Positions 1 through 64,000 of a stretch of DNA of 64,000 nt are shown here, in pieces. Position numbers and translations under genes: made by a program. The first letter of the stretch is position 1; each line of letters opens with the position of its first letter. The notes under the pieces are model-generated. The model was given only the letters and a program-made list of their open reading frames with translations. It searched no databases and was not told where the DNA came from. Source of the DNA: Catenulispora sp. EB89 (GTDB lineage: Bacteria > Actinomycetota > Actinomycetes > Streptomycetales > Catenulisporaceae); the NCBI RefSeq assembly GCF_041261445.1, contig NZ_JBGCCU010000004.1:372001-436000 (forward strand). Direction: 5' to 3'.

Positions 1-100
1 CGCAGGCGGCGCGCAGCGAGTCGAGGTCGGGGGAAAAACCCTGCGCGACCTCGGGCACGAGGACCGGGGGGTGCGGCACGACAGCGGCGGCGATCAACAC
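1..100 (-). CDS. LigB-like class III extradiol dioxygenase family protein, 5' end only
   Basis: Only the first 33 codons are inside the window and the gene runs off the left edge. Read on the minus strand from a GTG at 98-100, the protein begins VLIAAAVVPHPPVLVPEV and goes on with FSPDLDSLRAAC. This resembles the N-terminus of the LigB-like (class III extradiol dioxygenase subunit B-like) proteins of actinobacteria; the PHPP segment is where that family places a metal-binding His. From memory such a gene lies beside miaB and miaA in Streptomyces, and miaB is 5 kb away here on the same strand. Function in these bacteria is not established. A TTG at 95-97 is an alternative start. Confidence 0.6.
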   Translation of the reverse strand, partial: MLIAAAVVPHPPVLVPEVAQGFSPDLDSLRAAC

Positions 101-197
101 CCGTCCAGGGTAGGACACAGGTGGGGCACGTGGTCGCGGCTACCGGCCGGTGCTGCCACACTGGTCTGCGTAAAGTCGGATTACGGAGGGGCCAGCG

Positions 198-2348
198 GTG
201 GCTGGGGATCAAGAGAACGCAGAAGACAGCCACGGCGCGGAGGGGATCCTGGTCGCCGGGCGGTACCGGCTTCTCGAACGGCTCGGCGCGGGCGGCATGG
301 GGCGGGTCTGGAAGGCCTACGACGAGTCGCTGGACTGCGAGGTGGCCGTCAAGGAGGTCTGGCTGCCGCCGATGCTCTCGGACGCCGAGCGCGCCGACCG
401 GCTGGCCCGCGCCCAGCGCGAGGCCCGCAACGCCGCGCGCATGCGCAACCACCCGCACATCGTCTCCGTCCACGACATGGTGTCCGACCAGGGCATGCCG
501 TGGATCGTCATGGACCTGATCCCCTCGCAGAACCTGATGCAGGCCGTCGAGCAGTACGGCCCGCTGCCCCAGGAGCAGGTCGCCAAGATCGGCCTGGGCG
601 TGCTGGACGCGCTGACCGCCAGCCACGCGGCCGGGATCCTGCACCGCGATGTGAAGCCGGCGAACGTCCTGCTCACCACGGACGGCCGGGTGCTGCTCAC
701 CGACTTCGGCATCGCGGTCCAGGAGTCCGACCATACGATGACGGCCTCCGGCGTCCTGGTCGGCTCGCCGGAGTTCGTGGCGCCCGAGCGCGCCCGGGGC
801 GAGTCCAGCAACGGCGCGTCCGACCTGTTCTCGCTGGGCGCGACCCTGTACTTCGCCGCCGAGGGCCGCTCGCCGTTCACCCGGGACACGGCGGTCGGCG
901 TGCTGACCGCGATCCTGTTCGAGGAGACGGCGCCGGTGACGCGGGTACCCGCGCTGGCACCGCTGATCAGCGGGCTGCTCACGAAGGACCCCGCAGCGCG
1001 CTGGAACGCGGCGCGGGCGCGGCCGGAGTTGGAACGGCTGAGCGGGGCGACGCCGGGGTCGGGGACGCTGCTGGAGGGGATACCCGGGGCGACGAATCCG
1101 ACGAATCCGTTCGTGGTGCCGGCGACGATGGTCGCGGGGACGAACGGGGACAGCGGCACGCCGGGGTCGGGGACGCCTGGGTTCGGTACCCCTGGGTTCG
1201 GTACCCCTGGGTTCGGTGCTCCGGGAACCGGTACTCCCGGCGCGGGGACGCCGATACCCGGGATGGTCTCCACGGCGCCGCCGACGATGGCCGCCGACGC
1301 GGTCGGTCCTCTGGGCCCGAACAGCGGAGGCATACCGGGCGCGCCGGGGTTCGGGATGCCCGGCGGGGTCGGGCCGAATTCGGGGCCGGGTGTCGGTTCG
1401 GGGTTCACCGGGGGTTCGCAGACTCCTTATCCGCCGCAGAACATGCCTTTCGGGCCGGGTGGCCCCACCGGCCCGATGGGCCCGGGCTCCGGCTACCAGA
1501 CCGCGCCGATGCCCGCGCCGAAGAACAACACCGGGCGCAACGTCGGCCTCGGCGTCGGCGCGCTGGTGCTCGTCGGCGGCGTCGTCGCGGCGATCGCCCT
1601 GTCCGGCGGGGGCGGCGGAAACAACAATCAGAACGCGAACACGCCGGTCGGACAGGTCACGAACCAGTCGGCGGCGCCCAACTCGCCGTCCGGCTCGTCC
1701 TCGGGTTCGGTACCGACGAACGGACCGAACTCGACGCAGGGCTCGAGCACGCCCGGCTCGTCGAGCCCGAGCGCGTCGAGCACGTCGAGTTCCACGGACC
1801 CGACGACCTGGGACACGGCGTCCACGGACCAGACGGCCTTCATCCCGGACGCGCTGCTGCCGGTGTCGTTCACGGACGACAAGGGCGTGGTGTACACCGC
1901 GACGAACCGCTGGACCGACAAGTGCGTCAACTCTTATGAGAGTGCCCAGTTGAAGGCGCTGCTGACGCAGTACCAGTGCCAGAACCAAGCGATCGGCACG
2001 TACACCGACAGCACCGGCCGGATCCTGGTGGACATGGCGGTCCTGCCGCTGCCGGACGCGCAGACCGCGAAGACCGCGTTCCAGACCATGCAGAACAAGA
2101 ACGCGTTCACCGTCGAGGACTGGGGTATCTGGTGCCCCAAGTCCGGCCCCGGCGCGGACGTGTGCGGATCCGGCAAGAACACCGGCAGCGCGCAGCAGTA
2201 CGGCTACATCCAGCCCGACCACCGGTATCTGGTCCACGCGGTGTCGCTCTACATCAACCTCACCACGGACGCGTCGGCGCAGTCGTGGCTGAAGCCGGCC
2301 GCCACCAGCGCGGCGAAGCAGGGCGGCCCGCAGGTCGCGGTGCAGTAA
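198..2348 (+). CDS. Receptor-type serine/threonine protein kinase with Cys-containing extracytoplasmic domain
   Basis: 716 aa. A GTG start follows the GGAGGGG ribosome site at 185-191. The kinase domain (about residues 18-285) is complete: glycine loop GAGGMGRV, lysine in VAVKEVW (K52), HRDVKPANVLL (149-159) and DFG (169-171), so it should be an active Hanks-type kinase. A Gly/Pro/Thr-rich linker (about 290-440) contains three FGTPG-type repeats. One transmembrane helix lies at about 448-470, followed by a Ser/Asn/Gly-rich stalk. The outer domain (about 550-705) has cysteines near 576, 594, 646 and 656, likely disulfide-bonded. It has no PASTA repeats, so the ligand is unknown. The same outer domain recurs in the next gene, pointing to a duplicated sensor pair. 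Confidence 0.92.
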   Translation: MAGDQENAEDSHGAEGILVAGRYRLLERLGAGGMGRVWKAYDESLDCEVAVKEVWLPPMLSDAERADRLARAQREARNAARMRNHPHIVSVHDMVSDQGMPWIVMDLIPSQNLMQAVEQYGPLPQEQVAKIGLGVLDALTASHAAGILHRDVKPANVLLTTDGRVLLTDFGIAVQESDHTMTASGVLVGSPEFVAPERARGESSNGASDLFSLGATLYFAAEGRSPFTRDTAVGVLTAILFEETAPVTRVPALAPLISGLLTKDPAARWNAARARPELERLSGATPGSGTLLEGIPGATNPTNPFVVPATMVAGTNGDSGTPGSGTPGFGTPGFGTPGFGAPGTGTPGAGTPIPGMVSTAPPTMAADAVGPLGPNSGGIPGAPGFGMPGGVGPNSGPGVGSGFTGGSQTPYPPQNMPFGPGGPTGPMGPGSGYQTAPMPAPKNNTGRNVGLGVGALVLVGGVVAAIALSGGGGGNNNQNANTPVGQVTNQSAAPNSPSGSSSGSVPTNGPNSTQGSSTPGSSSPSASSTSSSTDPTTWDTASTDQTAFIPDALLPVSFTDDKGVVYTATNRWTDKCVNSYESAQLKALLTQYQCQNQAIGTYTDSTGRILVDMAVLPLPDAQTAKTAFQTMQNKNAFTVEDWGIWCPKSGPGADVCGSGKNTGSAQQYGYIQPDHRYLVHAVSLYINLTTDASAQSWLKPAATSAAKQGGPQVAVQ
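1176..1220 (+). repeat. Three tandem 15-bp units in the kinase linker
   Basis: Unit cctgggttcggtacc at 1176-1190 and 1191-1205, with a third copy diverging at its end (1206-1220). The units are in frame and encode Pro-Gly-Phe-Gly-Thr steps of the flexible juxtamembrane linker. Copy number may vary between strains by slippage. Confidence 0.9.
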
Positions 2349-2408
2349 GCCGCGGTGCCAGCCGCGGGCGTAACAAGCGGTGCAACAACTCGAGACAGCA
2401 GGGACCTG

Positions 2409-5057
2409 ATGACGAGGGAGGGCGGGGCCTTGTCCGTGCAGCGTGGGGATCTGGTCGCCGGACGGTACCGGACCGGCGAGCCGCTGGGACCGGCGTGGCG
2501 AGCGCACGACGAGACCGGCGACGGCAGCGAAGTACTGCTGGTACCGATCACACCCCCGGGGGAGGACGCAGGCGCCGACGACGCCCCCGGCCCCCTGGAC
2601 ACCGACCGCTGGCGCAACCGCCCCGGCACCCCGCCGGTCACCGCCACCGCGACCGGCGACGCCGGCGCCTGGCTGGTGACGAAGCCGGTAGCGGCCCGCA
2701 CCCTGACCGAAGCGGTGGCGCAGTGGGGCGCCCTCCCCGCCGAGCAGGTACTCCTCATCGCGGCCGGAGCGACAACCGCGCTGGCCGCGAACGGCCCCCG
2801 CATCTCGGCCACCCCGGACCACATCCTCCTGACCGACGAAGGCCAGGTCCTCCTCCTCCCGATCGAGACGACGGAGAACGACCTCCCCACCCTCGGCGCC
2901 GCCCTGTTCCTGGCCGCCGAAGGCCGCCCGGCCTCCGAAGGCACCACCGGCACCCCCCGCCAACCGCAGCTCACAACCCTGATCACCGGCCTGACGCAGC
3001 CCGAAGGCGACCGCGCGAGCACACTGGACAGGACGTTCGCGGAGCTGTCCCGCCTTGGCGCGCCGCTGACGAGCGCGCACGGCGCCGACACGCTGCACGA
3101 GGCGCAGGCGGCGAGCGCCGCGGCTGCTGATGCCGAAGCGAGCGAGGTGCCGACGCAGACCATGTCGGCGGCCGAGCTGCTTGCCGAGACCGGCGAGAGC
3201 GAAGTCGCGGTCGAAGCTGATGACGACGAGGTACCGACACAAACGATGTCGGCAGCCGAGCTGCTTGCCGAGACCAGCGAGAGCGAAGTCGCGGTCGAAG
3301 CTGATGATGACGATGCTGACGCGACGCACGTGTCAGAGATCGAATCGCCCGGCGAGGTCCCGGCGCCCGAGGCCGAGACCACCAGCCTGGACCCCCTCGC
3401 CGCCGATGCCGAAGCTCCTGGCGCCGCCGACGAGGTCCCAGCAGCTGAGGCCGAAACCGCCAGCCTCGAATCGCCCTCGGACGAGATTCCGGCGACCGAG
3501 ACCGACACGGCCAGCCTGGAATCCGCCGCCGACACCGACGAAACGGCGACCCGGCAGGTTCCCCTGGTCGGTGCCGATGCGATCCCGACAGCCGAGGCCG
3601 AGACCAGCAACCTGGAATCCCCTGCCGACGAAACGGCGACCCGCCAGGTTCCCCTGATCGCCGCCGCCGCAGCAGCCGAAGCCCTGGCGTCCGACACCGA
3701 CTCCACCGCGACCCGCCAGGTCCCCACCCTCGACCTCGAGTCCGCCGCCGACGCGATCCCCACCGACTCGACCGAGGAGATCCCCTCCCCGGACGACTCC
3801 GCGACCAAGGCGCTGCCGATCCCGGCCGCCGAGTCGTCGCCGAATCCGTTCGTCGCCCCGACCCAGGTTGCCGACGCCGTCCCGCTGCCGGGACCGCCCC
3901 AGCAGCCCATCCCGCCCGGCGCGCCCATGGCCCCGGCCGTGCCCCCGACCCAGGCCGCCGACGCGGTCCCGCCGCCCGGCGCGCCGAACCCGTGGTTGCA
4001 GGCCCCGCAGCCCCAGCCCCAGCCGATGCCGCAAGGCGGCCCGGCCCCGCAGTTCCAGCCCCAGCAAGGCCCCTGGCAGCAAGGCGCCCCCGGCCCGCAG
4101 CCGGTGCCGCCGGGCCCGTGGGGTCCCGGCCCCGGCCAGCCGCCGTACCCGCCGGGGCAGCAGCCCTACTTCCCGCAGCAGGGGGCGCCGGCGGGCAAGG
4201 GCAACGGCGGGAAGACCGCCGCGATCATCGTCGCGGCCGTCGTCGCGGTGGCGGCGGTGGTGTCGCTGGTCGTGGTGGTCACGCGGGGCAACAACGGGTC
4301 GTCCGACACCATCAACAACGCCGCGAACTCCTCGACGTCCGGGGCGACCAGCGGGCCGACGTCGGTGCCTGGGACCAACTTCCCCACCGGGTCGACGTCC
4401 GGTTCCGACGACTCCGCGCCGACCGACACCGCCAGTGACACCTCCAGCGACGCCACCGACACCGACACGGCCAGCACCAGCGACTCGCCGCCGGAGCTGA
4501 CCTCGACGCCGTTCGACCCTACGGTGCTCAACGCGTTCCAGACGGACAAGACGCCGCTGGACGTGAACTCGCTCGTGCCGCAGGACTTCACCGACGACAA
4601 GGGCGTGCACTACTCGCTCAAGGCCGGCAGCGTGCAGCCCTGCGTGCAGACCGACATGTCCAACAACATGCAGGACATCCTGACCTCCAACAGCTGCAGC
4701 AAGGAGATCGCGGCCGCCTACGTCGACGACAGCGGCCAGTACCTGATCTCGGTCAAGGTCCTGCCGCTGCCCGACCAGCACACCGCGACCACCGTCTACA
4801 ACGACCTCGCGCAGCAGTCCGCCGCCGACTTCGGCATCTGGTGCCCGGAGAGCGGCCCCGGTTCCAGCGCCTGCCAGGGCGACTACCAGTCGGCGACCAT
4901 CAAGCAGTACCGCGAGCAGCAGCACCGCTACATCATCCTGTCGGTGGCGCTGGCCGTGAACCACTCGCAGTCCACGGAGATCACGCCGTGGCTGGACGCC
5001 GCCGCGAAGAAGGCCGTGGACAGCGCCGGTCCGTTGAACTGGTCCGGGAACCAGTAG
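2409..5057 (+). CDS. Membrane-anchored pseudokinase paralogue of the upstream kinase
   Basis: 882 aa from the ATG at 2409. A TTG at 2430 is an alternative and has the better ribosome site (gagggagg, 8 nt before it). The N-terminus keeps the kinase opening DLVAGRYRTGEPLG, but the VAVK lysine is replaced (EVLLVPIT) and neither HRD nor DFG is present, so it should not be an active kinase. A long acidic region carries a duplicated 28-residue unit and repeated ATRQVPL and ETxSLES motifs, which may be phosphoacceptor or docking sites. A Pro/Gln-rich stretch, one transmembrane helix (about 600-627) and an outer domain (about 715-880) follow. The outer domain shares FTDDKGV, VLPLPD, FGIWCPxSGPG and four Cys with the upstream kinase. 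The gene starts about 60 bp after it, probably as an operon. Confidence 0.85.
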   Translation: MTREGGALSVQRGDLVAGRYRTGEPLGPAWRAHDETGDGSEVLLVPITPPGEDAGADDAPGPLDTDRWRNRPGTPPVTATATGDAGAWLVTKPVAARTLTEAVAQWGALPAEQVLLIAAGATTALAANGPRISATPDHILLTDEGQVLLLPIETTENDLPTLGAALFLAAEGRPASEGTTGTPRQPQLTTLITGLTQPEGDRASTLDRTFAELSRLGAPLTSAHGADTLHEAQAASAAAADAEASEVPTQTMSAAELLAETGESEVAVEADDDEVPTQTMSAAELLAETSESEVAVEADDDDADATHVSEIESPGEVPAPEAETTSLDPLAADAEAPGAADEVPAAEAETASLESPSDEIPATETDTASLESAADTDETATRQVPLVGADAIPTAEAETSNLESPADETATRQVPLIAAAAAAEALASDTDSTATRQVPTLDLESAADAIPTDSTEEIPSPDDSATKALPIPAAESSPNPFVAPTQVADAVPLPGPPQQPIPPGAPMAPAVPPTQAADAVPPPGAPNPWLQAPQPQPQPMPQGGPAPQFQPQQGPWQQGAPGPQPVPPGPWGPGPGQPPYPPGQQPYFPQQGAPAGKGNGGKTAAIIVAAVVAVAAVVSLVVVVTRGNNGSSDTINNAANSSTSGATSGPTSVPGTNFPTGSTSGSDDSAPTDTASDTSSDATDTDTASTSDSPPELTSTPFDPTVLNAFQTDKTPLDVNSLVPQDFTDDKGVHYSLKAGSVQPCVQTDMSNNMQDILTSNSCSKEIAAAYVDDSGQYLISVKVLPLPDQHTATTVYNDLAQQSAADFGIWCPESGPGSSACQGDYQSATIKQYREQQHRYIILSVALAVNHSQSTEITPWLDAAAKKAVDSAGPLNWSGNQ
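3147..3314 (+). repeat. 84-bp tandem duplication inside the pseudokinase gene
   Basis: Two adjacent near-identical copies, 3147-3230 and 3231-3314. Each encodes a 28-residue acidic unit with the core PTQTMSAAELLAET and the end SEVAVEADDD. Most differences are silent, so the duplication is recent or under selection at protein level. Confidence 0.9.
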
Positions 5058-5070
5058 CACCGAACGCCAT

Positions 5071-5103
5071 GAGGCCCCTGCGAATCACCTTCGCAGGGGC
5101 CTC
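5071..5103 (+). terminator. Perfect 14-bp stem-loop after the pseudokinase gene
   Basis: Arms gaggcccctgcgaa (5071-5084) and its exact complement (5090-5103) enclose a 5-nt loop, 13 bp after the stop codon. It lies between convergent genes (pseudokinase on plus, miaB on minus) and could end both transcripts. There is no U-run on the plus strand, as is usual in actinobacteria. Confidence 0.8.
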
Positions 5104-5158
5104 AATCAGTTGGCCTCAATCAGTCAACCGCAATCAGTCGGCCGCAATCAGTCAACCG
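5103..5158. repeat. Four tandem 14-bp repeats between convergent genes
   Basis: Four units with the core caatcagt at 5103-5116, 5117-5130, 5131-5144 and 5145-5158. Units 2 and 4 are identical (caatcagtcaaccg). They start on the last base of the terminator and stop 16 bp before the miaB stop codon. No coding role is seen. Confidence 0.9.
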
Positions 5159-5174
5159 CAACAACACTCGCCGA

Positions 5175-6746
5175 TCAGCAGACGCCGCAAGCGTCCTCCG
5201 CCCCGGCCGACGCCGCCGCCGACGCCGAAACCGCCGGCTTCCCGATCGAAGGCATCCCCAGCGCCACAGCCGCCGTCCGCCGCTCCGCCTCCGGCTGCTC
5301 CTGCCGAGCCTGCCACGCGTCACCGGACCGCGTCCGTCGCAGAACCTTGATGGCGCTGCCGCCCTCGGGCCCGTCGGCGTTCAGATGGTGCGGCGCGGCA
5401 TACGTGATCTCCACCGACACCATGTCGCCGGGACGCGGCAAGTCAACGGCAGCCGTGTCGCCCACAGCAAAGTGCACCAACCGGTTGTCCGGAGCCCGCC
5501 CCGACATCCGCCGCGTCTCCCCGTTCTTACGCCCCTCGCCCTCGGCGACCAGCAGCTCGACGGTCCGCCCGACCTGCTTCTTGTTCTCCTCCCAGGAGAT
5601 CTCCTCCTGCAGCGCGACCAACCGCTCGTACCGCGCCTGCACGACCTCCTTGGGCACCTGCCCCTCCATCGTGGCCGCGGGCGTCCCGGGCCGCTTGGAG
5701 TACTGGAACGTGAACGCGGCCGAGAACCGCGCCTCGCGCACCACGTGCATCGTCTCCTCGAAGTCCTCCTCGGTCTCCCCGGGGAAGCCGACGATGATGT
5801 CGGTGGTGATCGCCGCGTCCGGCATCGCCGCCCGCACCCGCTCGATGATGCCCAGGTAGCGGTCCTGCCGGTAGGAGCGCCGCATCGCGCGCAGCACCGT
5901 GTCCGAGCCGGACTGCAGCGGCATGTGCAGCTGCGGCATGACGTTCGGCGTCTCGGCCATCGCCGCGATCACGTCGTCGGTGAAGTCCCGCGGATGCGGC
6001 GAGGTGAAGCGCACCCGCTCCAGGCCCTCGATCTGCCCGCACGCGCGCAGCAGCTGCGCGAACGCCTCCCGGTCCCCGCTGTGTCCATTGGCGGCTCCGC
6101 CGAATTCCGACCCGTACGCGTTGACGTTCTGCCCCAGCAGCGTCACCTCGCACACGCCCTCGGCGACCAGCGCCTCGATCTCGGACAGGATCTCCCCGGG
6201 CCGCCGGTCCTTCTCCTTGCCGCGCAACGCGGGCACGATGCAGAAGGTGCAGGTGTTGTTGCACCCGACGGACACGCTGACCCACGCCGCGTACGCCGAC
6301 TCCCGCCGCGTCGGCAGCGTGGAGGGGAACACGTCCAGCGACTCCAGGATCTCCACCTGGGCCTCGTCCTGTACCCGGGCGCGCTCCAGCAACACCGGCA
6401 ACGACCCGATGTTGTGCGTCCCGAACACCACGTCCACCCACGGCGCGCGCCGCGTGATCTCCCCGCGGTCCTTCTGCGCCAGGCACCCCCCGACCGCGAT
6501 CCGCATCCCCGGCCGGGCCGCCTTCACCGAGGCCAGGTGCCCCAGGTTCCCGTAGAGCCGGTTGTCGGCGTTCTCCCGCACCGCGCAGGTGTTGAGCACC
6601 ACCACGTCCGCCTCGGCGGCGCCGTCCTCGGCGCGCACATAGCCGGCGCCTTCGAGCAGGCCGGACAGGCGCTCGGAGTCGTGGACGTTCATCTGGCAGC
6701 CGTAGGTGCGGACGATGTATGTCTTGTCGGTCGCGGTGTCGGGCAT
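5175..6746 (-). CDS. miaB: tRNA-2-methylthio-N6-isopentenyladenosine synthase MiaB
   Basis: 523 aa, starting at the ATG of [20 protein letters not shown]; the frame stays open far upstream without family similarity. MiaB is a radical SAM methylthiotransferase acting on i6A37 of tRNAs that read UNN codons. The N-terminal domain binds one [4Fe-4S] cluster through Cys in [16 protein letters not shown] and VGGCLAQ. The radical SAM core has CxxxCxxC in [12 protein letters not shown]-terminal TRAM region ([16 protein letters not shown]) is present, then an extra Ala-rich tail of about 50 residues ending in DACGVC. It lies 56 bp downstream of the mraY-like gene on the same strand. Assignment is firm. 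Confidence 0.97.
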
Positions 6747-6802
6747 GCCTACCAGGATAGGCGCTGCGGCCGCGTGGGCAGGCCGTCCCCGGCCACCCGC
6801 GG

Positions 6803-7867
6803 CTACTTGGCCGCGAAGCCGCCGTAGAAGACGGCCAGTCCCCCGGCGGCGAACAGGCCGGCGATGATCCAGAACCGGATGGTCACGTTGACCTCGTTCC
6901 AGCCCAGCATCTCGAAGTGGTGGTGGATCGGCGCGATCTTGAAGACCCGTTTGCCGTGCCGCAGCTTGTACGACCCGACCTGGATCACCACCGACATCAG
7001 CTCGGTCACGAACAGGCCGCCGATGACCACGGCGAGCAGTTCGGTGCGGGAGCAGATGGCCAGGCCGGCGAAGGCGCCGCCGAGCGCCAGGGAGCCGGTG
7101 TCGCCCATGAAGATCTTGGCCGGGGTGGCGTTCCACCACAGGAAGCCGAAGCACGCGCCGACCAGCGCGGCGCCCACGACCGCCAGGTCCAGGGGGTCGC
7201 GGACCTGGTAGCAGCCGCCGTGCGGGGCCAGGCCGCAGGGCTGGCCATACTGCCAGATGCCGATCACCGTGTAGGCGCCGAACGCCAGCACCGAGGCGCC
7301 GGCGGCGAGGCCGTCCTGGCCGTCGGTGATGTTGACGGCGTTGGCCCAGCCGGCGGTCATGACGTAGCACCATCCGACGAACAGGATCGGGCCCAGGCCC
7401 AGCCAGCTGACGTCGTGCAGGACGGACACGTGGTCGCTGGCCGGGGTGATCCCCAGGGAGTTGCGGAACCGCAGCGCCAGCACGGCGAAGGCGATGGTCA
7501 CCGAGCACTGGCCGACCAGCTTCGCCTTGGCCCGCAGCCCCAGCGACCGGCTCCGGTTGATCTTGATGAAGTCGTCGAGGAACCCGACGGCCCCCATCCC
7601 GGTCATCAGCAGCAGCACCAGCAGCGCCGAGGGCGTCGGCGCCTTGCCGATGATCGCCTTGGTGAGGAAGTACCCGATCAGCACGGAGAGCACGATCACC
7701 GTGCCGCCCATGGTCGGCGTGCCCCGCTTGACCAGATGCGTCTTCGGGCCGTCCTCGCGGACTTCCTGGCCGTAGCCGCGCTTTTTGAAGAACCTGATCG
7801 CGACCGGGGTGCCCAAAAGCGAACATATCAGCGCGATGGACATGGCGTAGAGCACCGATCGCATCAC
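6803..7867 (-). CDS. mraY: Phospho-N-acetylmuramoyl-pentapeptide-transferase (MraY family), outside a dcw cluster
   Basis: 354 aa. A GTG start at 7867 (or ATG at 7864) follows a GGAGGA site. MraY is a polytopic membrane enzyme that moves phospho-MurNAc-pentapeptide from UDP onto undecaprenyl phosphate to form lipid I. Family motifs are present in order: [22 protein letters not shown] (metal/substrate aspartates), [25 protein letters not shown] and [11 protein letters not shown]. The usual TDGLDGL reads TDGQDGL here. The neighbours are miaB and a GNAT gene, not murF, murD or ftsW, so this is probably an extra copy beside the dcw-cluster gene, though the rest of the genome is not visible. Confidence 0.93.
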
Positions 7868-7969
7868 GGGGTGGGTCCTCCAACGGGGTGCGCGTTCGGG
7901 GGGAACGACGGAGTCATAGTACGCAGAGGGAAAGCCTTACCGTGGCACGGGTCTGACTAGCCGATGAGC

Positions 7970-7990
7970 CTTCGCGACGCCATCGCGAAG
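7970..7990 (-). terminator. Short stem-loop after the GNAT gene
   Basis: Arms cttcgcga (7970-7977) and tcgcgaag (7983-7990) with a 5-nt loop lie 10 bp past the acetyltransferase stop on the minus strand. It separates that gene from mraY downstream. The rest of 7868-7999 holds only the mraY leader with a possible -10 TACTAT at 7916-7921. Confidence 0.5.
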
Positions 7991-7999
7991 CTGACGCCG

Positions 8000-8524
8000 T
8001 CACGACGCTGAGGAAGTCGCCTGGTCTCGCTCGAAGTAGATCCAGTACTGCTGGAGATGCGGCGGAATCTCCGTCCCCACGTACGGTGTCCGCTCCACGA
8101 ACCCGCGCGAGCGGTACAGGCGCTGGGCGTCCGCCATGAAGCGGACCGTGTCGAGGCGCACAACGCGCGCCCGCATCTGCCGCGCCTCCTCGAGCAGGCG
8201 GTCGAGCAGCCGCGAGCCGACATGCATCCCGCGGCACTCGGGCACCACGTACATCCGCTTCACCTCGACGACGCCGGGCTCCAGCGTGCGCAGCCCGGCC
8301 ACGCCGACCAGCCCGCCGGCCGCGTCCTGCGCCACGAACAGGGCTTTCGACGGGTCGCGGTACTCCTCCAGCGAGTCGCGCAGGCCGGAGACGTCGGTCG
8401 GCGAGTCCTCGACGCCGAAGGTCTCCTGGAGCTCCCGCAGCGCCGTGGTCATGTAGTCCACCAGCAGCTTGGTGATCTCCTCGGCCTCGGTGGAGAGGTC
8501 GGCGCGGCGGACGACGATCGTCAT
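8000..8524 (-). CDS. GNAT family N-acetyltransferase
   Basis: 174 aa, starting at the ATG of MTIVVRRADL. The fold is typical: beta-strand start, a long linking helix region, then VKRMYVVPECRGMHVGSRLLDRLLEEA, where RGMHVGSRL is the acetyl-CoA pyrophosphate loop (R/QxxGxG/A). It ends with LYRSRGFVERTPYVG, usual for the family. The substrate cannot be read from the sequence. No ribosome site precedes the start. A TATTGT hexamer ends 7 nt before the ATG, so the mRNA may be leaderless. It is divergent from the serine hydrolase gene, with start codons 19 bp apart. Confidence 0.88.
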   Translation of the reverse strand: MTIVVRRADLSTEAEEITKLLVDYMTTALRELQETFGVEDSPTDVSGLRDSLEEYRDPSKALFVAQDAAGGLVGVAGLRTLEPGVVEVKRMYVVPECRGMHVGSRLLDRLLEEARQMRARVVRLDTVRFMADAQRLYRSRGFVERTPYVGTEIPPHLQQYWIYFERDQATSSAS

Positions 8525-8543
8525 GGGATGGACAATAGCCGGT
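8525..8543. promoter_or_regulatory. Bidirectional promoter for two divergent leaderless genes
   Basis: The 19-bp gap holds two overlapping -10-like hexamers: gacaat at 8531-8536 for the plus gene and TATTGT (complement of 8532-8537) for the minus gene. Each ends exactly 7 nt before its ATG (8544 plus, 8524 minus), the spacing of leaderless actinobacterial promoters. There is no room for ribosome binding sites, and no convincing -35 is seen on either side. Confidence 0.55.
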
Positions 8544-9740
8544 ATGGCACCGGCACCCCACCTGAACCCGGACGCACTCCACACCCTCCACCAGACGATC
8601 GCGGCCCGCGTCGGACGCGCCGAGCTGCCCGGCGTGGTGACGCTCGTCGCCCGGGTCGGCGACGACGGCTCCGAACAGGTCGACGTCGGCGTCTTCGGCG
8701 AGACCGGCCTCGGCTCCGGCGACCCGATGCGCCGCGACACCCCGTTCCGCATCACCTCGATGACCAAGCCGATCGTCGCCGCCACGGTCCTGGCCCTGGC
8801 CGAGGCCGGCGCGCTGGACCTCGACGCCCCGGTCGACGGCCTGCTCCCCGAGCTCGCCGACCGCAGGGTCCTGACGCACCTGGACGGCCCGCTGGACCGG
8901 ACCGTCCCGGCCGAGCGCCCGATCACCGCCCGCGACCTGCTGACCTTCCGCCTCGGGTTCGGCATGAACGGCGGGCCGCCGGACATCAACCCGCCGTACC
9001 CGATCAACCTGGCCGCCGAGGCGCGCGACCTGGTCCTGGCACAGCCGGAGCCGCGGACGCCGCACACGCCGGACGAGTGGATCCGGCTGTTGGGCGAACT
9101 CCCGCTGATGGACCAGCCCGGCACGCGCTGGCGCTACAACGTCGGCTCGCTCGTCCAGGGCGTCCTGATCGCCCGCGCCGCCAAGGCACCTCTCGACGAC
9201 GTCGTCAGGGAACTGATCTTCGACCCGCTGGGCATGGCCCGCACCGGTTTCAGCGTCCCCGAGGACCAGGCGCGCAGGCTCCCCGGCTGGTACTTCACCG
9301 ACTCCGCCGCCGGAAAGCCGACGCGGCAGCCGGCCGAACCCTGGCAGACCTGGGCCGCTCCCGCCGTCTTCCCCTCCGGCGCGGCTGGCCTGATCAGCAC
9401 GGCCGACGATTACTACGCCTTCGCGCGCATGCTGTTGCGCCACGGTTCGCACGAGGGCCGCCAGGTCCTGTCTCAGGAATCGGTCACGCTGATGACCACC
9501 AACCAGCTGACCCCGGAGCAGGTCGCCGAAGCCCCCTTCCCCCTCGACGGCGAAGGCTGGGGCATGGGGCTGTCCGTCACCGCCGGAGGCCGCTACGGCT
9601 GGGACGGCGGCTGGGGCACGTTCTGGGCCAACCACCCGCGCCTCGGCCTCTGCGCGATCTTCATGTCGCAGACCACTGACGCGATCTTCAACGGCACCAC
9701 AGCCGAGTTCGACGCCCTCGCCACGCAAGCGGCCGCCTGA
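8544..9740 (+). CDS. Serine hydrolase, beta-lactamase (class C / EstB-like) family
   Basis: 398 aa from ATG 8544; the frame is open further upstream but that part overlaps the GNAT gene. The penicillin-binding-protein-like fold is shown by SMTK (SxxK nucleophile motif) and RYN in WRYNVGS (YxN). There is no signal peptide, so it acts in the cytosol, unlike true secreted beta-lactamases. Esterase or peptidase activity is more likely. The dehydratase gene follows after 17 bp and is probably co-transcribed. The start appears leaderless. Confidence 0.88.
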   Translation: MAPAPHLNPDALHTLHQTIAARVGRAELPGVVTLVARVGDDGSEQVDVGVFGETGLGSGDPMRRDTPFRITSMTKPIVAATVLALAEAGALDLDAPVDGLLPELADRRVLTHLDGPLDRTVPAERPITARDLLTFRLGFGMNGGPPDINPPYPINLAAEARDLVLAQPEPRTPHTPDEWIRLLGELPLMDQPGTRWRYNVGSLVQGVLIARAAKAPLDDVVRELIFDPLGMARTGFSVPEDQARRLPGWYFTDSAAGKPTRQPAEPWQTWAAPAVFPSGAAGLISTADDYYAFARMLLRHGSHEGRQVLSQESVTLMTTNQLTPEQVAEAPFPLDGEGWGMGLSVTAGGRYGWDGGWGTFWANHPRLGLCAIFMSQTTDAIFNGTTAEFDALATQAAA

Positions 9741-9757
9741 GGATTCCAAGGAGCCCG

Positions 9758-10726
9758 ATGAGCACTCCCGTCATCACCGAGACCGACGTCAAAGCCGCCG
9801 CCGACCGCATCAGCTCCCGAGTGCGGCGCGTCGCCGTCACGCGCGCCGACGCCGACGTCGTCCCCGGCGCCGGCACCAACACCGCCGAGGTGTGGCTGGC
9901 CTGCGAGTTCATGCAGCACGGCGGCTCGTTCAAAGCGCGCGGCGCCCTGAACCTCGCCCTGCACCACCTCGAGAACGGCACCATGCCGCCCGAGGGCATC
10001 GCCATCGCCTCCGGCGGCAACGCCGCGATCGCCGCCGCGTGGGCCGGCCGCGCCGCCGGCATCAAGGTCACCGTCTTCGTCCCGGAGACCGCGCCGGCCG
10101 TGAAGGTCGCCAAGCTCCGCGCACTCGGCGCCGACGTACGCCTCGAAGGCACCGCCTACGCGCACGCGCTGGAGGCCTCCATCAAGCACGCCGAAGCCAC
10201 CGGCGCCCTGCTCTCCCACGCCTACGACAACCCCCTGATCGCCGCCGGCGCCGGAACCTGCGCCGCCGAGATCCGCGACCAGGCCCCCGACATCGACACC
10301 GTCATGGTCGCGGTCGGAGGCGGCGGCCTGTTCGCCGGCACCGCCGCCGCGATGTTCCCGCACGGCGTCCGCGTGGTTGCCGTCGAACCCGAGAACTGCC
10401 GCGCCCTCAACGCCGCACTGGAAGCCGGCGGCCCGACGGACGTCGACGTGCAGTCCGTAGCCGCCGACTCCCTCGGCGCACGCCGCGTCTCCGAGACCGC
10501 ACACCGCCTGGCGACCAACCCCCTGGCCACCTCGGTCCTGGTCACCGACGAGCAGATCATCGCAGCCCGCGCCGCCCTGTGGGAGGACCGCCGCGTGCTG
10601 GTGGAGCACGGCGCCGCGGCCGCGCTGGCCGCCTTGGCGTCCGGGCGGTACTCCCCGCGCGAGGGCGAACGGATCGCTGTCGTGCTGTGCGGCGCGAACA
10701 CCGATCCGTCCGACCTGTCTCACTGA
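9758..10726 (+). CDS. Threonine/serine dehydratase (PLP fold type II)
   Basis: 322 aa; AAGGAG lies before the ATG. The PLP lysine sits in GGSFKARGALN, the substrate loop in SGGNAAIAAAW, and the phosphate-binding glycine loop in VGGGGLFAG, all typical of threonine dehydratase/serine racemase relatives. The family deaminates L-threonine or L-serine to 2-oxo acids plus ammonia, or racemises serine. There is no C-terminal ACT regulatory domain, so it is a short, probably catabolic or unregulated form. Exact substrate is unknown. It lies 17 bp after the serine hydrolase gene. Confidence 0.88.
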   Translation: MSTPVITETDVKAAADRISSRVRRVAVTRADADVVPGAGTNTAEVWLACEFMQHGGSFKARGALNLALHHLENGTMPPEGIAIASGGNAAIAAAWAGRAAGIKVTVFVPETAPAVKVAKLRALGADVRLEGTAYAHALEASIKHAEATGALLSHAYDNPLIAAGAGTCAAEIRDQAPDIDTVMVAVGGGGLFAGTAAAMFPHGVRVVAVEPENCRALNAALEAGGPTDVDVQSVAADSLGARRVSETAHRLATNPLATSVLVTDEQIIAARAALWEDRRVLVEHGAAAALAALASGRYSPREGERIAVVLCGANTDPSDLSH

Positions 10727-10741
10727 ACCCCTACTGAGCCA

Positions 10742-13700
10742 TCACTGCACGACCGACCACACGAACGTGGCCGTGCCGGACACCCCCGCGGGATCGGTGG
10801 CCGTCACGGTCACGGTGTACGTCCCCAGCGTGGTGCCGCTACCGGAGATCGTGCCGTTGCCGCTGATGCTGGTCCCCGGCGGCAGCCCGCTGGCCGTGAA
10901 GGTCAGCGTCTGCCCCTGCTTGGAGTCCACGGCCTGCATCGGGAAGGACACCGCCGCGCCCTTCGGGCTGCTGTAGCCGAAGGGGTTGACCACGCCGACC
11001 GTCTCCGCGCCCGGGACACCCGAGTTCGGCGTCACGTTCGCGCTGACCGCCGTGTTCGCCGACGACACCCCCGCGTAGGAGGCACCGGCGGCGACCTGAC
11101 CGGTCAACGTGTTGGCCAGCGAAGTCGAACCGGTCAGCGGCAGGTTGTTGGAGGCATCGCCGACCCGGATGGCGTACGTCCCGGCCTGCGCCTCCCACTG
11201 GTTGTCGGTACTGGACCACGAGGCCAGGTTGTGAACCGTCAACGGGAAACTGACCTGCGCGCTCTGCCCCGGGTTGAGCATCACCCGCTGGAACCCGGCC
11301 AGCTGGTTCGGCGGGTCCTGACTGGCCGCCGGGTCGCCGACATACAGCTGCGCCACCTCGGCCCCGGCCACCGAGCCGGTGTTGGTGACCGTCGCGGACA
11401 CCGTGGCCTGGCCGTTGGCGTTGAACCCGCCCACCGCCAGATTGGAGAAGGCGAACTTGGTGTACGACAGCCCGAAACCGAACGGGAACGCCGGCGTGAT
11501 GTTCTGCGACTGATACCACCGGTAGCCGATGTTCACACCCTCGCTGTAGATCGGCCCCGTCGGCGTCCCCGGCCACTGCGCCGTCGTCTGCGCCGGAACC
11601 TGCGACAACGACGACGGGAACGTCACCGGCAACTTGCCCGACGGGTTCACCGTCCCGAAGATCAGCGAAGCCACCGCCGCACCGGTCTCCTGGCCGCCGT
11701 ACCAGTTCTCGAACACACCGGCCACCGAGTTCAGCCACGGCATGACCACCGGCGAGCCGCTGTTGATCACCACGATCGTGTTCGGGTTCACCGCCGCCAC
11801 GTCCGAGATCATCGTCTCGTCGGCGGCTGACACGTCGAGCGTCTTCAGGTCGCTCTCCTCGCCCTCCGGCGCACTGACGAAGACGATCGCATAGGTCGCA
11901 GCCTGCGCCGCAGCCACCGCCTGCGGGATGTTCGTCGTCCCGTTGTCGTCGCCGGCCGTGTAGGTGACCTTCACGTTCGGCCCGACCGCGTTCTGGATCC
12001 CGGTGACCGGCCAGACCGTGTTCGAGCTGTCGACCCCGCCACTACCACCGCCGGCGAGCTCCACCGCGGCGCCGCCGTCCGTCCCGAGAACCGCGATGCT
12101 CTTCGCAGTACTCGGATTCGGGTTCAGCGGCAGGATGCCGTTGTTCTTCAGCAGGACCGTGCCCTCCTGGCCCAGCTGCAGCGCGGTCTGCTGGTGCGCC
12201 GTAGTGGTCACCGTGTTCGCCAGCGCCCCGGACGCCGGGTTGTCGAACATCCCGAAGGCGAACATCTGGGTCAGGATCCTGGCCACGATGGCGTTCAGCG
12301 TCCCCTGGTCGAACTGGCCGGCGGCCAGCGCGTTGCCCAGGTTGGTCGCGTAGGAGTTGAACGGCATCGCGATGTCCAGGCCGCCGTTGGCGTCGGCGAC
12401 CGCCGGACCCGCGGCGCCCCAGTCGGAGACGATGAAGCCGCCGTAGTTGGCCTGGGTGTCCAGGCCGTTGCGGAGCATCGAGGCGCTGGCGCAGGACGAG
12501 GCACCGTTGACCACGGCGTAGGAGCACATGAACGACGCCGGCGCGGACTGCGCGATCGAGTCCTGGAACGGAGCCAGGTACAGCTCCTGCATCGCCTGGT
12601 TGCCGACGATCTCGTTGTTGCCGCCGTTCGGGTACTGCTCCTGGTCGTAGGCGGCCACGTGCTTCACATCGGCCATCACGCCCTGGCTCTGCAGGCCCTT
12701 CACCTCGGCCGAGGTGACCTGGCCGGCCAGGAACGGGTCCTCGCCATAGGTTTCGTACGTCCGGCCCCAGCGCGGGTCGCGCACCACGTTGGATGTCGGG
12801 CCGAGCGAGACGTTGACGCCCTTGCCCGCGAACTCCGCGCCCTTGGCCGTCCCCTCCTGCCCGATCAGCGTCGTGTCCCAGGTCGCCGCGGCGGACTCCC
12901 CGTCGGGGAAGGCCGTCACGCCGCCGTTGCCGTCGCCGACCCCGGACGGTCCGTCCTCCATGTTGGTCTGCGCGATGCACAGGTTGGGGATGCCCGCGAC
13001 GTGGCCGATGTAGTTCGTGGTGCCGTCGCCGGCGACCAGGGTCAGTTCCTCGGACTGGTTCATGGTGTTGAGGACCTGCTGGACCCGCTGCGCCACCGGA
13101 GCCGTCGAGCCGACCCAGGGGCAGACGCCGTTGCCGCCGTTGCCGTTGCCGCCGGTGACCGGCGGGATGTTGGTCAGGCCGTAGACGTCGAACTCGAGGA
13201 TCGAGTATCCCCACTGCGTGGCCCGCGCCGTGCCGTACATGCGGACGTAGCGGTCGGTCGTGGAGACCGGGATCGTCTGGTGGCCGCCGGTCCCGGTGGT
13301 CGTGGAGTAGACGTTCGTCCAGGTCGTGTTGTCGTTGGAGACCTGGATCTGGAACGCCGAGGCGTACGCGTTCTCCCACAGGATGCCCACGTTGCAGATC
13401 TGCTGCTGGCTCCCGAGGTCGACCTCCAGCCACTGCGGGTCGCTGTACGCGCTCTCCCAGCGGGTGCCGGGGTCGCCGTCGGTGGCCGAGGGAGCCAGGT
13501 TGCCGGTGGCGGAGTACGTCGAGGACGCCGTGGTCGGCTGGTCCATCGCCAGGTCCTGCGTGCCGCAGTACTGGCCCGGGCCGGGCCCGCCGCCGCCCGA
13601 TCCCTGCGTGAAGGTCAGGAAGTGCAGGTTGAAGCCGTTCGCGTCCTGCTTCACGGTCAGCGTCTGGGCCCCGGCCGGCAGGGTCAGCGTCGCCGTGACG

Positions 13701-14764
13701 TTGGTCCAGGTCGCGTAGCTCCCGGTGTTCGGGACGGCGACCGCCCCGGTGAGGTTGGCACCGGAAGCGTTTTCGACGTGCAGCGCGTCGGAGACCCCGT
13801 ACGGCGACGACACCCGGAAGCTGACGGTGTACGTGCCGCTGGTGGCCACCTGGACCGTGTAGTTGAACCACTGCCCGGCGTTGGTCCAGCCCATGTCGTA
13901 GGCACCGCCGGTGGCACTGGTGTCCTGGGTGTCGCTGGTGTTCTCCAGGTCCACCGAGTCGGTGCGGTAGCCGGTGGCCGTGCCGTTCCCGGCGACCGTG
14001 TTGTAGGCGACGCCTTGGCCGCCGGTGTCGTAGTTGGCGACCTGGACGGTGCCGGGCACCGGTGCGGGCGTCCCGCCGAACGGCTTGTCGCCACCGCCGC
14101 CACCGCTGGCGGTGAGGGTGAAGGCCATGTTGTGGAAGTTGAAGCCGTTCGAGTCCTGCTTCACTGTCAGCGTCTGGGTGCCGGCGGGCAGAACCAGGCT
14201 GGCGGTGACGGTGGTCCAGGTCTCGTAGCCGCCGGTGTTGGGGACGGCGACCGAGCCGGTGAGGTTGGCGCCGGAGGAGTCGGCGATGTGCAGTGCGTCG
14301 GTCAGGCCGTATGGCGAGGACAGCCTGAAGGCAACGCTGTAGGTGCCGGCGGTAGCGACGTTGACGGTGTAGTTGAACCACTGCCCCGGCGTCGTCCAAC
14401 CGATGTCATAGGCGCCACCGGCCGGGCTCGTGCCCAGCGTGTCGGCGGTGGTCTCCAGGTCGATCCCGTCGGCGCGGTAGCTGTTCGCCGAGCCGTTGCC
14501 GGGAGCCGTGTTGTAGGCGACGCCTTGGCCGCCGGTGTCGTAGTTCGCAGCCTCGACCAGGCCGGGTAGGGCCGCGGGCGTCCCGCCGAACGGGGTGCCG
14601 GCGGCGGCGTGCGCCTGGCTGGGCAAACCCGCCAGCGACGCGGCGAACAACGCCCCGGCCGCCAGCAGGGTCCGGAAAACCGGCCGTGGGCTGGACGTTC
14701 CTGGTCTGGACGTCCGTGGTCTGGCCGACCGCGGTCGGCCGCGCGCGGCTGTGAGGAGCCTCAT
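10742..14764 (-). CDS. Secreted multidomain GH3 beta-glycosidase with two CBM6 and an F5/8-type module
   Basis: 1340 aa from the ATG of MRLLTAARG, preceded by AAGGGA; upstream in-frame codons lack a signal peptide. Order: signal peptide ending near residue 54; two CBM6-like modules (about 57-213 and 217-370), each with VxxANYDTGGQGVAYNT and PGQWFNYTV or AGQWFNYTV; an F5/8 type C (discoidin-like) module (about 395-515); GH3 N- and C-domains (about 535-1150) with DPRWGRTYETYGEDP and nucleophile D781 in IVSDWGA; a fibronectin-III-like domain; and a C-terminal Ig-like domain (VSFPMQAVDSKQGQTLTFT). The enzyme should remove terminal glucosyl or xylosyl units from polysaccharide outside the cell. 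Sugar specificity is not visible. The next gene on its 3' side is convergent, after 15 bp. Confidence 0.93.
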   Translation of the reverse strand: MRLLTAARGRPRSARPRTSRPGTSSPRPVFRTLLAAGALFAASLAGLPSQAHAAAGTPFGGTPAALPGLVEAANYDTGGQGVAYNTAPGNGSANSYRADGIDLETTADTLGTSPAGGAYDIGWTTPGQWFNYTVNVATAGTYSVAFRLSSPYGLTDALHIADSSGANLTGSVAVPNTGGYETWTTVTASLVLPAGTQTLTVKQDSNGFNFHNMAFTLTASGGGGGDKPFGGTPAPVPGTVQVANYDTGGQGVAYNTVAGNGTATGYRTDSVDLENTSDTQDTSATGGAYDMGWTNAGQWFNYTVQVATSGTYTVSFRVSSPYGVSDALHVENASGANLTGAVAVPNTGSYATWTNVTATLTLPAGAQTLTVKQDANGFNLHFLTFTQGSGGGGPGPGQYCGTQDLAMDQPTTASSTYSATGNLAPSATDGDPGTRWESAYSDPQWLEVDLGSQQQICNVGILWENAYASAFQIQVSNDNTTWTNVYSTTTGTGGHQTIPVSTTDRYVRMYGTARATQWGYSILEFDVYGLTNIPPVTGGNGNGGNGVCPWVGSTAPVAQRVQQVLNTMNQSEELTLVAGDGTTNYIGHVAGIPNLCIAQTNMEDGPSGVGDGNGGVTAFPDGESAAATWDTTLIGQEGTAKGAEFAGKGVNVSLGPTSNVVRDPRWGRTYETYGEDPFLAGQVTSAEVKGLQSQGVMADVKHVAAYDQEQYPNGGNNEIVGNQAMQELYLAPFQDSIAQSAPASFMCSYAVVNGASSCASASMLRNGLDTQANYGGFIVSDWGAAGPAVADANGGLDIAMPFNSYATNLGNALAAGQFDQGTLNAIVARILTQMFAFGMFDNPASGALANTVTTTAHQQTALQLGQEGTVLLKNNGILPLNPNPSTAKSIAVLGTDGGAAVELAGGGSGGVDSSNTVWPVTGIQNAVGPNVKVTYTAGDDNGTTNIPQAVAAAQAATYAIVFVSAPEGEESDLKTLDVSAADETMISDVAAVNPNTIVVINSGSPVVMPWLNSVAGVFENWYGGQETGAAVASLIFGTVNPSGKLPVTFPSSLSQVPAQTTAQWPGTPTGPIYSEGVNIGYRWYQSQNITPAFPFGFGLSYTKFAFSNLAVGGFNANGQATVSATVTNTGSVAGAEVAQLYVGDPAASQDPPNQLAGFQRVMLNPGQSAQVSFPLTVHNLASWSSTDNQWEAQAGTYAIRVGDASNNLPLTGSTSLANTLTGQVAAGASYAGVSSANTAVSANVTPNSGVPGAETVGVVNPFGYSSPKGAAVSFPMQAVDSKQGQTLTFTASGLPPGTSISGNGTISGSGTTLGTYTVTVTATDPAGVSGTATFVWSVVQ

Positions 14765-14864
14765 TGCAGTCCCTTCAATCCTGGAGACCTCACCGATGGC
14801 AGCCGCGTACGGCCGGCGTGTCATCGGTGCGACGTGATCAGGGAGGGCGCCCTCGTTCGGCTTG

Positions 14865-14893
14865 AATATTGCGCGCGGGTTAACCACTGTCAA
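14865..14893 (-). promoter_or_regulatory. Sigma-70-type promoter of the GH3 gene
   Basis: On the minus strand TTGACA (14888-14893) and AATATT (14865-14870) are separated by exactly 17 bp. Transcription would start near 14858 and give a leader of about 94 nt. The spacer includes the palindrome ggttaacc (14878-14885). Confidence 0.7.
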
Positions 14894-14897
14894 TGAA

Positions 14898-14945
14898 GAA
14901 CCGGTTCCGGAACCGTTCCCGTAACCGCATCCGTTACCGGTTCCG
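14898..14945. promoter_or_regulatory. Cluster of CCGG-centred palindromes upstream of the GH3 promoter
   Basis: gaaccggttc (14898-14907), the perfect 14-bp palindrome cggttccggaaccg (14902-14915), gtaac/gttac half sites (14921-14937) and taccggttcc (14935-14944) overlap just upstream of the -35. Short CpG-centred palindromes of this kind are typical LacI-family operators. No LacI gene lies in the window. Confidence 0.55.
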
Positions 14946-14993
14946 GGGCCTCGGAGCCAGGCCCCGGCAGCTCAACAGCGCTCTGCGATGAGA

Positions 14994-16673
14994 TCACACC
15001 TCGGCGACGGTCCGCGCACCAACCTCAGAAGACTGAGACAAATCCCGGCGCTTCGCCTGGGGCCGCAACAGGATCAGGGCGGCGATCGCGGCCAGGGCCA
15101 GCATCCCGGCGCCGCTGCGGAACGCGAGGTGCAGCGCCTCGACGAAGGAGCTGTCCACGGTGTCGCGCAGGACCGGCGGCAGCGCGCGGCTCGCCGTGAT
15201 CCCGCCGGCGCCGCCGTTCGTGACCGCGGCCACGACCTGGTGCGTGTGCGCGGCGTCGACGCCGTGCGCGTGCAGCCTGTCGTGGAGCAGGCCGGTCATC
15301 CGGCTGGTCAGGATCGCGCCGAGGGCGGCGATGCCGACCACGCCGCCGACCTCGCGCATGGTGTTCGTGACCGCCGAGGCCATGCCGGCCTTCGGGCCCG
15401 GGACGCGTTCGAGCACCGCGACCGAGACCGGCGCGAAGGACAGGCCCATGCCCAGGCCCATGACCGGCAGCGTCCACACGTACTGGTCGTAGTGCGCGCC
15501 GAGGCCGTAGAGCGACAGCCCTCCGAGCGCGATGGCGCACAGTGTCAGGCCGCTGACGAGCGCCGGACGCGGACCGAGGCGACCGGTGACGATACCGGCG
15601 ACCGGGGCCGCCACCATGATCGAGGCGGTCGCGGGCAGCGAGCCGACCCCGGCCATGGTGGGCGACCAGCCGTAGACGTCCTGCATCAGCAACGGCAGGA
15701 AGAACAGCGCGCCGAACATCCCGAAGCTGACCATGAACCCGCTCATCAGGGCGCCGGTGATGACGCGGTCGCGGAAGAACGACAGGTCGAGCATCGGCGC
15801 CGCGCGCGTCGCCTCGATGACGAGGAACGCGGCCAGCGCGAGCACCGCGAGGGCCGCGGCGGTCAGCACCCGGGCGCTCTCCCAGCCCGAACTCGGCCCC
15901 TCGATGAGCGCGAACACCAGCGCGCCGAAGCCGAGGGCGCCGGTGACCTGGCCGGGGATGTCGAAGCGGTCGCGGCCGTCGTGGAACTCCGGCAGCACCC
16001 GCCGACCCACCAGCAGCGCCACGGCGCCGATCGGCACGTTGATCCAGAACACGCTGGACCAGCCGAAGGCGTCGACCAGCGGGCCGCCGACGGCCGGGCC
16101 GAGCGCGAGTCCGAGCCCTGAGATGCCGGACCACAGGCCGATGGCGCGGGCCCGCTCGCGAGGGTCCGGGAAGGTGTTGCGGATGATCGACAGGCTGCCC
16201 GGGGTCAGCAGCGCCGCCCCGACGCCCTGGAGCATGCGGGCCGCGACCAGCTCGCCGATCGAGCCGGACAGCGCGCAGAGCATCGAGCCGAGCGTGAAGC
16301 CGACTACGCCGGTCAGGAAGACGCGCTTGCGGCCGAGGCGATCGCCGAGCGTGCCGCCGGTCAGCAGGAGCGCGGCGTAGACCAGGGAGTAGCCCTCGAC
16401 GACCCACTGCAGGCCGGTGACGCCGGCGTGGAGCTGGGAGCCGATCTTGGGCAGGGCGGTGTTGACCACGACGTTGTCGAGCATGGCCATGAACAGCGTG
16501 ATGCACAGGGTGCCGAGGATCAGGGCCTTGCGACGGGAGGGTACCTCGCCGGTCGATGCCGCCGATGCGGCTGATGTTGCCGGTGCTGCCTGTGCTGCCT
16601 CTGCCGACGCTTCCGGCGGAGTCCCGTCGTCCGTCCCGCTGCGGGTTCGTTCCGGGATGGCTGGGTTGACCAT
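14994..16673 (-). CDS. MFS drug efflux transporter, DHA2 (14-TM, EmrB/QacA) family
   Basis: 559 aa; the ATG follows AGGGGGC. Many hydrophobic helices, TGLQWVVEGYSLVYAALLLTGG (DHA2 opening), the loop motif LGDRLGRKR and motif C (GLGLALGPAVGGPL) place it among proton-driven exporters of toxic compounds. Both ends are hydrophilic: an Ala/Thr-rich N-tail of about 45 residues and a short C-tail. It is divergent from a TetR gene with two palindromic operators over its promoter, the classic repressor/pump arrangement. The drug is not predictable. Confidence 0.93.
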   Translation of the reverse strand: MVNPAIPERTRSGTDDGTPPEASAEAAQAAPATSAASAASTGEVPSRRKALILGTLCITLFMAMLDNVVVNTALPKIGSQLHAGVTGLQWVVEGYSLVYAALLLTGGTLGDRLGRKRVFLTGVVGFTLGSMLCALSGSIGELVAARMLQGVGAALLTPGSLSIIRNTFPDPRERARAIGLWSGISGLGLALGPAVGGPLVDAFGWSSVFWINVPIGAVALLVGRRVLPEFHDGRDRFDIPGQVTGALGFGALVFALIEGPSSGWESARVLTAAALAVLALAAFLVIEATRAAPMLDLSFFRDRVITGALMSGFMVSFGMFGALFFLPLLMQDVYGWSPTMAGVGSLPATASIMVAAPVAGIVTGRLGPRPALVSGLTLCAIALGGLSLYGLGAHYDQYVWTLPVMGLGMGLSFAPVSVAVLERVPGPKAGMASAVTNTMREVGGVVGIAALGAILTSRMTGLLHDRLHAHGVDAAHTHQVVAAVTNGGAGGITASRALPPVLRDTVDSSFVEALHLAFRSGAGMLALAAIAALILLRPQAKRRDLSQSSEVGARTVAEV

Positions 16674-16737
16674 GAAGCCCCCTGTTTCGAGGCGCGGGGC
16701 AGCCCGAAGCCGGGCGGAGCCACCGCGCGACGGCTGC

Positions 16738-16770
16738 CTAACGCCGTTAGGTTCCCACTAACAGCGTTAG
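16738..16770. promoter_or_regulatory. Tandem TetR-type operators between the efflux gene and tetR-like gene
   Basis: A perfect 13-bp palindrome CTAACGcCGTTAG (16738-16750) and a copy with one mismatch, ctaacagcgttag (16758-16770), have centres 20 bp (two helical turns) apart. They lie in the divergent gap, 65 bp before the efflux start codon and 71 bp before the regulator start. Confidence 0.85.
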
Positions 16771-16841
16771 ACTGCAAGTGTGGGTGCCGACAGCCCTGGT
16801 CACGGGGCATGGCGGCGGAAGTATGAAGAAGGAGGCCCCGG

Positions 16842-17543
16842 GTGGTTTCGGCGGACAGCAACACGGGGGCCAACACGGCGGCCAAGCCCCCTGCCATCAC
16901 CCGCGAAGCCCTCGCCGCGGCGGGTATGGCCGTGCTGCGCCGCGAAGGTCTGGACGCGCTGTCGATGCGCAAGGTGGCCGCCGAGCTGGGCGTTCGCGCA
17001 GCCTCGCTGTACTACCACGTCCAGGACAAGGAGCAGCTGCTCGACCTGCTCGCCGACAGCGTGGTCTGGGACGCCCGCAAACTGGCCACCACCGGCAACT
17101 GGGAGAACTGCCTGCGCGAAGCGGCGCACGCCTACTACCGCCACCTGCACGCCAACCGCGACGCCGCGCGGCTGATGGCCGGCCGTCGCACGCCGGGCCC
17201 GAACCTGCTGTACGTGCTGGACGTCATGATGGGCCGACTGCACGCCGGCGGCTTCTCCGACGCCGACGCCGCCTGGGCCACGCTCACGATGTCGACCTAC
17301 GTCCAGGGCTTCGTGCTGCAGGAGCAGTCGCCGAAGCCGCCGTTGAAGGAGAAGCGCGCCGGCATCAGCCAGTACCCGAACGTCGCGACACTCATCGACG
17401 TGCTCATGGGCGACGACTCGCAGGAGTTGTTCGCCTTCGGGATCGAGCGGATCATCGACGGCCTGCGGACCCGGCTGGCCGCCGAACCCGGAAACCCACC
17501 CGAACGGCCCACCCGCCCCGACATCACCCCGCCGTCGGCGTGA
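16842..17543 (+). CDS. TetR family repressor of the adjacent efflux pump
   Basis: 233 aa. A GTG start lies 6 nt after GGAGG (16831-16835). The N-terminal helix-turn-helix reads LSMRKVAAELGVRAASLYYHVQDKEQLLDLLAD, typical of the TetR class with a TetR_C-type ligand domain. The last 20 residues are Pro-rich and disordered. It very probably represses itself and the divergent MFS gene through the two CTAACGnCGTTAG sites, and is released by a drug transported by the pump. An 88-codon gene follows after 11 bp. Confidence 0.92.
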   Translation: MVSADSNTGANTAAKPPAITREALAAAGMAVLRREGLDALSMRKVAAELGVRAASLYYHVQDKEQLLDLLADSVVWDARKLATTGNWENCLREAAHAYYRHLHANRDAARLMAGRRTPGPNLLYVLDVMMGRLHAGGFSDADAAWATLTMSTYVQGFVLQEQSPKPPLKEKRAGISQYPNVATLIDVLMGDDSQELFAFGIERIIDGLRTRLAAEPGNPPERPTRPDITPPSA

Positions 17544-17554
17544 CGCTAACAGGC

Positions 17555-17821
17555 ATGACGGACAACAAAGCCGACACCAAGGCCGAGAACAAGCACTGGA
17601 CCGTGACCGATTTCGACGAACACACGATTCATCTGAAGGCGCCGTTCCGCATGCTTTTCAACGACAACATCTCGCTGGCGCGCGCCTCCATCACCACGGT
17701 CGAGGCGCGTCAGGGCCACGATGTCATCGTCGTGTCGACCATGGATGGCCGCAGCTACGAGGTGCTGCGCGGGGTGGCTCGGGCGCAGCGGGCGAAGACG
17801 AAGGAAGCTTTCGGGTTGTGA
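17555..17821 (+). CDS. Small hypothetical protein (88 aa)
   Basis: I do not recognise this family. The ATG lies 11 bp after the TetR stop, so the two are probably co-transcribed; only a weak aacagg precedes it. The protein begins with a Lys/Asp/Asn-rich stretch (MTDNKADTKAENKHW). A compact, beta-rich-looking part follows (WTVTDFDEHTIHLKAP, DVIVVSTMDGRSYEVLRG), then a basic end (ARAQRAKTKEAFGL). It has no membrane helix, Cys or signal peptide. Third-position GC is strongly biased, as in the neighbours, supporting real coding. It could assist the regulator or be unrelated. Confidence 0.7.
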   Translation: MTDNKADTKAENKHWTVTDFDEHTIHLKAPFRMLFNDNISLARASITTVEARQGHDVIVVSTMDGRSYEVLRGVARAQRAKTKEAFGL

Positions 17822-17862
17822 CGCGGTGAATCGCGATTCGGCGAATCCCGGATTCCGCGTGT

Positions 17863-17901
17863 GATTCCCCGCGCCCGATGGCGGATCGGGCGCGGGGAAT
17901 C
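17863..17901. terminator. Perfect 17-bp stem-loop between convergent genes
   Basis: Arms gattccccgcgcccgat (17863-17879) and the exact complement (17885-17901) surround a ggcgg loop. It lies between the plus-strand TetR/small-gene unit and the minus-strand alginate lyase gene and can serve both. Confidence 0.85.
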
Positions 17902-17919
17902 GCCGCGTGCTCTTGTTCG

Positions 17920-18759
17920 TCAGCCGTGGTGCACGGTCAGTGCGTAGAAGGCGACCCGCGCGCCCTTCGTCGTGCTGTTCGACGAGGACTGGTTGTAGCT
18001 ACCGGCCTTGAAGTACATGTTGTACTGGTCGAAGGACGACGGGATCGTGTACTTCGTCGTCTTGCCGTTGACCGTCAGGTTGACGGTGTTCCCGCCGGTG
18101 ACGGAGATCGTGTAGCTCCACTGCGTGCCGACCGGCACGTTCGCGATCTGGTGCGTGGTCTGGCCGCCGGACGGCGAGTTCTCGGTGCCGAGCACGATGT
18201 TGCCGTTGTTGTAGTAGTACAGCTCGACCAGGGGCTTCGTCGACGAGCCGCCGGTGCCGAGGTGGATCTGGCCGACGCAGACGTGGTTGGTCACCGACAC
18301 CACGCGCAGGGTGGCCTGCAGCTGGTGGGTGCCGGCCAGGTGCCAGTCCGCGACGCTGCCGTCGGCGTTCATCTCGCGCAGCTCCGAGCGCGCGTAGTTG
18401 GAGTTCGGCGTGGTGACGCCCTTCTCCGGGGCCCAGAACGTCATCGCACCGTCGTGGGTGTCGGTGTAGAAGTACGAGTCCTGGTAGCCCTTCGCCCCCT
18501 GGAGCTGCGAGGACGTGATGGTACGCGGCGAGCCGGGGCTGCCCACGGGCTCCTGGAGCTCCCAGACGGACAGGTTGAAGTTGCCACCCGGCGCGACCGT
18601 CGTGCTGAGCTTGCCCTGGACCGCGTGCACGCCGGCGGACGCGGCGCGCGCGGGGGCCGCCTGCGCGGCCGTCGACGACGCGGCGACCACGACGCCGGTG
18701 CAGATCACGGTCGCGGCGGCGGTCGCGGCCAGGAGCTTGGGTGATGCGCCTCTCAGCAT
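17920..18759 (-). CDS. Secreted alginate lyase, polysaccharide lyase family 7
   Basis: 279 aa from ATG 18759, preceded by AAGGGA. A signal peptide (MLRGASPKLLAATAAATV... to AQA) is followed directly by one catalytic domain. All three PL7 signatures are visible: RSELRE (about residue 130), QIH in CVGQIHLGT, and YFKAGSYNQ near the C-terminus, supplying the catalytic Arg, Gln/His and Tyr. The enzyme cleaves alginate or a related polyuronate by beta-elimination. QIH rather than QVH is associated with activity on guluronate-containing blocks, but this is only a hint. No CBM is attached. Confidence 0.93.
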   Translation of the reverse strand: MLRGASPKLLAATAAATVICTGVVVAASSTAAQAAPARAASAGVHAVQGKLSTTVAPGGNFNLSVWELQEPVGSPGSPRTITSSQLQGAKGYQDSYFYTDTHDGAMTFWAPEKGVTTPNSNYARSELREMNADGSVADWHLAGTHQLQATLRVVSVTNHVCVGQIHLGTGGSSTKPLVELYYYNNGNIVLGTENSPSGGQTTHQIANVPVGTQWSYTISVTGGNTVNLTVNGKTTKYTIPSSFDQYNMYFKAGSYNQSSSNSTTKGARVAFYALTVHHG

Positions 18760-18915
18760 GAGAGTTCCCTTCGATCGGGGGGCGGGGCGAGGACGGCGGC
18801 GATCGGGAGCCATGGGCCGAAAGCCGGTGGTACTGTCCGGACCTTGCGAAGCGCGTGTTCATCGTCCGGTCAGGAAGCCGTTCCGGCAATGGGGCGTCGG
18901 TCAAGGCTGAGTAAA

Positions 18916-18952
18916 GGTTCATAACCATAATCAGGGTCCACATATGTGAACC
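18916..18952. promoter_or_regulatory. Two palindromes upstream of the alginate lyase gene
   Basis: ggttcataacc (18916-18926, perfect, 3-bp centre) and ggtccacatatgtgaacc (18935-18952, one mismatched pair) lie about 160-190 bp before the lyase start. They are candidate repressor sites. No clear -35/-10 pair was found in 18760-18975, and that stretch shows nothing else. Confidence 0.4.
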
Positions 18953-18975
18953 CCATAAATGGTGTGTGACAACGC

Positions 18976-19012
18976 AAAAAGGCGCCGCCCTCGCATCAGC
19001 GGAGGCGGCGCC
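18976..19012 (-). terminator. Rho-independent terminator of the beta-helix enzyme gene
   Basis: On the minus strand a GGCGCCGCC...GGCGGCGCC stem (18981-19012, two internal mismatches, 4-nt loop) is followed by TTTTT (18976-18980). It lies about 70 bp after the stop codon of the large beta-helix gene. Confidence 0.75.
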
Positions 19013-19045
19013 GCAGTCCTGCTGCGTCAGATCACGGTGTCAGAT

Positions 19046-19079
19046 CTCTGTGTTGGACCTCTGTGTTGGACCTCTGTGT
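19046..19079. repeat. 13-bp direct repeat abutting a stop codon
   Basis: The unit ctctgtgttggac is repeated at 19046-19058 and 19059-19071, with a partial third copy (19072-19079) touching the stop codon of the beta-helix gene. It lies between that stop and its terminator. Origin by slippage is likely. Confidence 0.8.
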
Positions 19080-22000
19080 CACTGGAAGATCTGGAACTCC
19101 GAGATCTGCCCGGCCGGCCACCCGGTGTTCGCGGTGAAGTTCAGCCGCACGTACCGGGTGCTGGTCGAGGGGAACGTGATGGTCACGGTGTTCCCCGTCG
19201 ACGGGTTGAACGTGTAGTTCGCCGAGCCGACGATGGTGGAGAAGGTGCTGTTGTCCGTCGAGCCGAGGACCGACAGCGTCTGGGTGCGCGTGGCCCAGGA
19301 GCTGGACGGCGGGAGGTCGAGCACGATCTTGCTGATGCTCTTCGACGCGCCGAGGTCCACCTGGAGCCACTGCGGGAACGCGTTGTCCGTGCTCTCCCAG
19401 TAGCTGCTGGTGTTGCCGTCGACGGTGTTGGCCGGCACGTAGTTCTGCGTGGAGCCGCTGGCCGAAGTCGGCTGGTTCAGCGCCAGGTCGGTGCTGCCGG
19501 CGGAGACGCCGGTGCCGGTCAGGGCGACCGTCGCCGGGCTGCCGGGGGCGTTGCTGGCGATGCTCAGCGTGCCGGTCCGGGAGCCGGTGGCGGTCGGGGT
19601 GAAGGTGACGTTCACCGTGCAGGACGCGCCGGCGGCCAGCGTGCTGCCGCAGGTGCTGGTCTGCCCGAAGTCACCGGAGGTGGTGATCGAGGAGATGGCG
19701 GCCGCGCCGGTGCCGGAGTTGCTCACCGTCACCGCCTGGGCGCCGGAGGAGGTGTTGACCGTCTGGTTCCCGAACGACAGGTTCGTGGTGCTGGTCGCGA
19801 TCGACGGGCCCGTGGTGCCGCCGCCGCTCCCGAGGTAGGCCTGGAAGTCCGAGAGCTGTCCGGCCGGCCAGCCGCTGTTCGCCGTGATGGTGACCCGGAC
19901 GTACCGGGCCGACGCGGCGGTGAACGGGATGGTCACCGTGTTGTTGTTGGCGTTCGGGTCGAAGGTGTAGGTGTTCGAGCCCACGAGGGTGGAGAAGTTG
20001 GTGCCGTCCGTGGAGCCCTGGACCGACAGGGTCTGGGTGCGGGCCCCCCACGCGGTGGACGGCGGGAGCCGCAGGACGACCTTGCCGACGTTCCAGTTCT
20101 GGCCGAGGTCGACCTGGGCCCACTGCGGGAAGGCGCCGTTCGCGCTCTCCCAGTAGGTCGAGGGGTCGGCGTCGGTCAGGTTGGCCGGGACGAAGGAGCC
20201 GTTGCTGGAGCTGGCCGAGGCCGGCTGGCCGGCGGCCAGGTTCACCGTGCCGTCGACGCCGGTGCCGCTGAGCGCCACGGTCGTCGGGGCGTTGGTGGCG
20301 TTGCTGGCCACGGTCAGCGTGCCGGTGCGGGAGCCGCCGGCGGTCGGGCTGAAGCTGACCGTCACCGAGCAGGTGCCGTTGACGGCGATCGAGGAGCAGT
20401 TGTTGGTCTGCTTGTAGTCACCGGTGACGGAGACCCCTGAGACGCTCGCCGAGCTGGTGCCGGTGTTGGTGATGGTCACCGTCTGCGGGGCGGCCGAGGC
20501 GCCGACCGCGGTGCGGGTGAAGGCCAGGCTGGCCGGGTTGGCGTTGAGCACCGGTCCCGGCGCGATGCCGGTGCCGGACAGCGAGACGGTGTCGGTGACG
20601 CCGCCGGCGTTGACCGTCAGCGCGCCGCTGCGGGCGCCGGAAGCGCTCGGCGAGAAGGTGACGTTCACCGTGCAGGACCCGTTGGCCGCGATCGACGAGC
20701 CGCAGTTGTTGGTCTGCGCGAAGTCGCCGCCGGCCGCGATCGAGGAGACCGGGGCCGCCGAACCGGTCGGGTTCGACACCGTGACGGTCTGCGCCGAGCT
20801 GGTCGTGCCGGTCGCCACCGAGCCGAAGTTCAGCGAACCGGGGCTGGTGGTGACGCTGCTGGCCGGGTACGGCGGGAAGACCGGGGTGGGGTTGTCGCTG
20901 TTGCACTGCGTCGGGCTGATCCCGGAGTTGCCTCCGTTGTCGGTGATCGCGAAGGAGTTGCCCTCACAGCTGTAGCTGGGCGCGTTGCCCGCGTTGGCCT
21001 GCGCGACGCCGGTGGCGGTGACGTTCTGGAACGTCGCGGCGCCGCCGGTCTGCTCCTGCATCGCGAAGGTACCGGTGCCGGCGATGGTCACGTTGTTCAG
21101 CGAGACGCCGCTCACCGTGCCCTCGACCCACTGGACCGCCTCGAACGGGCTCTGCTCGATCAGGGCGTTGCTGACGTTGATCGGCCCGGTGATCGCGCCC
21201 TGGCTGCCGTCGAACCACAGCGCGCCGACGCCGAACTGCCAGTTCGGGTCCAGGTCGCCGTCGCGGATCAGGGTGTTGTTGGAGATCGTGGTCAGGCCGA
21301 CGGGGGTGGACGTGAAGCGCTGCCCGACCTGGATGCCGCCGCCCTGCGAGATGCCGGAGTCGACCACCAGGTTCCCGGTGACGGTGTTGTCGTGGCCGCC
21401 GTAGATCGCGATGCCGTTGGCCAGGATCTGGTCGGAGACCGTGTTGTTGGAGATCAGGTCGTTGGCGTCGGCACCGAGGCTGGTGTCCGCCCACTGTGCG
21501 ATGCCGTCGTCACCGGTGTTGCGGATGTCGCTGTTCGTCACCGTGGAGTTGGTGACGCCGCCGTGGAAGTTGATGCCGTCCGCGGACGTGTCGCGGATGC
21601 GCATCCCGCTGAACGACACCTTGTCCATCGGCCCGTCCATCCAGGCGCCGACCTTCATGTGCTCGATCCAGATGTTGCTGATGGTCGAGTCGTTCATCGC
21701 GCCGCCGATGCCGTTGACCTGGTCGCAGTCGTTGCGGGTCTGGACATTGCCGAAGATCGCGAAGTTGGACAGGTGCACGTTGCTGCTGGAGCCCTTGTTG
21801 CCGCCGACGCCGCAGCTGTCCGGCTCGCCGAGGCCGTAGAAGCCGGGCGCCGCGCCGGTCACCGTGGAGTACCACATGCCGGCTCCGGCCACCGTCACGT
21901 TGTTGACCGTGATGTGGCGCGGGATGTTGAACGTCCCCGGCGGGATCCACACGGTGCCGCCGGCTCCGGCGGCGGCGACGGCGGCGTTGAACGCGGCCGT

Positions 22001-22717
22001 GGAGTCGTTGACGCCGGTGGCGTCGGCACCCTCGCTGGTCACCGAGACCGAGCCGGCCGGCTGGGTCAGCGCCGGGCCCACGTTCTCGAAGTCGGCGAGG
22101 TTGATCGTGTACGACGAGGCGGTGTCACCGGAGTCGACCTGCAGCTTGAAGGTCGTGCCGGCCTGGTAGGTGGTGCTGAAGAGCTGGTGCACCTCGTCGT
22201 AGAAGTGGTGCGGGGTGCTGCCCGGGGTGTTGCTGCCCGGATAGCCGCCGTAGTACCAGCTGTAGGCGTTGGTCAACGTCAGGTTCTGCTGCTTGTTCCC
22301 GTTGACGTACAGGGACAGCGGCGCGGTGTAGACCGACCCGTCGGAACTGTCCGGGATGCTGTACCGGATGTCGATCGAGTTCGTCGCGACCGGCGTGGTG
22401 AACGTGATGCTCTGCCCCGAGCCGTTGCCGGCCAGGGTGACGGCCTGGCGGTAGGACGCCTCGTCGGCCAGTTGGCCCTGACTGACGCTGGGGCCTATCA
22501 GGGTTCCGGTGGTCGCGGTGGCCTTGGCGGCCTCGACCTCCACGTAAGGCAGGGAAGCCCCCGAACCACCGGTCGCGCCGGCCGCGGCCGCGGGCGAGGC
22601 GGCGAGAGCGACCATGGTGCCGGCCGTGGCCAGAACCGCCCCGAGGGCGGCGGCCAGGGTGCGGCGTGGTGAGCGGGAACGCGCGCCGGATATCCCGGCG
22701 CGTGCGGATCTGGACAT
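19079..22717 (-). CDS. Secreted right-handed beta-helix carbohydrate-active enzyme with repeated accessory modules
   Basis: 1212 aa; the ATG of MSRSARAG follows GAAGGAG. Signal peptide to about residue 46. Then come a CBM-like beta-sandwich (about 55-215, YVEVEAAKATATTGTLIG), a pectate-lyase-3-type right-handed beta-helix (about 225-600, opening DATGVNDSTAAFNAAV, VWIPPGTFNIPRHITV) and a mosaic tail. The tail has two ASPM-SPD-2-Hydin-like domains (SLNFGSVATGTT, CTVNVTFSPSASG), an F5/8 type C module, another ASPM-SPD-2-Hydin-like domain and a second F5/8 module at the end. The general plan resembles GH87 alpha-1,3-glucanases (mycodextranases), but I cannot confirm catalytic residues, so the substrate is open. 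Confidence 0.85.
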   Translation of the reverse strand: MSRSARAGISGARSRSPRRTLAAALGAVLATAGTMVALAASPAAAAGATGGSGASLPYVEVEAAKATATTGTLIGPSVSQGQLADEASYRQAVTLAGNGSGQSITFTTPVATNSIDIRYSIPDSSDGSVYTAPLSLYVNGNKQQNLTLTNAYSWYYGGYPGSNTPGSTPHHFYDEVHQLFSTTYQAGTTFKLQVDSGDTASSYTINLADFENVGPALTQPAGSVSVTSEGADATGVNDSTAAFNAAVAAAGAGGTVWIPPGTFNIPRHITVNNVTVAGAGMWYSTVTGAAPGFYGLGEPDSCGVGGNKGSSSNVHLSNFAIFGNVQTRNDCDQVNGIGGAMNDSTISNIWIEHMKVGAWMDGPMDKVSFSGMRIRDTSADGINFHGGVTNSTVTNSDIRNTGDDGIAQWADTSLGADANDLISNNTVSDQILANGIAIYGGHDNTVTGNLVVDSGISQGGGIQVGQRFTSTPVGLTTISNNTLIRDGDLDPNWQFGVGALWFDGSQGAITGPINVSNALIEQSPFEAVQWVEGTVSGVSLNNVTIAGTGTFAMQEQTGGAATFQNVTATGVAQANAGNAPSYSCEGNSFAITDNGGNSGISPTQCNSDNPTPVFPPYPASSVTTSPGSLNFGSVATGTTSSAQTVTVSNPTGSAAPVSSIAAGGDFAQTNNCGSSIAANGSCTVNVTFSPSASGARSGALTVNAGGVTDTVSLSGTGIAPGPVLNANPASLAFTRTAVGASAAPQTVTITNTGTSSASVSGVSVTGDYKQTNNCSSIAVNGTCSVTVSFSPTAGGSRTGTLTVASNATNAPTTVALSGTGVDGTVNLAAGQPASASSSNGSFVPANLTDADPSTYWESANGAFPQWAQVDLGQNWNVGKVVLRLPPSTAWGARTQTLSVQGSTDGTNFSTLVGSNTYTFDPNANNNTVTIPFTAASARYVRVTITANSGWPAGQLSDFQAYLGSGGGTTGPSIATSTTNLSFGNQTVNTSSGAQAVTVSNSGTGAAAISSITTSGDFGQTSTCGSTLAAGASCTVNVTFTPTATGSRTGTLSIASNAPGSPATVALTGTGVSAGSTDLALNQPTSASGSTQNYVPANTVDGNTSSYWESTDNAFPQWLQVDLGASKSISKIVLDLPPSSSWATRTQTLSVLGSTDNSTFSTIVGSANYTFNPSTGNTVTITFPSTSTRYVRLNFTANTGWPAGQISEFQIFQ

Positions 22718-23036
22718 CACAAAGGGCTCCTTCGATGGGGCACCGTGCGGGGTACGGACCGTGGGGTTCGGCCCGGTGGGGAGATGTCGCAGCGGGAGCG
22801 TAACGCCGCCGACACCTTCGCGCAATAACCCGGTGCTAGCGCTGCAAGGAGTTTGCTGTTCCTTGAAAATTCGCGATACCGGCGCAGGGTGCCGCGATTG
22901 CCCAGGTCAAGGTCCTGACAGGCGGGGCCGGATCGCGGCGCACTGAGCCCCACACAGGTGGTTTCGCGGATTCGAGAACACGCCCGCGCTCCGTACGGTC
23001 GTTCCAGCCATTGGGAATGCATGGAGGGGGAATCCG
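22718..23036. other. 319-bp divergent intergenic region
   Basis: It separates the beta-helix gene (minus) from a lipoprotein gene (plus). A possible -10 tacggt lies about 40 bp before the lipoprotein start. The hexamer AGCGCT (22838-22843), a LacI-type core, is present but its flanks are not symmetric. No RNA gene or ORF was found. Confidence 0.4.
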
Positions 23037-23702
23037 ATGCGCAAGACGATCCTGCCCGCGGTGGGCATCATCATGGTGGCGGCCTCGCTGGTGGGCTGTT
23101 CGAGCAGCACGACCACTCCGGGGGGCCTGGGCGCGCCGCCGTCGGGCGGCGGTACTCACCAGCCGGCCGGTGACGACGGCGGCCGCGGCGGATCCGCCGG
23201 CACCACGGGCGCGACGTCGGGCTCGAACACCGACGACTGCATCACGGAGTTCGCCTTGTCGTTCTGCGCGAAGGTCTCCATCACCGGCGCGGTCACCGTC
23301 AACGGCACCGGGAACGGTGAACCCGTGTTCGGACCGGACGATTCCAGCCTGAAGTGCGCCGACCTGGCGAACTACCATCCGACGGATGGCATAGACCCCT
23401 CGCTCGGTGTTCCGCAGTCGATCGGCGATCACGTCCTCGACACCAACTGGCACTACCCGGGCGGGGTGGGCACCTCGGACATCTCACGCTATGCGGGCTT
23501 GAACCGCATCACCATCGACAACAAGGACTTCATGCAGATCGCCGCTGGTTCCGACGGCGGGGGGAGTTCCGGCTCCGTCCAGTTCAACGCCGACGGGTCC
23601 GGCACTCTGACGTTCAAGGACCTCATGAACAGCGACGACGCGGCCAACCCGCAGAAGATCTCCGGAACCATCACCTGGACCTGCATCAACGGCAGCAAGT
23701 AG
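23037..23702 (+). CDS. Hypothetical secreted lipoprotein
   Basis: 221 aa; the ATG follows gaggggg. A lipoprotein signal with lipobox LVGC (Cys near residue 21) is followed by a Ser/Thr/Gly/Pro-rich tether of about 45 residues. A globular domain follows, with Cys pairs in DDCITEFALSFCAKV and SLKCADL and a last Cys in TWTCING. It reads as a small beta-rich extracytoplasmic domain. I do not recognise the family. It is convergent with the LysR gene after 8 bp and stands alone as a unit. A role in surface binding or sensing is possible, but nothing shows it. Confidence 0.8.
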   Translation: MRKTILPAVGIIMVAASLVGCSSSTTTPGGLGAPPSGGGTHQPAGDDGGRGGSAGTTGATSGSNTDDCITEFALSFCAKVSITGAVTVNGTGNGEPVFGPDDSSLKCADLANYHPTDGIDPSLGVPQSIGDHVLDTNWHYPGGVGTSDISRYAGLNRITIDNKDFMQIAAGSDGGGSSGSVQFNADGSGTLTFKDLMNSDDAANPQKISGTITWTCINGSK

Positions 23703-23710
23703 GGCGCCGG

Positions 23711-24592
23711 CTACGCCAGCGTCTCCCGAGCCACCCCGCGCAGCAGCCGCACCAGCTCGCGCGGCGCGGCGGCCTTGGCGTCGGCGCGGGTGGCGACGCT
23801 GACGATGCGCCGTGTCGGGCCGTCCGCGCCGAGTCCGGTCACGGTCACGCCGGCGACCGGGCCGGTGACCGTCAGGCGGGGCAGGATCGCCATGCCGACG
23901 CCCTGCGCGACCATCGACAGCACGACGCCGTCGTCGGCGACCTCCAGGGTCGCCTTCGGCAGGAAGTCCTGGCGGCGCCACCAGTCCCGGGTGTACGAGG
24001 AGCAGTTCTCCGGCCAGTCGATCACCGGCAGGCCGCGCGGTTCCTTGTACACCGACGGGTAGGCCAGCACATACGGCTCGCGCAGCAGTTCCCCGACCAC
24101 CATGCCGGGCGGGGTCGGCGCGTCGTCGTCGAGCGTGGCGATCGCCAGGTCCGCGCGGCCCTCCTCGACCTCGCCGACGGTGCCGGCGCCGAGTTCGGGC
24201 ACGACCAGCACGCGCGGCGCGATGCCCGGGTAGCGCGCGGCGAGCCCCTTGAGCGCCGGCGGCAGCAGCACCGCGGCCGCGCTCCGGAACGCCGCGACCC
24301 GCAGCGTCCCGCTGACGGTGCCCTCCTCGGCGCCGCGCGCCTCGGCTCCCAGCAGCTCCAGCTGCCGCAGCACCTGCCGGGCCCGCACCACCGCGCGCTC
24401 CCCCGCCGGCGTCGGCCGGGCCCCGGTGCGGCCGCGTTCGAAGAGCACGGCGCCGACCTTGCGCTCCACGCCGCGCACCGCGTGGGACACCGCGGACTGG
24501 GTCGTCCCGGTGACTTCGGCTGCTGCGGTAAAGCTGCCGGTGCGCGCCACGGCGACCAGGAGGCGCAGCTCCGAGGGGGCGAGATCGGTCAT
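23711..24592 (-). CDS. LysR family transcriptional regulator
   Basis: 293 aa from ATG 24592. The N-terminal winged helix reads ELRLLVAVARTGSFTAAAEVTGTTQSAVSHAVRGVERKVGAVLFERG, a standard LysR DNA-binding domain. The periplasmic-binding-protein-like effector domain follows (about 90-290). It is divergent from an NADP-dependent oxidoreductase, its likely target. No ribosome site precedes the start. TACAGT (complement of 24600-24605) ends 7 nt before the ATG, so a leaderless mRNA is likely. The candidate box tgcttgcgagca (24670-24681) lies between the two genes. Confidence 0.9.
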   Translation of the reverse strand: MTDLAPSELRLLVAVARTGSFTAAAEVTGTTQSAVSHAVRGVERKVGAVLFERGRTGARPTPAGERAVVRARQVLRQLELLGAEARGAEEGTVSGTLRVAAFRSAAAVLLPPALKGLAARYPGIAPRVLVVPELGAGTVGEVEEGRADLAIATLDDDAPTPPGMVVGELLREPYVLAYPSVYKEPRGLPVIDWPENCSSYTRDWWRRQDFLPKATLEVADDGVVLSMVAQGVGMAILPRLTVTGPVAGVTVTGLGADGPTRRIVSVATRADAKAAAPRELVRLLRGVARETLA

Positions 24593-24669
24593 GGTGATCA
24601 CTGTAGGCGGAATCGGTTCCGACCATGAAGCCCGCTCATGGAAAACGGTTATCCACAAGCGCGGGGATC

Positions 24670-24698
24670 TGCTTGCGAGCAGTGATTCTCCGTACGGT
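24670..24698 (+). promoter_or_regulatory. LysR-type site and leaderless -10 before the oxidoreductase gene
   Basis: The inverted repeat tgct-tgcg-agca (24670-24681) fits a LysR recognition site. The hexamer tacggt (24693-24698) ends 7 nt before ATG 24706. The site would lie in the -35 region, where LysR activators act. Confidence 0.45.
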
Positions 24699-24705
24699 CA
24701 TGTCC

Positions 24706-25716
<1,011 letters not shown>

Positions 25717-25719
25717 TAG

Positions 25720-26736
25720 TCACGCCACCCGCCCCAGATCCGACCGCGTCACCTGATGCCGCAACGGCTGGCCGCCGACCAGCCGCTCGACCTCCGCGAC
25801 CACCGCGTCGCCGATCCGCGACAGCTCGTTGCCGATGGAGCCGGCGATGTGCGGGGTGAGGAAGACGTTCGGCAGTCGGTACAGCGGAGAGTCCTCCGGC
25901 AGGGGCTCGGGGTCGGTGACGTCGAGCACCGCGCTGAGGCGGCCGGAGAGCAGCTCGTCGGTGAGGGCGTCGGCCTCGATGAGGGCGCCCCGCGAGGTGT
26001 TGATCAGCGTGGCGCCATCGGGGATCAGGGCCAGGCGGCGGCGGTCCAGCATGCCGCGGGTCTGCGGGAGGTCGGGGGCGTGCAGGGTGACGATGTCGCT
26101 ACTGCGCAGCAGGTCGTCCAGGGACAGCAGGACGGCGCCGAGGTCGGTGGCTTCGCTCGGCCCGATGTACGGGTCGCTCAGGTAGACGTCGAAGTCCAGT
26201 GGTCGCAGCAGCTCCAGCAGTCGGCGGCCCACGCGTGAGGCGCCGATGACGCCGACGCGGCGGTGGTGGTTGCCGAGGGTGTCCCGGCGCCGTTCGCGGT
26301 CCGGGTCGGGGGCGCCGCGCTGGCCGGTGAACGATTCGCGCAGGACGAAGGCGTTCTTGCCGGCCAGCAGGATCGCGGCCAGTGTGTACTCCGCGACGGG
26401 GATGGCGTTGGCCTGCGCCATGGACGACACCAGCAGGCCGCGCTCCCAGACCGCGTCGGTCACGTAGCCGCGCACGGTTCCGGCCGCGTGCAGAATGGCC
26501 CGAAGCCGAGGCGCCGCCTCCAGGACGCTCTGATCGATCGGTGGAGAGCCCCAGCTCGTGATCAACAGATCGGTTCCGGCGAGCGCCCGCGCCGCCTCGG
26601 GGTGCCTGAAGTCGGAGACGACCAGGCAGGCGTCGATGTCGACCAGCTCGCGCAGCCGGTCCAGCGCCCTCGGCGGGAACAGCCGGGGCAGGTTGTCGAG
26701 GTTCATCGCGAACAGTGCGGTGGGTCGGGCGCTCAA
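25720..26736 (-). CDS. D-isomer-specific 2-hydroxyacid dehydrogenase family protein
   Basis: 338 aa from a TTG at 26736 with GGAG before it. An upstream GTG at 26766 is also in frame, but it lies inside the 15-bp hairpin at 26763-26803, so the TTG is preferred. The substrate domain is split around a Rossmann fold (GVIGASRVGRRLLE). The catalytic triad of the family is visible: Arg in NTSRGALI, Glu in DPEPLPEDS and His in TPHIAGS. It likely oxidises or reduces a 2-hydroxy/2-oxo acid with NAD(P). It is the last gene of the sugar-import operon, which suggests a sugar-acid substrate. Confidence 0.88.
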   Translation of the reverse strand: MSARPTALFAMNLDNLPRLFPPRALDRLRELVDIDACLVVSDFRHPEAARALAGTDLLITSWGSPPIDQSVLEAAPRLRAILHAAGTVRGYVTDAVWERGLLVSSMAQANAIPVAEYTLAAILLAGKNAFVLRESFTGQRGAPDPDRERRRDTLGNHHRRVGVIGASRVGRRLLELLRPLDFDVYLSDPYIGPSEATDLGAVLLSLDDLLRSSDIVTLHAPDLPQTRGMLDRRRLALIPDGATLINTSRGALIEADALTDELLSGRLSAVLDVTDPEPLPEDSPLYRLPNVFLTPHIAGSIGNELSRIGDAVVAEVERLVGGQPLRHQVTRSDLGRVA

Positions 26737-26762
26737 AGTGGTGGCTCCAGGGATATGGCCCG

Positions 26763-26803
26763 TCACCTTGCTTCGCCGGCCTCTGGGCGGCGAAGCAAGG
26801 TGA
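26763..26803 (-). terminator. Intercistronic 15-bp hairpin in the sugar operon
   Basis: Arms tcaccttgcttcgcc (26763-26777) and the exact complement (26789-26803) enclose an 11-nt loop, starting 10 bp after the Gfo/Idh stop and just before the 2-hydroxyacid dehydrogenase. It may end most transcripts or stabilise the upstream mRNA, lowering expression of the last gene. Confidence 0.75.
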
Positions 26804-26813
26804 GGGTTGTGGA

Positions 26814-27953
26814 CTACTGGGCTTCGGGTCGGGCCTGGTGCGGAACTGCCGCAGGCCGTTCACACGTACTGCCGACGGTCACCGACTCCCCACTCTCCGC
26901 TGCGGCGAGCAACGATTCCATGACGTCCAGCACATGGAACGCCAGCGCGCCGTTCGCCCGGTGCGGCACGCCCTCGGCGAGCGCCCGCGCCAGGTCCGAG
27001 ACGCCGTAGCCGCGCGAGGCGTTCCGGTATCCGCCGAGCTCCGGCACCTTCTCCCACTCCCTGGCCTCGGCGCGGAAGATGCTCACCTCGCCGTCGAAGC
27101 CGTTGGGATCGGGCACCTCCAGCGAGCCCTGCGATCCGTACACCTCGATCCGGGGCAGCTGCCCGGCCCACACGTCGAAGCTCATCACCAGCGTCGACAG
27201 CGCGCCGTTCGCGTGCTCCAGCACGCCGGTGACGTGCGTCCGCACCTCCACCGCGAACTCGGTGCCGGCCCGCGGCCCGCTGCCGATGGTGCGTGTCGGC
27301 CGCGGAGTGGAGCTCATCCCCACCACGCGCTTCACCGGGCCGAGCAGCGTCACCAGGGCCGTGAGGTAGTACGGCCCCATGTCCAGCAGCGGACCGCCGC
27401 CGGGGCGGTAGTAGAACTCCGGGTCCGGATGCCAGCGCTCGTGGCCCGGCGTGACCATGAACGCGGTCGCGGCCACCGGGACGCCGATGTCCCCGGCGTC
27501 CAGCGCGGCGCGCGCCGTCTGGATCCCGGTGCCGAGCACGGTGTCCGGCGCGCAGCCGACGCGCACTCCGGCGCGTTCGGCCGCTTCCAGGACCGCGCGC
27601 GCCTCGGCGGTGGTGGCGGCGAGCGGCTTCTCGCCGTACACGTGCTTGCCGCCGGCGATCGCGGACTGCGCGACCTCGGCGTGGGCGGCGGGGATGGTGA
27701 GGTTCAGGACGAGGTCGACGTCCTCGGCCGCGTACAGCTCGGCCGGTTTGGTGGCGCGGGCGCCGGGGACGTCGGCCGCGACCTTGGCCGCGCGTTCCGC
27801 GTCCAGGTCGGCGATCGCGGTGATCCGCAGGTTCGGCAGCCGCGGTGCGGCCTGGAAGTACTGCCCGCTGATGTTGCCCACGCCGACGACGCCGATGCGC
27901 AGCACCGAACCGTGCTCGCCGGTCGCCGTCGTCCCGCTCACCGTGTCGCCCAT
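26814..27953 (-). CDS. Gfo/Idh/MocA family sugar dehydrogenase
   Basis: 379 aa from ATG 27953, preceded by AGGAGGGGAC. The N-terminal Rossmann motif is RIGVVGVGNISGQYFQA, followed by AIADLD. The family Lys is in GKHVYGEKPLA (EKP) and the C-terminal beta-sheet domain contains GGGPLLDMGPYYLTAL. The family oxidises or reduces sugars, inositols or pseudo-sugars with NAD(P). Its start overlaps the end of the ThuA gene by 16 bp, so translation is coupled. Together they fit 3-keto-sugar or related disaccharide chemistry, but the exact substrate is not readable. Confidence 0.93.
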   Translation of the reverse strand: MGDTVSGTTATGEHGSVLRIGVVGVGNISGQYFQAAPRLPNLRITAIADLDAERAAKVAADVPGARATKPAELYAAEDVDLVLNLTIPAAHAEVAQSAIAGGKHVYGEKPLAATTAEARAVLEAAERAGVRVGCAPDTVLGTGIQTARAALDAGDIGVPVAATAFMVTPGHERWHPDPEFYYRPGGGPLLDMGPYYLTALVTLLGPVKRVVGMSSTPRPTRTIGSGPRAGTEFAVEVRTHVTGVLEHANGALSTLVMSFDVWAGQLPRIEVYGSQGSLEVPDPNGFDGEVSIFRAEAREWEKVPELGGYRNASRGYGVSDLARALAEGVPHRANGALAFHVLDVMESLLAAAESGESVTVGSTCERPAAVPHQARPEAQ

Positions 27954-28621
27954 GCCAGTCCCCTCCTGATCATCTGGTCCACCTCGGGCACTTCCAGGTC
28001 GGACATCCGGTGTCCGACCGCGGTGACGAACACCCGGCCGGCCCCCCACTGCCGGGTCCACGTGACCGGCATGACGACGCCGGCCAGTTCCGGGGTGTCG
28101 GGGTCCTCGGCGTAGTCGGTGACCGCGATGGCCTCGACCGCCGGGTCCACGTGCAGGTAGTACTGCTCGGTGGTGACGGTGAACGGCCTGATCCCGGCCA
28201 TGATCGGGTGCTCGGCGTGTCCGGCCGTGGCGCGCACCGTGTAGGTGGTGAACTCGCGCGGGTGGTGCACGAACTGCCCGCCGGTCATCAGCTGGTAGCG
28301 GGTCTCGCTCCGGAAGGCGTCGATGATCCCGCCGTGCCAGCCGGCGAACCCGGTCCCGGCGCGCACCGCGCGGATCAGGCCGGTGGTCTGCTCGCCGGTG
28401 ATCTGGCCCATGGTCCAGCACTGCACGATCAGATCGGTGCCGGCGAGCAGGTCCTCGTCGAGGTAGCTGTCCAGGGTGTCGGAGATCGTGACGTCGTAGC
28501 CGTCGTCCTTGAGCCGCCGCGCGTACCGGTCGCTCGCGGGGACCGGGACGTGGCCGTCCCAGCCGCCGCGCACGACCAGCGCGCGCTTGGTCGTCGGACC
28601 CTGATGTGTCTGGTGCGTCAT
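27938..28621 (-). CDS. ThuA-like (trehalose utilisation) domain protein
   Basis: 227 aa; the ATG overlaps the stop of the permease gene by 4 bp (ATGA). The class I glutamine-amidotransferase-like fold is seen in RALVVRGGWDGHVPV, GTGFAGWHGGIIDAFR, HHPREFTTYTV and EQYYLHVDP. ThuA proteins accompany Gfo/Idh dehydrogenases in sugar loci, and ThuA/ThuB of Sinorhizobium act in disaccharide (trehalose, maltitol) catabolism through 3-keto sugars. Here it lies between an importer and a Gfo/Idh enzyme in the same order. The specific reaction is inferred, not shown. Confidence 0.88.
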   Translation of the reverse strand: MTHQTHQGPTTKRALVVRGGWDGHVPVPASDRYARRLKDDGYDVTISDTLDSYLDEDLLAGTDLIVQCWTMGQITGEQTTGLIRAVRAGTGFAGWHGGIIDAFRSETRYQLMTGGQFVHHPREFTTYTVRATAGHAEHPIMAGIRPFTVTTEQYYLHVDPAVEAIAVTDYAEDPDTPELAGVVMPVTWTRQWGAGRVFVTAVGHRMSDLEVPEVDQMIRRGLAWATR

Positions 28622-29511
28622 TCGTTGTTCTCCACAGGTTGTGCCACTGCCACTCCGCCGCTGCCGGCCGCCGCACCGCCGGCGACGCCCTCGACCAGGT
28701 TCCGCTGCAGGATCACGAAGACCACCAGGATCGGCAGCGCCACGATGATCGTCGCGGCCGCGACCAGCGGCCACTGCGAGGAATACTGGCCGAAGAACGA
28801 GAACAGGCCGCGGGTGACCGGCCACAGGCTCTGGTCGTTGAGCATGACCAGCGGCAGGATCAGGTTGTTCCAGCCCGCGACGAAGCCGAAGATGCCGAAG
28901 GTGGCCAGCGCCGGCTTCATCTGCGGGATGATCATGGTGAAGATGTAGCGGATGTACCCGCAGCCGTCCAGGGCCGCGGCCTCGTCCATCTCGCGCGGGA
29001 TGGTCTTGATGTAGCCGACGAAGAAGAAGAACCCGGCGCCGGTCAGCGAGGTCATGATGAGGTAGCCGATCCGGCTGTTGTACGTGCCGATCTTCTGCGC
29101 CTCGATGAACAGCGGGATCAGCCCGGCGGGCAGGAACCCGGAGAACACGAAGAACCCGTACAGCACATTGGAGTGCTTGAACCAGCCGCGGGAGATCGGG
29201 AAGGCGAGGAAGACCCCGAGAATCAGGGTGATGATGTCCGGGATGATCGCGTACAGCAGGCTGTTGACCATCTCGTTGGAGAAGTCGCCCTCGCTCCAGG
29301 CGTCGCTGAAGTTGGACGTGGTCCACGGGTGCGGCAGGCCGGTCGGGTTGTTCAGGAACTCGTTGTTGGTCTTGAACGCCTGCAATGCCAGGTAGATCAG
29401 CGGGAGTGCGAAGAAGCCCACTGAGATGACCAGGCAGGCCAGCTGCAGCCCGCCGGTGCGGACGGCACGCCGCGCGCGGCTGTCGGCGGCGTGGGTGTCG
29501 ATGACGCTCAC
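28618..29511 (-). CDS. Carbohydrate ABC transporter permease (MalG type)
   Basis: 297 aa. Six membrane helices and the EAA loop EMDEAAALDGCGYIRYIFTM, which couples to the ATPase. A long Gly/Ala-rich C-tail follows the last helix. Its 5' end overlaps the other permease gene by 4 bp, and its stop overlaps the ThuA start. No ATPase gene is present, so it probably uses a shared MsiK/UgpC-type ATPase, as is common in actinobacteria. Confidence 0.95.
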   Translation of the reverse strand: MSVIDTHAADSRARRAVRTGGLQLACLVISVGFFALPLIYLALQAFKTNNEFLNNPTGLPHPWTTSNFSDAWSEGDFSNEMVNSLLYAIIPDIITLILGVFLAFPISRGWFKHSNVLYGFFVFSGFLPAGLIPLFIEAQKIGTYNSRIGYLIMTSLTGAGFFFFVGYIKTIPREMDEAAALDGCGYIRYIFTMIIPQMKPALATFGIFGFVAGWNNLILPLVMLNDQSLWPVTRGLFSFFGQYSSQWPLVAAATIIVALPILVVFVILQRNLVEGVAGGAAAGSGGVAVAQPVENNE

Positions 29512-30407
29512 AGCGTCACCTCCCGGCGGCGCAGGAAGATCAGCAGCACACTGCCGATCACCAGCGTGATGACGAACTGCGCCACGGCCAGCATGGAGCC
29601 GTAGCCCAGCGACGGGTTCACCCCGAACGCCGTGTCGAACATGTACATGCCCAGCGTCTTGGTGCCGTAGTTGCCGTCCGTCAGCACCCTGATGAGGGCG
29701 TACTCGCCGACGCAGCCCATGGCGGTCAGGAACACGTTCACCGTGGTGGCGTTCGCCAGCAGCGGCCAGGTGATGTGCCGGAAGGTCCGGAACCGGCCGG
29801 CGCCGTCCAGCGAGGCGGCCTCGTACAGCTCCGGCGGGATCCGGCGCAGCGCCGCGATGTAGACCAGCATGGTGTAGCCGCTGAACATCCAGACGTTGAT
29901 CAGGACGACCAGCGACAGTGCCCAGTTCTTGTCGCCGAGGAACGCGGTGTTGATCCCGAACGCGCCGTGCAGGATCGGCTCGGCCGGCCCGTTCTGCGGG
30001 TCGAAGACCAGCGAGAACAGCACGCCGACGATGGTCACCGAGAAGATCTGCGGCATGAAGATCAGCGCGCGGTAGAGCCCGAACCCGCGCCGCCGGTGGC
30101 GCAGCAGCAGGGCCAGTCCGAGGCCGATCGCGATCTGCAGGACCGTGACCCCGGCGACGTATTTCAGCGTCACCGTCACGGAGGCGGAGAAGTCACTCCA
30201 GGAGCTGTTGAACGCGTTGCTGTAGTTGCACAGCCCGCAGAAGTGCAGGGGGGTGCCCGGGAAGCCGGAGTACTCGGTGAAGGAGAAGAACACGGTCGAC
30301 ACCGACGGGAACAACCCGAAGACCAGCCAGCCGATCGTGGGCACGGCGATGGAGGCCCAGGGCAGCCACCGCCGTGTCCGCTTCGTACCGAAGGGGATGG
30401 TGCTCAC
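29508..30407 (-). CDS. Carbohydrate ABC transporter permease (MalF type)
   Basis: 299 aa. Six predicted helices, a large external loop after the first helix with two Cys (LHFCGLCNYSNAF), and the EAA loop ELYEAASLDGAGRFRTF. It is the partner of the downstream MalG-type permease; the genes overlap by 4 bp. It starts 3 bp after the solute-binding protein gene, which fits one operon in the order SBP-permease-permease. Confidence 0.95.
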   Translation of the reverse strand: MSTIPFGTKRTRRWLPWASIAVPTIGWLVFGLFPSVSTVFFSFTEYSGFPGTPLHFCGLCNYSNAFNSSWSDFSASVTVTLKYVAGVTVLQIAIGLGLALLLRHRRRGFGLYRALIFMPQIFSVTIVGVLFSLVFDPQNGPAEPILHGAFGINTAFLGDKNWALSLVVLINVWMFSGYTMLVYIAALRRIPPELYEAASLDGAGRFRTFRHITWPLLANATTVNVFLTAMGCVGEYALIRVLTDGNYGTKTLGMYMFDTAFGVNPSLGYGSMLAVAQFVITLVIGSVLLIFLRRREVTL

Positions 30408-30410
30408 AGG

Positions 30411-31784
30411 TCAGTGCCCCGCTGCCGACTTGTACGCGTCAGCGGCCTGCTTGAGCGCGTCCGCCGGGGTCTGCGACCCGAACGGCTGCATCTTGGTCCG
30501 GTCGATGTCGCCGGCCACCTTCGGGAACTTGGTGGAGGTCCAGGGCGGCTGGACGTTCGGGTAGCCCTCCGAGGCGTGCGCGGCCAGCCAGTCGGTCCAG
30601 GGCAGCGCGGGCGTCGGCACCGACGGCTCGGTGGAGATGGATCCGGTGGCCTTCAGCCAGGCCGCGTAGTTGTCCGGCTGGGTGAACAGATCGAGCCACT
30701 GCATCGCCAGCGTCTGGTGCTTGGACCAGGTCGGAACGACCCAGGACAGGTCCGGCGCCAGGGCGGCGCGGTTCCAGCTCGCGGTGTCGGCGCCCGGCAT
30801 CGCCATGAAGCCGAAGTTCAGGCTCGGGTTGCCCTGGGCGATGGTGTTGCCGTCGTAGGAGCCGTCGAAGAAGAACGGGAAGTCGTTGGCCTTGGCGGCC
30901 CAGACCCCCGGCGCCGACTGCGCGGGCACACCCGCGGCGTTGGGCTCCATGTAGGACAGGATCTTCTCGTAGCGCTGGGCGGCGTCCGCGTAGACCGGGT
31001 CGGTCCAGCTCTGGGCGCCGCTCCAGAAGTCCTGCGCGCGCTTGTTCCACAACGCCGGGGCGTCGGTGCTCGGCTTGTCCTGCATCAGCAGCTGGTTGAT
31101 GATGCCGAACCACGGAATGCTCTGGTAGCCGTCCTTTCCGGCCACGTACAGCGGCGTGATCCCCTTCGACTTGAGGGTGTCCAGGTCGCTGATGAACTCG
31201 CCGTAGGTCGTCGGAACCGACAGGCCGTACTTGGCCAGCAGGTCCTTCTTGTAGAACATGCCCGAGTTGTTGACGTACTCGGCCGTCATCACGCCGTAGA
31301 CCCCGTTGTTGTAGCCCATGGCGTACTTCTGCGTGGCCGGGTCGAAGCGCTTCATGAACGGCTGGTTCGACAGGTCGACGAACTGCCCGGACTGGATCAG
31401 CGCGGGAGTGCCCTGCGGGATGATGCCGGTCGCGGCCGGCGGATACGAGGCCGGAGTCGGCGGGAACTGGGCCAGCACGTCCACGCTCTTGGCGGAGACC
31501 AGGCTCTGCCACAGCGTCGGCCACGCGTTCGCGGCGGTCGGCGCGGTCTGAAGCTTGATCTTGACGCCGGGGTGCTGCTGCTCGAACTGGGCGTCCACTT
31601 TCTGGGTCTGGGCGACGGCGGCCGGGTTCGTCCACATCGCGATGGTGAGCGTCTGCGACCCACCGGAACCGCTACTGCCGCTACTGCTGCCACAGGCGGC
31701 CAGGCCCGCGGCCAACGGCACGACGGCGACCGCCGCGAGGGCGCGGCGACGCCGGGTCGAAAACAAAGATGTTGATCTGGCCAT
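30411..31784 (-). CDS. Extracellular solute-binding lipoprotein of a sugar ABC importer
   Basis: 457 aa from ATG 31784, with GAGGAG upstream. Twin-Arg-like start (STRRRRALAAVAVV) and lipobox LAAC (Cys near 32), then a Ser/Gly tether. The mature part is a family 1 (MalE/UgpB-like) binding protein: TLTIAMWTNP, FEQQHPGVKIKLQ, and aromatic residues suited to sugar stacking in the C-lobe. It delivers an oligosaccharide to the two permeases. The neighbouring GH38 mannosidase suggests a mannose-containing ligand, by context only. Confidence 0.93.
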   Translation of the reverse strand: MARSTSLFSTRRRRALAAVAVVPLAAGLAACGSSSGSSGSGGSQTLTIAMWTNPAAVAQTQKVDAQFEQQHPGVKIKLQTAPTAANAWPTLWQSLVSAKSVDVLAQFPPTPASYPPAATGIIPQGTPALIQSGQFVDLSNQPFMKRFDPATQKYAMGYNNGVYGVMTAEYVNNSGMFYKKDLLAKYGLSVPTTYGEFISDLDTLKSKGITPLYVAGKDGYQSIPWFGIINQLLMQDKPSTDAPALWNKRAQDFWSGAQSWTDPVYADAAQRYEKILSYMEPNAAGVPAQSAPGVWAAKANDFPFFFDGSYDGNTIAQGNPSLNFGFMAMPGADTASWNRAALAPDLSWVVPTWSKHQTLAMQWLDLFTQPDNYAAWLKATGSISTEPSVPTPALPWTDWLAAHASEGYPNVQPPWTSTKFPKVAGDIDRTKMQPFGSQTPADALKQAADAYKSAAGH

Positions 31785-31874
31785 GACGGCTCCTCGAAGA
31801 AGAGTTGGGAGGTCACGGCCGACGGCAGGACACCGCTTTTCACAGCGGTGTCCGAAGTCCTGGAGGTGCCACGA

Positions 31875-31904
31875 AGTATCAGTTCGCAGCGGCGGCGGGG
31901 TCAA
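31875..31904 (-). promoter_or_regulatory. Promoter of the sugar-import operon
   Basis: On the minus strand TTGACC (31899-31904) and GATACT (31875-31880) are 18 bp apart. Transcription would begin about 85 nt before the solute-binding protein start. Confidence 0.65.
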
Positions 31905-32016
31905 GGCTTGGCGGGGTGAAAAGACTTCTCTGACACCAAAAAGCGTAAAAGCGATGATCTTCAAGTGGCATAGACGCAGATCAGAGCGCTTCAGTACGGC
32001 CCGTCGATGAGAAGCC

Positions 32017-32050
32017 TTGTCGCACTAACACTCTTGGAGTTACATACTCC
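32017..32050 (+). promoter_or_regulatory. Promoter/operator candidate for the glycosidase operon
   Basis: ttgtcg (32017-32022), then 18 bp, then tacata (32041-32046). The 15-bp inverted repeat ggagt-tacat-actcc (32036-32050) covers the -10 exactly, where a repressor would block the promoter. The remaining part of 31785-32123 is A/T-richer than average, with no ORF of its own. Confidence 0.5.
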
Positions 32051-32123
32051 TCACGTCGCCGACGGTGTACGTCCTGGAGGAAACAAACCACCCGCCATCT
32101 GCCCACCCCTGAAGGGGGAACTG

Positions 32124-34412
32124 ATGCTGCGCTCGGTTCGACGTGGAGTGATTCCACTGATTTGCGGCCTCGCCGCCAGCGTGTTCGTCGCCCAGTACGC
32201 GACGGCCGACCCCGCCCCCGCAACGAAAGCGCACGCCGGTCCCGTCTCCGATTACTGGGCCTCGCAGTTCCAGTTCGACAACAACGGCACGCCCTGGTCG
32301 ACGGCGGACTTCGCGGCCGTCAAGGCCAAGGGGATCGACCGCGCCGAGCTCAACATGCCGTGGTCGCAGCTGGAACCGTCGCGCGGCACCTTCGACTTCT
32401 CCGAACTGGACACCGAGCTGGCCAACGCCAAGGCGGCCGGGGTGAAGCTGGTGCCGATCTTCTGGCAGTCCGGCTGGCGCGGCAGCCCCGCGACCTTCGA
32501 GACCGACCACGAGGTGACCAGCACCGGCGCCACCGGCGTGGCGCTGGCCTGGTGGGACCGGACGGAACAGGACGACTACTTCGCCTACGTCACCGCCACC
32601 GTCGCGCACATCACGCACAACCCGGCGTACGGCGGCTCGTTCATGGACTACGGCCACCTCGACGCGCAGTGGCTGGACAGCCCCGGCGAAGGCGGCTGGG
32701 CCCCGGCCGACATCGCGTACTTCCACAGCAGCTGGCTGCCGGCCACCTACCAGACCGTCGCCGCCTTCAACGCGAAGTACAACACCACGTACACCTCGTT
32801 CGACCAGGTGCCGGCCGCACTACCGGGCGCCGCGCTGGACGGCGTCTACCAAGCCTTCCGCCAGTGGAGCGTGCAGGACACGTACGACCGGCTCACCGCC
32901 GCGGTCCGCAGGGTCAGCAACGGTCCGCTGTTCTACTACTTCGGCGGGCACATATCCAACGCCCCGCAGCTCGGCAACCTGCCGGACATCTTCTTCAACC
33001 TGGCGCGGAAGTACCACGCCACGGTCGTCGAGGACGCTGCCAACTCCGCCGGCCTGAGTCTGCTCTTCGGCAGCCTGGGCCGCGCCTACCACGTGCCCGT
33101 CGCGCAGGAGTGGACCGTGTTCGGCACCGACGACCAGATCCCGGCCGAGGCCGTGAACTGGCTGTCCATGTACCCCATGACGCTGCCGACCGGCGGCGGC
33201 GAGGACTTCTTCATCCACGACGGCACCGACAAGGACGTCATCGGATACCCGATCTACACCTCCTGGCTGCCGGTCCTCCAGAAGATCTCCGGCTCGTACC
33301 CGACCCAGCCGGTCGCGGTCTACATCGACTACTCGACGGCGCGCGGCAACGACAGCGGCGGCAGCCTGAACAACGTCGAGAACAGCATCGGCGCGCTGTG
33401 GGCCGGCTACCAGGCCGGGTTCTCCGTGGTCACCAGCGAGGAGATCGCGAACCACGCCGACAGCCTGTCGCACTACCGCGCGGTGCTGCCGATGAACGGC
33501 TCCGACGCCAACATCGCCGCCTACCAGCAGGCCGGCGGAACGGTGCTGAGCAACGGATCCCAGCTCGCCTCCTACGCCCCGGCCTACGCCGACCTGACCA
33601 GCCAGCACGCGCTCCAGGTCGTGCCCGCCACCGCGGCGAACCACCGCAGCTCCATGGTCACGCTCGGCGAGGTGAACTCGAACTACGGCTACACCGGTTC
33701 GGTCACGCTGCATCCCGACGGCCTGAACCTGGTCCGCGGCACCTACCACGTGGTGGACGCGCTGACCGGCCAGGCACCGGCGCAGAAGCTGCTCGCGGAC
33801 GGCAGCGTCTGCGTGCCGGTCACGATGAAGTCGGCGCAGCTCGACCAGTGGTCGGTGCTGCCGGGCGCGGCTCCGGCCGGCACCCCGGTCCCGGCCTCGT
33901 GTCCCGGGAACAGCAGCGGCGCGACGTCCGTCACCGGCACCGCCGGACAGAGCGGCGGGGGCCTGATCTACATGTCCGTCGGCGCGACCGGCCAGGGTGC
34001 CGACGGCAACCTCATCCAGGTGACGCAGGGCGGCCAGACCGCTTATGAGACCTGGACTTCCGCGCAGAGCGGCGTCACGCCGGCCAACGTGTACCTCCAG
34101 CTGGACCCGTCCAGCCAGGTCGCCAAGGCCTCCACGGTGACCGCGAACGTCACCTACTGGTCGGTCGCCGGCCAGGGCTTCCAGGTGCAGTACGACTCGA
34201 CCACGGCCCCGTACTTCGGCGGGCCGACCGTGGCCGGAAGCGGCACCGGCAGCTGGCAGACCGCGACCGTGACGCTCACCGATGTGCAGTTCAACGAACT
34301 GCAGAACCTCTCCGCCGACCTCCGCCTGGCGGTCACGGACCCGACCAAGCCGCTGTATGTCAGCAGCGTGACGCTGAGTACCAGCAACGCAGCCCTGTCC
34401 ACCGCCGGCTGA
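32124..34412 (+). CDS. Secreted GH42-like (clan GH-A) glycoside hydrolase
   Basis: 762 aa from ATG 32124, preceded by GAAGGGGGAA. The signal peptide ends near residue 29 (ATADPAPA). The catalytic part opens like GH42/GH-A barrels: DFAAVKAKGIDRAELNMPWSQLEP, FDFSELDTELANAKAAGVKLVPIFW. A class-I-amidotransferase-like middle domain follows, as in GH42, then a beta-sandwich (about 625-760). The usual Asn-Glu acid/base of GH42 is not evident (MDYGHLDAQW instead); Glu in PVAQEWT could be the nucleophile. It probably trims a glycan outside the cell. It is the first gene of the plus-strand operon. Confidence 0.75.
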   Translation: MLRSVRRGVIPLICGLAASVFVAQYATADPAPATKAHAGPVSDYWASQFQFDNNGTPWSTADFAAVKAKGIDRAELNMPWSQLEPSRGTFDFSELDTELANAKAAGVKLVPIFWQSGWRGSPATFETDHEVTSTGATGVALAWWDRTEQDDYFAYVTATVAHITHNPAYGGSFMDYGHLDAQWLDSPGEGGWAPADIAYFHSSWLPATYQTVAAFNAKYNTTYTSFDQVPAALPGAALDGVYQAFRQWSVQDTYDRLTAAVRRVSNGPLFYYFGGHISNAPQLGNLPDIFFNLARKYHATVVEDAANSAGLSLLFGSLGRAYHVPVAQEWTVFGTDDQIPAEAVNWLSMYPMTLPTGGGEDFFIHDGTDKDVIGYPIYTSWLPVLQKISGSYPTQPVAVYIDYSTARGNDSGGSLNNVENSIGALWAGYQAGFSVVTSEEIANHADSLSHYRAVLPMNGSDANIAAYQQAGGTVLSNGSQLASYAPAYADLTSQHALQVVPATAANHRSSMVTLGEVNSNYGYTGSVTLHPDGLNLVRGTYHVVDALTGQAPAQKLLADGSVCVPVTMKSAQLDQWSVLPGAAPAGTPVPASCPGNSSGATSVTGTAGQSGGGLIYMSVGATGQGADGNLIQVTQGGQTAYETWTSAQSGVTPANVYLQLDPSSQVAKASTVTANVTYWSVAGQGFQVQYDSTTAPYFGGPTVAGSGTGSWQTATVTLTDVQFNELQNLSADLRLAVTDPTKPLYVSSVTLSTSNAALSTAG

Positions 34413-34466
34413 CGCCGGCGCAGCTGACGCACTTCCGCACCACCGTTTCGAAGGGACCGCCCCACC

Positions 34467-37683
<3,217 letters not shown>

Positions 37684-37691
<8 letters not shown>

Positions 37692-39948
37692 GGAGCCCTC
37701 TGCCGGCGCGGCGCCGGGTGCCGACGGGCACTCGGTGCTGCGCCGGTGGGCCGACGGCGACGGCCAGCAGGCGTTGCGCGCTTCGATCGTGCTGCTGGCG
37801 GCCGAGGGGCTGCGCAACGCCGACATCGCCCGGCGGCTCGGCGTCTCCCGGCAGACGGTGAGCACCTGGCGCAAGCGGTACGCCGTCGAGGGCATCGAGG
37901 GCCTGGTGGACCGGGCCCGCACCGGCCGCCCCTCGGCGGTCGACGAGGGCGAGATCGTGGCCAGCATCCTCACCTCCACCCCGGACGCCCGCACCTCGCG
38001 GATGGTGGCCCGGCGCCTGGGCTGCTCGCACACCGTGGTCGCCGAGACCCGGCACCGCTGGAACCTGAGCGGCAGCCGGCTCACCGTCCCGCAGATCCCG
38101 GTGACGCCGGCGCTGGAACCGAGCGACCTGTGGCCGGTCGGCCTGCACCTCGACGCCGGATGCACGGTGCTGGTGCTGGCCGGCCGCTCGGTCGCCTCGG
38201 TGCCGCCGGCTTCGTCCGAACCGGCCGTCGATCCCTACGCGTTGGCGGCGGTCGGGAACGCGCTGGCCGAGGCGACGGCCGCCGCCGAGGCCGAAGCGGC
38301 GCGGGCCGGCGCAGGCGGGCCAAGCGGTCCAAGCGGACCTGGCGGACCTGGCGGACCAACGGGACCAGGGTTACCAGGAGGGTCCGGAGGTCCAGCAGGA
38401 TCGGCTCCGGACGCCGACCGCGTCGGCACCTTCCTGGACGCGGTGCGCCGCACGCATCCGCTGCCGGAACTGCACGCGGTCGTCCTGCGCGCCGTACCGA
38501 ACACCGTGCGGCCGTTACAGACCCAGATCGCCGAGCGCTGCTCCCATCTGGGCATCACCGTCCACCAGCCGCCGGAGCGCACCACCGGGCTCTCCTTCAC
38601 CCGGGCCGTGCTGGCCCTGGACGCGGCCCGGCACCCGGAGTCCTCCACACGCGTGCTGCTCGACGTGGCCTCGGTCCTGTCGCGCTACGTCGACAGCGCC
38701 GAGCCGGCCCGGGTCCGCTGGATCCGCGAACCGCTCCCGGCACCGTCGGCCGCGCCGCCGACGCTCCCCCTGTCCGCGTCGGGCCATTCCGGCCCGGCGA
38801 CCGGCGGCGGGGCCAACCAGATCGACCTCGGCTCGTTCAACGAATGCGTGGTGATCGAGACGGTGCGGCTGGCCGGCCGGATCACCCGCGGCGAGATCGC
38901 CGACCGGACCCGGCTCACCCAGCAGTCCGTGTCGCGCATCGCGCGCTCGCTGATCCAGCGCGGCCTGCTCGTCGAGGAACGGCAGCGCCACTCCGCCGTC
39001 GGCAAGCCGAGCAGCCCGGTCCGCCTGCGCGACGGCGCCGCGCACGCGCTCGGCATCCACATCGACCCGCACGTGCTGACCGCCGTGCTGGTCGACCTCT
39101 CGGGCCGGGTCGTGGCCCGGCGCGCCGAGCCGATCACCTCCGACCCGCGCCCCGGCGCGGTCGTGAACCAGATCGCCGATCTCGGCGAGACCGTGCTCGA
39201 CCAGGCCGGGCACGGCCGCTGGGAGGAGGGCTTCCTCGGCATCGGGGTGGCCACCCCGGGCCCGGTGGACACCGTCTCCGGCACGGTGCTCGACCCGCCG
39301 CTGATGTCGGTGCTGCGCGACGTGCCGCTGCGCACCTTGCTGGAGCGCCGCTTCTCCTGCCGGATCGTCATCGAGAAGGACTGCTCGGCGGCGGCCGTCG
39401 GCGAACGCTGGATCGGCCGCGACAGCCGCGCCTGCGACTTCGTCTACCTGTACCTGGGGACCGGCGTCGGCACCGGGCTGTTCCTCAACGGCGACCTCTA
39501 CCGCGGCCTGACCGCGAACGCCGGCGAGTTCGGCCAGCTGTGCGCGGTCACGCTCGGCCGGTTCGACGAGTCCGGACGGCCGGAGATCCTGCCCGAGTGC
39601 AACCCGGGCAGCTACGCCCCGGCGGACCAGGCCTCGCGCCAGATCGGCCGGCAGCGCGCGAAGCTGACCGTGCAGGAGGCGGCGAAGGCCGTCAGCCGCG
39701 GCGTGCTGTCCGTGATCGACCTGCTGGACGTCGGCCTCGTGGTGGTCGGCGGCCCGTTCTTCACCGGCGAGGTGGCCGACGTCTGGCTCACCGAGATCGA
39801 GCACGCGGTGAACGCCTACCCCACCGCCCGGCGGCTGCGCCGGATCCGGGTCGAGCGCTCGGTGAACAGCAGCGAGGCGGTCGCGGTCGGCGCCGCGTCG
39901 ACGATCTTCCACTCCACCTTCACGCCGCGGCTGCGCCGCACGCCCTGA
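37684..39948 (+). CDS. IS630-transposase-like / ROK fusion transcriptional regulator
   Basis: 754 aa; the ATG overlaps the GH38 stop. Residues about 28-130 match the paired helix-turn-helix of IS630 transposases (NADIARRLGVSRQTVSTWRKRY, then TSRMVARRLGCSHTVVAETRHRWNL). Residues 148-175 (VGLHLDAGCTVLVLAGRSVAS) and 245-300 align by eye with the IS630 DDE core, but the catalytic aspartates of VDEKSQ and VDNYATHK are replaced (LAGRSV, LRAVPN). A collagen-like Gly/Pro linker interrupts this part. Residues 383-450 are a MarR-like winged helix (GEIADRTRLTQQSVSRIARSL), and 455-745 a ROK domain with GIGVATPGPVD and LGTGVGTGLF. The ROK zinc motif (CxCGxxGCxE) is absent. It probably represses this locus in response to a sugar, with a domesticated transposase adding DNA contacts. 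Confidence 0.85.
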
Positions 39949-39962
39949 GGACCACCGCACTC

Positions 39963-41891
39963 ATGAAAGACCTGCGACTGCCTTCCGAAGACCGCGGTCA
40001 GTCCCCTTACACCGGCTGGACCCGCGCGCACTGGGAAACGGTGGCCGACCACTGGCTGCTGACCGCCCGCCGCCACGCCTCCGCCGCCGGCGGTCTGATC
40101 ACGCCGCCCGGCAGACCATCGGCGGCCGGGATCCGCAGCGACGGCATCGAGGGCTTCGCTCGCAGCTTCCTGATAGCGGCGCCGCTGCTGGCCGGCCGGG
40201 AGGCCGATCCGTACCGCCACGCCGACTTCTACGCCCGCGGCCTGGCCGCGGCGATGGCCCCGGACGGCCCCGACCGCTGGGGCAGGGCCATCGGCGTGGA
40301 CGAGATCAAGCAGTGGAACGGCACCCCGCAGCCCATCGTCGAGGCCGCGAACCTGGCCTTCGGGCTCGCGATCAGCCGCACGCGGTTCTGGGACCAGCTG
40401 GACGACAAGCTGCGCGACCAGACCGCCGAATGGCTCACGCACCACGCCGTGAAACACGGATCGGACAACAACTGGCTGCTGTTCACGGCGGTCATCGAGG
40501 CGTTCCTGGTCTCGGCGGGATACGACGTCCCGGGCGGCCACGCGCAGGAGGACGTGGACCTGTTCGAGTCCTGGTACCTCGGCGACGGCTGGTACAACGA
40601 CGGCCCGATCAGCCCCGCGACCCGGCACGGGAACCGGGTGGACCACTACAACTCATGGGTGATCCATCCCTTCCTGTGGCAGTGGTATCAGCTCTCTGAT
40701 CAGCCCGCCGAGCGCCGGGAACGGTATCTGGGGCGGCTGGGCGAGTTCGCCGACTCCTACTCGCTGCTGTTCGCCGCCGACGGTTCGCCGTTGCACCAGG
40801 GGCGTTCGCTGACGTATCGGCAAGCCGTGCTCGGCGGACTGTGGACCGCAGCGCTGGCCGGCGTGGGCAATGAGGCGGCGGGCGCCACGCGGCGGCTGGC
40901 CAGCGGCGTGCTGCGGCGATTCACGGCGGACTTGGGAGTCGGGGTCGACGGAGCGCCGTCGCTCGGCTGGAGCGCCGCGGAGTTCCTGCCGATGTGCCAG
41001 GTCTACAGCGGGCCCGGCTCTCCGTACTTCGCGGGGATGGGGTTTCTGGGGCTGGCCGCGCCGGCCGATCATCCGCTGTGGACCGAGGCGGAGCAGCCCC
41101 AGCCGTCGGAGCGCGCCGACTGTGTCAGGACACTGCGGGAGGTCGGCTGGGTGATCCGCTCCGGCGACGGAGTGGTGCAGATCGCGAACCACGCGAGCGA
41201 CCACGTCGTCGATCCCGACACCGGCAGGGGCGATCCGCACTACGCCGCGCTCGGCTACTCCACGCACACCGCGCCCGGCGTCGGCGACGCGTTCGCCGAC
41301 GGGGTCGACGGGACGGCGACGCTGGTCGACGAGTGGGGGCGCGCGGCGCGGCGCGAAGGGCTGCGCGGGACGGCCACCGGCGAGGGCTGGGCCGCGTCGT
41401 GGTTCCGGCCGCGGATGGGCGGGGTCGACGTGCCGGGGGCGCGCGTGGTCAGCCTGTCGGTCCTGCATCAGGGGTATGAGTTGCGCGCGCATCTGATCAC
41501 GGCGCCGGCGGGGTGGACGGTGCGCGAGGGCTCGTTCGCGGTCGCTGGTGCGCGCCAGCCCCATGCCGATGAAGGGATCACGGACACCGGCGATGGGATT
41601 TCGGTGCACGGCGGTGATGTGACCGTGGACCTCGTGCCCCTGCACGGCTGGACCGGCTCGGGTGTCGCCAGGTATCGGGGCGGCAACGCTTTCGGCGAGT
41701 TCAGCGCCGCGCCTTACCTCACGGCCGCGCCGGTGCCGGGCCTGCCGACGGTGTACGTCTCGGCGCACCGCCTCGGGCGTTCCAAGAACGGATTGGTGCC
41801 GGTCACGGTCGCGGTGACCGGTGAATGTCTCGTCGCGGCTTGGAGCGACGGTCGACGTGACGAGTTCGTGCTCGACGAGTTGTTCTCCTGA
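39963..41891 (+). CDS. DUF2264 domain protein
   Basis: 642 aa from ATG 39963 with gagga upstream, 14 bp after the regulator gene. An alpha-helical half (about 1-390: YTGWTRAHWETVADHWL, GIEGFARSFLIAAPLLAG, KQWNGTPQPIVEAANLAFGL, SDNNWLLF, YLGDGWYNDGP) fits an (alpha/alpha)6-barrel. A beta-rich C-terminal half follows. DUF2264 proteins occur in carbohydrate loci of bacteria and fungi and may be glycoside hydrolases or lyases. No signal peptide is present, so it would act on imported sugars. Last gene of the plus-strand operon. Confidence 0.88.
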   Translation: MKDLRLPSEDRGQSPYTGWTRAHWETVADHWLLTARRHASAAGGLITPPGRPSAAGIRSDGIEGFARSFLIAAPLLAGREADPYRHADFYARGLAAAMAPDGPDRWGRAIGVDEIKQWNGTPQPIVEAANLAFGLAISRTRFWDQLDDKLRDQTAEWLTHHAVKHGSDNNWLLFTAVIEAFLVSAGYDVPGGHAQEDVDLFESWYLGDGWYNDGPISPATRHGNRVDHYNSWVIHPFLWQWYQLSDQPAERRERYLGRLGEFADSYSLLFAADGSPLHQGRSLTYRQAVLGGLWTAALAGVGNEAAGATRRLASGVLRRFTADLGVGVDGAPSLGWSAAEFLPMCQVYSGPGSPYFAGMGFLGLAAPADHPLWTEAEQPQPSERADCVRTLREVGWVIRSGDGVVQIANHASDHVVDPDTGRGDPHYAALGYSTHTAPGVGDAFADGVDGTATLVDEWGRAARREGLRGTATGEGWAASWFRPRMGGVDVPGARVVSLSVLHQGYELRAHLITAPAGWTVREGSFAVAGARQPHADEGITDTGDGISVHGGDVTVDLVPLHGWTGSGVARYRGGNAFGEFSAAPYLTAAPVPGLPTVYVSAHRLGRSKNGLVPVTVAVTGECLVAAWSDGRRDEFVLDELFS

Positions 41892-41910
41892 GGCCCTTCT
41901 CCAAAGGTCG

Positions 41911-42243
41911 TCAGGCCCAGTCGATGGTGCTGTCCACGGTGAGCTCGCGCAGCTCCGCCGACCCGTCGTCCTCGTCGTCGCCTTCGGCGGCGAGGACGAC
42001 ACCGTCCTCGGACGACGCGTCCTCGCCGAGGACCAGGTCGAAGATGCCGGGCAGCCAGCCGAGAGCCTGCTCGACGGCTTTCAGGGCCACCGCGTTGGGG
42101 GGATTGCCGGCCTCGACCCGCGCGATCACCACTTCCGTCACGTACGCCAGACTGGCGAGGTCGGACTGGCTCCAGCCCCTCGCCTCCCGTGCCTTGACGA
42201 TCATCTTGGCCAGGCGATCGTAGTTCCCGCTCACGACTCCCAT
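41911..42243 (-). CDS. Small XRE-family helix-turn-helix protein with acidic tail
   Basis: 110 aa. The HTH core is KAREARGWSQSDLASLAYVTEVVIARVEAGNPPN (about residues 17-50), a Cro/CI-like fold. Residues about 75-95 are strongly acidic (EDASSEDGVVLAAEGDDEDDGSAE). The ATG has no good ribosome site; a GTG three codons downstream with GGAG is an alternative start. It is convergent with the DUF2264 gene (19 bp between stops) and has no obvious partner gene. Target unknown. Confidence 0.75.
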   Translation of the reverse strand: MGVVSGNYDRLAKMIVKAREARGWSQSDLASLAYVTEVVIARVEAGNPPNAVALKAVEQALGWLPGIFDLVLGEDASSEDGVVLAAEGDDEDDGSAELRELTVDSTIDWA

Positions 42244-42298
42244 CCTGAGGCATGGCGCGGCTCCGTGGTGAGGGGTTGGGGATCAGAGATTTGTCACC

Positions 42299-43477
42299 TC
42301 AGCCGGTCGGGGCGCCCGCCGAGCCGGTCAACATCGCCTCCGTGCGCTGGATCGCGGGCACCAGGGCGCGGTCCTGGTTGCACATGATCGCGACGGCCGT
42401 ACCGGTGTCGGGGTAGATGTCGAGCTGGCCTTCGTACCCGGGGGTGCCGCCGTTGTGGCCGATGACGCGGACGCCGTTGATGCGCACGTCTTCGAAGCCG
42501 TAGGCGTAGGAGTCCTGCGCGGGGCCGCCGGGACGGTGCACGGTGACCTTGCCGGTGGTGAGCGTCGCGGTCATGGCGGGGTCGAGCAACTGGTGGGTGA
42601 TCAGAGCTCGGGCGAAGCGTGCGAGGTCGCCGGTGGTGGAGATCGCGCCGCCGGAGGGGTTGCCGATCTGCACCTCGCCGGCGTTGTCGCGGAACGTGTC
42701 GCCGGCCGGGACCGGGTTCTGGCCGGGGCCGGGAGGCGGGCCCTGGTCGGGGCGGCCGGAGGCGTCGTCGAGTTCGTAGCCGTGGGCCATGCCGGGGACG
42801 TCGGCGGGACGGTAGACGCGGATGTCGGTGGCGGACATGCCCGCCGGGGCGAAGACGTGGTCGTGGATGTAGCTCGGGTAGGCGGTGCCGGATGCCTGCT
42901 GGACGATCGCGCCGAGGACGACGAATCCCGAGTTGCTGTAAGCGGAACTGCTGCCGGGCGCGAACAGCAGCGGGGTTGTCGCGATCTGCGCGATCTGGCC
43001 GGTCAGGGTGTCGGGCGGCGGCGTGGGGCCGGTGTGTTGGAAGACGTCTCCCATGCCGGAGGTGTGGGTCAGCAACTGCGCCACGGTCACGTGATCGGCG
43101 ATCGCCGACGGGAAGCCCGGCAGGTGCTTGCCGACGGTGTCGTCGAAGGCGACTTTGTGTGCACTCACCAGTTGGCCGATCGCCACGGCCGTGAACATCT
43201 TGCCCATGGAGGCGGCGCAGAACTTCGTGGTCGGAGTATTGGCGATGTGTCGGGTGCGGTCGGCCATGCCGAAGGCGGCGTCGAGGAGCACCTGTCCGTT
43301 CTGCTCGACGCGGACCGCGCCGGAGAACGTGCCGGCAATTGATTGCTGGCGCAGGGCGTCACTGAACGACGGCCAGACGCTGGCAGGCTTTCCCGAGCTT
43401 GTTCTGCACCCGGCAACAACGATGGCGGACGACGCGGTCAGCGCCCCACCCAAGAACGATCGACGATTCAAAGTCAC
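42299..43477 (-). CDS. Exported serine hydrolase, beta-lactamase family lipoprotein
   Basis: 392 aa from GTG 43477, preceded by AAGGGAA. The start has a Tat-type signal (NRRSFLGGALTASSAIVV) and a lipobox-like AGC, so it is probably a Tat-exported lipoprotein. PBP/beta-lactamase motifs: SMGK (SxxK), YSN in SSAYSNSGF (YxN) and HNGG (in place of KTG). Likely a D-alanyl-D-alanine carboxypeptidase-like or esterase enzyme of the cell surface. It is divergent from an ArsR-like regulator with a 28-bp operator candidate between them. Confidence 0.88.
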   Translation of the reverse strand: MTLNRRSFLGGALTASSAIVVAGCRTSSGKPASVWPSFSDALRQQSIAGTFSGAVRVEQNGQVLLDAAFGMADRTRHIANTPTTKFCAASMGKMFTAVAIGQLVSAHKVAFDDTVGKHLPGFPSAIADHVTVAQLLTHTSGMGDVFQHTGPTPPPDTLTGQIAQIATTPLLFAPGSSSAYSNSGFVVLGAIVQQASGTAYPSYIHDHVFAPAGMSATDIRVYRPADVPGMAHGYELDDASGRPDQGPPPGPGQNPVPAGDTFRDNAGEVQIGNPSGGAISTTGDLARFARALITHQLLDPAMTATLTTGKVTVHRPGGPAQDSYAYGFEDVRINGVRVIGHNGGTPGYEGQLDIYPDTGTAVAIMCNQDRALVPAIQRTEAMLTGSAGAPTG

Positions 43478-43536
43478 AGCGGTTCCCTTCTTGCGGATAC
43501 TGATGCCGACCGTAAAAGCGCGCATCAGACCCGATC

Positions 43537-43564
43537 GACCGATCAACCGCAGAGTTGATCGGTC
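43537..43564. promoter_or_regulatory. Perfect 11+11 bp inverted repeat between serine hydrolase and ArsR-like genes
   Basis: Arms gaccgatcaac (43537-43547) and gttgatcggtc (43554-43564) with 6 bp between them. It lies 19 bp before the ATG of the ArsR-like gene, overlapping its expected promoter, and 59 bp before the hydrolase start. Likely the regulator's own operator. Confidence 0.8.
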
Positions 43565-43583
43565 CGCCAGGAGGGAGGCCGCG

Positions 43584-44840
43584 ATGAGCGTGCGGCTGGT
43601 CTTGGGGCAGCAGGACGCCGACCGTTTCGAGTTCGGCAGCTCACCGGGATCCGAGGCGCTGCGCAGCCTGCACGTACTGGCGGCGGTGAAGCGTCACCCG
43701 CTGCACATCTCGTGGGTCCTGGAGATGCGCACGCGGCTCGACGCGCGCCTGAAGCACGACCTGGACGCCTACCGCTTCTGGTTCGCCGAACGCCCGCTGC
43801 TGCTGCCCGGGATCTGGCCGCCGGGCGAGGTGAACACCTGGCCGGACGACCTCGACCAGCTCCGCAAGGCGCCGGTCGAGGACTTCGCCGAGCCGATGGC
43901 GCACGCCGCGCTCGCGCACCGCGGCCGGGCACCTCGGGTGCCGTGGGAGCGGTTCTGCGGCGATGAGGAGGCGCGGGAACGTGCACTGCGTCAGGTCGAA
44001 GGTGCGCATGCCGCGTCGGCGGCTGTTCTCAGGGAGCTGATCGCGGATCCGGAAGGAGTGCGCGAGCAATTCGCCGATTTCCTCGGCGCCTATTGGGATG
44101 CGTGCCTCGCTGCCGACTGGCCGAGTCTGGAAGCACATCTGCACGACGAGATCGCGCGCCGCTTCCAGACCCTGTCGCGGCTCGGACCGGCGGCGATGCT
44201 GGCCGACCTGTCCGACCACATCACCGCAGCCGACAGCATGGGCATCCGCGACCGCAGCGCCGCAGCCGATTCCGGTCCCGCCGGCGACCGCACCGGCCCG
44301 CGCGACCACATCACCGCAGCAGCCGACGGCAGCGTCACCATCCGCCCGCCGGGCGTTCGCGGCACCGCGGATCCGCTCGACATCACCCTCGCCGCCAACG
44401 ACCGCGTGCTCCTCGCACCGTCGCACTTCATGTGGCCCGAACTCGCCGTCGCCGTGCACCGCGACCGCGACCGAGACCACGGCGAGACCACGACCGTCGT
44501 CCTCTCCTACGCCCTGGCCGGCATGGCCCGCCAAGGCCGCGCACCGGTCCCCGCCGAGGACCTGCTGGGCCTGCTGCGCGCCGCCGGCGACGCGACCCGC
44601 CTGCAGATCCTCGAACTCCTGGCCCGCCGCCCCCGCTCGACCCGCGAGCTGGCCGGCCTGATCGGCCTCACCGAGGCGGCCGTGTCCAAGCACCTCCAGG
44701 TGCTGCACAAGTCCGGCTGGATCGCCCCGGAGCGCCACAGCTACTACGTCTACTACCGCCTCGAACCCGAGGCCCGCGACCGCGTCCTCTCGGGCCTGGA
44801 TCGCTTGCTGGGCAACGGGAATCAGGTGGCTAGCCCTTGA
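43584..44840 (+). CDS. ArsR-type winged-helix regulator with large N-terminal domain (DUF5937-like)
   Basis: 418 aa from ATG 43584, with gagggagg upstream. The first 320 residues form an uncharacterised domain seen in actinobacterial ArsR-like proteins (RLVLGQQDADRFEFGSSPGSEALRSL, HPLHISWVLEMRTRL). The C-terminal ArsR winged helix is LGLLRAAGDATRLQILELLARRPRSTRELAGLIGLTEAAVSKHLQVLHKSGWI. No metal-binding Cys cluster is seen. The middle holds a duplicated RDHITAA segment (about residues 210-250). It probably represses itself, and maybe the divergent serine hydrolase, through the 28-bp repeat. Confidence 0.85.
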   Translation: MSVRLVLGQQDADRFEFGSSPGSEALRSLHVLAAVKRHPLHISWVLEMRTRLDARLKHDLDAYRFWFAERPLLLPGIWPPGEVNTWPDDLDQLRKAPVEDFAEPMAHAALAHRGRAPRVPWERFCGDEEARERALRQVEGAHAASAAVLRELIADPEGVREQFADFLGAYWDACLAADWPSLEAHLHDEIARRFQTLSRLGPAAMLADLSDHITAADSMGIRDRSAAADSGPAGDRTGPRDHITAAADGSVTIRPPGVRGTADPLDITLAANDRVLLAPSHFMWPELAVAVHRDRDRDHGETTTVVLSYALAGMARQGRAPVPAEDLLGLLRAAGDATRLQILELLARRPRSTRELAGLIGLTEAAVSKHLQVLHKSGWIAPERHSYYVYYRLEPEARDRVLSGLDRLLGNGNQVASP

Positions 44841-44852
44841 GAGGTTGTCAGG

Positions 44853-45728
44853 CTACTGAAATGGGATCCCCAGGATCTCCAGAAACGCGGTGGCGGCGGG
44901 CGTCCGCGTCCCCCGCCCCCAGATCGCGCACTCCACCCGCTGCGGCGCGTCGACGACCGGGATGACCGTCACGCCCGGGAGCGTCGGCGCCCACACCCTC
45001 GGCAGCAGCGCGACGCCCAGCCCGGGCGCGACCAGCCGGGCCGTGTAGTCGGCGGTCGTCACCTCGTAGGCGACGTCCCGCACCAGCCCCGCGGCCTCGA
45101 ACGCCTCGTCCGACTGGAGCCGCCCCGCGGTCCCGGGCGGCAGGTCCACGAACGGCTCGGCCGCCAGCCGCCGCAAGGTCACCGATGCCTCGGAGGCCAG
45201 CGGGTGGTCGGGTGCCGCCACGGCCACCAGCTCGTCGCGGGCCAGCTCGTGCACTGCGACGCCCTGCGGCTCCGCGCTCACCGGCAAGCCGAGGAACGCC
45301 ACGTCCAGGCAGCCGTCGCGCACCTGCTCGATGAGGTCGTCGCTCGCCCCCACGCGCAAGGTGATCCGCACCTGCGGATACCGCTCGTGGAAATCGCGCA
45401 GGGCACCGGGGATGTCGACGGCGGTGACCGTCGGGATCAGGCCGACGGCGAGCCGCCCCCGCACCTCCCCGACGGCCGCCGCCACCTCGGCCGCGGCGCG
45501 GTCGGCGGCCTCCAGGCACTGCCGCGCCGCCGGGAGGAACGCCGCGCCGGCCGGCGTCAGGCTCACCCGGCGGCTGGTGCGCTCGAACAGTCGCGCCCCC
45601 AACTCCCGCTCCAGCCGCGCGATCTGGTGGCTCAGCGCGGACTGCACGACCAGACACCGCTCGGCTGCGCGTGTGAAGCTGTTGGTCTCGGCGACGGCGA
45701 CGACGTACCGCATCTGCTGAAGCTCCAT
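44853..45728 (-). CDS. LysR family regulator, divergent from an MFS gene
   Basis: 291 aa from ATG 45728 (MELQQMRYVVAVAE). The winged helix NSFTRAAERCLVVQSALSHQIARLERELGARLFERTSRRVSLT is canonical. The effector domain resembles CynR/CbbR-type regulators (GLIPTVTAVDIPGALRDFHERYPQVRI). It faces the MFS gene across 71 bp holding a palindrome with LysR T-N11-A geometry, so it very likely controls that exporter. Confidence 0.92.
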   Translation of the reverse strand: MELQQMRYVVAVAETNSFTRAAERCLVVQSALSHQIARLERELGARLFERTSRRVSLTPAGAAFLPAARQCLEAADRAAAEVAAAVGEVRGRLAVGLIPTVTAVDIPGALRDFHERYPQVRITLRVGASDDLIEQVRDGCLDVAFLGLPVSAEPQGVAVHELARDELVAVAAPDHPLASEASVTLRRLAAEPFVDLPPGTAGRLQSDEAFEAAGLVRDVAYEVTTADYTARLVAPGLGVALLPRVWAPTLPGVTVIPVVDAPQRVECAIWGRGTRTPAATAFLEILGIPFQ

Positions 45729-45734
45729 GCATCC

Positions 45735-45749
45735 ATCGTGAATCACGAT
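45735..45749. promoter_or_regulatory. LysR box: 15-bp palindrome
   Basis: atcgtga-a-tcacgat is symmetric with one central base and contains T-N11-A. It lies 6 bp upstream of the LysR start codon and about 50 bp before the MFS start. Confidence 0.75.
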
Positions 45750-45799
45750 CGATGCGGTGAAAAACATGTGTTGGACTCATCGATCGCCGCGGGGCTCTG

Positions 45800-47044
45800 A
45801 TGGATGACATGTCCACAGCAGATCCGCACTATCTCCAAGGCTCACATCCCTATTCGCCATTGCGCTCCTGGCTCGGCGTCGCGGCCATCACCGCCAGCCT
45901 GTTCACCTTCGTCACCACCGAGATGATGCCCGTCGGCCTGCTCACCCCGATGAGCTCCAGCCTGCACGTGGCACTCGGTATCGCAGGACTCATGGTCACT
46001 CTCTACGGCGTCTCCTCGGGCCTCGGCGTGCCCTTCATCGTCGCCTGGACCCGGCACGTCAACCGCCGCCTGCTGCTCACCGCGCTGCTCGCGATCCTGG
46101 CCGTCGGCAACCTGGTCACCGCCGCCGCGCCGAACTTCGCGCTGGTGATGGCGGTCCGGCTGGTCATGGGCTTCGCCAACGGCGCGTTCTGGGCCATCGG
46201 CGTCAGCATGGCGATCCGGCTGGTGCCGGCGCGGCACGCGAACCGCGCGGCGTCGATCGCCTTGTCCGGCATCAGCATCGCGACCGTCGTCGGCATCCCG
46301 CTCGGCACGTTCCTGGCCGGCATCAGCAGCTGGCGGACCACGTTCCTGATCTGGAGCGGTCTCAGTGCCCTGGTGTTCCTGGCGGTGGCGGTCACGATCC
46401 CGTCGCTGCCGTCGGACCACGCCGTGTCCGTCCGCGAAGTCCTCGACCTGCCGCGGGTCAACATCCGGCTGCGGCAGGTCATGGTCACCGTGGTGCTGTA
46501 CGTGCTCGGCCACTACAGCGCCTACACTTTCGTCCGGCCGTTCATGGAGAAGAACGCGCACGCCTCGTCCGCCTTCATCACCGGCCTGCTGATGGTCTTC
46601 GGCGTCGGGGGCGCGATCGGGAACTTCGGCGCCGAGTACCTGGTCAAGAAGAACCTGAAGGCCACCTACCTGACGGCGCGCGCGGCGCTCGTCCTGTCGC
46701 TGCTGCTCCTGCTGGCCCTCGGCCACTCGCGCACCGGCGCGCTGCTCGCCGTCGCGGTGTGGGGGCTGGCGCTCGGCGCGGCGAACCTGTGCCAGATCAA
46801 CCTGATGCTGGCGAGCGCGCCAGACCGCTTCGAGGCCGCGATGTCCATCAACACCCTGGGATACAACCTCTCGATCGCCCTCGGCGCACTGGCCGGCGGC
46901 CTGTTCGCCGACCAGTCGGGGGTCTCCAGCGCGGTGTGGTTCGGCGTCGTGCTGACGGCCGCCTCGGTGGCGGTCACGCTCTTCACCCGGCAGCGGCCGA
47001 CGCGGAATGAGGCCCCTGAGGAAGTGTTGGCCGCGGTCGGGTGA
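45800..47044 (+). CDS. MFS transporter, DHA1 family (12 TM)
   Basis: 414 aa; ATG 45800, or ATG 45809 three codons on. Twelve hydrophobic segments, with VTTEMMPVGLLTPMSSSLHV (helix 1 region of the AraJ/sugar-efflux type) and RLVMGFANGAFWAIGVSMAIRL (motif C-like helix). Such proteins export drugs, arabinose-like sugars or amino-acid derivatives. No ribosome site is evident. The divergent LysR gene is the likely regulator. Confidence 0.9.
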   Translation: MDDMSTADPHYLQGSHPYSPLRSWLGVAAITASLFTFVTTEMMPVGLLTPMSSSLHVALGIAGLMVTLYGVSSGLGVPFIVAWTRHVNRRLLLTALLAILAVGNLVTAAAPNFALVMAVRLVMGFANGAFWAIGVSMAIRLVPARHANRAASIALSGISIATVVGIPLGTFLAGISSWRTTFLIWSGLSALVFLAVAVTIPSLPSDHAVSVREVLDLPRVNIRLRQVMVTVVLYVLGHYSAYTFVRPFMEKNAHASSAFITGLLMVFGVGGAIGNFGAEYLVKKNLKATYLTARAALVLSLLLLLALGHSRTGALLAVAVWGLALGAANLCQINLMLASAPDRFEAAMSINTLGYNLSIALGALAGGLFADQSGVSSAVWFGVVLTAASVAVTLFTRQRPTRNEAPEEVLAAVG

Positions 47045-47059
47045 GCGTTTCCCCACCGG

Positions 47060-47710
47060 CTAGTGCGGGGAGATCGCCGTCCCGAGCACGTGCGTCCGGG
47101 ACGGCGTCGGGATCCGGGTCTCGGGGAACTCGAAGCAGTCGAGCTCGGTGACCATGAACCCGGCGGCGACGATCGCCGCCCCGGTGTCGCGCGCGGTGTG
47201 GCAGCCGCCGGCGACCAGCGGCCAGATCGTCGCGTCCAGGGCGCGCTGCACGCCGCGCATCCCGGCGCTCTCGGACCGGATGTGCTCGAAGAAGCGCAGC
47301 GTGCCGCCGGGTCGCAGGACCCTGTCGATCTCGCGCAGCGCGACGCCCTGGTCCGCGACCGAGCACAGCACCAGGCAGGCCACCGCCGCGTCGAAAGAGC
47401 CGTCGGGGAACGGCAGCACCTCGGCGCGGCCCTCGACGACCTCCACCGGCACCGGCACGGACTCCGACCGGGCCGCCTGCTCGGCCAGGGCGCGCAGGTC
47501 CGGCTCCGGTTCCACCGCGACCACGCGCTTCACCTCGGGCGGGTAGTGCGTGAAGTTGAGGCCGTTGCCCGCGCCGATCTCGATGACGTCGCCGCTCAGG
47601 CCGGCCAGCAGCCGGTCCCGGTGCACGCCGATCCCGGCCTTCTCCAACGAGGGCCCGGCACACTTCGCGTAGACGCGGGCAAAGACCGGGTGTTTGATCC
47701 TGCCGCTCAT
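47060..47710 (-). CDS. Class I SAM-dependent methyltransferase
   Basis: 216 aa from ATG 47710 with GGAGGCGG upstream; longer in-frame starts lack a ribosome site. Motif I VIEIGAGNGLNF, motif II VVAVEPEPDLRALA, LPFPDGSFDAAVACLVLCSV and RVLRPGGTLRFFEHI match the UbiE/Methyltransf_11 type, close to small phospholipid or arsenite-like methyltransferases. The acceptor is unknown. It is convergent with the MFS gene. Confidence 0.9.
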   Translation of the reverse strand: MSGRIKHPVFARVYAKCAGPSLEKAGIGVHRDRLLAGLSGDVIEIGAGNGLNFTHYPPEVKRVVAVEPEPDLRALAEQAARSESVPVPVEVVEGRAEVLPFPDGSFDAAVACLVLCSVADQGVALREIDRVLRPGGTLRFFEHIRSESAGMRGVQRALDATIWPLVAGGCHTARDTGAAIVAAGFMVTELDCFEFPETRIPTPSRTHVLGTAISPH

Positions 47711-47739
47711 CGCCGCCTCCAGACGCCTCACTTCGCCGT

Positions 47740-47772
47740 CCCCGTCACCTTCCATTCTGCGAGGTGACGGGG
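47740..47772 (-). terminator. 11-bp stem-loop after the isochorismatase-like gene
   Basis: Arms ccccgtcacct (47740-47750) and aggtgacgggg (47762-47772) with an 11-nt loop lie 37 bp past the stop codon on the minus strand and upstream of the methyltransferase gene. Confidence 0.65.
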
Positions 47773-47809
47773 GTCGAGCGCACGCAGGAGCGCGGGGGCC
47801 GGCCGGGTC

Positions 47810-48391
47810 TCAGCCGGCGGCGGGCAGCACGGCGAGGATCTCCGCGGTGGTCCCGTTCTCGGCCAGCCGCGGGAAGATGCGCTCGACGCTGTTCTGGTGC
47901 GCGTCGGCGTTGGAGTCGGTGACCGCGTCGGTGGCGACGGTGACGTGGTAGCCGTGCTCGTGCGCGTAGCGCGCCGTGGACTCCACGCCGATGCTGGTCG
48001 CGATGCCGGTCAGAACGATCTGGGTCACGCCGCGGCGGCGCAGGTGCAGGTCGAGGTTGGTGCCGTAGAACGCCGACCAGTTGCGCTTGGTGACCCGGAT
48101 GTCGCTCTCGTGACCGTCGAGGTCGGCGATGACGCGGTCCCAGCCCTCGGGGAGCTGCATACCGGCCATACCCTGGTCGACGCGGCCGGGCATCGCGTCC
48201 GAGCCGTCGCCGGCGAAGGTCACGTTGACCAGCACGACCGGCAGGTCGCGCTCGCGGAAGGCGTTGGCCAGCTCGACGGAGTTCTTGATGACGTCGGCGG
48301 TCGGGACCGGGGCGCCGGGCATGGCGGTGATGCCGGCCTGCAGGTCGATGACGACCAGCGCGGTCTTCGGGTCAATGGTGGTGATGGCCAC
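47810..48391 (-). CDS. Isochorismatase-like hydrolase lacking the Cys nucleophile
   Basis: 193 aa from GTG 48391 with AAGGAAAGG upstream. Alpha/beta fold of the isochorismatase-like superfamily: general-base Asp in ALVVIDLQ and Lys in VTKRNWSAFYGT. At the third catalytic position the sequence is TGIATSIGVESTARYA, with no Cys, so the nicotinamidase/carbamoylase cysteine mechanism is not available. Chemistry like true isochorismatases, or another role, is possible. A MarR gene lies immediately upstream on the same strand (62 bp) and probably forms a unit with it. Confidence 0.88.
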   Translation of the reverse strand: MAITTIDPKTALVVIDLQAGITAMPGAPVPTADVIKNSVELANAFRERDLPVVLVNVTFAGDGSDAMPGRVDQGMAGMQLPEGWDRVIADLDGHESDIRVTKRNWSAFYGTNLDLHLRRRGVTQIVLTGIATSIGVESTARYAHEHGYHVTVATDAVTDSNADAHQNSVERIFPRLAENGTTAEILAVLPAAG

Positions 48392-48453
48392 GGGAAGTGC
48401 CTTTCCTTGGGACTGGGGACTGCGAACTACTGGACTTCGGGGCACACAGGACT

Positions 48454-48915
48454 TCAGGGCGAGTCGGAGACTTTGCCGAGCAGTTCGGCCGCGGTCAGCA
48501 CGGCGCGGATCTCCTCCGGGGTGCCGTGCTCGGTGAGCGCGCGGGCCAGCCACTCCTGCCGCGCGTGCCGCTCGCCCTGGGCCCGGGTCCGCCCGACCTC
48601 GGTGAGGCTGATGAGCTGCCGGCGGCCGTCGGTGGGGTCGGGATCGCGCCGGACCAGGCCGGCCTGCTCGAGCACGGCCACGGTCTTGACCGTCGCCTGG
48701 TGCGTGACCTGCTCCGCACCGGCCAGCTCGCCGACCGTCGCGGACTCGACCTTGCTCAGCCGGGTCAGCACGGAGGCCTGCGTGGGCGTCAGGCCGTCGT
48801 CGCCGGGCAGCGACGTCAGCCGCCGGCGCAGCCGCCCGACGACGACGAAGATCTCCACAGCTGCGCGCAACGCCTCTTCGTGCAGGTCGTCGGCGCCGGG
48901 TCGAAACTCGGTCAC
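48454..48915 (-). CDS. MarR family transcriptional regulator
   Basis: 153 aa from a GTG at 48915. Winged helix with wing: LTPTQASVLTRLSKVESATVGELAGAEQVTHQATVKTVAVLEQAGLVRRDPDPTDGRRQLISLT, flanked by dimerising helices. No ribosome site; TAGACT (complement of 48922-48927) ends 6 nt before the start, so it is probably leaderless. The inverted repeats at 48934-48952 just upstream are likely its own operator. It probably regulates the isochorismatase-like gene downstream. Confidence 0.9.
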   Translation of the reverse strand: MTEFRPGADDLHEEALRAAVEIFVVVGRLRRRLTSLPGDDGLTPTQASVLTRLSKVESATVGELAGAEQVTHQATVKTVAVLEQAGLVRRDPDPTDGRRQLISLTEVGRTRAQGERHARQEWLARALTEHGTPEEIRAVLTAAELLGKVSDSP

Positions 48916-48921
48916 CTGTGC

Positions 48922-48952
48922 AGTCTAGATAGGCAACTCGGGTTGCGCAACC
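48922..48952 (-). promoter_or_regulatory. Leaderless promoter and MarR operator candidate
   Basis: -10 TAGACT (complement of 48922-48927), then gcaac-tcgg-gttgc (48934-48947) and the perfect palindrome ggttgcgcaacc (48941-48952), which overlap in the -35 region of the MarR gene. Confidence 0.55.
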
Positions 48953-49024
48953 GCAGGTGCGCAGATGCCCTGACAGAATCATTCGGAGCAGCGGATTGGC
49001 CGCCGGGCCTCGGGACCCGGCCAA

Positions 49025-49798
49025 ATGTGGCTCGTGGTCGAGCAGGCGAAGAACGATGACAGGCGGGGCGGCCCCGGACACACCGTGGTGCTGGCCGTGG
49101 TCCTGGTGTTCCCGATCCTGAAGGTGGCCTGGACCGTCGGCGGCGGCGACGCGGCCTGGGACGTGCTGGTCGCGCTGGAGCCGAAGAACTGGCTCGACGT
49201 GCTGATGGGCATGGTCCGCAACAGCGCGGAGCTGGCGTTCGTGCTGGCGCTGGTGACCTCGCGGATGACGTTCCTGGCGATGGCCGCCCGGGGCGGCCTC
49301 CCGCCCGGCGCCGGCCGCCGCACCCTGGCGATCGCCACCGCGATGTCGTTGATCAGCCCGCTGGCCTTCGGCCTGCTGATGACCGTGTTCTTCGACTGGC
49401 GCTGGGGCCTGGCCACCGCGCTCGCGGCCTGGCTGCTGCGGCAGGGCGTGGTGATCGAGTACCGCACCGGGCACCGCGGCCACCGGGAACGCTCGGAGTC
49501 GCTGGCGCCGTGGCAGCACCGGCTCATCTCGGCCGAACGCACCGCCGCGACACTGCTGGCCGTCGTGGTGCTGCCGGTCGCGGCGTTCACGGTGGCGCTG
49601 GACGGCCGGTCCTGGTCTTCACTGGTGAAGTGCGAGGTCCAGTTCGGGACGACTCAGCAGTCGAACACGCTCATCGAGCTGACGCGCCTGGGCAACGGGA
49701 TCGTCGGGTGGGATCTGGACCGCGCCGAGGTCGCCAACGCACAGGGGTGCGAGAAGGTCGACGACCTCGTGGTCCGGGAGCCCTGGTGGCGGTCGTAA
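49025..49798 (+). CDS. Hypothetical integral membrane protein
   Basis: 257 aa. Four hydrophobic segments at about residues 20-37, 66-84, 100-142 (possibly two) and 168-186 are separated by basic loops (RRGGPGH, YRTGHRGHRERSES). The C-terminal 65 residues form a soluble domain with two Cys (LVKCEVQ and AQGCEKV). I do not recognise the family and see no catalytic motif. The ATG is not preceded by a clear ribosome site. It is convergent with the lipoprotein gene (27 bp apart). Confidence 0.65.
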   Translation: MWLVVEQAKNDDRRGGPGHTVVLAVVLVFPILKVAWTVGGGDAAWDVLVALEPKNWLDVLMGMVRNSAELAFVLALVTSRMTFLAMAARGGLPPGAGRRTLAIATAMSLISPLAFGLLMTVFFDWRWGLATALAAWLLRQGVVIEYRTGHRGHRERSESLAPWQHRLISAERTAATLLAVVVLPVAAFTVALDGRSWSSLVKCEVQFGTTQQSNTLIELTRLGNGIVGWDLDRAEVANAQGCEKVDDLVVREPWWRS

Positions 49799-49825
49799 CA
49801 CCTGGTTCGTGGTGGTGCTCTTGAT

Positions 49826-50914
49826 TCAGGAGCCGGGCCGGAAGGCCGGGAACCCGGGGGTGTTCGTCACGAACGCCGGCGTCCCCGAGCCGTCGGCGGC
49901 GACGGTCACGACACCGGAGGACGTGGAGAACACGACCGTCTTGCCGTCCGGCGACATCGCGGGCTCGGTGCAGTCGGTGGTGGCGTTCGGGGTCAGGTCG
50001 CGGGCCGCGGACGCGGCGCCGCCGGTGCTGGTCTGGATGGACTCCACGAACACGTGCTGGTGCGCGCCGACCTTGCGCACGAACACGACCTCCGGCGTCC
50101 CCGGAGCGCTCGCCGAACCGCCGACCAGGACGTAGTCCGGCTCGGCGGCGTCCTTGATCGCCAGGCCGCCCTGCTGCCGCAGGAAGTCGTCGCGGACGTA
50201 GACGTCCGAGGACGTCAGGCCGTCGTGCTCGTACACCGCGGCGCCGTACTTGCCGCCGGCGGCCGGCCACTTGTTGCCCTTCACCGGCGGCGGCGTCGAG
50301 CCTTCCCCGAAGTAGCCGTTGAGCGTGAGCTGCGTCGGCTGCGCGTCGTGGGCGGTCGTCGGGACCTCCCACAGCGTGGTGCCGCCGGCGCTGGAGGCGA
50401 AGAAGATGTTGCTCCGCGCGGGCATGTTGGTCGAGGCGTCGGCCTGCGTGGTCTGCCACGTCGGGTGCGACCAGGTCTGGCCGCCGGGGTTGTGCGCGGC
50501 CTCGATCCGGCCGGAGCCGTCGGCGTTGGCCACCACCAGGTTGCCGGCGCCGTCGATGAAGACCACCCGGCTGCCGTCCGGCGACCAGGACGGGTCGTGG
50601 ACCTGGGTGCCGAAGTCGACGGCCGTGCCGTTCATCAGGATCTTGCTGCCGCCGTCGGAGATCGTGATGCCGTTCCCGGCCGTGGCGTTCAGCGGCGCCG
50701 GCGCCGAGGTCGGCGCGGTGCTCGAAACAGCAGCCGAAGGGCTCGTCGAGACCCCCGCGCTCGGCGCGCTCGACGCCCCGGCCTGCGGCGCGACGGCCCC
50801 GCCGGTGCCGGTCGCGTTCGTCGCGCTCTGACAGCCGCTCACCACGAGCGGGGTCGCCAGCGCCGCCGCGCACATCGCCGCGCGGGCCCACATCTTGCTC
50901 CCCTGACCAGCCAT
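49826..50914 (-). CDS. Secreted lipoprotein with TolB/WD40-like beta-propeller
   Basis: 362 aa from ATG 50914 with GGGGAGGAA upstream. Lipobox VSGC (Cys near 28), then a Ser/Ala/Pro-rich tether to about residue 75. Repeats of the type WSPDGSRVVFIDGAGNLVVANADGSG, EPAMSPDGKTVVFSTSSGVVTVA and similar are the blades of a TolB-like propeller. It probably binds a protein or polymer at the cell surface. There is no protease or kinase domain. Partner unknown. Confidence 0.83.
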   Translation of the reverse strand: MAGQGSKMWARAAMCAAALATPLVVSGCQSATNATGTGGAVAPQAGASSAPSAGVSTSPSAAVSSTAPTSAPAPLNATAGNGITISDGGSKILMNGTAVDFGTQVHDPSWSPDGSRVVFIDGAGNLVVANADGSGRIEAAHNPGGQTWSHPTWQTTQADASTNMPARSNIFFASSAGGTTLWEVPTTAHDAQPTQLTLNGYFGEGSTPPPVKGNKWPAAGGKYGAAVYEHDGLTSSDVYVRDDFLRQQGGLAIKDAAEPDYVLVGGSASAPGTPEVVFVRKVGAHQHVFVESIQTSTGGAASAARDLTPNATTDCTEPAMSPDGKTVVFSTSSGVVTVAADGSGTPAFVTNTPGFPAFRPGS

Positions 50915-51010
50915 TTCGGTTCCTCCCCAGTCCCCAATGTGTTGTCTCGCTGGGAAGACGCCCGGATGGCGCGCGGGTTCCACGCCGTGACAGATCTGTG
51001 ACCAAGGACC

Positions 51011-51607
51011 GTGCGACGTCTTCGTGCGACCATCGGAGATGTGAACTATGACGATCTCGAGGCCGCTGGTCTGCCGTCATTGAAGAATGCCCAGCTGCGC
51101 CACATGCGCCACCTGTTCCTGGCCGTCGTCACCGGCGGTTTCGTGGTGCTGGTGCCGTGGATCGTCTACCTGGCGCTGGTGCTGCCCGACCACCATCCGG
51201 AGAACGCCTGGAACGCCGCGTGGGTCGGCTTCGACGTCCTGCTGCTGCTCGGGCTGTTCGTCACCACCTGGGGCGCCTGGCGCAAGCGGCAGTTCGTGGT
51301 GGTCTCGTGCGTGTTCACCGCGACGCTGCTGGTGTGCGACGCGTGGTTCGACATCACGCTCGACTGGGGTACGTCCGACGAGACCGCCTCGCTGCTCTCG
51401 GCGTTCTTCGTCGAGCTGCCCCTGGCCTTCTACCTGTTCTACGCGGCGATGCGGATAGTGCGGATGACCATCCGCTCAGCCCTCCTGATCGCCGGCCACC
51501 CCGGTCCCCTCCCCAGCTTCCACAAGCTCTCCATCGGCGGGCTGAACGAACTGCTGAAGTCCTTCGACGCCGGCCGCGAGAAGCCCCGAGCCGATCATGT
51601 CGAGTAG
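51011..51607 (+). CDS. Hypothetical membrane protein
   Basis: 198 aa from GTG 51011 (aagga 3 nt before). A GTG at 51041 is a second possible start. Four membrane helices: about 35-58, 70-88, 95-112 and 126-148. The cytosolic tail (about 150-198) overlaps the 3' end of the XRE gene on the opposite strand by 132 bp. The palindrome acagatctgt (50990-50999) lies just upstream. No known family recognised; small four-helix proteins of this sort are common in actinobacteria. Confidence 0.7.
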   Translation: MRRLRATIGDVNYDDLEAAGLPSLKNAQLRHMRHLFLAVVTGGFVVLVPWIVYLALVLPDHHPENAWNAAWVGFDVLLLLGLFVTTWGAWRKRQFVVVSCVFTATLLVCDAWFDITLDWGTSDETASLLSAFFVELPLAFYLFYAAMRIVRMTIRSALLIAGHPGPLPSFHKLSIGGLNELLKSFDAGREKPRADHVE

Positions 51608-52429
51608 CGCGACGGCGTCCCGGTCGGGGCTGCCGGGCATCGTGTAGTAGGCGATCATGCGCTGGCCGCCGGTGTTTGCCAGCTCCATGGCCTCGTAGTC
51701 CAGCGTCATCGGACCGACGTCGGGGTGGTGGAAGGCCTTCGTGCCCTGGCTGAGGTTCCGCACCTCGTAGCGCTCCCAGAGCCGGGCGAACTCCTTGCTC
51801 TTCACCACCAGCTCGCCGATCAGGCGCACCAGGTCCGGGTCGTCGGGATCGGCGCCGGCGCGAGCCCGCAGGTAGGCCACGGAGGTCGGGACCAGCTTGT
51901 CCCACTCCGGGTACAGCTGCTTGGCGACCGGGCTCAGGAACAGGTAGCGGGTGACGTTGCGCTGGCCGCTCGGCCAGTCGGCCAGGCCCGGGAACAGCGC
52001 CATCCCGGCCGGGTTCGCGGCCAGCAGGTCGTTGGTGCGGCTGACGATGTAGACCGGGTTCGGGCGCAGCTGCTCCATCAGGATCAGCGCGCCCTCGCGC
52101 ACCGTGCGGGTGCGGGACTGCCGCTGCTCGACCCGGCGGGCCGGCTGGGCGGCGATCGCGGTGAGGTCGCGCAGGTGCTGGTGCTCGTCGGGGTTCAGCC
52201 GCAGGATGCGGGCCAGGGCGTCGACCACGGCCGGGCTCGGGTTGGTCTCCTTGCCGCGCTCCAGGCGGGTGTAGTAGTCGACGCTGACGCCGGCCAGGAT
52301 CGCGACCTCCTCGCGGCGCAGGCCCGGGGTCCGCCGGACGCCCGCGCTGGGCGGCAGGCCGACGTCCTCGGGCTGGACCGCCGCGCGCCGCGCCTTCAGG
52401 AAGATCCCCAACTCGCTGCCGTTCGTCAT
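51476..52429 (-). CDS. XRE-family regulator with MmyB-like ligand domain
   Basis: 317 aa from ATG 52429. The HTH region is RRTPGLRREEVAILAGVSVDYYTRLERG (about residues 35-65), as in many actinobacterial XRE proteins. A C-terminal MmyB-like ligand-binding domain (about 110-280) is followed by a 37-residue extra tail encoded in the region shared with the convergent membrane gene. TACGCT (complement of 52436-52441) ends 6 nt before the ATG, so it appears leaderless. It is divergent from a DHA2-type MFS gene, its probable target. Confidence 0.9.
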   Translation of the reverse strand: MTNGSELGIFLKARRAAVQPEDVGLPPSAGVRRTPGLRREEVAILAGVSVDYYTRLERGKETNPSPAVVDALARILRLNPDEHQHLRDLTAIAAQPARRVEQRQSRTRTVREGALILMEQLRPNPVYIVSRTNDLLAANPAGMALFPGLADWPSGQRNVTRYLFLSPVAKQLYPEWDKLVPTSVAYLRARAGADPDDPDLVRLIGELVVKSKEFARLWERYEVRNLSQGTKAFHHPDVGPMTLDYEAMELANTGGQRMIAYYTMPGSPDRDAVALLDMIGSGLLAAGVEGLQQFVQPADGELVEAGEGTGVAGDQEG

Positions 52430-52463
52430 ACTGCCAGCGTAGAGGCCGGGCGCGAGAAGTGAG

Positions 52464-52480
52464 GGGGTGTGTCGCACCCC
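52464..52480. promoter_or_regulatory. Inverted repeat between XRE and MFS genes
   Basis: ggggtg-tgtcg-cacccc, 6-bp arms with a 5-bp centre, in the 116-bp divergent gap. Candidate operator of the XRE/MmyB-type regulator. Confidence 0.5.
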
Positions 52481-52545
52481 GGCACCGCGCTCCCCGGTTC
52501 GGCGCGGTCTGTATGGTCGCGGCGCGGACCGCGAGGGTTACAGGC

Positions 52546-54012
52546 ATGACAGCTCTCACCACCGCCCGGCCGCGGACCGCCGGCACCGCAGCCACCGCAG
52601 CCACCGCGTCTGACGCCGACGCGCCGGTCGCCACCGCGACCGTCGACGCCGCGCCCTCCGCTACCGCGGCCAAGCGCATCCTCGCCGCCTCGGTCTTCGG
52701 CTTCTTCCTCGTCGGCCTCGACGCCATGGTGGTCAACGTGGCGCTCCCGGCGATCAACCGCAGCCTGGCCGGCGGGATGGCCGGCGCGCAGTGGGTCATA
52801 GACGGCTACACACTCGCCTTCGCCGCGCTGATGCTCTCGGCCGGCGCCCTGAGCGACCGGATCGGCGCCAAGGCCGCCTACGGCCTCGGGCTGATCGGCT
52901 TCACGCTCTCCTCCGCCGCGTGCGGCCTGGCCCCGTCGCTGGGCCTGCTGGTCACCGCGCGGCTGGTGCAGGGCGGCGCCGCCTCACTGATGCTGCCGGC
53001 CTCGCTGGCTCTGGTGCGCCAGGCGTTCCCGGACCCGGCGAAGCGGAACCGGGCGATCGCGCTGTGGACCGCGGCGGGCTCGGCGGCAGCCGCCGCCGGA
53101 CCGGTGGCCGGCGGCCTGATCACGGCCGCCGTGGACTGGCGCTGGATCTTCTTCCTGAACCTGCCGGCCGGGGCCGCGGCGCTGGCGCTGCTGGCCGGGA
53201 CGCCCAAGCTGGTGCAGGCCAGGACCGCGGTCGGCGCGCACTTCGACGTCATCGGCCTGATCTCCTCGGTGGTGGCGCTGGCCGGCCTGACGTACGGCTT
53301 CATCGAGGGCGGCTCGAAGGGCTTCGGCACCACGCCGGTGCTGGCCTCGTTCGCGGCGGCCGGGATCGCCTCGGTCGTCTTCGCCGTAGCCGAGTCCCGC
53401 CAGACCCGGCCGATGGTGCCGCTGGCGCTGTTCAAGTCCCGCGCGATGTCGCTGACCGCGTTCGCCGGGTTCAGCGTCAACGCCGCCTTCTACGGCGTGA
53501 TCTTCCTGCTCAGCCTGTACTTCCAGCAGGTGGCGCACAAGTCCTCGACCGTCACCGGCCTGCTGTTCGCGCCGATCACCGCGGTGGTGACGCTGGTGAA
53601 CGTGACCGTGGCGGCGCGGATGGTGGCGAAGATCGGCGCCCGGCTGTCGATGACCGTCGGCCTGGTCGGCACCGCCGGCGCGATGCTCCTGCTGCTGGCC
53701 GTGCGGCCGGACCAGCCGGCCTGGCAGCTGGTGCTGCTGCTGGTCCCGGTCTCCTTCGCCGGCGCCTTCGTGGTCCCGGCGCTGACCATCATGGTGATGG
53801 GGAGCGTGCCGGCCGAGCAGGCGGGCACCGCGGCCGGCATCGTGAACACCTCCCGGCAGGTCGGCGGCGCGCTGGCGGTGGCCGTGGCCGGGGCGCTGGT
53901 GGCCGGCGGCGACTTCGCGCACGGGATGCACGTGACGCTGATCGGGATCGCGGTGCTGCTGGCGGCGGCCGCGGTGGCGGTGCAGCTGCTGGCTCCGGGG
54001 CGGAAGCGGTAG
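52546..54012 (+). CDS. MFS drug transporter, DHA2 family (14 TM)
   Basis: 488 aa from ATG 52546, with gaggg upstream. A Thr/Ala-rich N-tail of about 45 residues, then about 14 helices. DHA2 markers: GLDAMVVNVALPAINRSL, AQWVIDGYTLAFAALMLSAGALSDRIG and AGPVAGGLITAAVDWRWIFFLNLPAG. It exports toxic compounds with proton antiport. The divergent XRE regulator suggests inducible control. A strong hairpin follows the gene. Confidence 0.93.
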   Translation: MTALTTARPRTAGTAATAATASDADAPVATATVDAAPSATAAKRILAASVFGFFLVGLDAMVVNVALPAINRSLAGGMAGAQWVIDGYTLAFAALMLSAGALSDRIGAKAAYGLGLIGFTLSSAACGLAPSLGLLVTARLVQGGAASLMLPASLALVRQAFPDPAKRNRAIALWTAAGSAAAAAGPVAGGLITAAVDWRWIFFLNLPAGAAALALLAGTPKLVQARTAVGAHFDVIGLISSVVALAGLTYGFIEGGSKGFGTTPVLASFAAAGIASVVFAVAESRQTRPMVPLALFKSRAMSLTAFAGFSVNAAFYGVIFLLSLYFQQVAHKSSTVTGLLFAPITAVVTLVNVTVAARMVAKIGARLSMTVGLVGTAGAMLLLLAVRPDQPAWQLVLLLVPVSFAGAFVVPALTIMVMGSVPAEQAGTAAGIVNTSRQVGGALAVAVAGALVAGGDFAHGMHVTLIGIAVLLAAAAVAVQLLAPGRKR

Positions 54013-54092
54013 CGCCGCAAGCGGTAGCCGGTCGCGGGTCGCCGGTCACCGATCGCAGACCCGACCGTTACCAATCCGTGGTGAGAGCACCG

Positions 54093-54141
54093 GAACCCGT
54101 CTTCCGGCGAGGGCGTCAAAGCCTCGCCGGAAGACGGGTTC
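54093..54141 (+). terminator. 20-bp perfect stem-loop between MFS and DUF2330 genes
   Basis: Arms 54093-54112 and 54122-54141 are exact complements around a 9-nt loop and are followed by tttctc. It lies 80 bp after the MFS stop and ends 21 bp before the next start codon. It can end the MFS transcript. Because so little room remains downstream, it may also lie in the leader of the DUF2330 gene. A possible ECF-type promoter (ggaac 54092-54096, cgtc 54114-54117, 17 bp apart) overlaps it. Confidence 0.8.
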
Positions 54142-54162
54142 TTTCTCGGGAGGCGAATCAGG

Positions 54163-55257
54163 ATGCGTAGATGGGTGGCCAAGACTCTGACACTCGCACT
54201 GGCGGCGAGCGGGCTGCAGGCGGTCGGAGTGGCCGATCCGGCGTGGGCGTGCGGCTGCGGGGCGATGATCCCCGGCCCCGGCGGCACGATGAGCGTCGCG
54301 CGGGAGCAGGCGGTGGTGCGGTTCGACGGGACGACCGAGGACGTCGTCATGCGGTTCGCCACGCAGAGCAACGTCACAGACGCCGCGTGGGTGATGCCGG
54401 TGCCGGCTCAGGCCACGGCGAAGCTCGCGAACCCGGAGTTGTTCGGCGATCTGACGGTCGCCGAGGAGCCGGTCCCCGTCGTGCACCACTACTTCTGGCC
54501 GCATCTCGGAGGATCATCCGGCGACGGCGCGGTAGCCGGGGGCGCGATGGCCGCCGCTCCCCCGCAGTCGGCGGTGCAGGTGCTCAGCGACCAGCGGATC
54601 GGCGAGTTCGAGGTCGCGAACCTGGCCTCGGCCGACCCCAAGGCGCTCGGCGACTGGCTGAACCAGCACGGCTTCACCCTGAAGGACAGCACCGCGACCC
54701 GGTTGGCCGCCTACACCAACGAGGGCTGGAAGTTCGTCGCCGTGCGGCTGGCCACCGGCAGCAAGGCGGATCTGAACGGCGTCCTGGACCCGATCAGCCT
54801 GTCGTTCCCGGCCAAGAGCGCCGTCTACCCGATGCGGTTGTCGGCCGGCGCGACGACGCCGCAGAACGTCGAGGTGTCCGTGCTGGCGCCGCACCGGATG
54901 GACGCCACGAGCACACCGGTCGCGGACCAGCCGGAGCCCTCGACGTTCGGCGACTGGATCAACCCCTCGAACGTCGGGCCGTCACTGGCCACGCTGGCGG
55001 CCGGGCGGATGTTCCTGACGGTGTATGAGGGCTCGTTCGACGAGCCGTCGCAGATCACGCAGGACTACGCGTTCGCTCCGGCGGCCTCGGACTGGGTGCA
55101 GCACAGTACGTACGACCAGGAGGAACTGCTGACGGCCCTCGGGATCCCGGTGTACCTGATCGTGCTGCTGGTGCTCGCGGCCGGAGCGGTGCTGCTCGTG
55201 CGGTGGCGGTGGGTCAGCGCGCGTACTCGGTCGCCCGGGACTCCCGCACCACGGTGA
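54163..55257 (+). CDS. DUF2330 domain membrane-anchored protein
   Basis: 364 aa; gggagg precedes the ATG. The signal peptide ends at WA, followed by CGCGAMIPG, the Cys-rich mature start typical of DUF2330. The body has VVRFDGTTEDVVMRF and AAWVMPVPAQATAKLA, also family features. A C-terminal membrane helix (about 328-350: PVYLIVLLVLAAGAVLLV) and a short basic tail end the protein, so it is anchored with its domain outside. Function of DUF2330 is unknown. Its last 44 bp overlap the 3' end of rny on the other strand. Confidence 0.88.
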   Translation: MRRWVAKTLTLALAASGLQAVGVADPAWACGCGAMIPGPGGTMSVAREQAVVRFDGTTEDVVMRFATQSNVTDAAWVMPVPAQATAKLANPELFGDLTVAEEPVPVVHHYFWPHLGGSSGDGAVAGGAMAAAPPQSAVQVLSDQRIGEFEVANLASADPKALGDWLNQHGFTLKDSTATRLAAYTNEGWKFVAVRLATGSKADLNGVLDPISLSFPAKSAVYPMRLSAGATTPQNVEVSVLAPHRMDATSTPVADQPEPSTFGDWINPSNVGPSLATLAAGRMFLTVYEGSFDEPSQITQDYAFAPAASDWVQHSTYDQEELLTALGIPVYLIVLLVLAAGAVLLVRWRWVSARTRSPGTPAPR

Positions 55258-56896
55258 TCCGGATCTGCCCCGGGTAGGTCAGCTCCTCCTCGACCTGCTT
55301 GGCGATGTCCCGCGCGATGACCTGCGCCTGGATGTCGTCGACCGCGTCGGGCACGACCATCACCCGGATCTCGCGGCCGGCCTGCATGGCGAAGACCTTC
55401 TCCACGCCCTCCTGCTCGGCGGCGATCTGCTCCAGCCGCTCCAGGCGCTTGACGTAGGCCTCCAGCGACTCGCGGCGCGCGCCCGGGCGGCCGCCGCTGA
55501 TGGCGTCGGCGGCCTGCGTCAGGACCGCCTCGACGGTGCGGACCTCGACCTCGTTGTGGTGCGCCTCGATGGCGTGCACGACGTCGTCGTGCTCGCCGTA
55601 CTTGCGGGCGATCTCGGCGCCGATCAGCGCGTGGCTGCCCTCGACCTCGTGGGTCAGGGCCTTGCCGATGTCGTGCAGGACCGTGCAGCGCTTGAGGAGC
55701 ACCGGGTCCAGCCGCAGCTCGGAGGCCATGATCGAGGCCAGGTGCGCGGACTCCACGAGGTGCTTGAGCACGTTCTGGCCGTAGGAGGTGCGGTAGCGGA
55801 GCTTGCCGAGCAGCGCGATGAGCTCGGGGTGCATGTCGGTGATGCCGAGCTCCATCAGCGCGTCCTCGCCGGCCCGCACGCACAGCGTCTCCACCTTGGC
55901 CTTGGAGCGCTCGTAGATCTCCTCGATGCGGTGCGGGTGGATCCGGCCGTCCAGGACCAGTTCCTCCAGGGTCAGCCGGCCGACCTCCCGGCGCACCGGG
56001 TCGAAGCAGGACAGCAGGACCGCCTCGGGCGAGTCGTCGATGATCAGGTTGACCCCGGTGATCGACTCGTAGGCGCGGATGTTCCGGCCCTCGCGGCCGA
56101 TGATCCGGCCCTTCATGTCGTCGCTGGGCAGGTGCAGCACGCTGACCACGGACTCGGCGGTCTGCTCGCTGGCCACGCGCTGGATGGCCAGGGCCACGGT
56201 CTTGCGGGCGCGCTTGTCGCCCTCGTCCCGGGCCTCCTGCTCGATCTGCCGGATGAGCACCGCGGCCTCGCGCTTGGCCTGGTTCTCGATCGACTTCACG
56301 AGCTCGCTCTTGGCCTCGGCGGCGGACAGCGCGGCGGCTCGCTCCAGGATGGAGCGGCGCTCGTCCTCCAGCGTCGCCAGCTCGGCCTTCTTGCGCTCGA
56401 GCTCGGCGGAGGCGGCCACCAGCTCACGCTCTTTGTCCCCGGTCCGCCGCAGGTCGGCGTCCAGCCGCTCCTCGCGCTCGGCCTGCCGGGCCTCGCGGCG
56501 CTCCAGGTCCAGCCGCAGCTCGCGGATGTCGTCCTTGAGCACCCGGGTCTCGGCCTCGGCCTCGTCCCGGATGCGCCGGGCGCGGTCCATCTCGACGGTA
56601 GCGGCGGCGGCGGCCTGCTCCCGGATCTGCACGGCCTGGGCGTCGGCCTGTTTGCGCGCCTCGGCCGCCTCCCGGTGCACGGCGGCCAGGTCGCGCTGCG
56701 CGGCCACGACGGCGGCGGCGTGCTCGCCCTCCCGGGCCTGGGCCCGCTGCGCCAGCTCGGCGACCTGCTTGTCGAAGTCCTCGTACGCGCTCTTCTTGAG
56801 ATTGTTGATGCGGCGTCCGGCGCCGACGTTCATGCCCACGAACAGGCCGACGCACGCCGCGACCACCGCTGCGATCGCGATCACCATGCCGACCAT
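55214..56896 (-). CDS. rny: Ribonuclease Y
   Basis: 560 aa from the ATG of MVGMVIAIAAV, with GGGAG upstream; the longer frame has no membrane start. One N-terminal helix (residues 3-22) anchors it in the membrane. A long charged coiled coil follows (about 30-250), then a KH domain (GRIIGREGRNIRAYESITGVN) and the HD metal-dependent phosphohydrolase domain (VLHDIGKALTHEVEGSHALIG, HHNEVEVRT). It is an endoribonuclease that starts mRNA decay. It lies downstream of recA-recX on the same strand but has its own promoter. Confidence 0.97.
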   Translation of the reverse strand: MVGMVIAIAAVVAACVGLFVGMNVGAGRRINNLKKSAYEDFDKQVAELAQRAQAREGEHAAAVVAAQRDLAAVHREAAEARKQADAQAVQIREQAAAAATVEMDRARRIRDEAEAETRVLKDDIRELRLDLERREARQAEREERLDADLRRTGDKERELVAASAELERKKAELATLEDERRSILERAAALSAAEAKSELVKSIENQAKREAAVLIRQIEQEARDEGDKRARKTVALAIQRVASEQTAESVVSVLHLPSDDMKGRIIGREGRNIRAYESITGVNLIIDDSPEAVLLSCFDPVRREVGRLTLEELVLDGRIHPHRIEEIYERSKAKVETLCVRAGEDALMELGITDMHPELIALLGKLRYRTSYGQNVLKHLVESAHLASIMASELRLDPVLLKRCTVLHDIGKALTHEVEGSHALIGAEIARKYGEHDDVVHAIEAHHNEVEVRTVEAVLTQAADAISGGRPGARRESLEAYVKRLERLEQIAAEQEGVEKVFAMQAGREIRVMVVPDAVDDIQAQVIARDIAKQVEEELTYPGQIRITVVRESRATEYAR

Positions 56897-56951
56897 GAAG
56901 TTTGCTCCCAGCGCGCTTGAGTGATCCTTCGATGATCCCTCACTGAGTGCG

Positions 56952-56980
56952 AGGTTAGGGCGAGGTAACAATACGGTCAA
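56952..56980 (-). promoter_or_regulatory. Sigma-70-type promoter of rny
   Basis: On the minus strand TTGACC (56975-56980) and TAACCT (56952-56957) are separated by exactly 17 bp. Transcription would start near 56945, about 50 nt before the start codon. The rest of 56981-57118 shows no further signal. Confidence 0.75.
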
Positions 56981-57118
56981 GGAGGAGTGTGGTCGACAAC
57001 CGTTGGTGTCGTCGGGAAAAGCGGATGAAAGCACTGGAAGGAGTGGTGTTCCGGCGAAGGGGTCACCGGCGGTGACGGCGCACGGTAGCCGAGGGGTGGC
57101 GCAGGGGTGGCGCCGACG

Positions 57119-58135
57119 TCAGTCGAACTCGGGCTCACCGAGATCGACGTCCAGCCCCTCCTCCGCGAGCGCCTCCTTCACCACCCGGAAGGCGATCGAC
57201 CCGGAGTACCCCTTGCGAGCGAGCATCCCGACCAGCCGCCGGGTACGCACCTGCGGCTCCAGCCCCTTGGTGGCGCGCAGCCGGGAGTCGACAAGTCGGC
57301 GCGCGGTGACGGCTTCCTGGTCCTCGTCGACCGCGGACAGCGCCTCGGCGGCGGTCTCGTCGTCGATGCCGCGCTTGCGCAGCTCGTAGCCCAGGGCCCG
57401 CTTGGCCAGGCCGCGCTCGGTGTGGCGGGAGCGGACGAAGGTCTCGGCGTAGCCGGCGTCGTCCAGGAGGTGCAGCTCCTCGAACCGGTCGAGCACCGCC
57501 TCGGCGATGTCGTCCGGGATCTCCTTCTTGCGCAGCTTGTCGGCCAGCTGCGACCGGGTCTGCATCTGCCGGCCCAGGTGGTACATCAGGATGTTCTTCG
57601 CGCGCTGCTCCAGCTTCTCGCGCGACTGCGGTGGCTTCGGCTTGTCGGCGTCGGCCGGATCGCGGTCCTTGCGGCGCGACGACCAGCCGCCGGAGCTTTT
57701 CTTGGCGGCGCTCTTCTTCGCGGACGCAGATCCGCCACGCCGGTCATCGCCGAAGCCGCCCGAGGAGCGGCGCTCCCGCTCCGGACGCTCCGACTGCTCC
57801 GACCGCTTCGGCACGGCGCCACCCCGGCGGCCGGCGCCATCGGCGAGCGACGCCCAACCGCTCGGGCCCGCATCCGCACCGGGTTCCGCTGCCGCGGCCC
57901 AGCCCGGCGCGCCGTCGCCCGACCCGCTCTGCTCCGCCCGCGCCGAGCCCGCATCACGCGCGCCCGAACTCCCACCGGCACCGGGTTCCGCTGCCGCGGC
58001 CCAGCCCGGCGCGCCGTCGCCCGGCCCGCCCGCGTCCGACCCGGCCGAAGCCTGTTCGCCCGCGTCCGACCCCGCGTCGGCCAACCAGTCGGGACCGGCT
58101 CCCTCATCCTGGAACCGGCCCCAACCGGCGCTCAC
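57119..58135 (-). CDS. recX: Regulatory protein RecX with long low-complexity N-terminal extension
   Basis: 338 aa. The RecX fold is in the last 170 residues: AKNILMYHLGRQMQTRSQLADKLRKKEIPDDIAEAVLDRFEELHLLDDAGYAETFVRSRHTERGLAKRAL, with three helical repeats. RecX caps RecA filaments and inhibits recombinase activity. The first 165 residues are disordered, Ala/Gly/Glu-rich and then Lys/Arg-rich, and contain a 34-residue repeat unit. Typical RecX is 150-200 aa. It starts 3 bp after the recA stop, so translation is coupled. Confidence 0.95.
   Translation of the reverse strand: MSAGWGRFQDEGAGPDWLADAGSDAGEQASAGSDAGGPGDGAPGWAAAAEPGAGGSSGARDAGSARAEQSGSGDGAPGWAAAAEPGADAGPSGWASLADGAGRRGGAVPKRSEQSERPERERRSSGGFGDDRRGGSASAKKSAAKKSSGGWSSRRKDRDPADADKPKPPQSREKLEQRAKNILMYHLGRQMQTRSQLADKLRKKEIPDDIAEAVLDRFEELHLLDDAGYAETFVRSRHTERGLAKRALGYELRKRGIDDETAAEALSAVDEDQEAVTARRLVDSRLRATKGLEPQVRTRRLVGMLARKGYSGSIAFRVVKEALAEEGLDVDLGEPEFD
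57876..58023 (-). repeat. 102-bp-spaced direct repeat in recX
   Basis: An identical 46-bp segment occurs at 57876-57921 and 57978-58023, giving the protein unit GDGAPGWAAAAEPGA twice, 34 residues apart. It is in frame, in the disordered N-terminal extension. Confidence 0.85.
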
Positions 58136-58138
58136 CTA

Positions 58139-59293
<1,155 letters not shown>

Positions 59294-59337
59294 GGGTGCC
59301 TGCCTTAAGTTCCGGTACTTCACGTCTGACGGTCTTG

Positions 59338-59360
59338 AAGCTAGAGGACGCCACTGACAA
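59338..59360 (-). promoter_or_regulatory. RecA-NDp (PafBC/ClpR-type) DNA-damage promoter of recA
   Basis: On the minus strand TTGTCAGTGGC (59350-59360) is followed after 6 bp by TAGCTT (59338-59343), matching the RecA-NDp consensus TTGTCRGTGG-N8-TAGggT known from mycobacteria and streptomycetes, where PafBC (or ClpR) acts. It lies 45 bp before the recA start. No LexA box (GAAC-N4-GTTC type) is seen in the 106-bp gap. Confidence 0.8.
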
Positions 59361-59399
59361 AAACTGACTCGGCCGCGTCCACCGGTGCCTGACCGCCTC

Positions 59400-60752
59400 T
59401 CACGGTACCTGGGACGCCGCGTCTTCTTGCACCGAACGCCCCGGAATGTTGTCCGGCGCCACAACCTCCGCCGCGACCCCGGGCCGCCTTACCGCCGTCA
59501 CCACCACGAGCACTGCGACGGGCGCCAGCAGCGCCACCGCCAGCCCGGCCAGCCACGAGTACCCGAGCGTCCCGACCACCAGCCCGGCCAGCGCCGCGCC
59601 GGCCGCCGAAGAACCCTGCATCACGAAGTCGCTCGCGCCCTGCACCGACGGCCGCACCCGGTCCGGCGTCGACTCGGTGAGCAGCGTCGACCCGGCCACC
59701 ACCCCGCAGGACCACCCGATCCCCAGCAGCAGCAGCCCGACGACCATGTACGCCCGCGACCCCATCGGCGCCGACCCGACCACCAGGCACGCCGCGGTCA
59801 GGATCGCCAGCCCGGCGCCGAGCACCGGGATCCGCCCGACCCGGTCCACAGCCGCCCCGACCAGCGGCGAGAACGCGTACATCCCGGTGATGTGCACGGA
59901 CAACACCAGCCCGATCACCGTCACCGACATGCCGTCGGCGTTCATGTGCACCGGCGTCATCGACATCACCGACACCATGACGGTGTGCGAGACGGCCACC
60001 ACCGCGATCGCCAGCACCGCGCGCGGCGACTCGGCGATCACCGCGAAGGACTCCTTGAGCGTCAGCCGCTTCGGCGCCGCGACGTCCTCCCCGCGCAGCT
60101 CCCGCGCCACCAGCAACGGATCGGGACGCAGCAGCAGGCCGAGCACCAGCCCCGCGCCGCAGAGCGCGACCCCCGACCACAGGAAGGCCCCGGCCAGCGG
60201 CGGCAGCCCGAGCGCCCGCGCCGTCCCCTCCGCCGGGTGCCCGAGGTTCGGGCCGAGGATGGACCCGACCGTCACCGCCCAGATCACCATCGACAGCGCC
60301 CGGCCCCGCCGCTCGGCCGGCGCCAGGTCGGTGCCGGCGTACCGGGCCTGGAGGTTGACCGCCGAGGCCGAGCCGAACAGCGCCATCCCGCCGAGCAGGA
60401 GCGGATAGAAGTGCAGCCGCGCGGCCAGGATGATGACCAGGGTCCCCGCGACCGCGGCCCCGTAGCCGAGGACCAGGCCGGGCCGCCGGCCGCGCGCCGC
60501 CATGACGCGCGAGAGCGGGATGGTCGCGAACGCCGCGCCGAGCGAGGAGAACGTGCCGGTCAGCCCGGCCAGCCCGGCGTTCCCGGTGATCTCCTTGGCC
60601 AGCAGCGTGGACAGCGAGAACCCGGTCGAGGAGCCGACGCCGCCGAGGATCTGGCTGCCGATGAGGATCCGGACGGTGCGCCGCTGGACCGCCGCCGCGC
60701 GTCCGGCGAGGTCAGGCGAGGGCGGCGATATTCGGGAGTCGGCTGCGGTCAC
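59400..60752 (-). CDS. MFS transporter (12 TM)
   Basis: 450 aa from GTG 60752. Twelve helices: [24 protein letters not shown] (helix 1), [32 protein letters not shown] (loop/motif region), and a large central loop ([26 protein letters not shown]). It belongs to an MFS group of unassigned export function. The start seems leaderless: TACGTT (complement of 60759-60764) ends 6 nt before the GTG. It lies upstream of recA, on the same strand. Confidence 0.9.
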
Positions 60753-60850
60753 ACGTGGAACGTAGCGGGGATCCTTACGGTGCCGGAAGGGTCGTTCCGG
60801 CTGTGGAACTGACGGATCCGGCCGAGGGCGGGCCGGACCGCGGGCGCCGA

Positions 60851-61633
60851 CTAGCCGCGGCGCTCGACCTGCGCCCGGATGGTCCGCATGATCGGTCCCA
60901 GTTTGTCAGGGCCGATGCCGTAAACCATCTGCTGCAGATCGGGCTTCGGCACGTAGGTGACGCCGCCGAACGTGGTCATGGTCATCCACATGCACCCGGT
61001 CGCCTCGGCCGCCATGGCCCCGGACTGCCCCAGCGTCGAGGTGCAGCCCGCGGTTCCGCCGTGGTCGCCGGGGTCGATCGTCACGTGGTTGTTCGTGAAC
61101 CGGGTGCCGTTCACGTCCTGGAAGCTCGGCGGAACTGACTCCGCGGCGGTCAGCTTGGCGGGGTCGAAACCGGTGCCGTTGTAGCCGGCCACGACGATGT
61201 AGACGTCGTACTGGGGGTCGTCGTAGACGCCGACGACCGGGTTGTCGTTCTCGACGCCCAGCGGTCCGGCGGCCTGCTGGAGCGTGGTCATGATGGTCTT
61301 GAGCGTGGCGGCCGGGGGCTGGACCCGCTTGAGGCCTGTGACCGAGTCGGGAGCGGACAGGACCCAGATTCCGCTTGCCGGTGCTGGCGTCGCGGTCGCC
61401 GTCGCCGTCGCCGGTGCCGGTGCTATCGCGGTCGTGGTCGCCGTCGCGGGCACGGGCGCCGACGGTCGCGCCGCCCCCGGCCCCGGCCCCGGCCCCGAGG
61501 CCGCACTGGTACTCGCACCGAAGGGCGAACCAGTGCCCGAACCCGTCTGCCCCGTCGACTGGCACCCGGCCATCGCCAGCACCACCGCAGTCCCCGCCAC
61601 GGAAACCGCCGATCGGCGTATCCCTGAATTCAT
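60851..61633 (-). CDS. Hypothetical lipoprotein
   Basis: 260 aa from ATG 61633. Lipobox AMAGC (Cys near residue 24), then a Ser/Gly and Pro/Ala/Thr-rich tether to about residue 88. A globular domain of about 170 residues follows with two Cys (GTAGCTSTL and ATGCMWMTMTTFGGVTYV), likely disulfide-bonded. It resembles many uncharacterised actinobacterial lipoproteins. I see no enzyme motif. It is divergent from a LysR gene (71 bp). Confidence 0.8.
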   Translation of the reverse strand: MNSGIRRSAVSVAGTAVVLAMAGCQSTGQTGSGTGSPFGASTSAASGPGPGPGAARPSAPVPATATTTAIAPAPATATATATPAPASGIWVLSAPDSVTGLKRVQPPAATLKTIMTTLQQAAGPLGVENDNPVVGVYDDPQYDVYIVVAGYNGTGFDPAKLTAAESVPPSFQDVNGTRFTNNHVTIDPGDHGGTAGCTSTLGQSGAMAAEATGCMWMTMTTFGGVTYVPKPDLQQMVYGIGPDKLGPIMRTIRAQVERRG

Positions 61634-61704
61634 GGCGCCAACGATGCCGAGGCCGCAGGGTTCTTAATACAAAGCCTTGCTCATCCGTATATGAAGCACC
61701 GCTA

Positions 61705-62730
61705 ATGGAGCCTGTGGACATCGACCCCCGCCGCCTCCTGGTCCTGCAAGCCGTCGCCGAAGCCGGCACCCTGGCCGGCGCGGCCCGGCTCCTCGGCCAC
61801 ACCCCCTCCGCCGTCTCCCAGCAGCTGAACCGGCTGGAGCGCGAGGTCGGCACCGAACTCGCCGAGCGCGGCGCGGGCCGCCGCGGACAGGTCGAGCTGA
61901 CCGCCGCCGGCCTGGTGCTGGCGCGCGCCGGGAAGGCCCTGGACGAGACGCTCACCGAGGCCGAGCGGCAGCTGGCCGCGGTGACCGGCCAGGTCCAGGG
62001 CCCGGTGACGATCGGCGCCGGGCCCGGGAAGATGCTGCAGCTGGCCGCCGAGACCGTCGGCGAACTCGCCCGCACCCGGCCGGAGCTGGAGCCCCGGGTG
62101 GTCGAGACCGAGGCCGGGCCGGGCCTGGCGGACCTGCGGCTGGGCGCCCTGGACGTGCTGATCCTGGCCGACGACCGGCAGACGCCGCTGGCGGTGCCGC
62201 CCGGCTGCCGGGCCAAGATCTTCCTCGCGGACGAGTACCGGATCGCCGTCCCGGACGACTGGGAGACGCCGGCGACCGCCGCGGAGCTGACCGGGCGCCC
62301 CTGGATCACCGCTCCCCCGGACTCGCCGCAGGGCCGGTGCTTCGCGCGGTTCGCCGCCGAACACGGCGTCGTGCCGTCCGTGGAACACCGGGCGGCGCAC
62401 CCTTTCTCGCTCCCGGGCCTGGTCCGGAACCGCCTCGGCGCGGTCCTGACGGCCCGCTTCCTCAGCGACGGGTTCCAGAACGCGACCGTCACGGACATCC
62501 CGGTGACCGGGCAGTACCTGCTCCGGGTCATGTACCGGCCGACCCCCGCGGCCGACGCCGCGATGCGCGCGGTGCACGCCACGATGCTCCAGATCGGGGA
62601 ACGCGACGTCGCGACCGGCGAGCACCCGCGGGACATCCCCGTGCTGCGGATGAAGGACCCCTCGGAAGAAGGCGGCCTGGAGATCCAGAAGATCCCCGTG
62701 TCCGGCGAGAACGGCCTCCGCCGCGGTTAG
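61705..62730 (+). CDS. LysR family transcriptional regulator
   Basis: 341 aa from ATG 61705. Winged helix: RLLVLQAVAEAGTLAGAARLLGHTPSAVSQQLNRLEREVGTELAERG, the QQLxRLE type common in actinobacteria. Effector domain about 95-300. A tatatg -10-like box lies 11 nt upstream. A C-terminal extension of about 40 residues (RDIPVLRMKDPSEEGGLEIQKI) is unusual. Targets may include the divergent lipoprotein gene or itself. It is convergent with the SDR gene (15 bp). Confidence 0.9.
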   Translation: MEPVDIDPRRLLVLQAVAEAGTLAGAARLLGHTPSAVSQQLNRLEREVGTELAERGAGRRGQVELTAAGLVLARAGKALDETLTEAERQLAAVTGQVQGPVTIGAGPGKMLQLAAETVGELARTRPELEPRVVETEAGPGLADLRLGALDVLILADDRQTPLAVPPGCRAKIFLADEYRIAVPDDWETPATAAELTGRPWITAPPDSPQGRCFARFAAEHGVVPSVEHRAAHPFSLPGLVRNRLGAVLTARFLSDGFQNATVTDIPVTGQYLLRVMYRPTPAADAAMRAVHATMLQIGERDVATGEHPRDIPVLRMKDPSEEGGLEIQKIPVSGENGLRRG

Positions 62731-62745
62731 CCGGAACGCTGCCGG

Positions 62746-63474
62746 TCAGAACGTGGTCGCCGCCAGCGCTTCGTAGAAGGGGCGGGGGTCTGCGGCGAGC
62801 GAGCTCTTGACCGTCCGGCTCCACTCGTCCACGAGCACCTCCCAGGCCCCGGCCTCGACGCCGTCCAGCGCGGCGCGCGCGACCTCGACCGGCGGCAGCT
62901 TCTCGCTGTCGAACGCGGCGCTCATGTCGGTGTCGGCCAGGCCCAGGTGCACGCCGGTGACCAGGGTGCCCTGGTCGGCCAGTTCGAGGCGGACGCTGTT
63001 CACCATCGCCCACGCCGCGGCCTTGGCGACGTGGTAGGCGTTGGCGCCGGGATACGCGAACCACGACATCGCTGACAGGAGGTTCACCACCGCGCCGCCA
63101 CCGTTGCGCCCGAGCACCGGGGCGAACGCCCGGATCATCTGCAGGGACCCGAACAGATGGGTCTCCAGTTCCAGCCTGATCTGGTCCAGGTCCCCGGCGA
63201 CCATGTCCTGCCAGGTGTTGGACCCGGCGTTGTTGACCAGCAGGGTGACGTCCGGCGCCTGCTCGGCGGCGCGGCGCACGGCGGCGGGGTCGGTGACGTC
63301 CAGGGCGAGGGGTACGACGCGGTCCGCGTCCAGGCCGTCGAGGCTCATGTCCTCGGGCCGGCGCGCGGCGGCGTAGACCTTGGCGGCACCCCGGTCGAGC
63401 AGGTGCGCGGTGAAGGCGCGGCCGAGTCCGCGGTTGGCGCCGGTGACGAGTGCGATCGATCCGTTGATCTCCAT
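62746..63474 (-). CDS. Short-chain dehydrogenase/reductase (SDR)
   Basis: 242 aa from ATG 63474. Classical SDR: nucleotide loop TGANRGLG, NNAG, and the Ser-Tyr-Lys active site in LLSAMSWFAYPGANAYHVAK. The cofactor is NADP or NAD; an AARRPEDM loop with two Arg after strand 2 favours NADP(H). The substrate is unknown. The gene looks leaderless (TAGCGT 7 nt before the ATG) and lies behind a MerR-type stretched promoter; the divergent MerR gene is its likely activator. Confidence 0.92.
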   Translation of the reverse strand: MEINGSIALVTGANRGLGRAFTAHLLDRGAAKVYAAARRPEDMSLDGLDADRVVPLALDVTDPAAVRRAAEQAPDVTLLVNNAGSNTWQDMVAGDLDQIRLELETHLFGSLQMIRAFAPVLGRNGGGAVVNLLSAMSWFAYPGANAYHVAKAAAWAMVNSVRLELADQGTLVTGVHLGLADTDMSAAFDSEKLPPVEVARAALDGVEAGAWEVLVDEWSRTVKSSLAADPRPFYEALAATTF

Positions 63475-63481
63475 GTCGGTT

Positions 63482-63513
63482 ACGCTAAAACCTCACGTTG
63501 ACGTGAGAGGCAA
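63482..63513 (-). promoter_or_regulatory. MerR-type stretched-spacer promoter of the SDR gene
   Basis: On the minus strand TTGCCT (63508-63513) and TAGCGT (63482-63487) are 20 bp apart (19 if the -10 is read as TTAGCG), longer than the optimal 17. The palindrome ctcacgt-tg-acgtgag (63492-63507) fills the spacer, as in promoters activated by MerR/SoxR by DNA twisting. The -10 ends 7 nt before the SDR ATG. Confidence 0.75.
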
Positions 63514-63528
63514 GTCGGAGGCGGACTG

Positions 63529-63873
63529 ATGCGTATCGGGGAATTGGCGACGCGGTCGGGCGTCAGCGTCCGCGCGCTGCGCTACTACGAGGAGCAGGGC
63601 CTGCTGATCCCGGAACGCAGTTCCTCGGGCCAGCGCCATTACCCGGAGGCCGCGGTCGAGCTGGTCCGCTTCTTCCAGCAGATGTACGCAGCGGGGTTGA
63701 CCAGCAAGAACATCGCCGGACTGCTGCCCTGCTACGACGCCGGCCACACCGATGCGCAGCAGCGCGGCATGCTGCACGCCGAGCGGGACCGGATCCGCGA
63801 CCGGGTCGCGCAGCTCCAGGACGCGCTGCACCGGCTGGACGAGATCATCGCGGTCACCGACACCCACCCCTGA
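63529..63873 (+). CDS. MerR family transcriptional regulator
   Basis: 114 aa, with ggagg before the ATG. N-terminal MerR winged helix: MRIGELATRSGVSVRALRYYEEQGLLIPERSSSGQRHYPEAAVELVRF. A coiled-coil dimerisation helix (about 80-108) follows. There is one Cys (LLPCYD) but no metal or [2Fe-2S] cluster motif as in SoxR, so the signal is unknown; it may be oxidative or a small organic compound. It probably activates the divergent SDR gene. Confidence 0.92.
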   Translation: MRIGELATRSGVSVRALRYYEEQGLLIPERSSSGQRHYPEAAVELVRFFQQMYAAGLTSKNIAGLLPCYDAGHTDAQQRGMLHAERDRIRDRVAQLQDALHRLDEIIAVTDTHP

Positions 63874-63883
63874 CGCCTACAAG

Positions 63884-64000
63884 CTAGAAGTACGGAAGAT
63901 CCCGATCCCGGGCGACAGCGCCCCAGATGTCCTTGACATCCACGCCGTCCCGCAGCGCCTCCATCACGGTGCGCCCACCGAGGTCGCTCATCACATGATC
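63884..64000 (-). CDS. DUF3046 protein, 3' end only
   Basis: The last 38 codons lie in the window and the gene continues past the right edge. The end reads DLGGRTVMEALRDGVDVKDIWGAVARDRDLPYF, matching the C-terminus of the small DUF3046 proteins of actinobacteria (GGRTVxEAL, xVWRAV). From memory, DUF3046 is often encoded upstream of recA. Here five genes lie between them. Function unknown. Confidence 0.75.
   Translation of the reverse strand, partial: DHVMSDLGGRTVMEALRDGVDVKDIWGAVARDRDLPYF

Follow-up and report, generated by a model that had tools for sequence, protein, structure and literature searches.

A 19-bp gap between divergent GNAT and serine hydrolase genes of Catenulispora as a probable bidirectional promoter of two leaderless genes

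A gap of only 19 bp separates the start codons of a GNAT acetyltransferase gene and a serine hydrolase gene in an 11.9-Mb Catenulispora genome, here labelled G000. We read this gap as a pseudo-symmetric bidirectional promoter that has the geometry of the known 18-bp class and probably serves two leaderless genes, and on the sequence evidence presented below we give this reading a probability of about two in three. The locus itself is real, conserved and compact, and probably combines two known things, a bidirectional -10 element and leaderless genes. It was analysed in a window of 64,000 nucleotides (G000:C4 372001-436000), to which the coordinates in the text refer unless a contig is given. 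The features are as follows:

8000-8524, minus strand: GNAT acetyltransferase gene, 174 aa, ATG start (PF00583, 1.5e-15)
8544-9740, plus strand: beta-lactamase-family serine hydrolase gene, 398 aa, ATG start (PF00144, 2.6e-53)
9758-10726, plus strand: gene of a PLP-dependent enzyme (PF00291), with AAGGAG before its ATG
8525-8543: intergenic region GGGATGGACAATAGCCGGT, 19 bp, read directly between CAT 8522-8524 and ATG 8544-8546
8531-8537: GACAATA 7-mer with the overlapping candidate -10 elements of both directions, exactly centred in the gap (6+7+6)
8532-8537, minus strand: TATTGT, a TANNNT hexamer with its final T at -8 of the GNAT ATG, candidate -10 element
8531-8536, plus strand: GACAAT, a GANNNT hexamer with its final T at -8 of the hydrolase ATG, candidate -10 element
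8528-8539: ATGGACAATAGC, the 12-mer across the core, containing GACAATA
8523-8525, plus strand: alternative in-frame hydrolase ATG, overlapping the GNAT start in CATG and judged not used

The sequence-only reading had described two start codons 19 bp apart and overlapping gacaat and TATTGT hexamers with 7 nt between each and its ATG. Direct inspection confirmed this layout: the 7 nt cover 8531-8525 between TATTGT and the GNAT ATG and 8537-8543 between GACAAT and the hydrolase ATG. The gene identities given there, GNAT and serine hydrolase, agree with the Pfam matches listed above. Both starts, 8524 and 8544, were also chosen by a codon-model gene caller which uses no promoter motif. Among the sequences scanned, the nearest named relative is Catenulispora rubra, with a 91% identical hydrolase. 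The PLP-dependent enzyme gene is likely in one operon with the hydrolase gene, which it adjoins also in the related genomes G001, G004, G007 and G009. On the other side of the locus, an MraY-like gene lies at 6803-7855 (minus strand); the genome holds two further near-full-length copies of it (C4:330226-331272 and C8:315280-316329, 60-61% identity), and among the five genomes with both miaB and GNAT in the stretch it stands between them only in G000 and G001.

How much weight the two hexamers carry depends on the geometry of the gap. At a length of 19 bp, A at -12 and T at -8 are reciprocal positions, so that any xAnnnT at -8 on one strand is also present on the other. The match of one hexamer to the other is therefore forced by the gap length and provides no independent evidence, and the hexamer symmetry is one observation and not two. 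It is nevertheless uncommon: in 2.395 Mb of G000, 120 of the 2531 CAY-N19-RTG places had such a reciprocal pair, and 24 of the 2531 had a TANNNT on either strand whose last T falls at -7, -8 or -9. What is non-trivial about the arrangement is that a TANNNT lies at leaderless distance, that it is conserved in four genomes and that its gap is the shortest among the 355 non-overlapping divergent pairs called.

The genome is rich in signals of leaderless genes. In 1524 called genes (2.0 Mb of G000, with positions -10 to -30 as background), TANNNT had its last T at -7, -8 or -9 in 85, 55 and 22 cases, respectively, compared with 2.6 per background position; gene starts were taken from our own codon-model caller, and start errors blur these counts. 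The commonest spacing is thus -7 and not the -8 of this locus. GANNNT was present at -7 in 46 genes and at -8 in 31, against 16.0 per background position, which means that about half of the GANNNT hexamers at the hydrolase distance are background. TATTGT at -8 is a typical leaderless -10 element. GACAAT at -8, taken alone, is about an even bet, and the equivalent at -7 in G007 and G009 is better.

The case for a leaderless mRNA is strong for the GNAT gene, which combines TANNNT with its last T in the -7 to -9 range and an upstream pairing too weak for a Shine-Dalgarno (SD) sequence. For the hydrolase gene it is moderate, because the first T of TANNNT is missing from GACAAT and because an SD-like GGGATGG (8525-8531) lies upstream. 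GACAAT belongs to the minority type GANNNT, about twofold over background at this distance, and is one of three NANNNT hexamers in the final 60 bp before the hydrolase gene. The pairing energy of GGGATGG is near the median of genes without a TANNNT signal (-5.8 kcal/mol) and not of those with one (-3.3 kcal/mol). Of the original proposal that one -10 element is shared by two leaderless genes, the GNAT half is backed by TATTGT, an SD pairing of -1.7 kcal/mol, the genome signature and the conserved core, while the hydrolase half came out weaker (GANNNT, SD-like pairing of -6.1 kcal/mol). Over the 250 bp upstream of each gene, the sole TANNNT is TATTGT on the GNAT side; the hydrolase strand has none. 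A scan of 7850-9900 for sigma70-type sites with at least 9 of 12 matches gave no hit, and the leaderless-like genes of G000 have no clear -35 consensus. A shared leaderless -10 element is best supported, given the genome signature, the lack of any other TANNNT within 250 bp and the conservation of the core.

This conservation was followed through the genus. Close GNAT orthologues (73-100% identity) are encoded in eight of ten genomes, and in five of these eight (G000, G001, G004, G007 and G009) the hydrolase gene adjoins GNAT. The gap is identical in G000 and G001. G007 and G009 have in common GGATATGGACAATAGCGGT, also 19 bp long, in which the core is slid by 1 bp within the unchanged gap, placing the last T at -7 on the plus strand and at -9 on the minus strand, both in the leaderless range. 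ATGGACAATAGC is present in 4 of 118 genomes (G000, G001, G007 and G009), once in each and always at this locus, and no copy was found in the other 114. At fourfold-degenerate sites, 286 of 340 positions are identical between G000 and G001 and 248 of 321 between G007 and G009, and 159 of 278 columns are invariant in all four. At these rates, 19 identical bases would be expected by chance with probabilities of about 0.04 (G000-G001) and 0.008 (G007-G009). For the 12-mer being invariant in four genomes the value is about 0.001, a rough figure for a 12-mer picked after it had been seen.

The fifth genome, G004, uses the same ATGs with a gap of 77 bp, and both genes have SD-like pairing there (-13.1 kcal/mol for GNAT, -7.2 kcal/mol for the hydrolase). 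Its gap (L213) also holds an inverted repeat, GTCTTG-CA-CAAGAC, which is absent from the 19-bp relatives and by eye could be an operator. A close hydrolase was not found in G008, G002 and G003. The GNAT gene is preceded by an SD-like site (-10.9) in G008 and G002 and, in G003, by CATACT 6 nt before its ATG. Absences count for little in G003 and G006, which are 81% and 77% complete. The position of G004 was analysed by four-gene (five genomes), GNAT (eight), miaB (ten), rpoB-locus and rpoB+miaB (eight) trees, in which the nodes that bear on its placement have support values of only 43-87. In the tree built from miaB, G004 groups with G007/G009 (support 85), in which case G004 would represent a loss of the compact state.

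The weaker hydrolase side leaves room for a different arrangement, in which only GNAT is leaderless from the core, whereas the hydrolase operon has its promoter inside the GNAT coding region and is translated via the weak SD-like GGGATGG. The pairing of this site in G000 and G001, the lower enrichment of GANNNT as a -10 element compared to TANNNT and the stronger SD-like site of the hydrolase gene in G004 all point in this direction. However, the pairing stops 12 nt short of the ATG, and it drops to -3.9 kcal/mol in G007 and G009 while the core stays intact. There is also neither a TANNNT on that strand within 250 bp upstream nor a sigma70-type site with at least 9 of 12 matches, and we consider this arrangement unlikely. 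Even less probable is a core that acts as an operator or another protein-binding site, with promoters elsewhere: the 12-bp conservation would also be expected for a binding site, but the core is not palindromic, and its distance from both ATGs is that of a leaderless -10 element. Since each of the four genomes has a single copy of ATGGACAATAGC, it is not a repeated exact operator, and there is no regulon of exact copies. A hydrolase start at the upstream ATG 8523-8525, which would turn the core into coding sequence on the plus strand, is in frame in G000/G001 and G007/G009, with the 19-bp gap preserving the frame, but is very improbable given that the extra peptide differs between these two groups (by-eye reading) and that the SD-like site of G004 precedes the later ATG.

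For the bidirectional promoter with two leaderless genes, the following course of events is predicted. RNA polymerase with the main sigma factor would read GACAATA in either orientation, the TATTGT orientation leading to the GNAT gene and the GACAAT orientation to the hydrolase gene, followed by the PLP-enzyme gene. With transcription beginning about 7 nt beyond each hexamer, the 5' end of each RNA would coincide with its ATG or fall within 1-2 nt of it, and the GNAT and hydrolase genes would be translated from mRNAs without a leader. On the plus strand, transcription would extend into the gene of the PLP enzyme, which begins at 9758 and is preceded by an AAGGAG of its own. Activity of this promoter, its use in both directions and the exact start sites are predictions from the sequence. 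The original expectation that transcripts start at the A of each ATG is approximate, as the usual spacing (last T at -7 of the start) would put the beginning of each RNA 1 nt before the ATG. The GNAT direction, with the better-fitting hexamer, may well be the more strongly transcribed one. The original suggestion that the two genes are mutually exclusive or co-opening drew no support from these results, and we claim no regulatory coupling; simultaneous occupation of one core by two polymerases is hardly conceivable.

In the pseudo-symmetric bidirectional promoters of Escherichia coli and Salmonella, one -10 core is used in both orientations (PMC12825309, PMC10268837). The class is described by overlapping -10 elements in which -11A of one direction pairs with -7T of the other and by a start spacing of about 18 bp. 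GACAATA shows the same overlap and reciprocal bases, with a plus-strand hexamer that lacks the first T, and the distance between divergent start sites would be 18-20 bp if the predicted starts hold (class range: 7-25 bp). A T at -18, also described for the class (PMC10268837), is absent in both directions if transcription starts at the A of each ATG, because the plus strand has G at both 8526 and 8542. In contrast to the enterobacterial cases, the promoter here is itself the gap between two coding starts, with start sites predicted from sequence; the RNAs would therefore be leaderless, and each upstream promoter region would lie in the coding sequence of the neighbour. In E. coli, five tested bidirectional promoters are reported to fire too rarely at the basal level for the two directions to compete, whereas repression of one side can follow when the other is strongly activated (PMC12825309).

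In Actinobacteria, leaderless genes are described as having TANNNT at about -12 (PMC3160421, PMC3898074), which is the same distance from the start codon as at our locus. They are described gene by gene; the plus side here has GANNNT. As at the leaderless-like genes of G000, no clear -35 consensus is described for Mycobacterium tuberculosis (PMC3898074). The same paper describes PrpD (Rv1130)/Rv1129c of M. tuberculosis as a divergent leaderless pair and speaks of "closely juxtaposed divergent promoters" in this species; both genes of the pair are leaderless as proposed here, and its text on the pair does not state an overlap of the -10 elements. The archaeon Pyrococcus furiosus has bidirectional promoters in which one symmetric TATA element drives both strands (PMC6640164). 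In contrast to the locus described here, that system depends on TATA/TBP, has starts 49 bp apart in the tested case and concerns antisense RNA rather than two leaderless genes. A literature search over titles and the beginnings of abstracts turned up no description of a -10 element common to two leaderless genes.

Short divergent gaps and LEADERLESSNESS were surveyed in 2.395 Mb, or 20%, of G000 (all of C1 and parts of C2, C4, C5 and C6), where 1873 genes were called; of the 356 divergent pairs among them, one overlaps. With 19 bp, the GNAT-hydrolase pair has the shortest gap of the 355 non-overlapping pairs. Short divergent gaps go together with leaderless signals: TANNNT was present on both sides in three of five pairs with gaps of 0-30 bp compared to 9 of 350 above (Fisher p = 2.9e-4), and 19 of 40 gene ends at gaps of up to 60 bp had TANNNT compared to 91 of 670 beyond (p = 7.7e-7), with both cuts, 30 and 60, chosen after the list had been seen. 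The GNAT-hydrolase pair is not among the three.

Three pairs with TANNNT on both sides have gaps of 20, 24 and 30 bp. The 20-bp pair (G000:C2 ~306290; L251:4893-7696) consists of a minus-strand gene for EccB of type VII secretion (PF05108) and a plus-strand gene without Pfam match around a TACGATA core (TATCGT/TACGAT), which repeats the geometry of the 18-bp bidirectional class. In the 24-bp pair (G000:C4 ~535716; L178:15414-17042), genes for ClpS (PF02617) and a nicotinate phosphoribosyltransferase (PF17767) flank a AGACTACGCT core (TAGTCT/TACGCT), which in our own reading fits the 23-bp class named in PMC12825309. The 30-bp pair (G000:C1 ~547672; L140:7067-8404) encodes a TetR-type regulator (PF00440) and a family 2 glycosyltransferase (PF00535) and has TANNNT on both sides without overlap. 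Based on the 19-, 20- and 24-bp pairs within this 20% sample, we tentatively suggest that compact head-to-head leaderless pairs might recur in the genus, with the intergenic space worn down to one sigma-factor contact and other control elements in coding sequence.

An order-wide search for the perfectly symmetric pattern CAT-N6-TANNNTA-N6-ATG (gap of 19 bp, ATG on both sides), which does not match the GNAT-hydrolase locus for want of the first T on the plus side, gave 17 sites in 119 genomes and thus no excess over the 20 sites of a backwards control; the ten genomes of the genus had none. A second control with AT in place of TA, which likewise does not match the locus, gave hits in 38 of the 119 genomes and is in our view a poor control, as it presumably suits coding sequence. 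CGATAG[A/G]ATCGTGCCATG, which recurred among these hits and was at first another candidate for a conserved compact pair (four of eight genomes queried), was rejected: the minus-strand frames at its 19-bp CAT differ between two genera, and the frame shared by G007 and G009 begins about 25-35 codons in, so this CAT is probably no start. The element (L268-L271) is conserved in two genera directly 5' of a regulator gene that by eye looks DJ-1/PfpI-type, and its TAG[A/G]AT ends 6 nt before the ATG of this gene. A near-palindrome, CATGGAAG-N-TANNNTA-N-CTTCCATG, recurs among the hits of the order-wide search in G055, G061, G074, G112 and G118; instead of a pair of start codons it could represent an operator.

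Should transcription in both directions indeed begin at the ATGs, the GNAT-hydrolase locus would be about the smallest possible divergent regulatory unit, with both promoters in 19 bp and no leader on either RNA. The 1-bp slide of the core in G007 and G009 offers a test of how spacing splits the output between the two directions. Moreover, the four compact, leaderless-like genomes and the one with a 77-bp, SD-like arrangement form a natural test of switching between leadered and leaderless expression.
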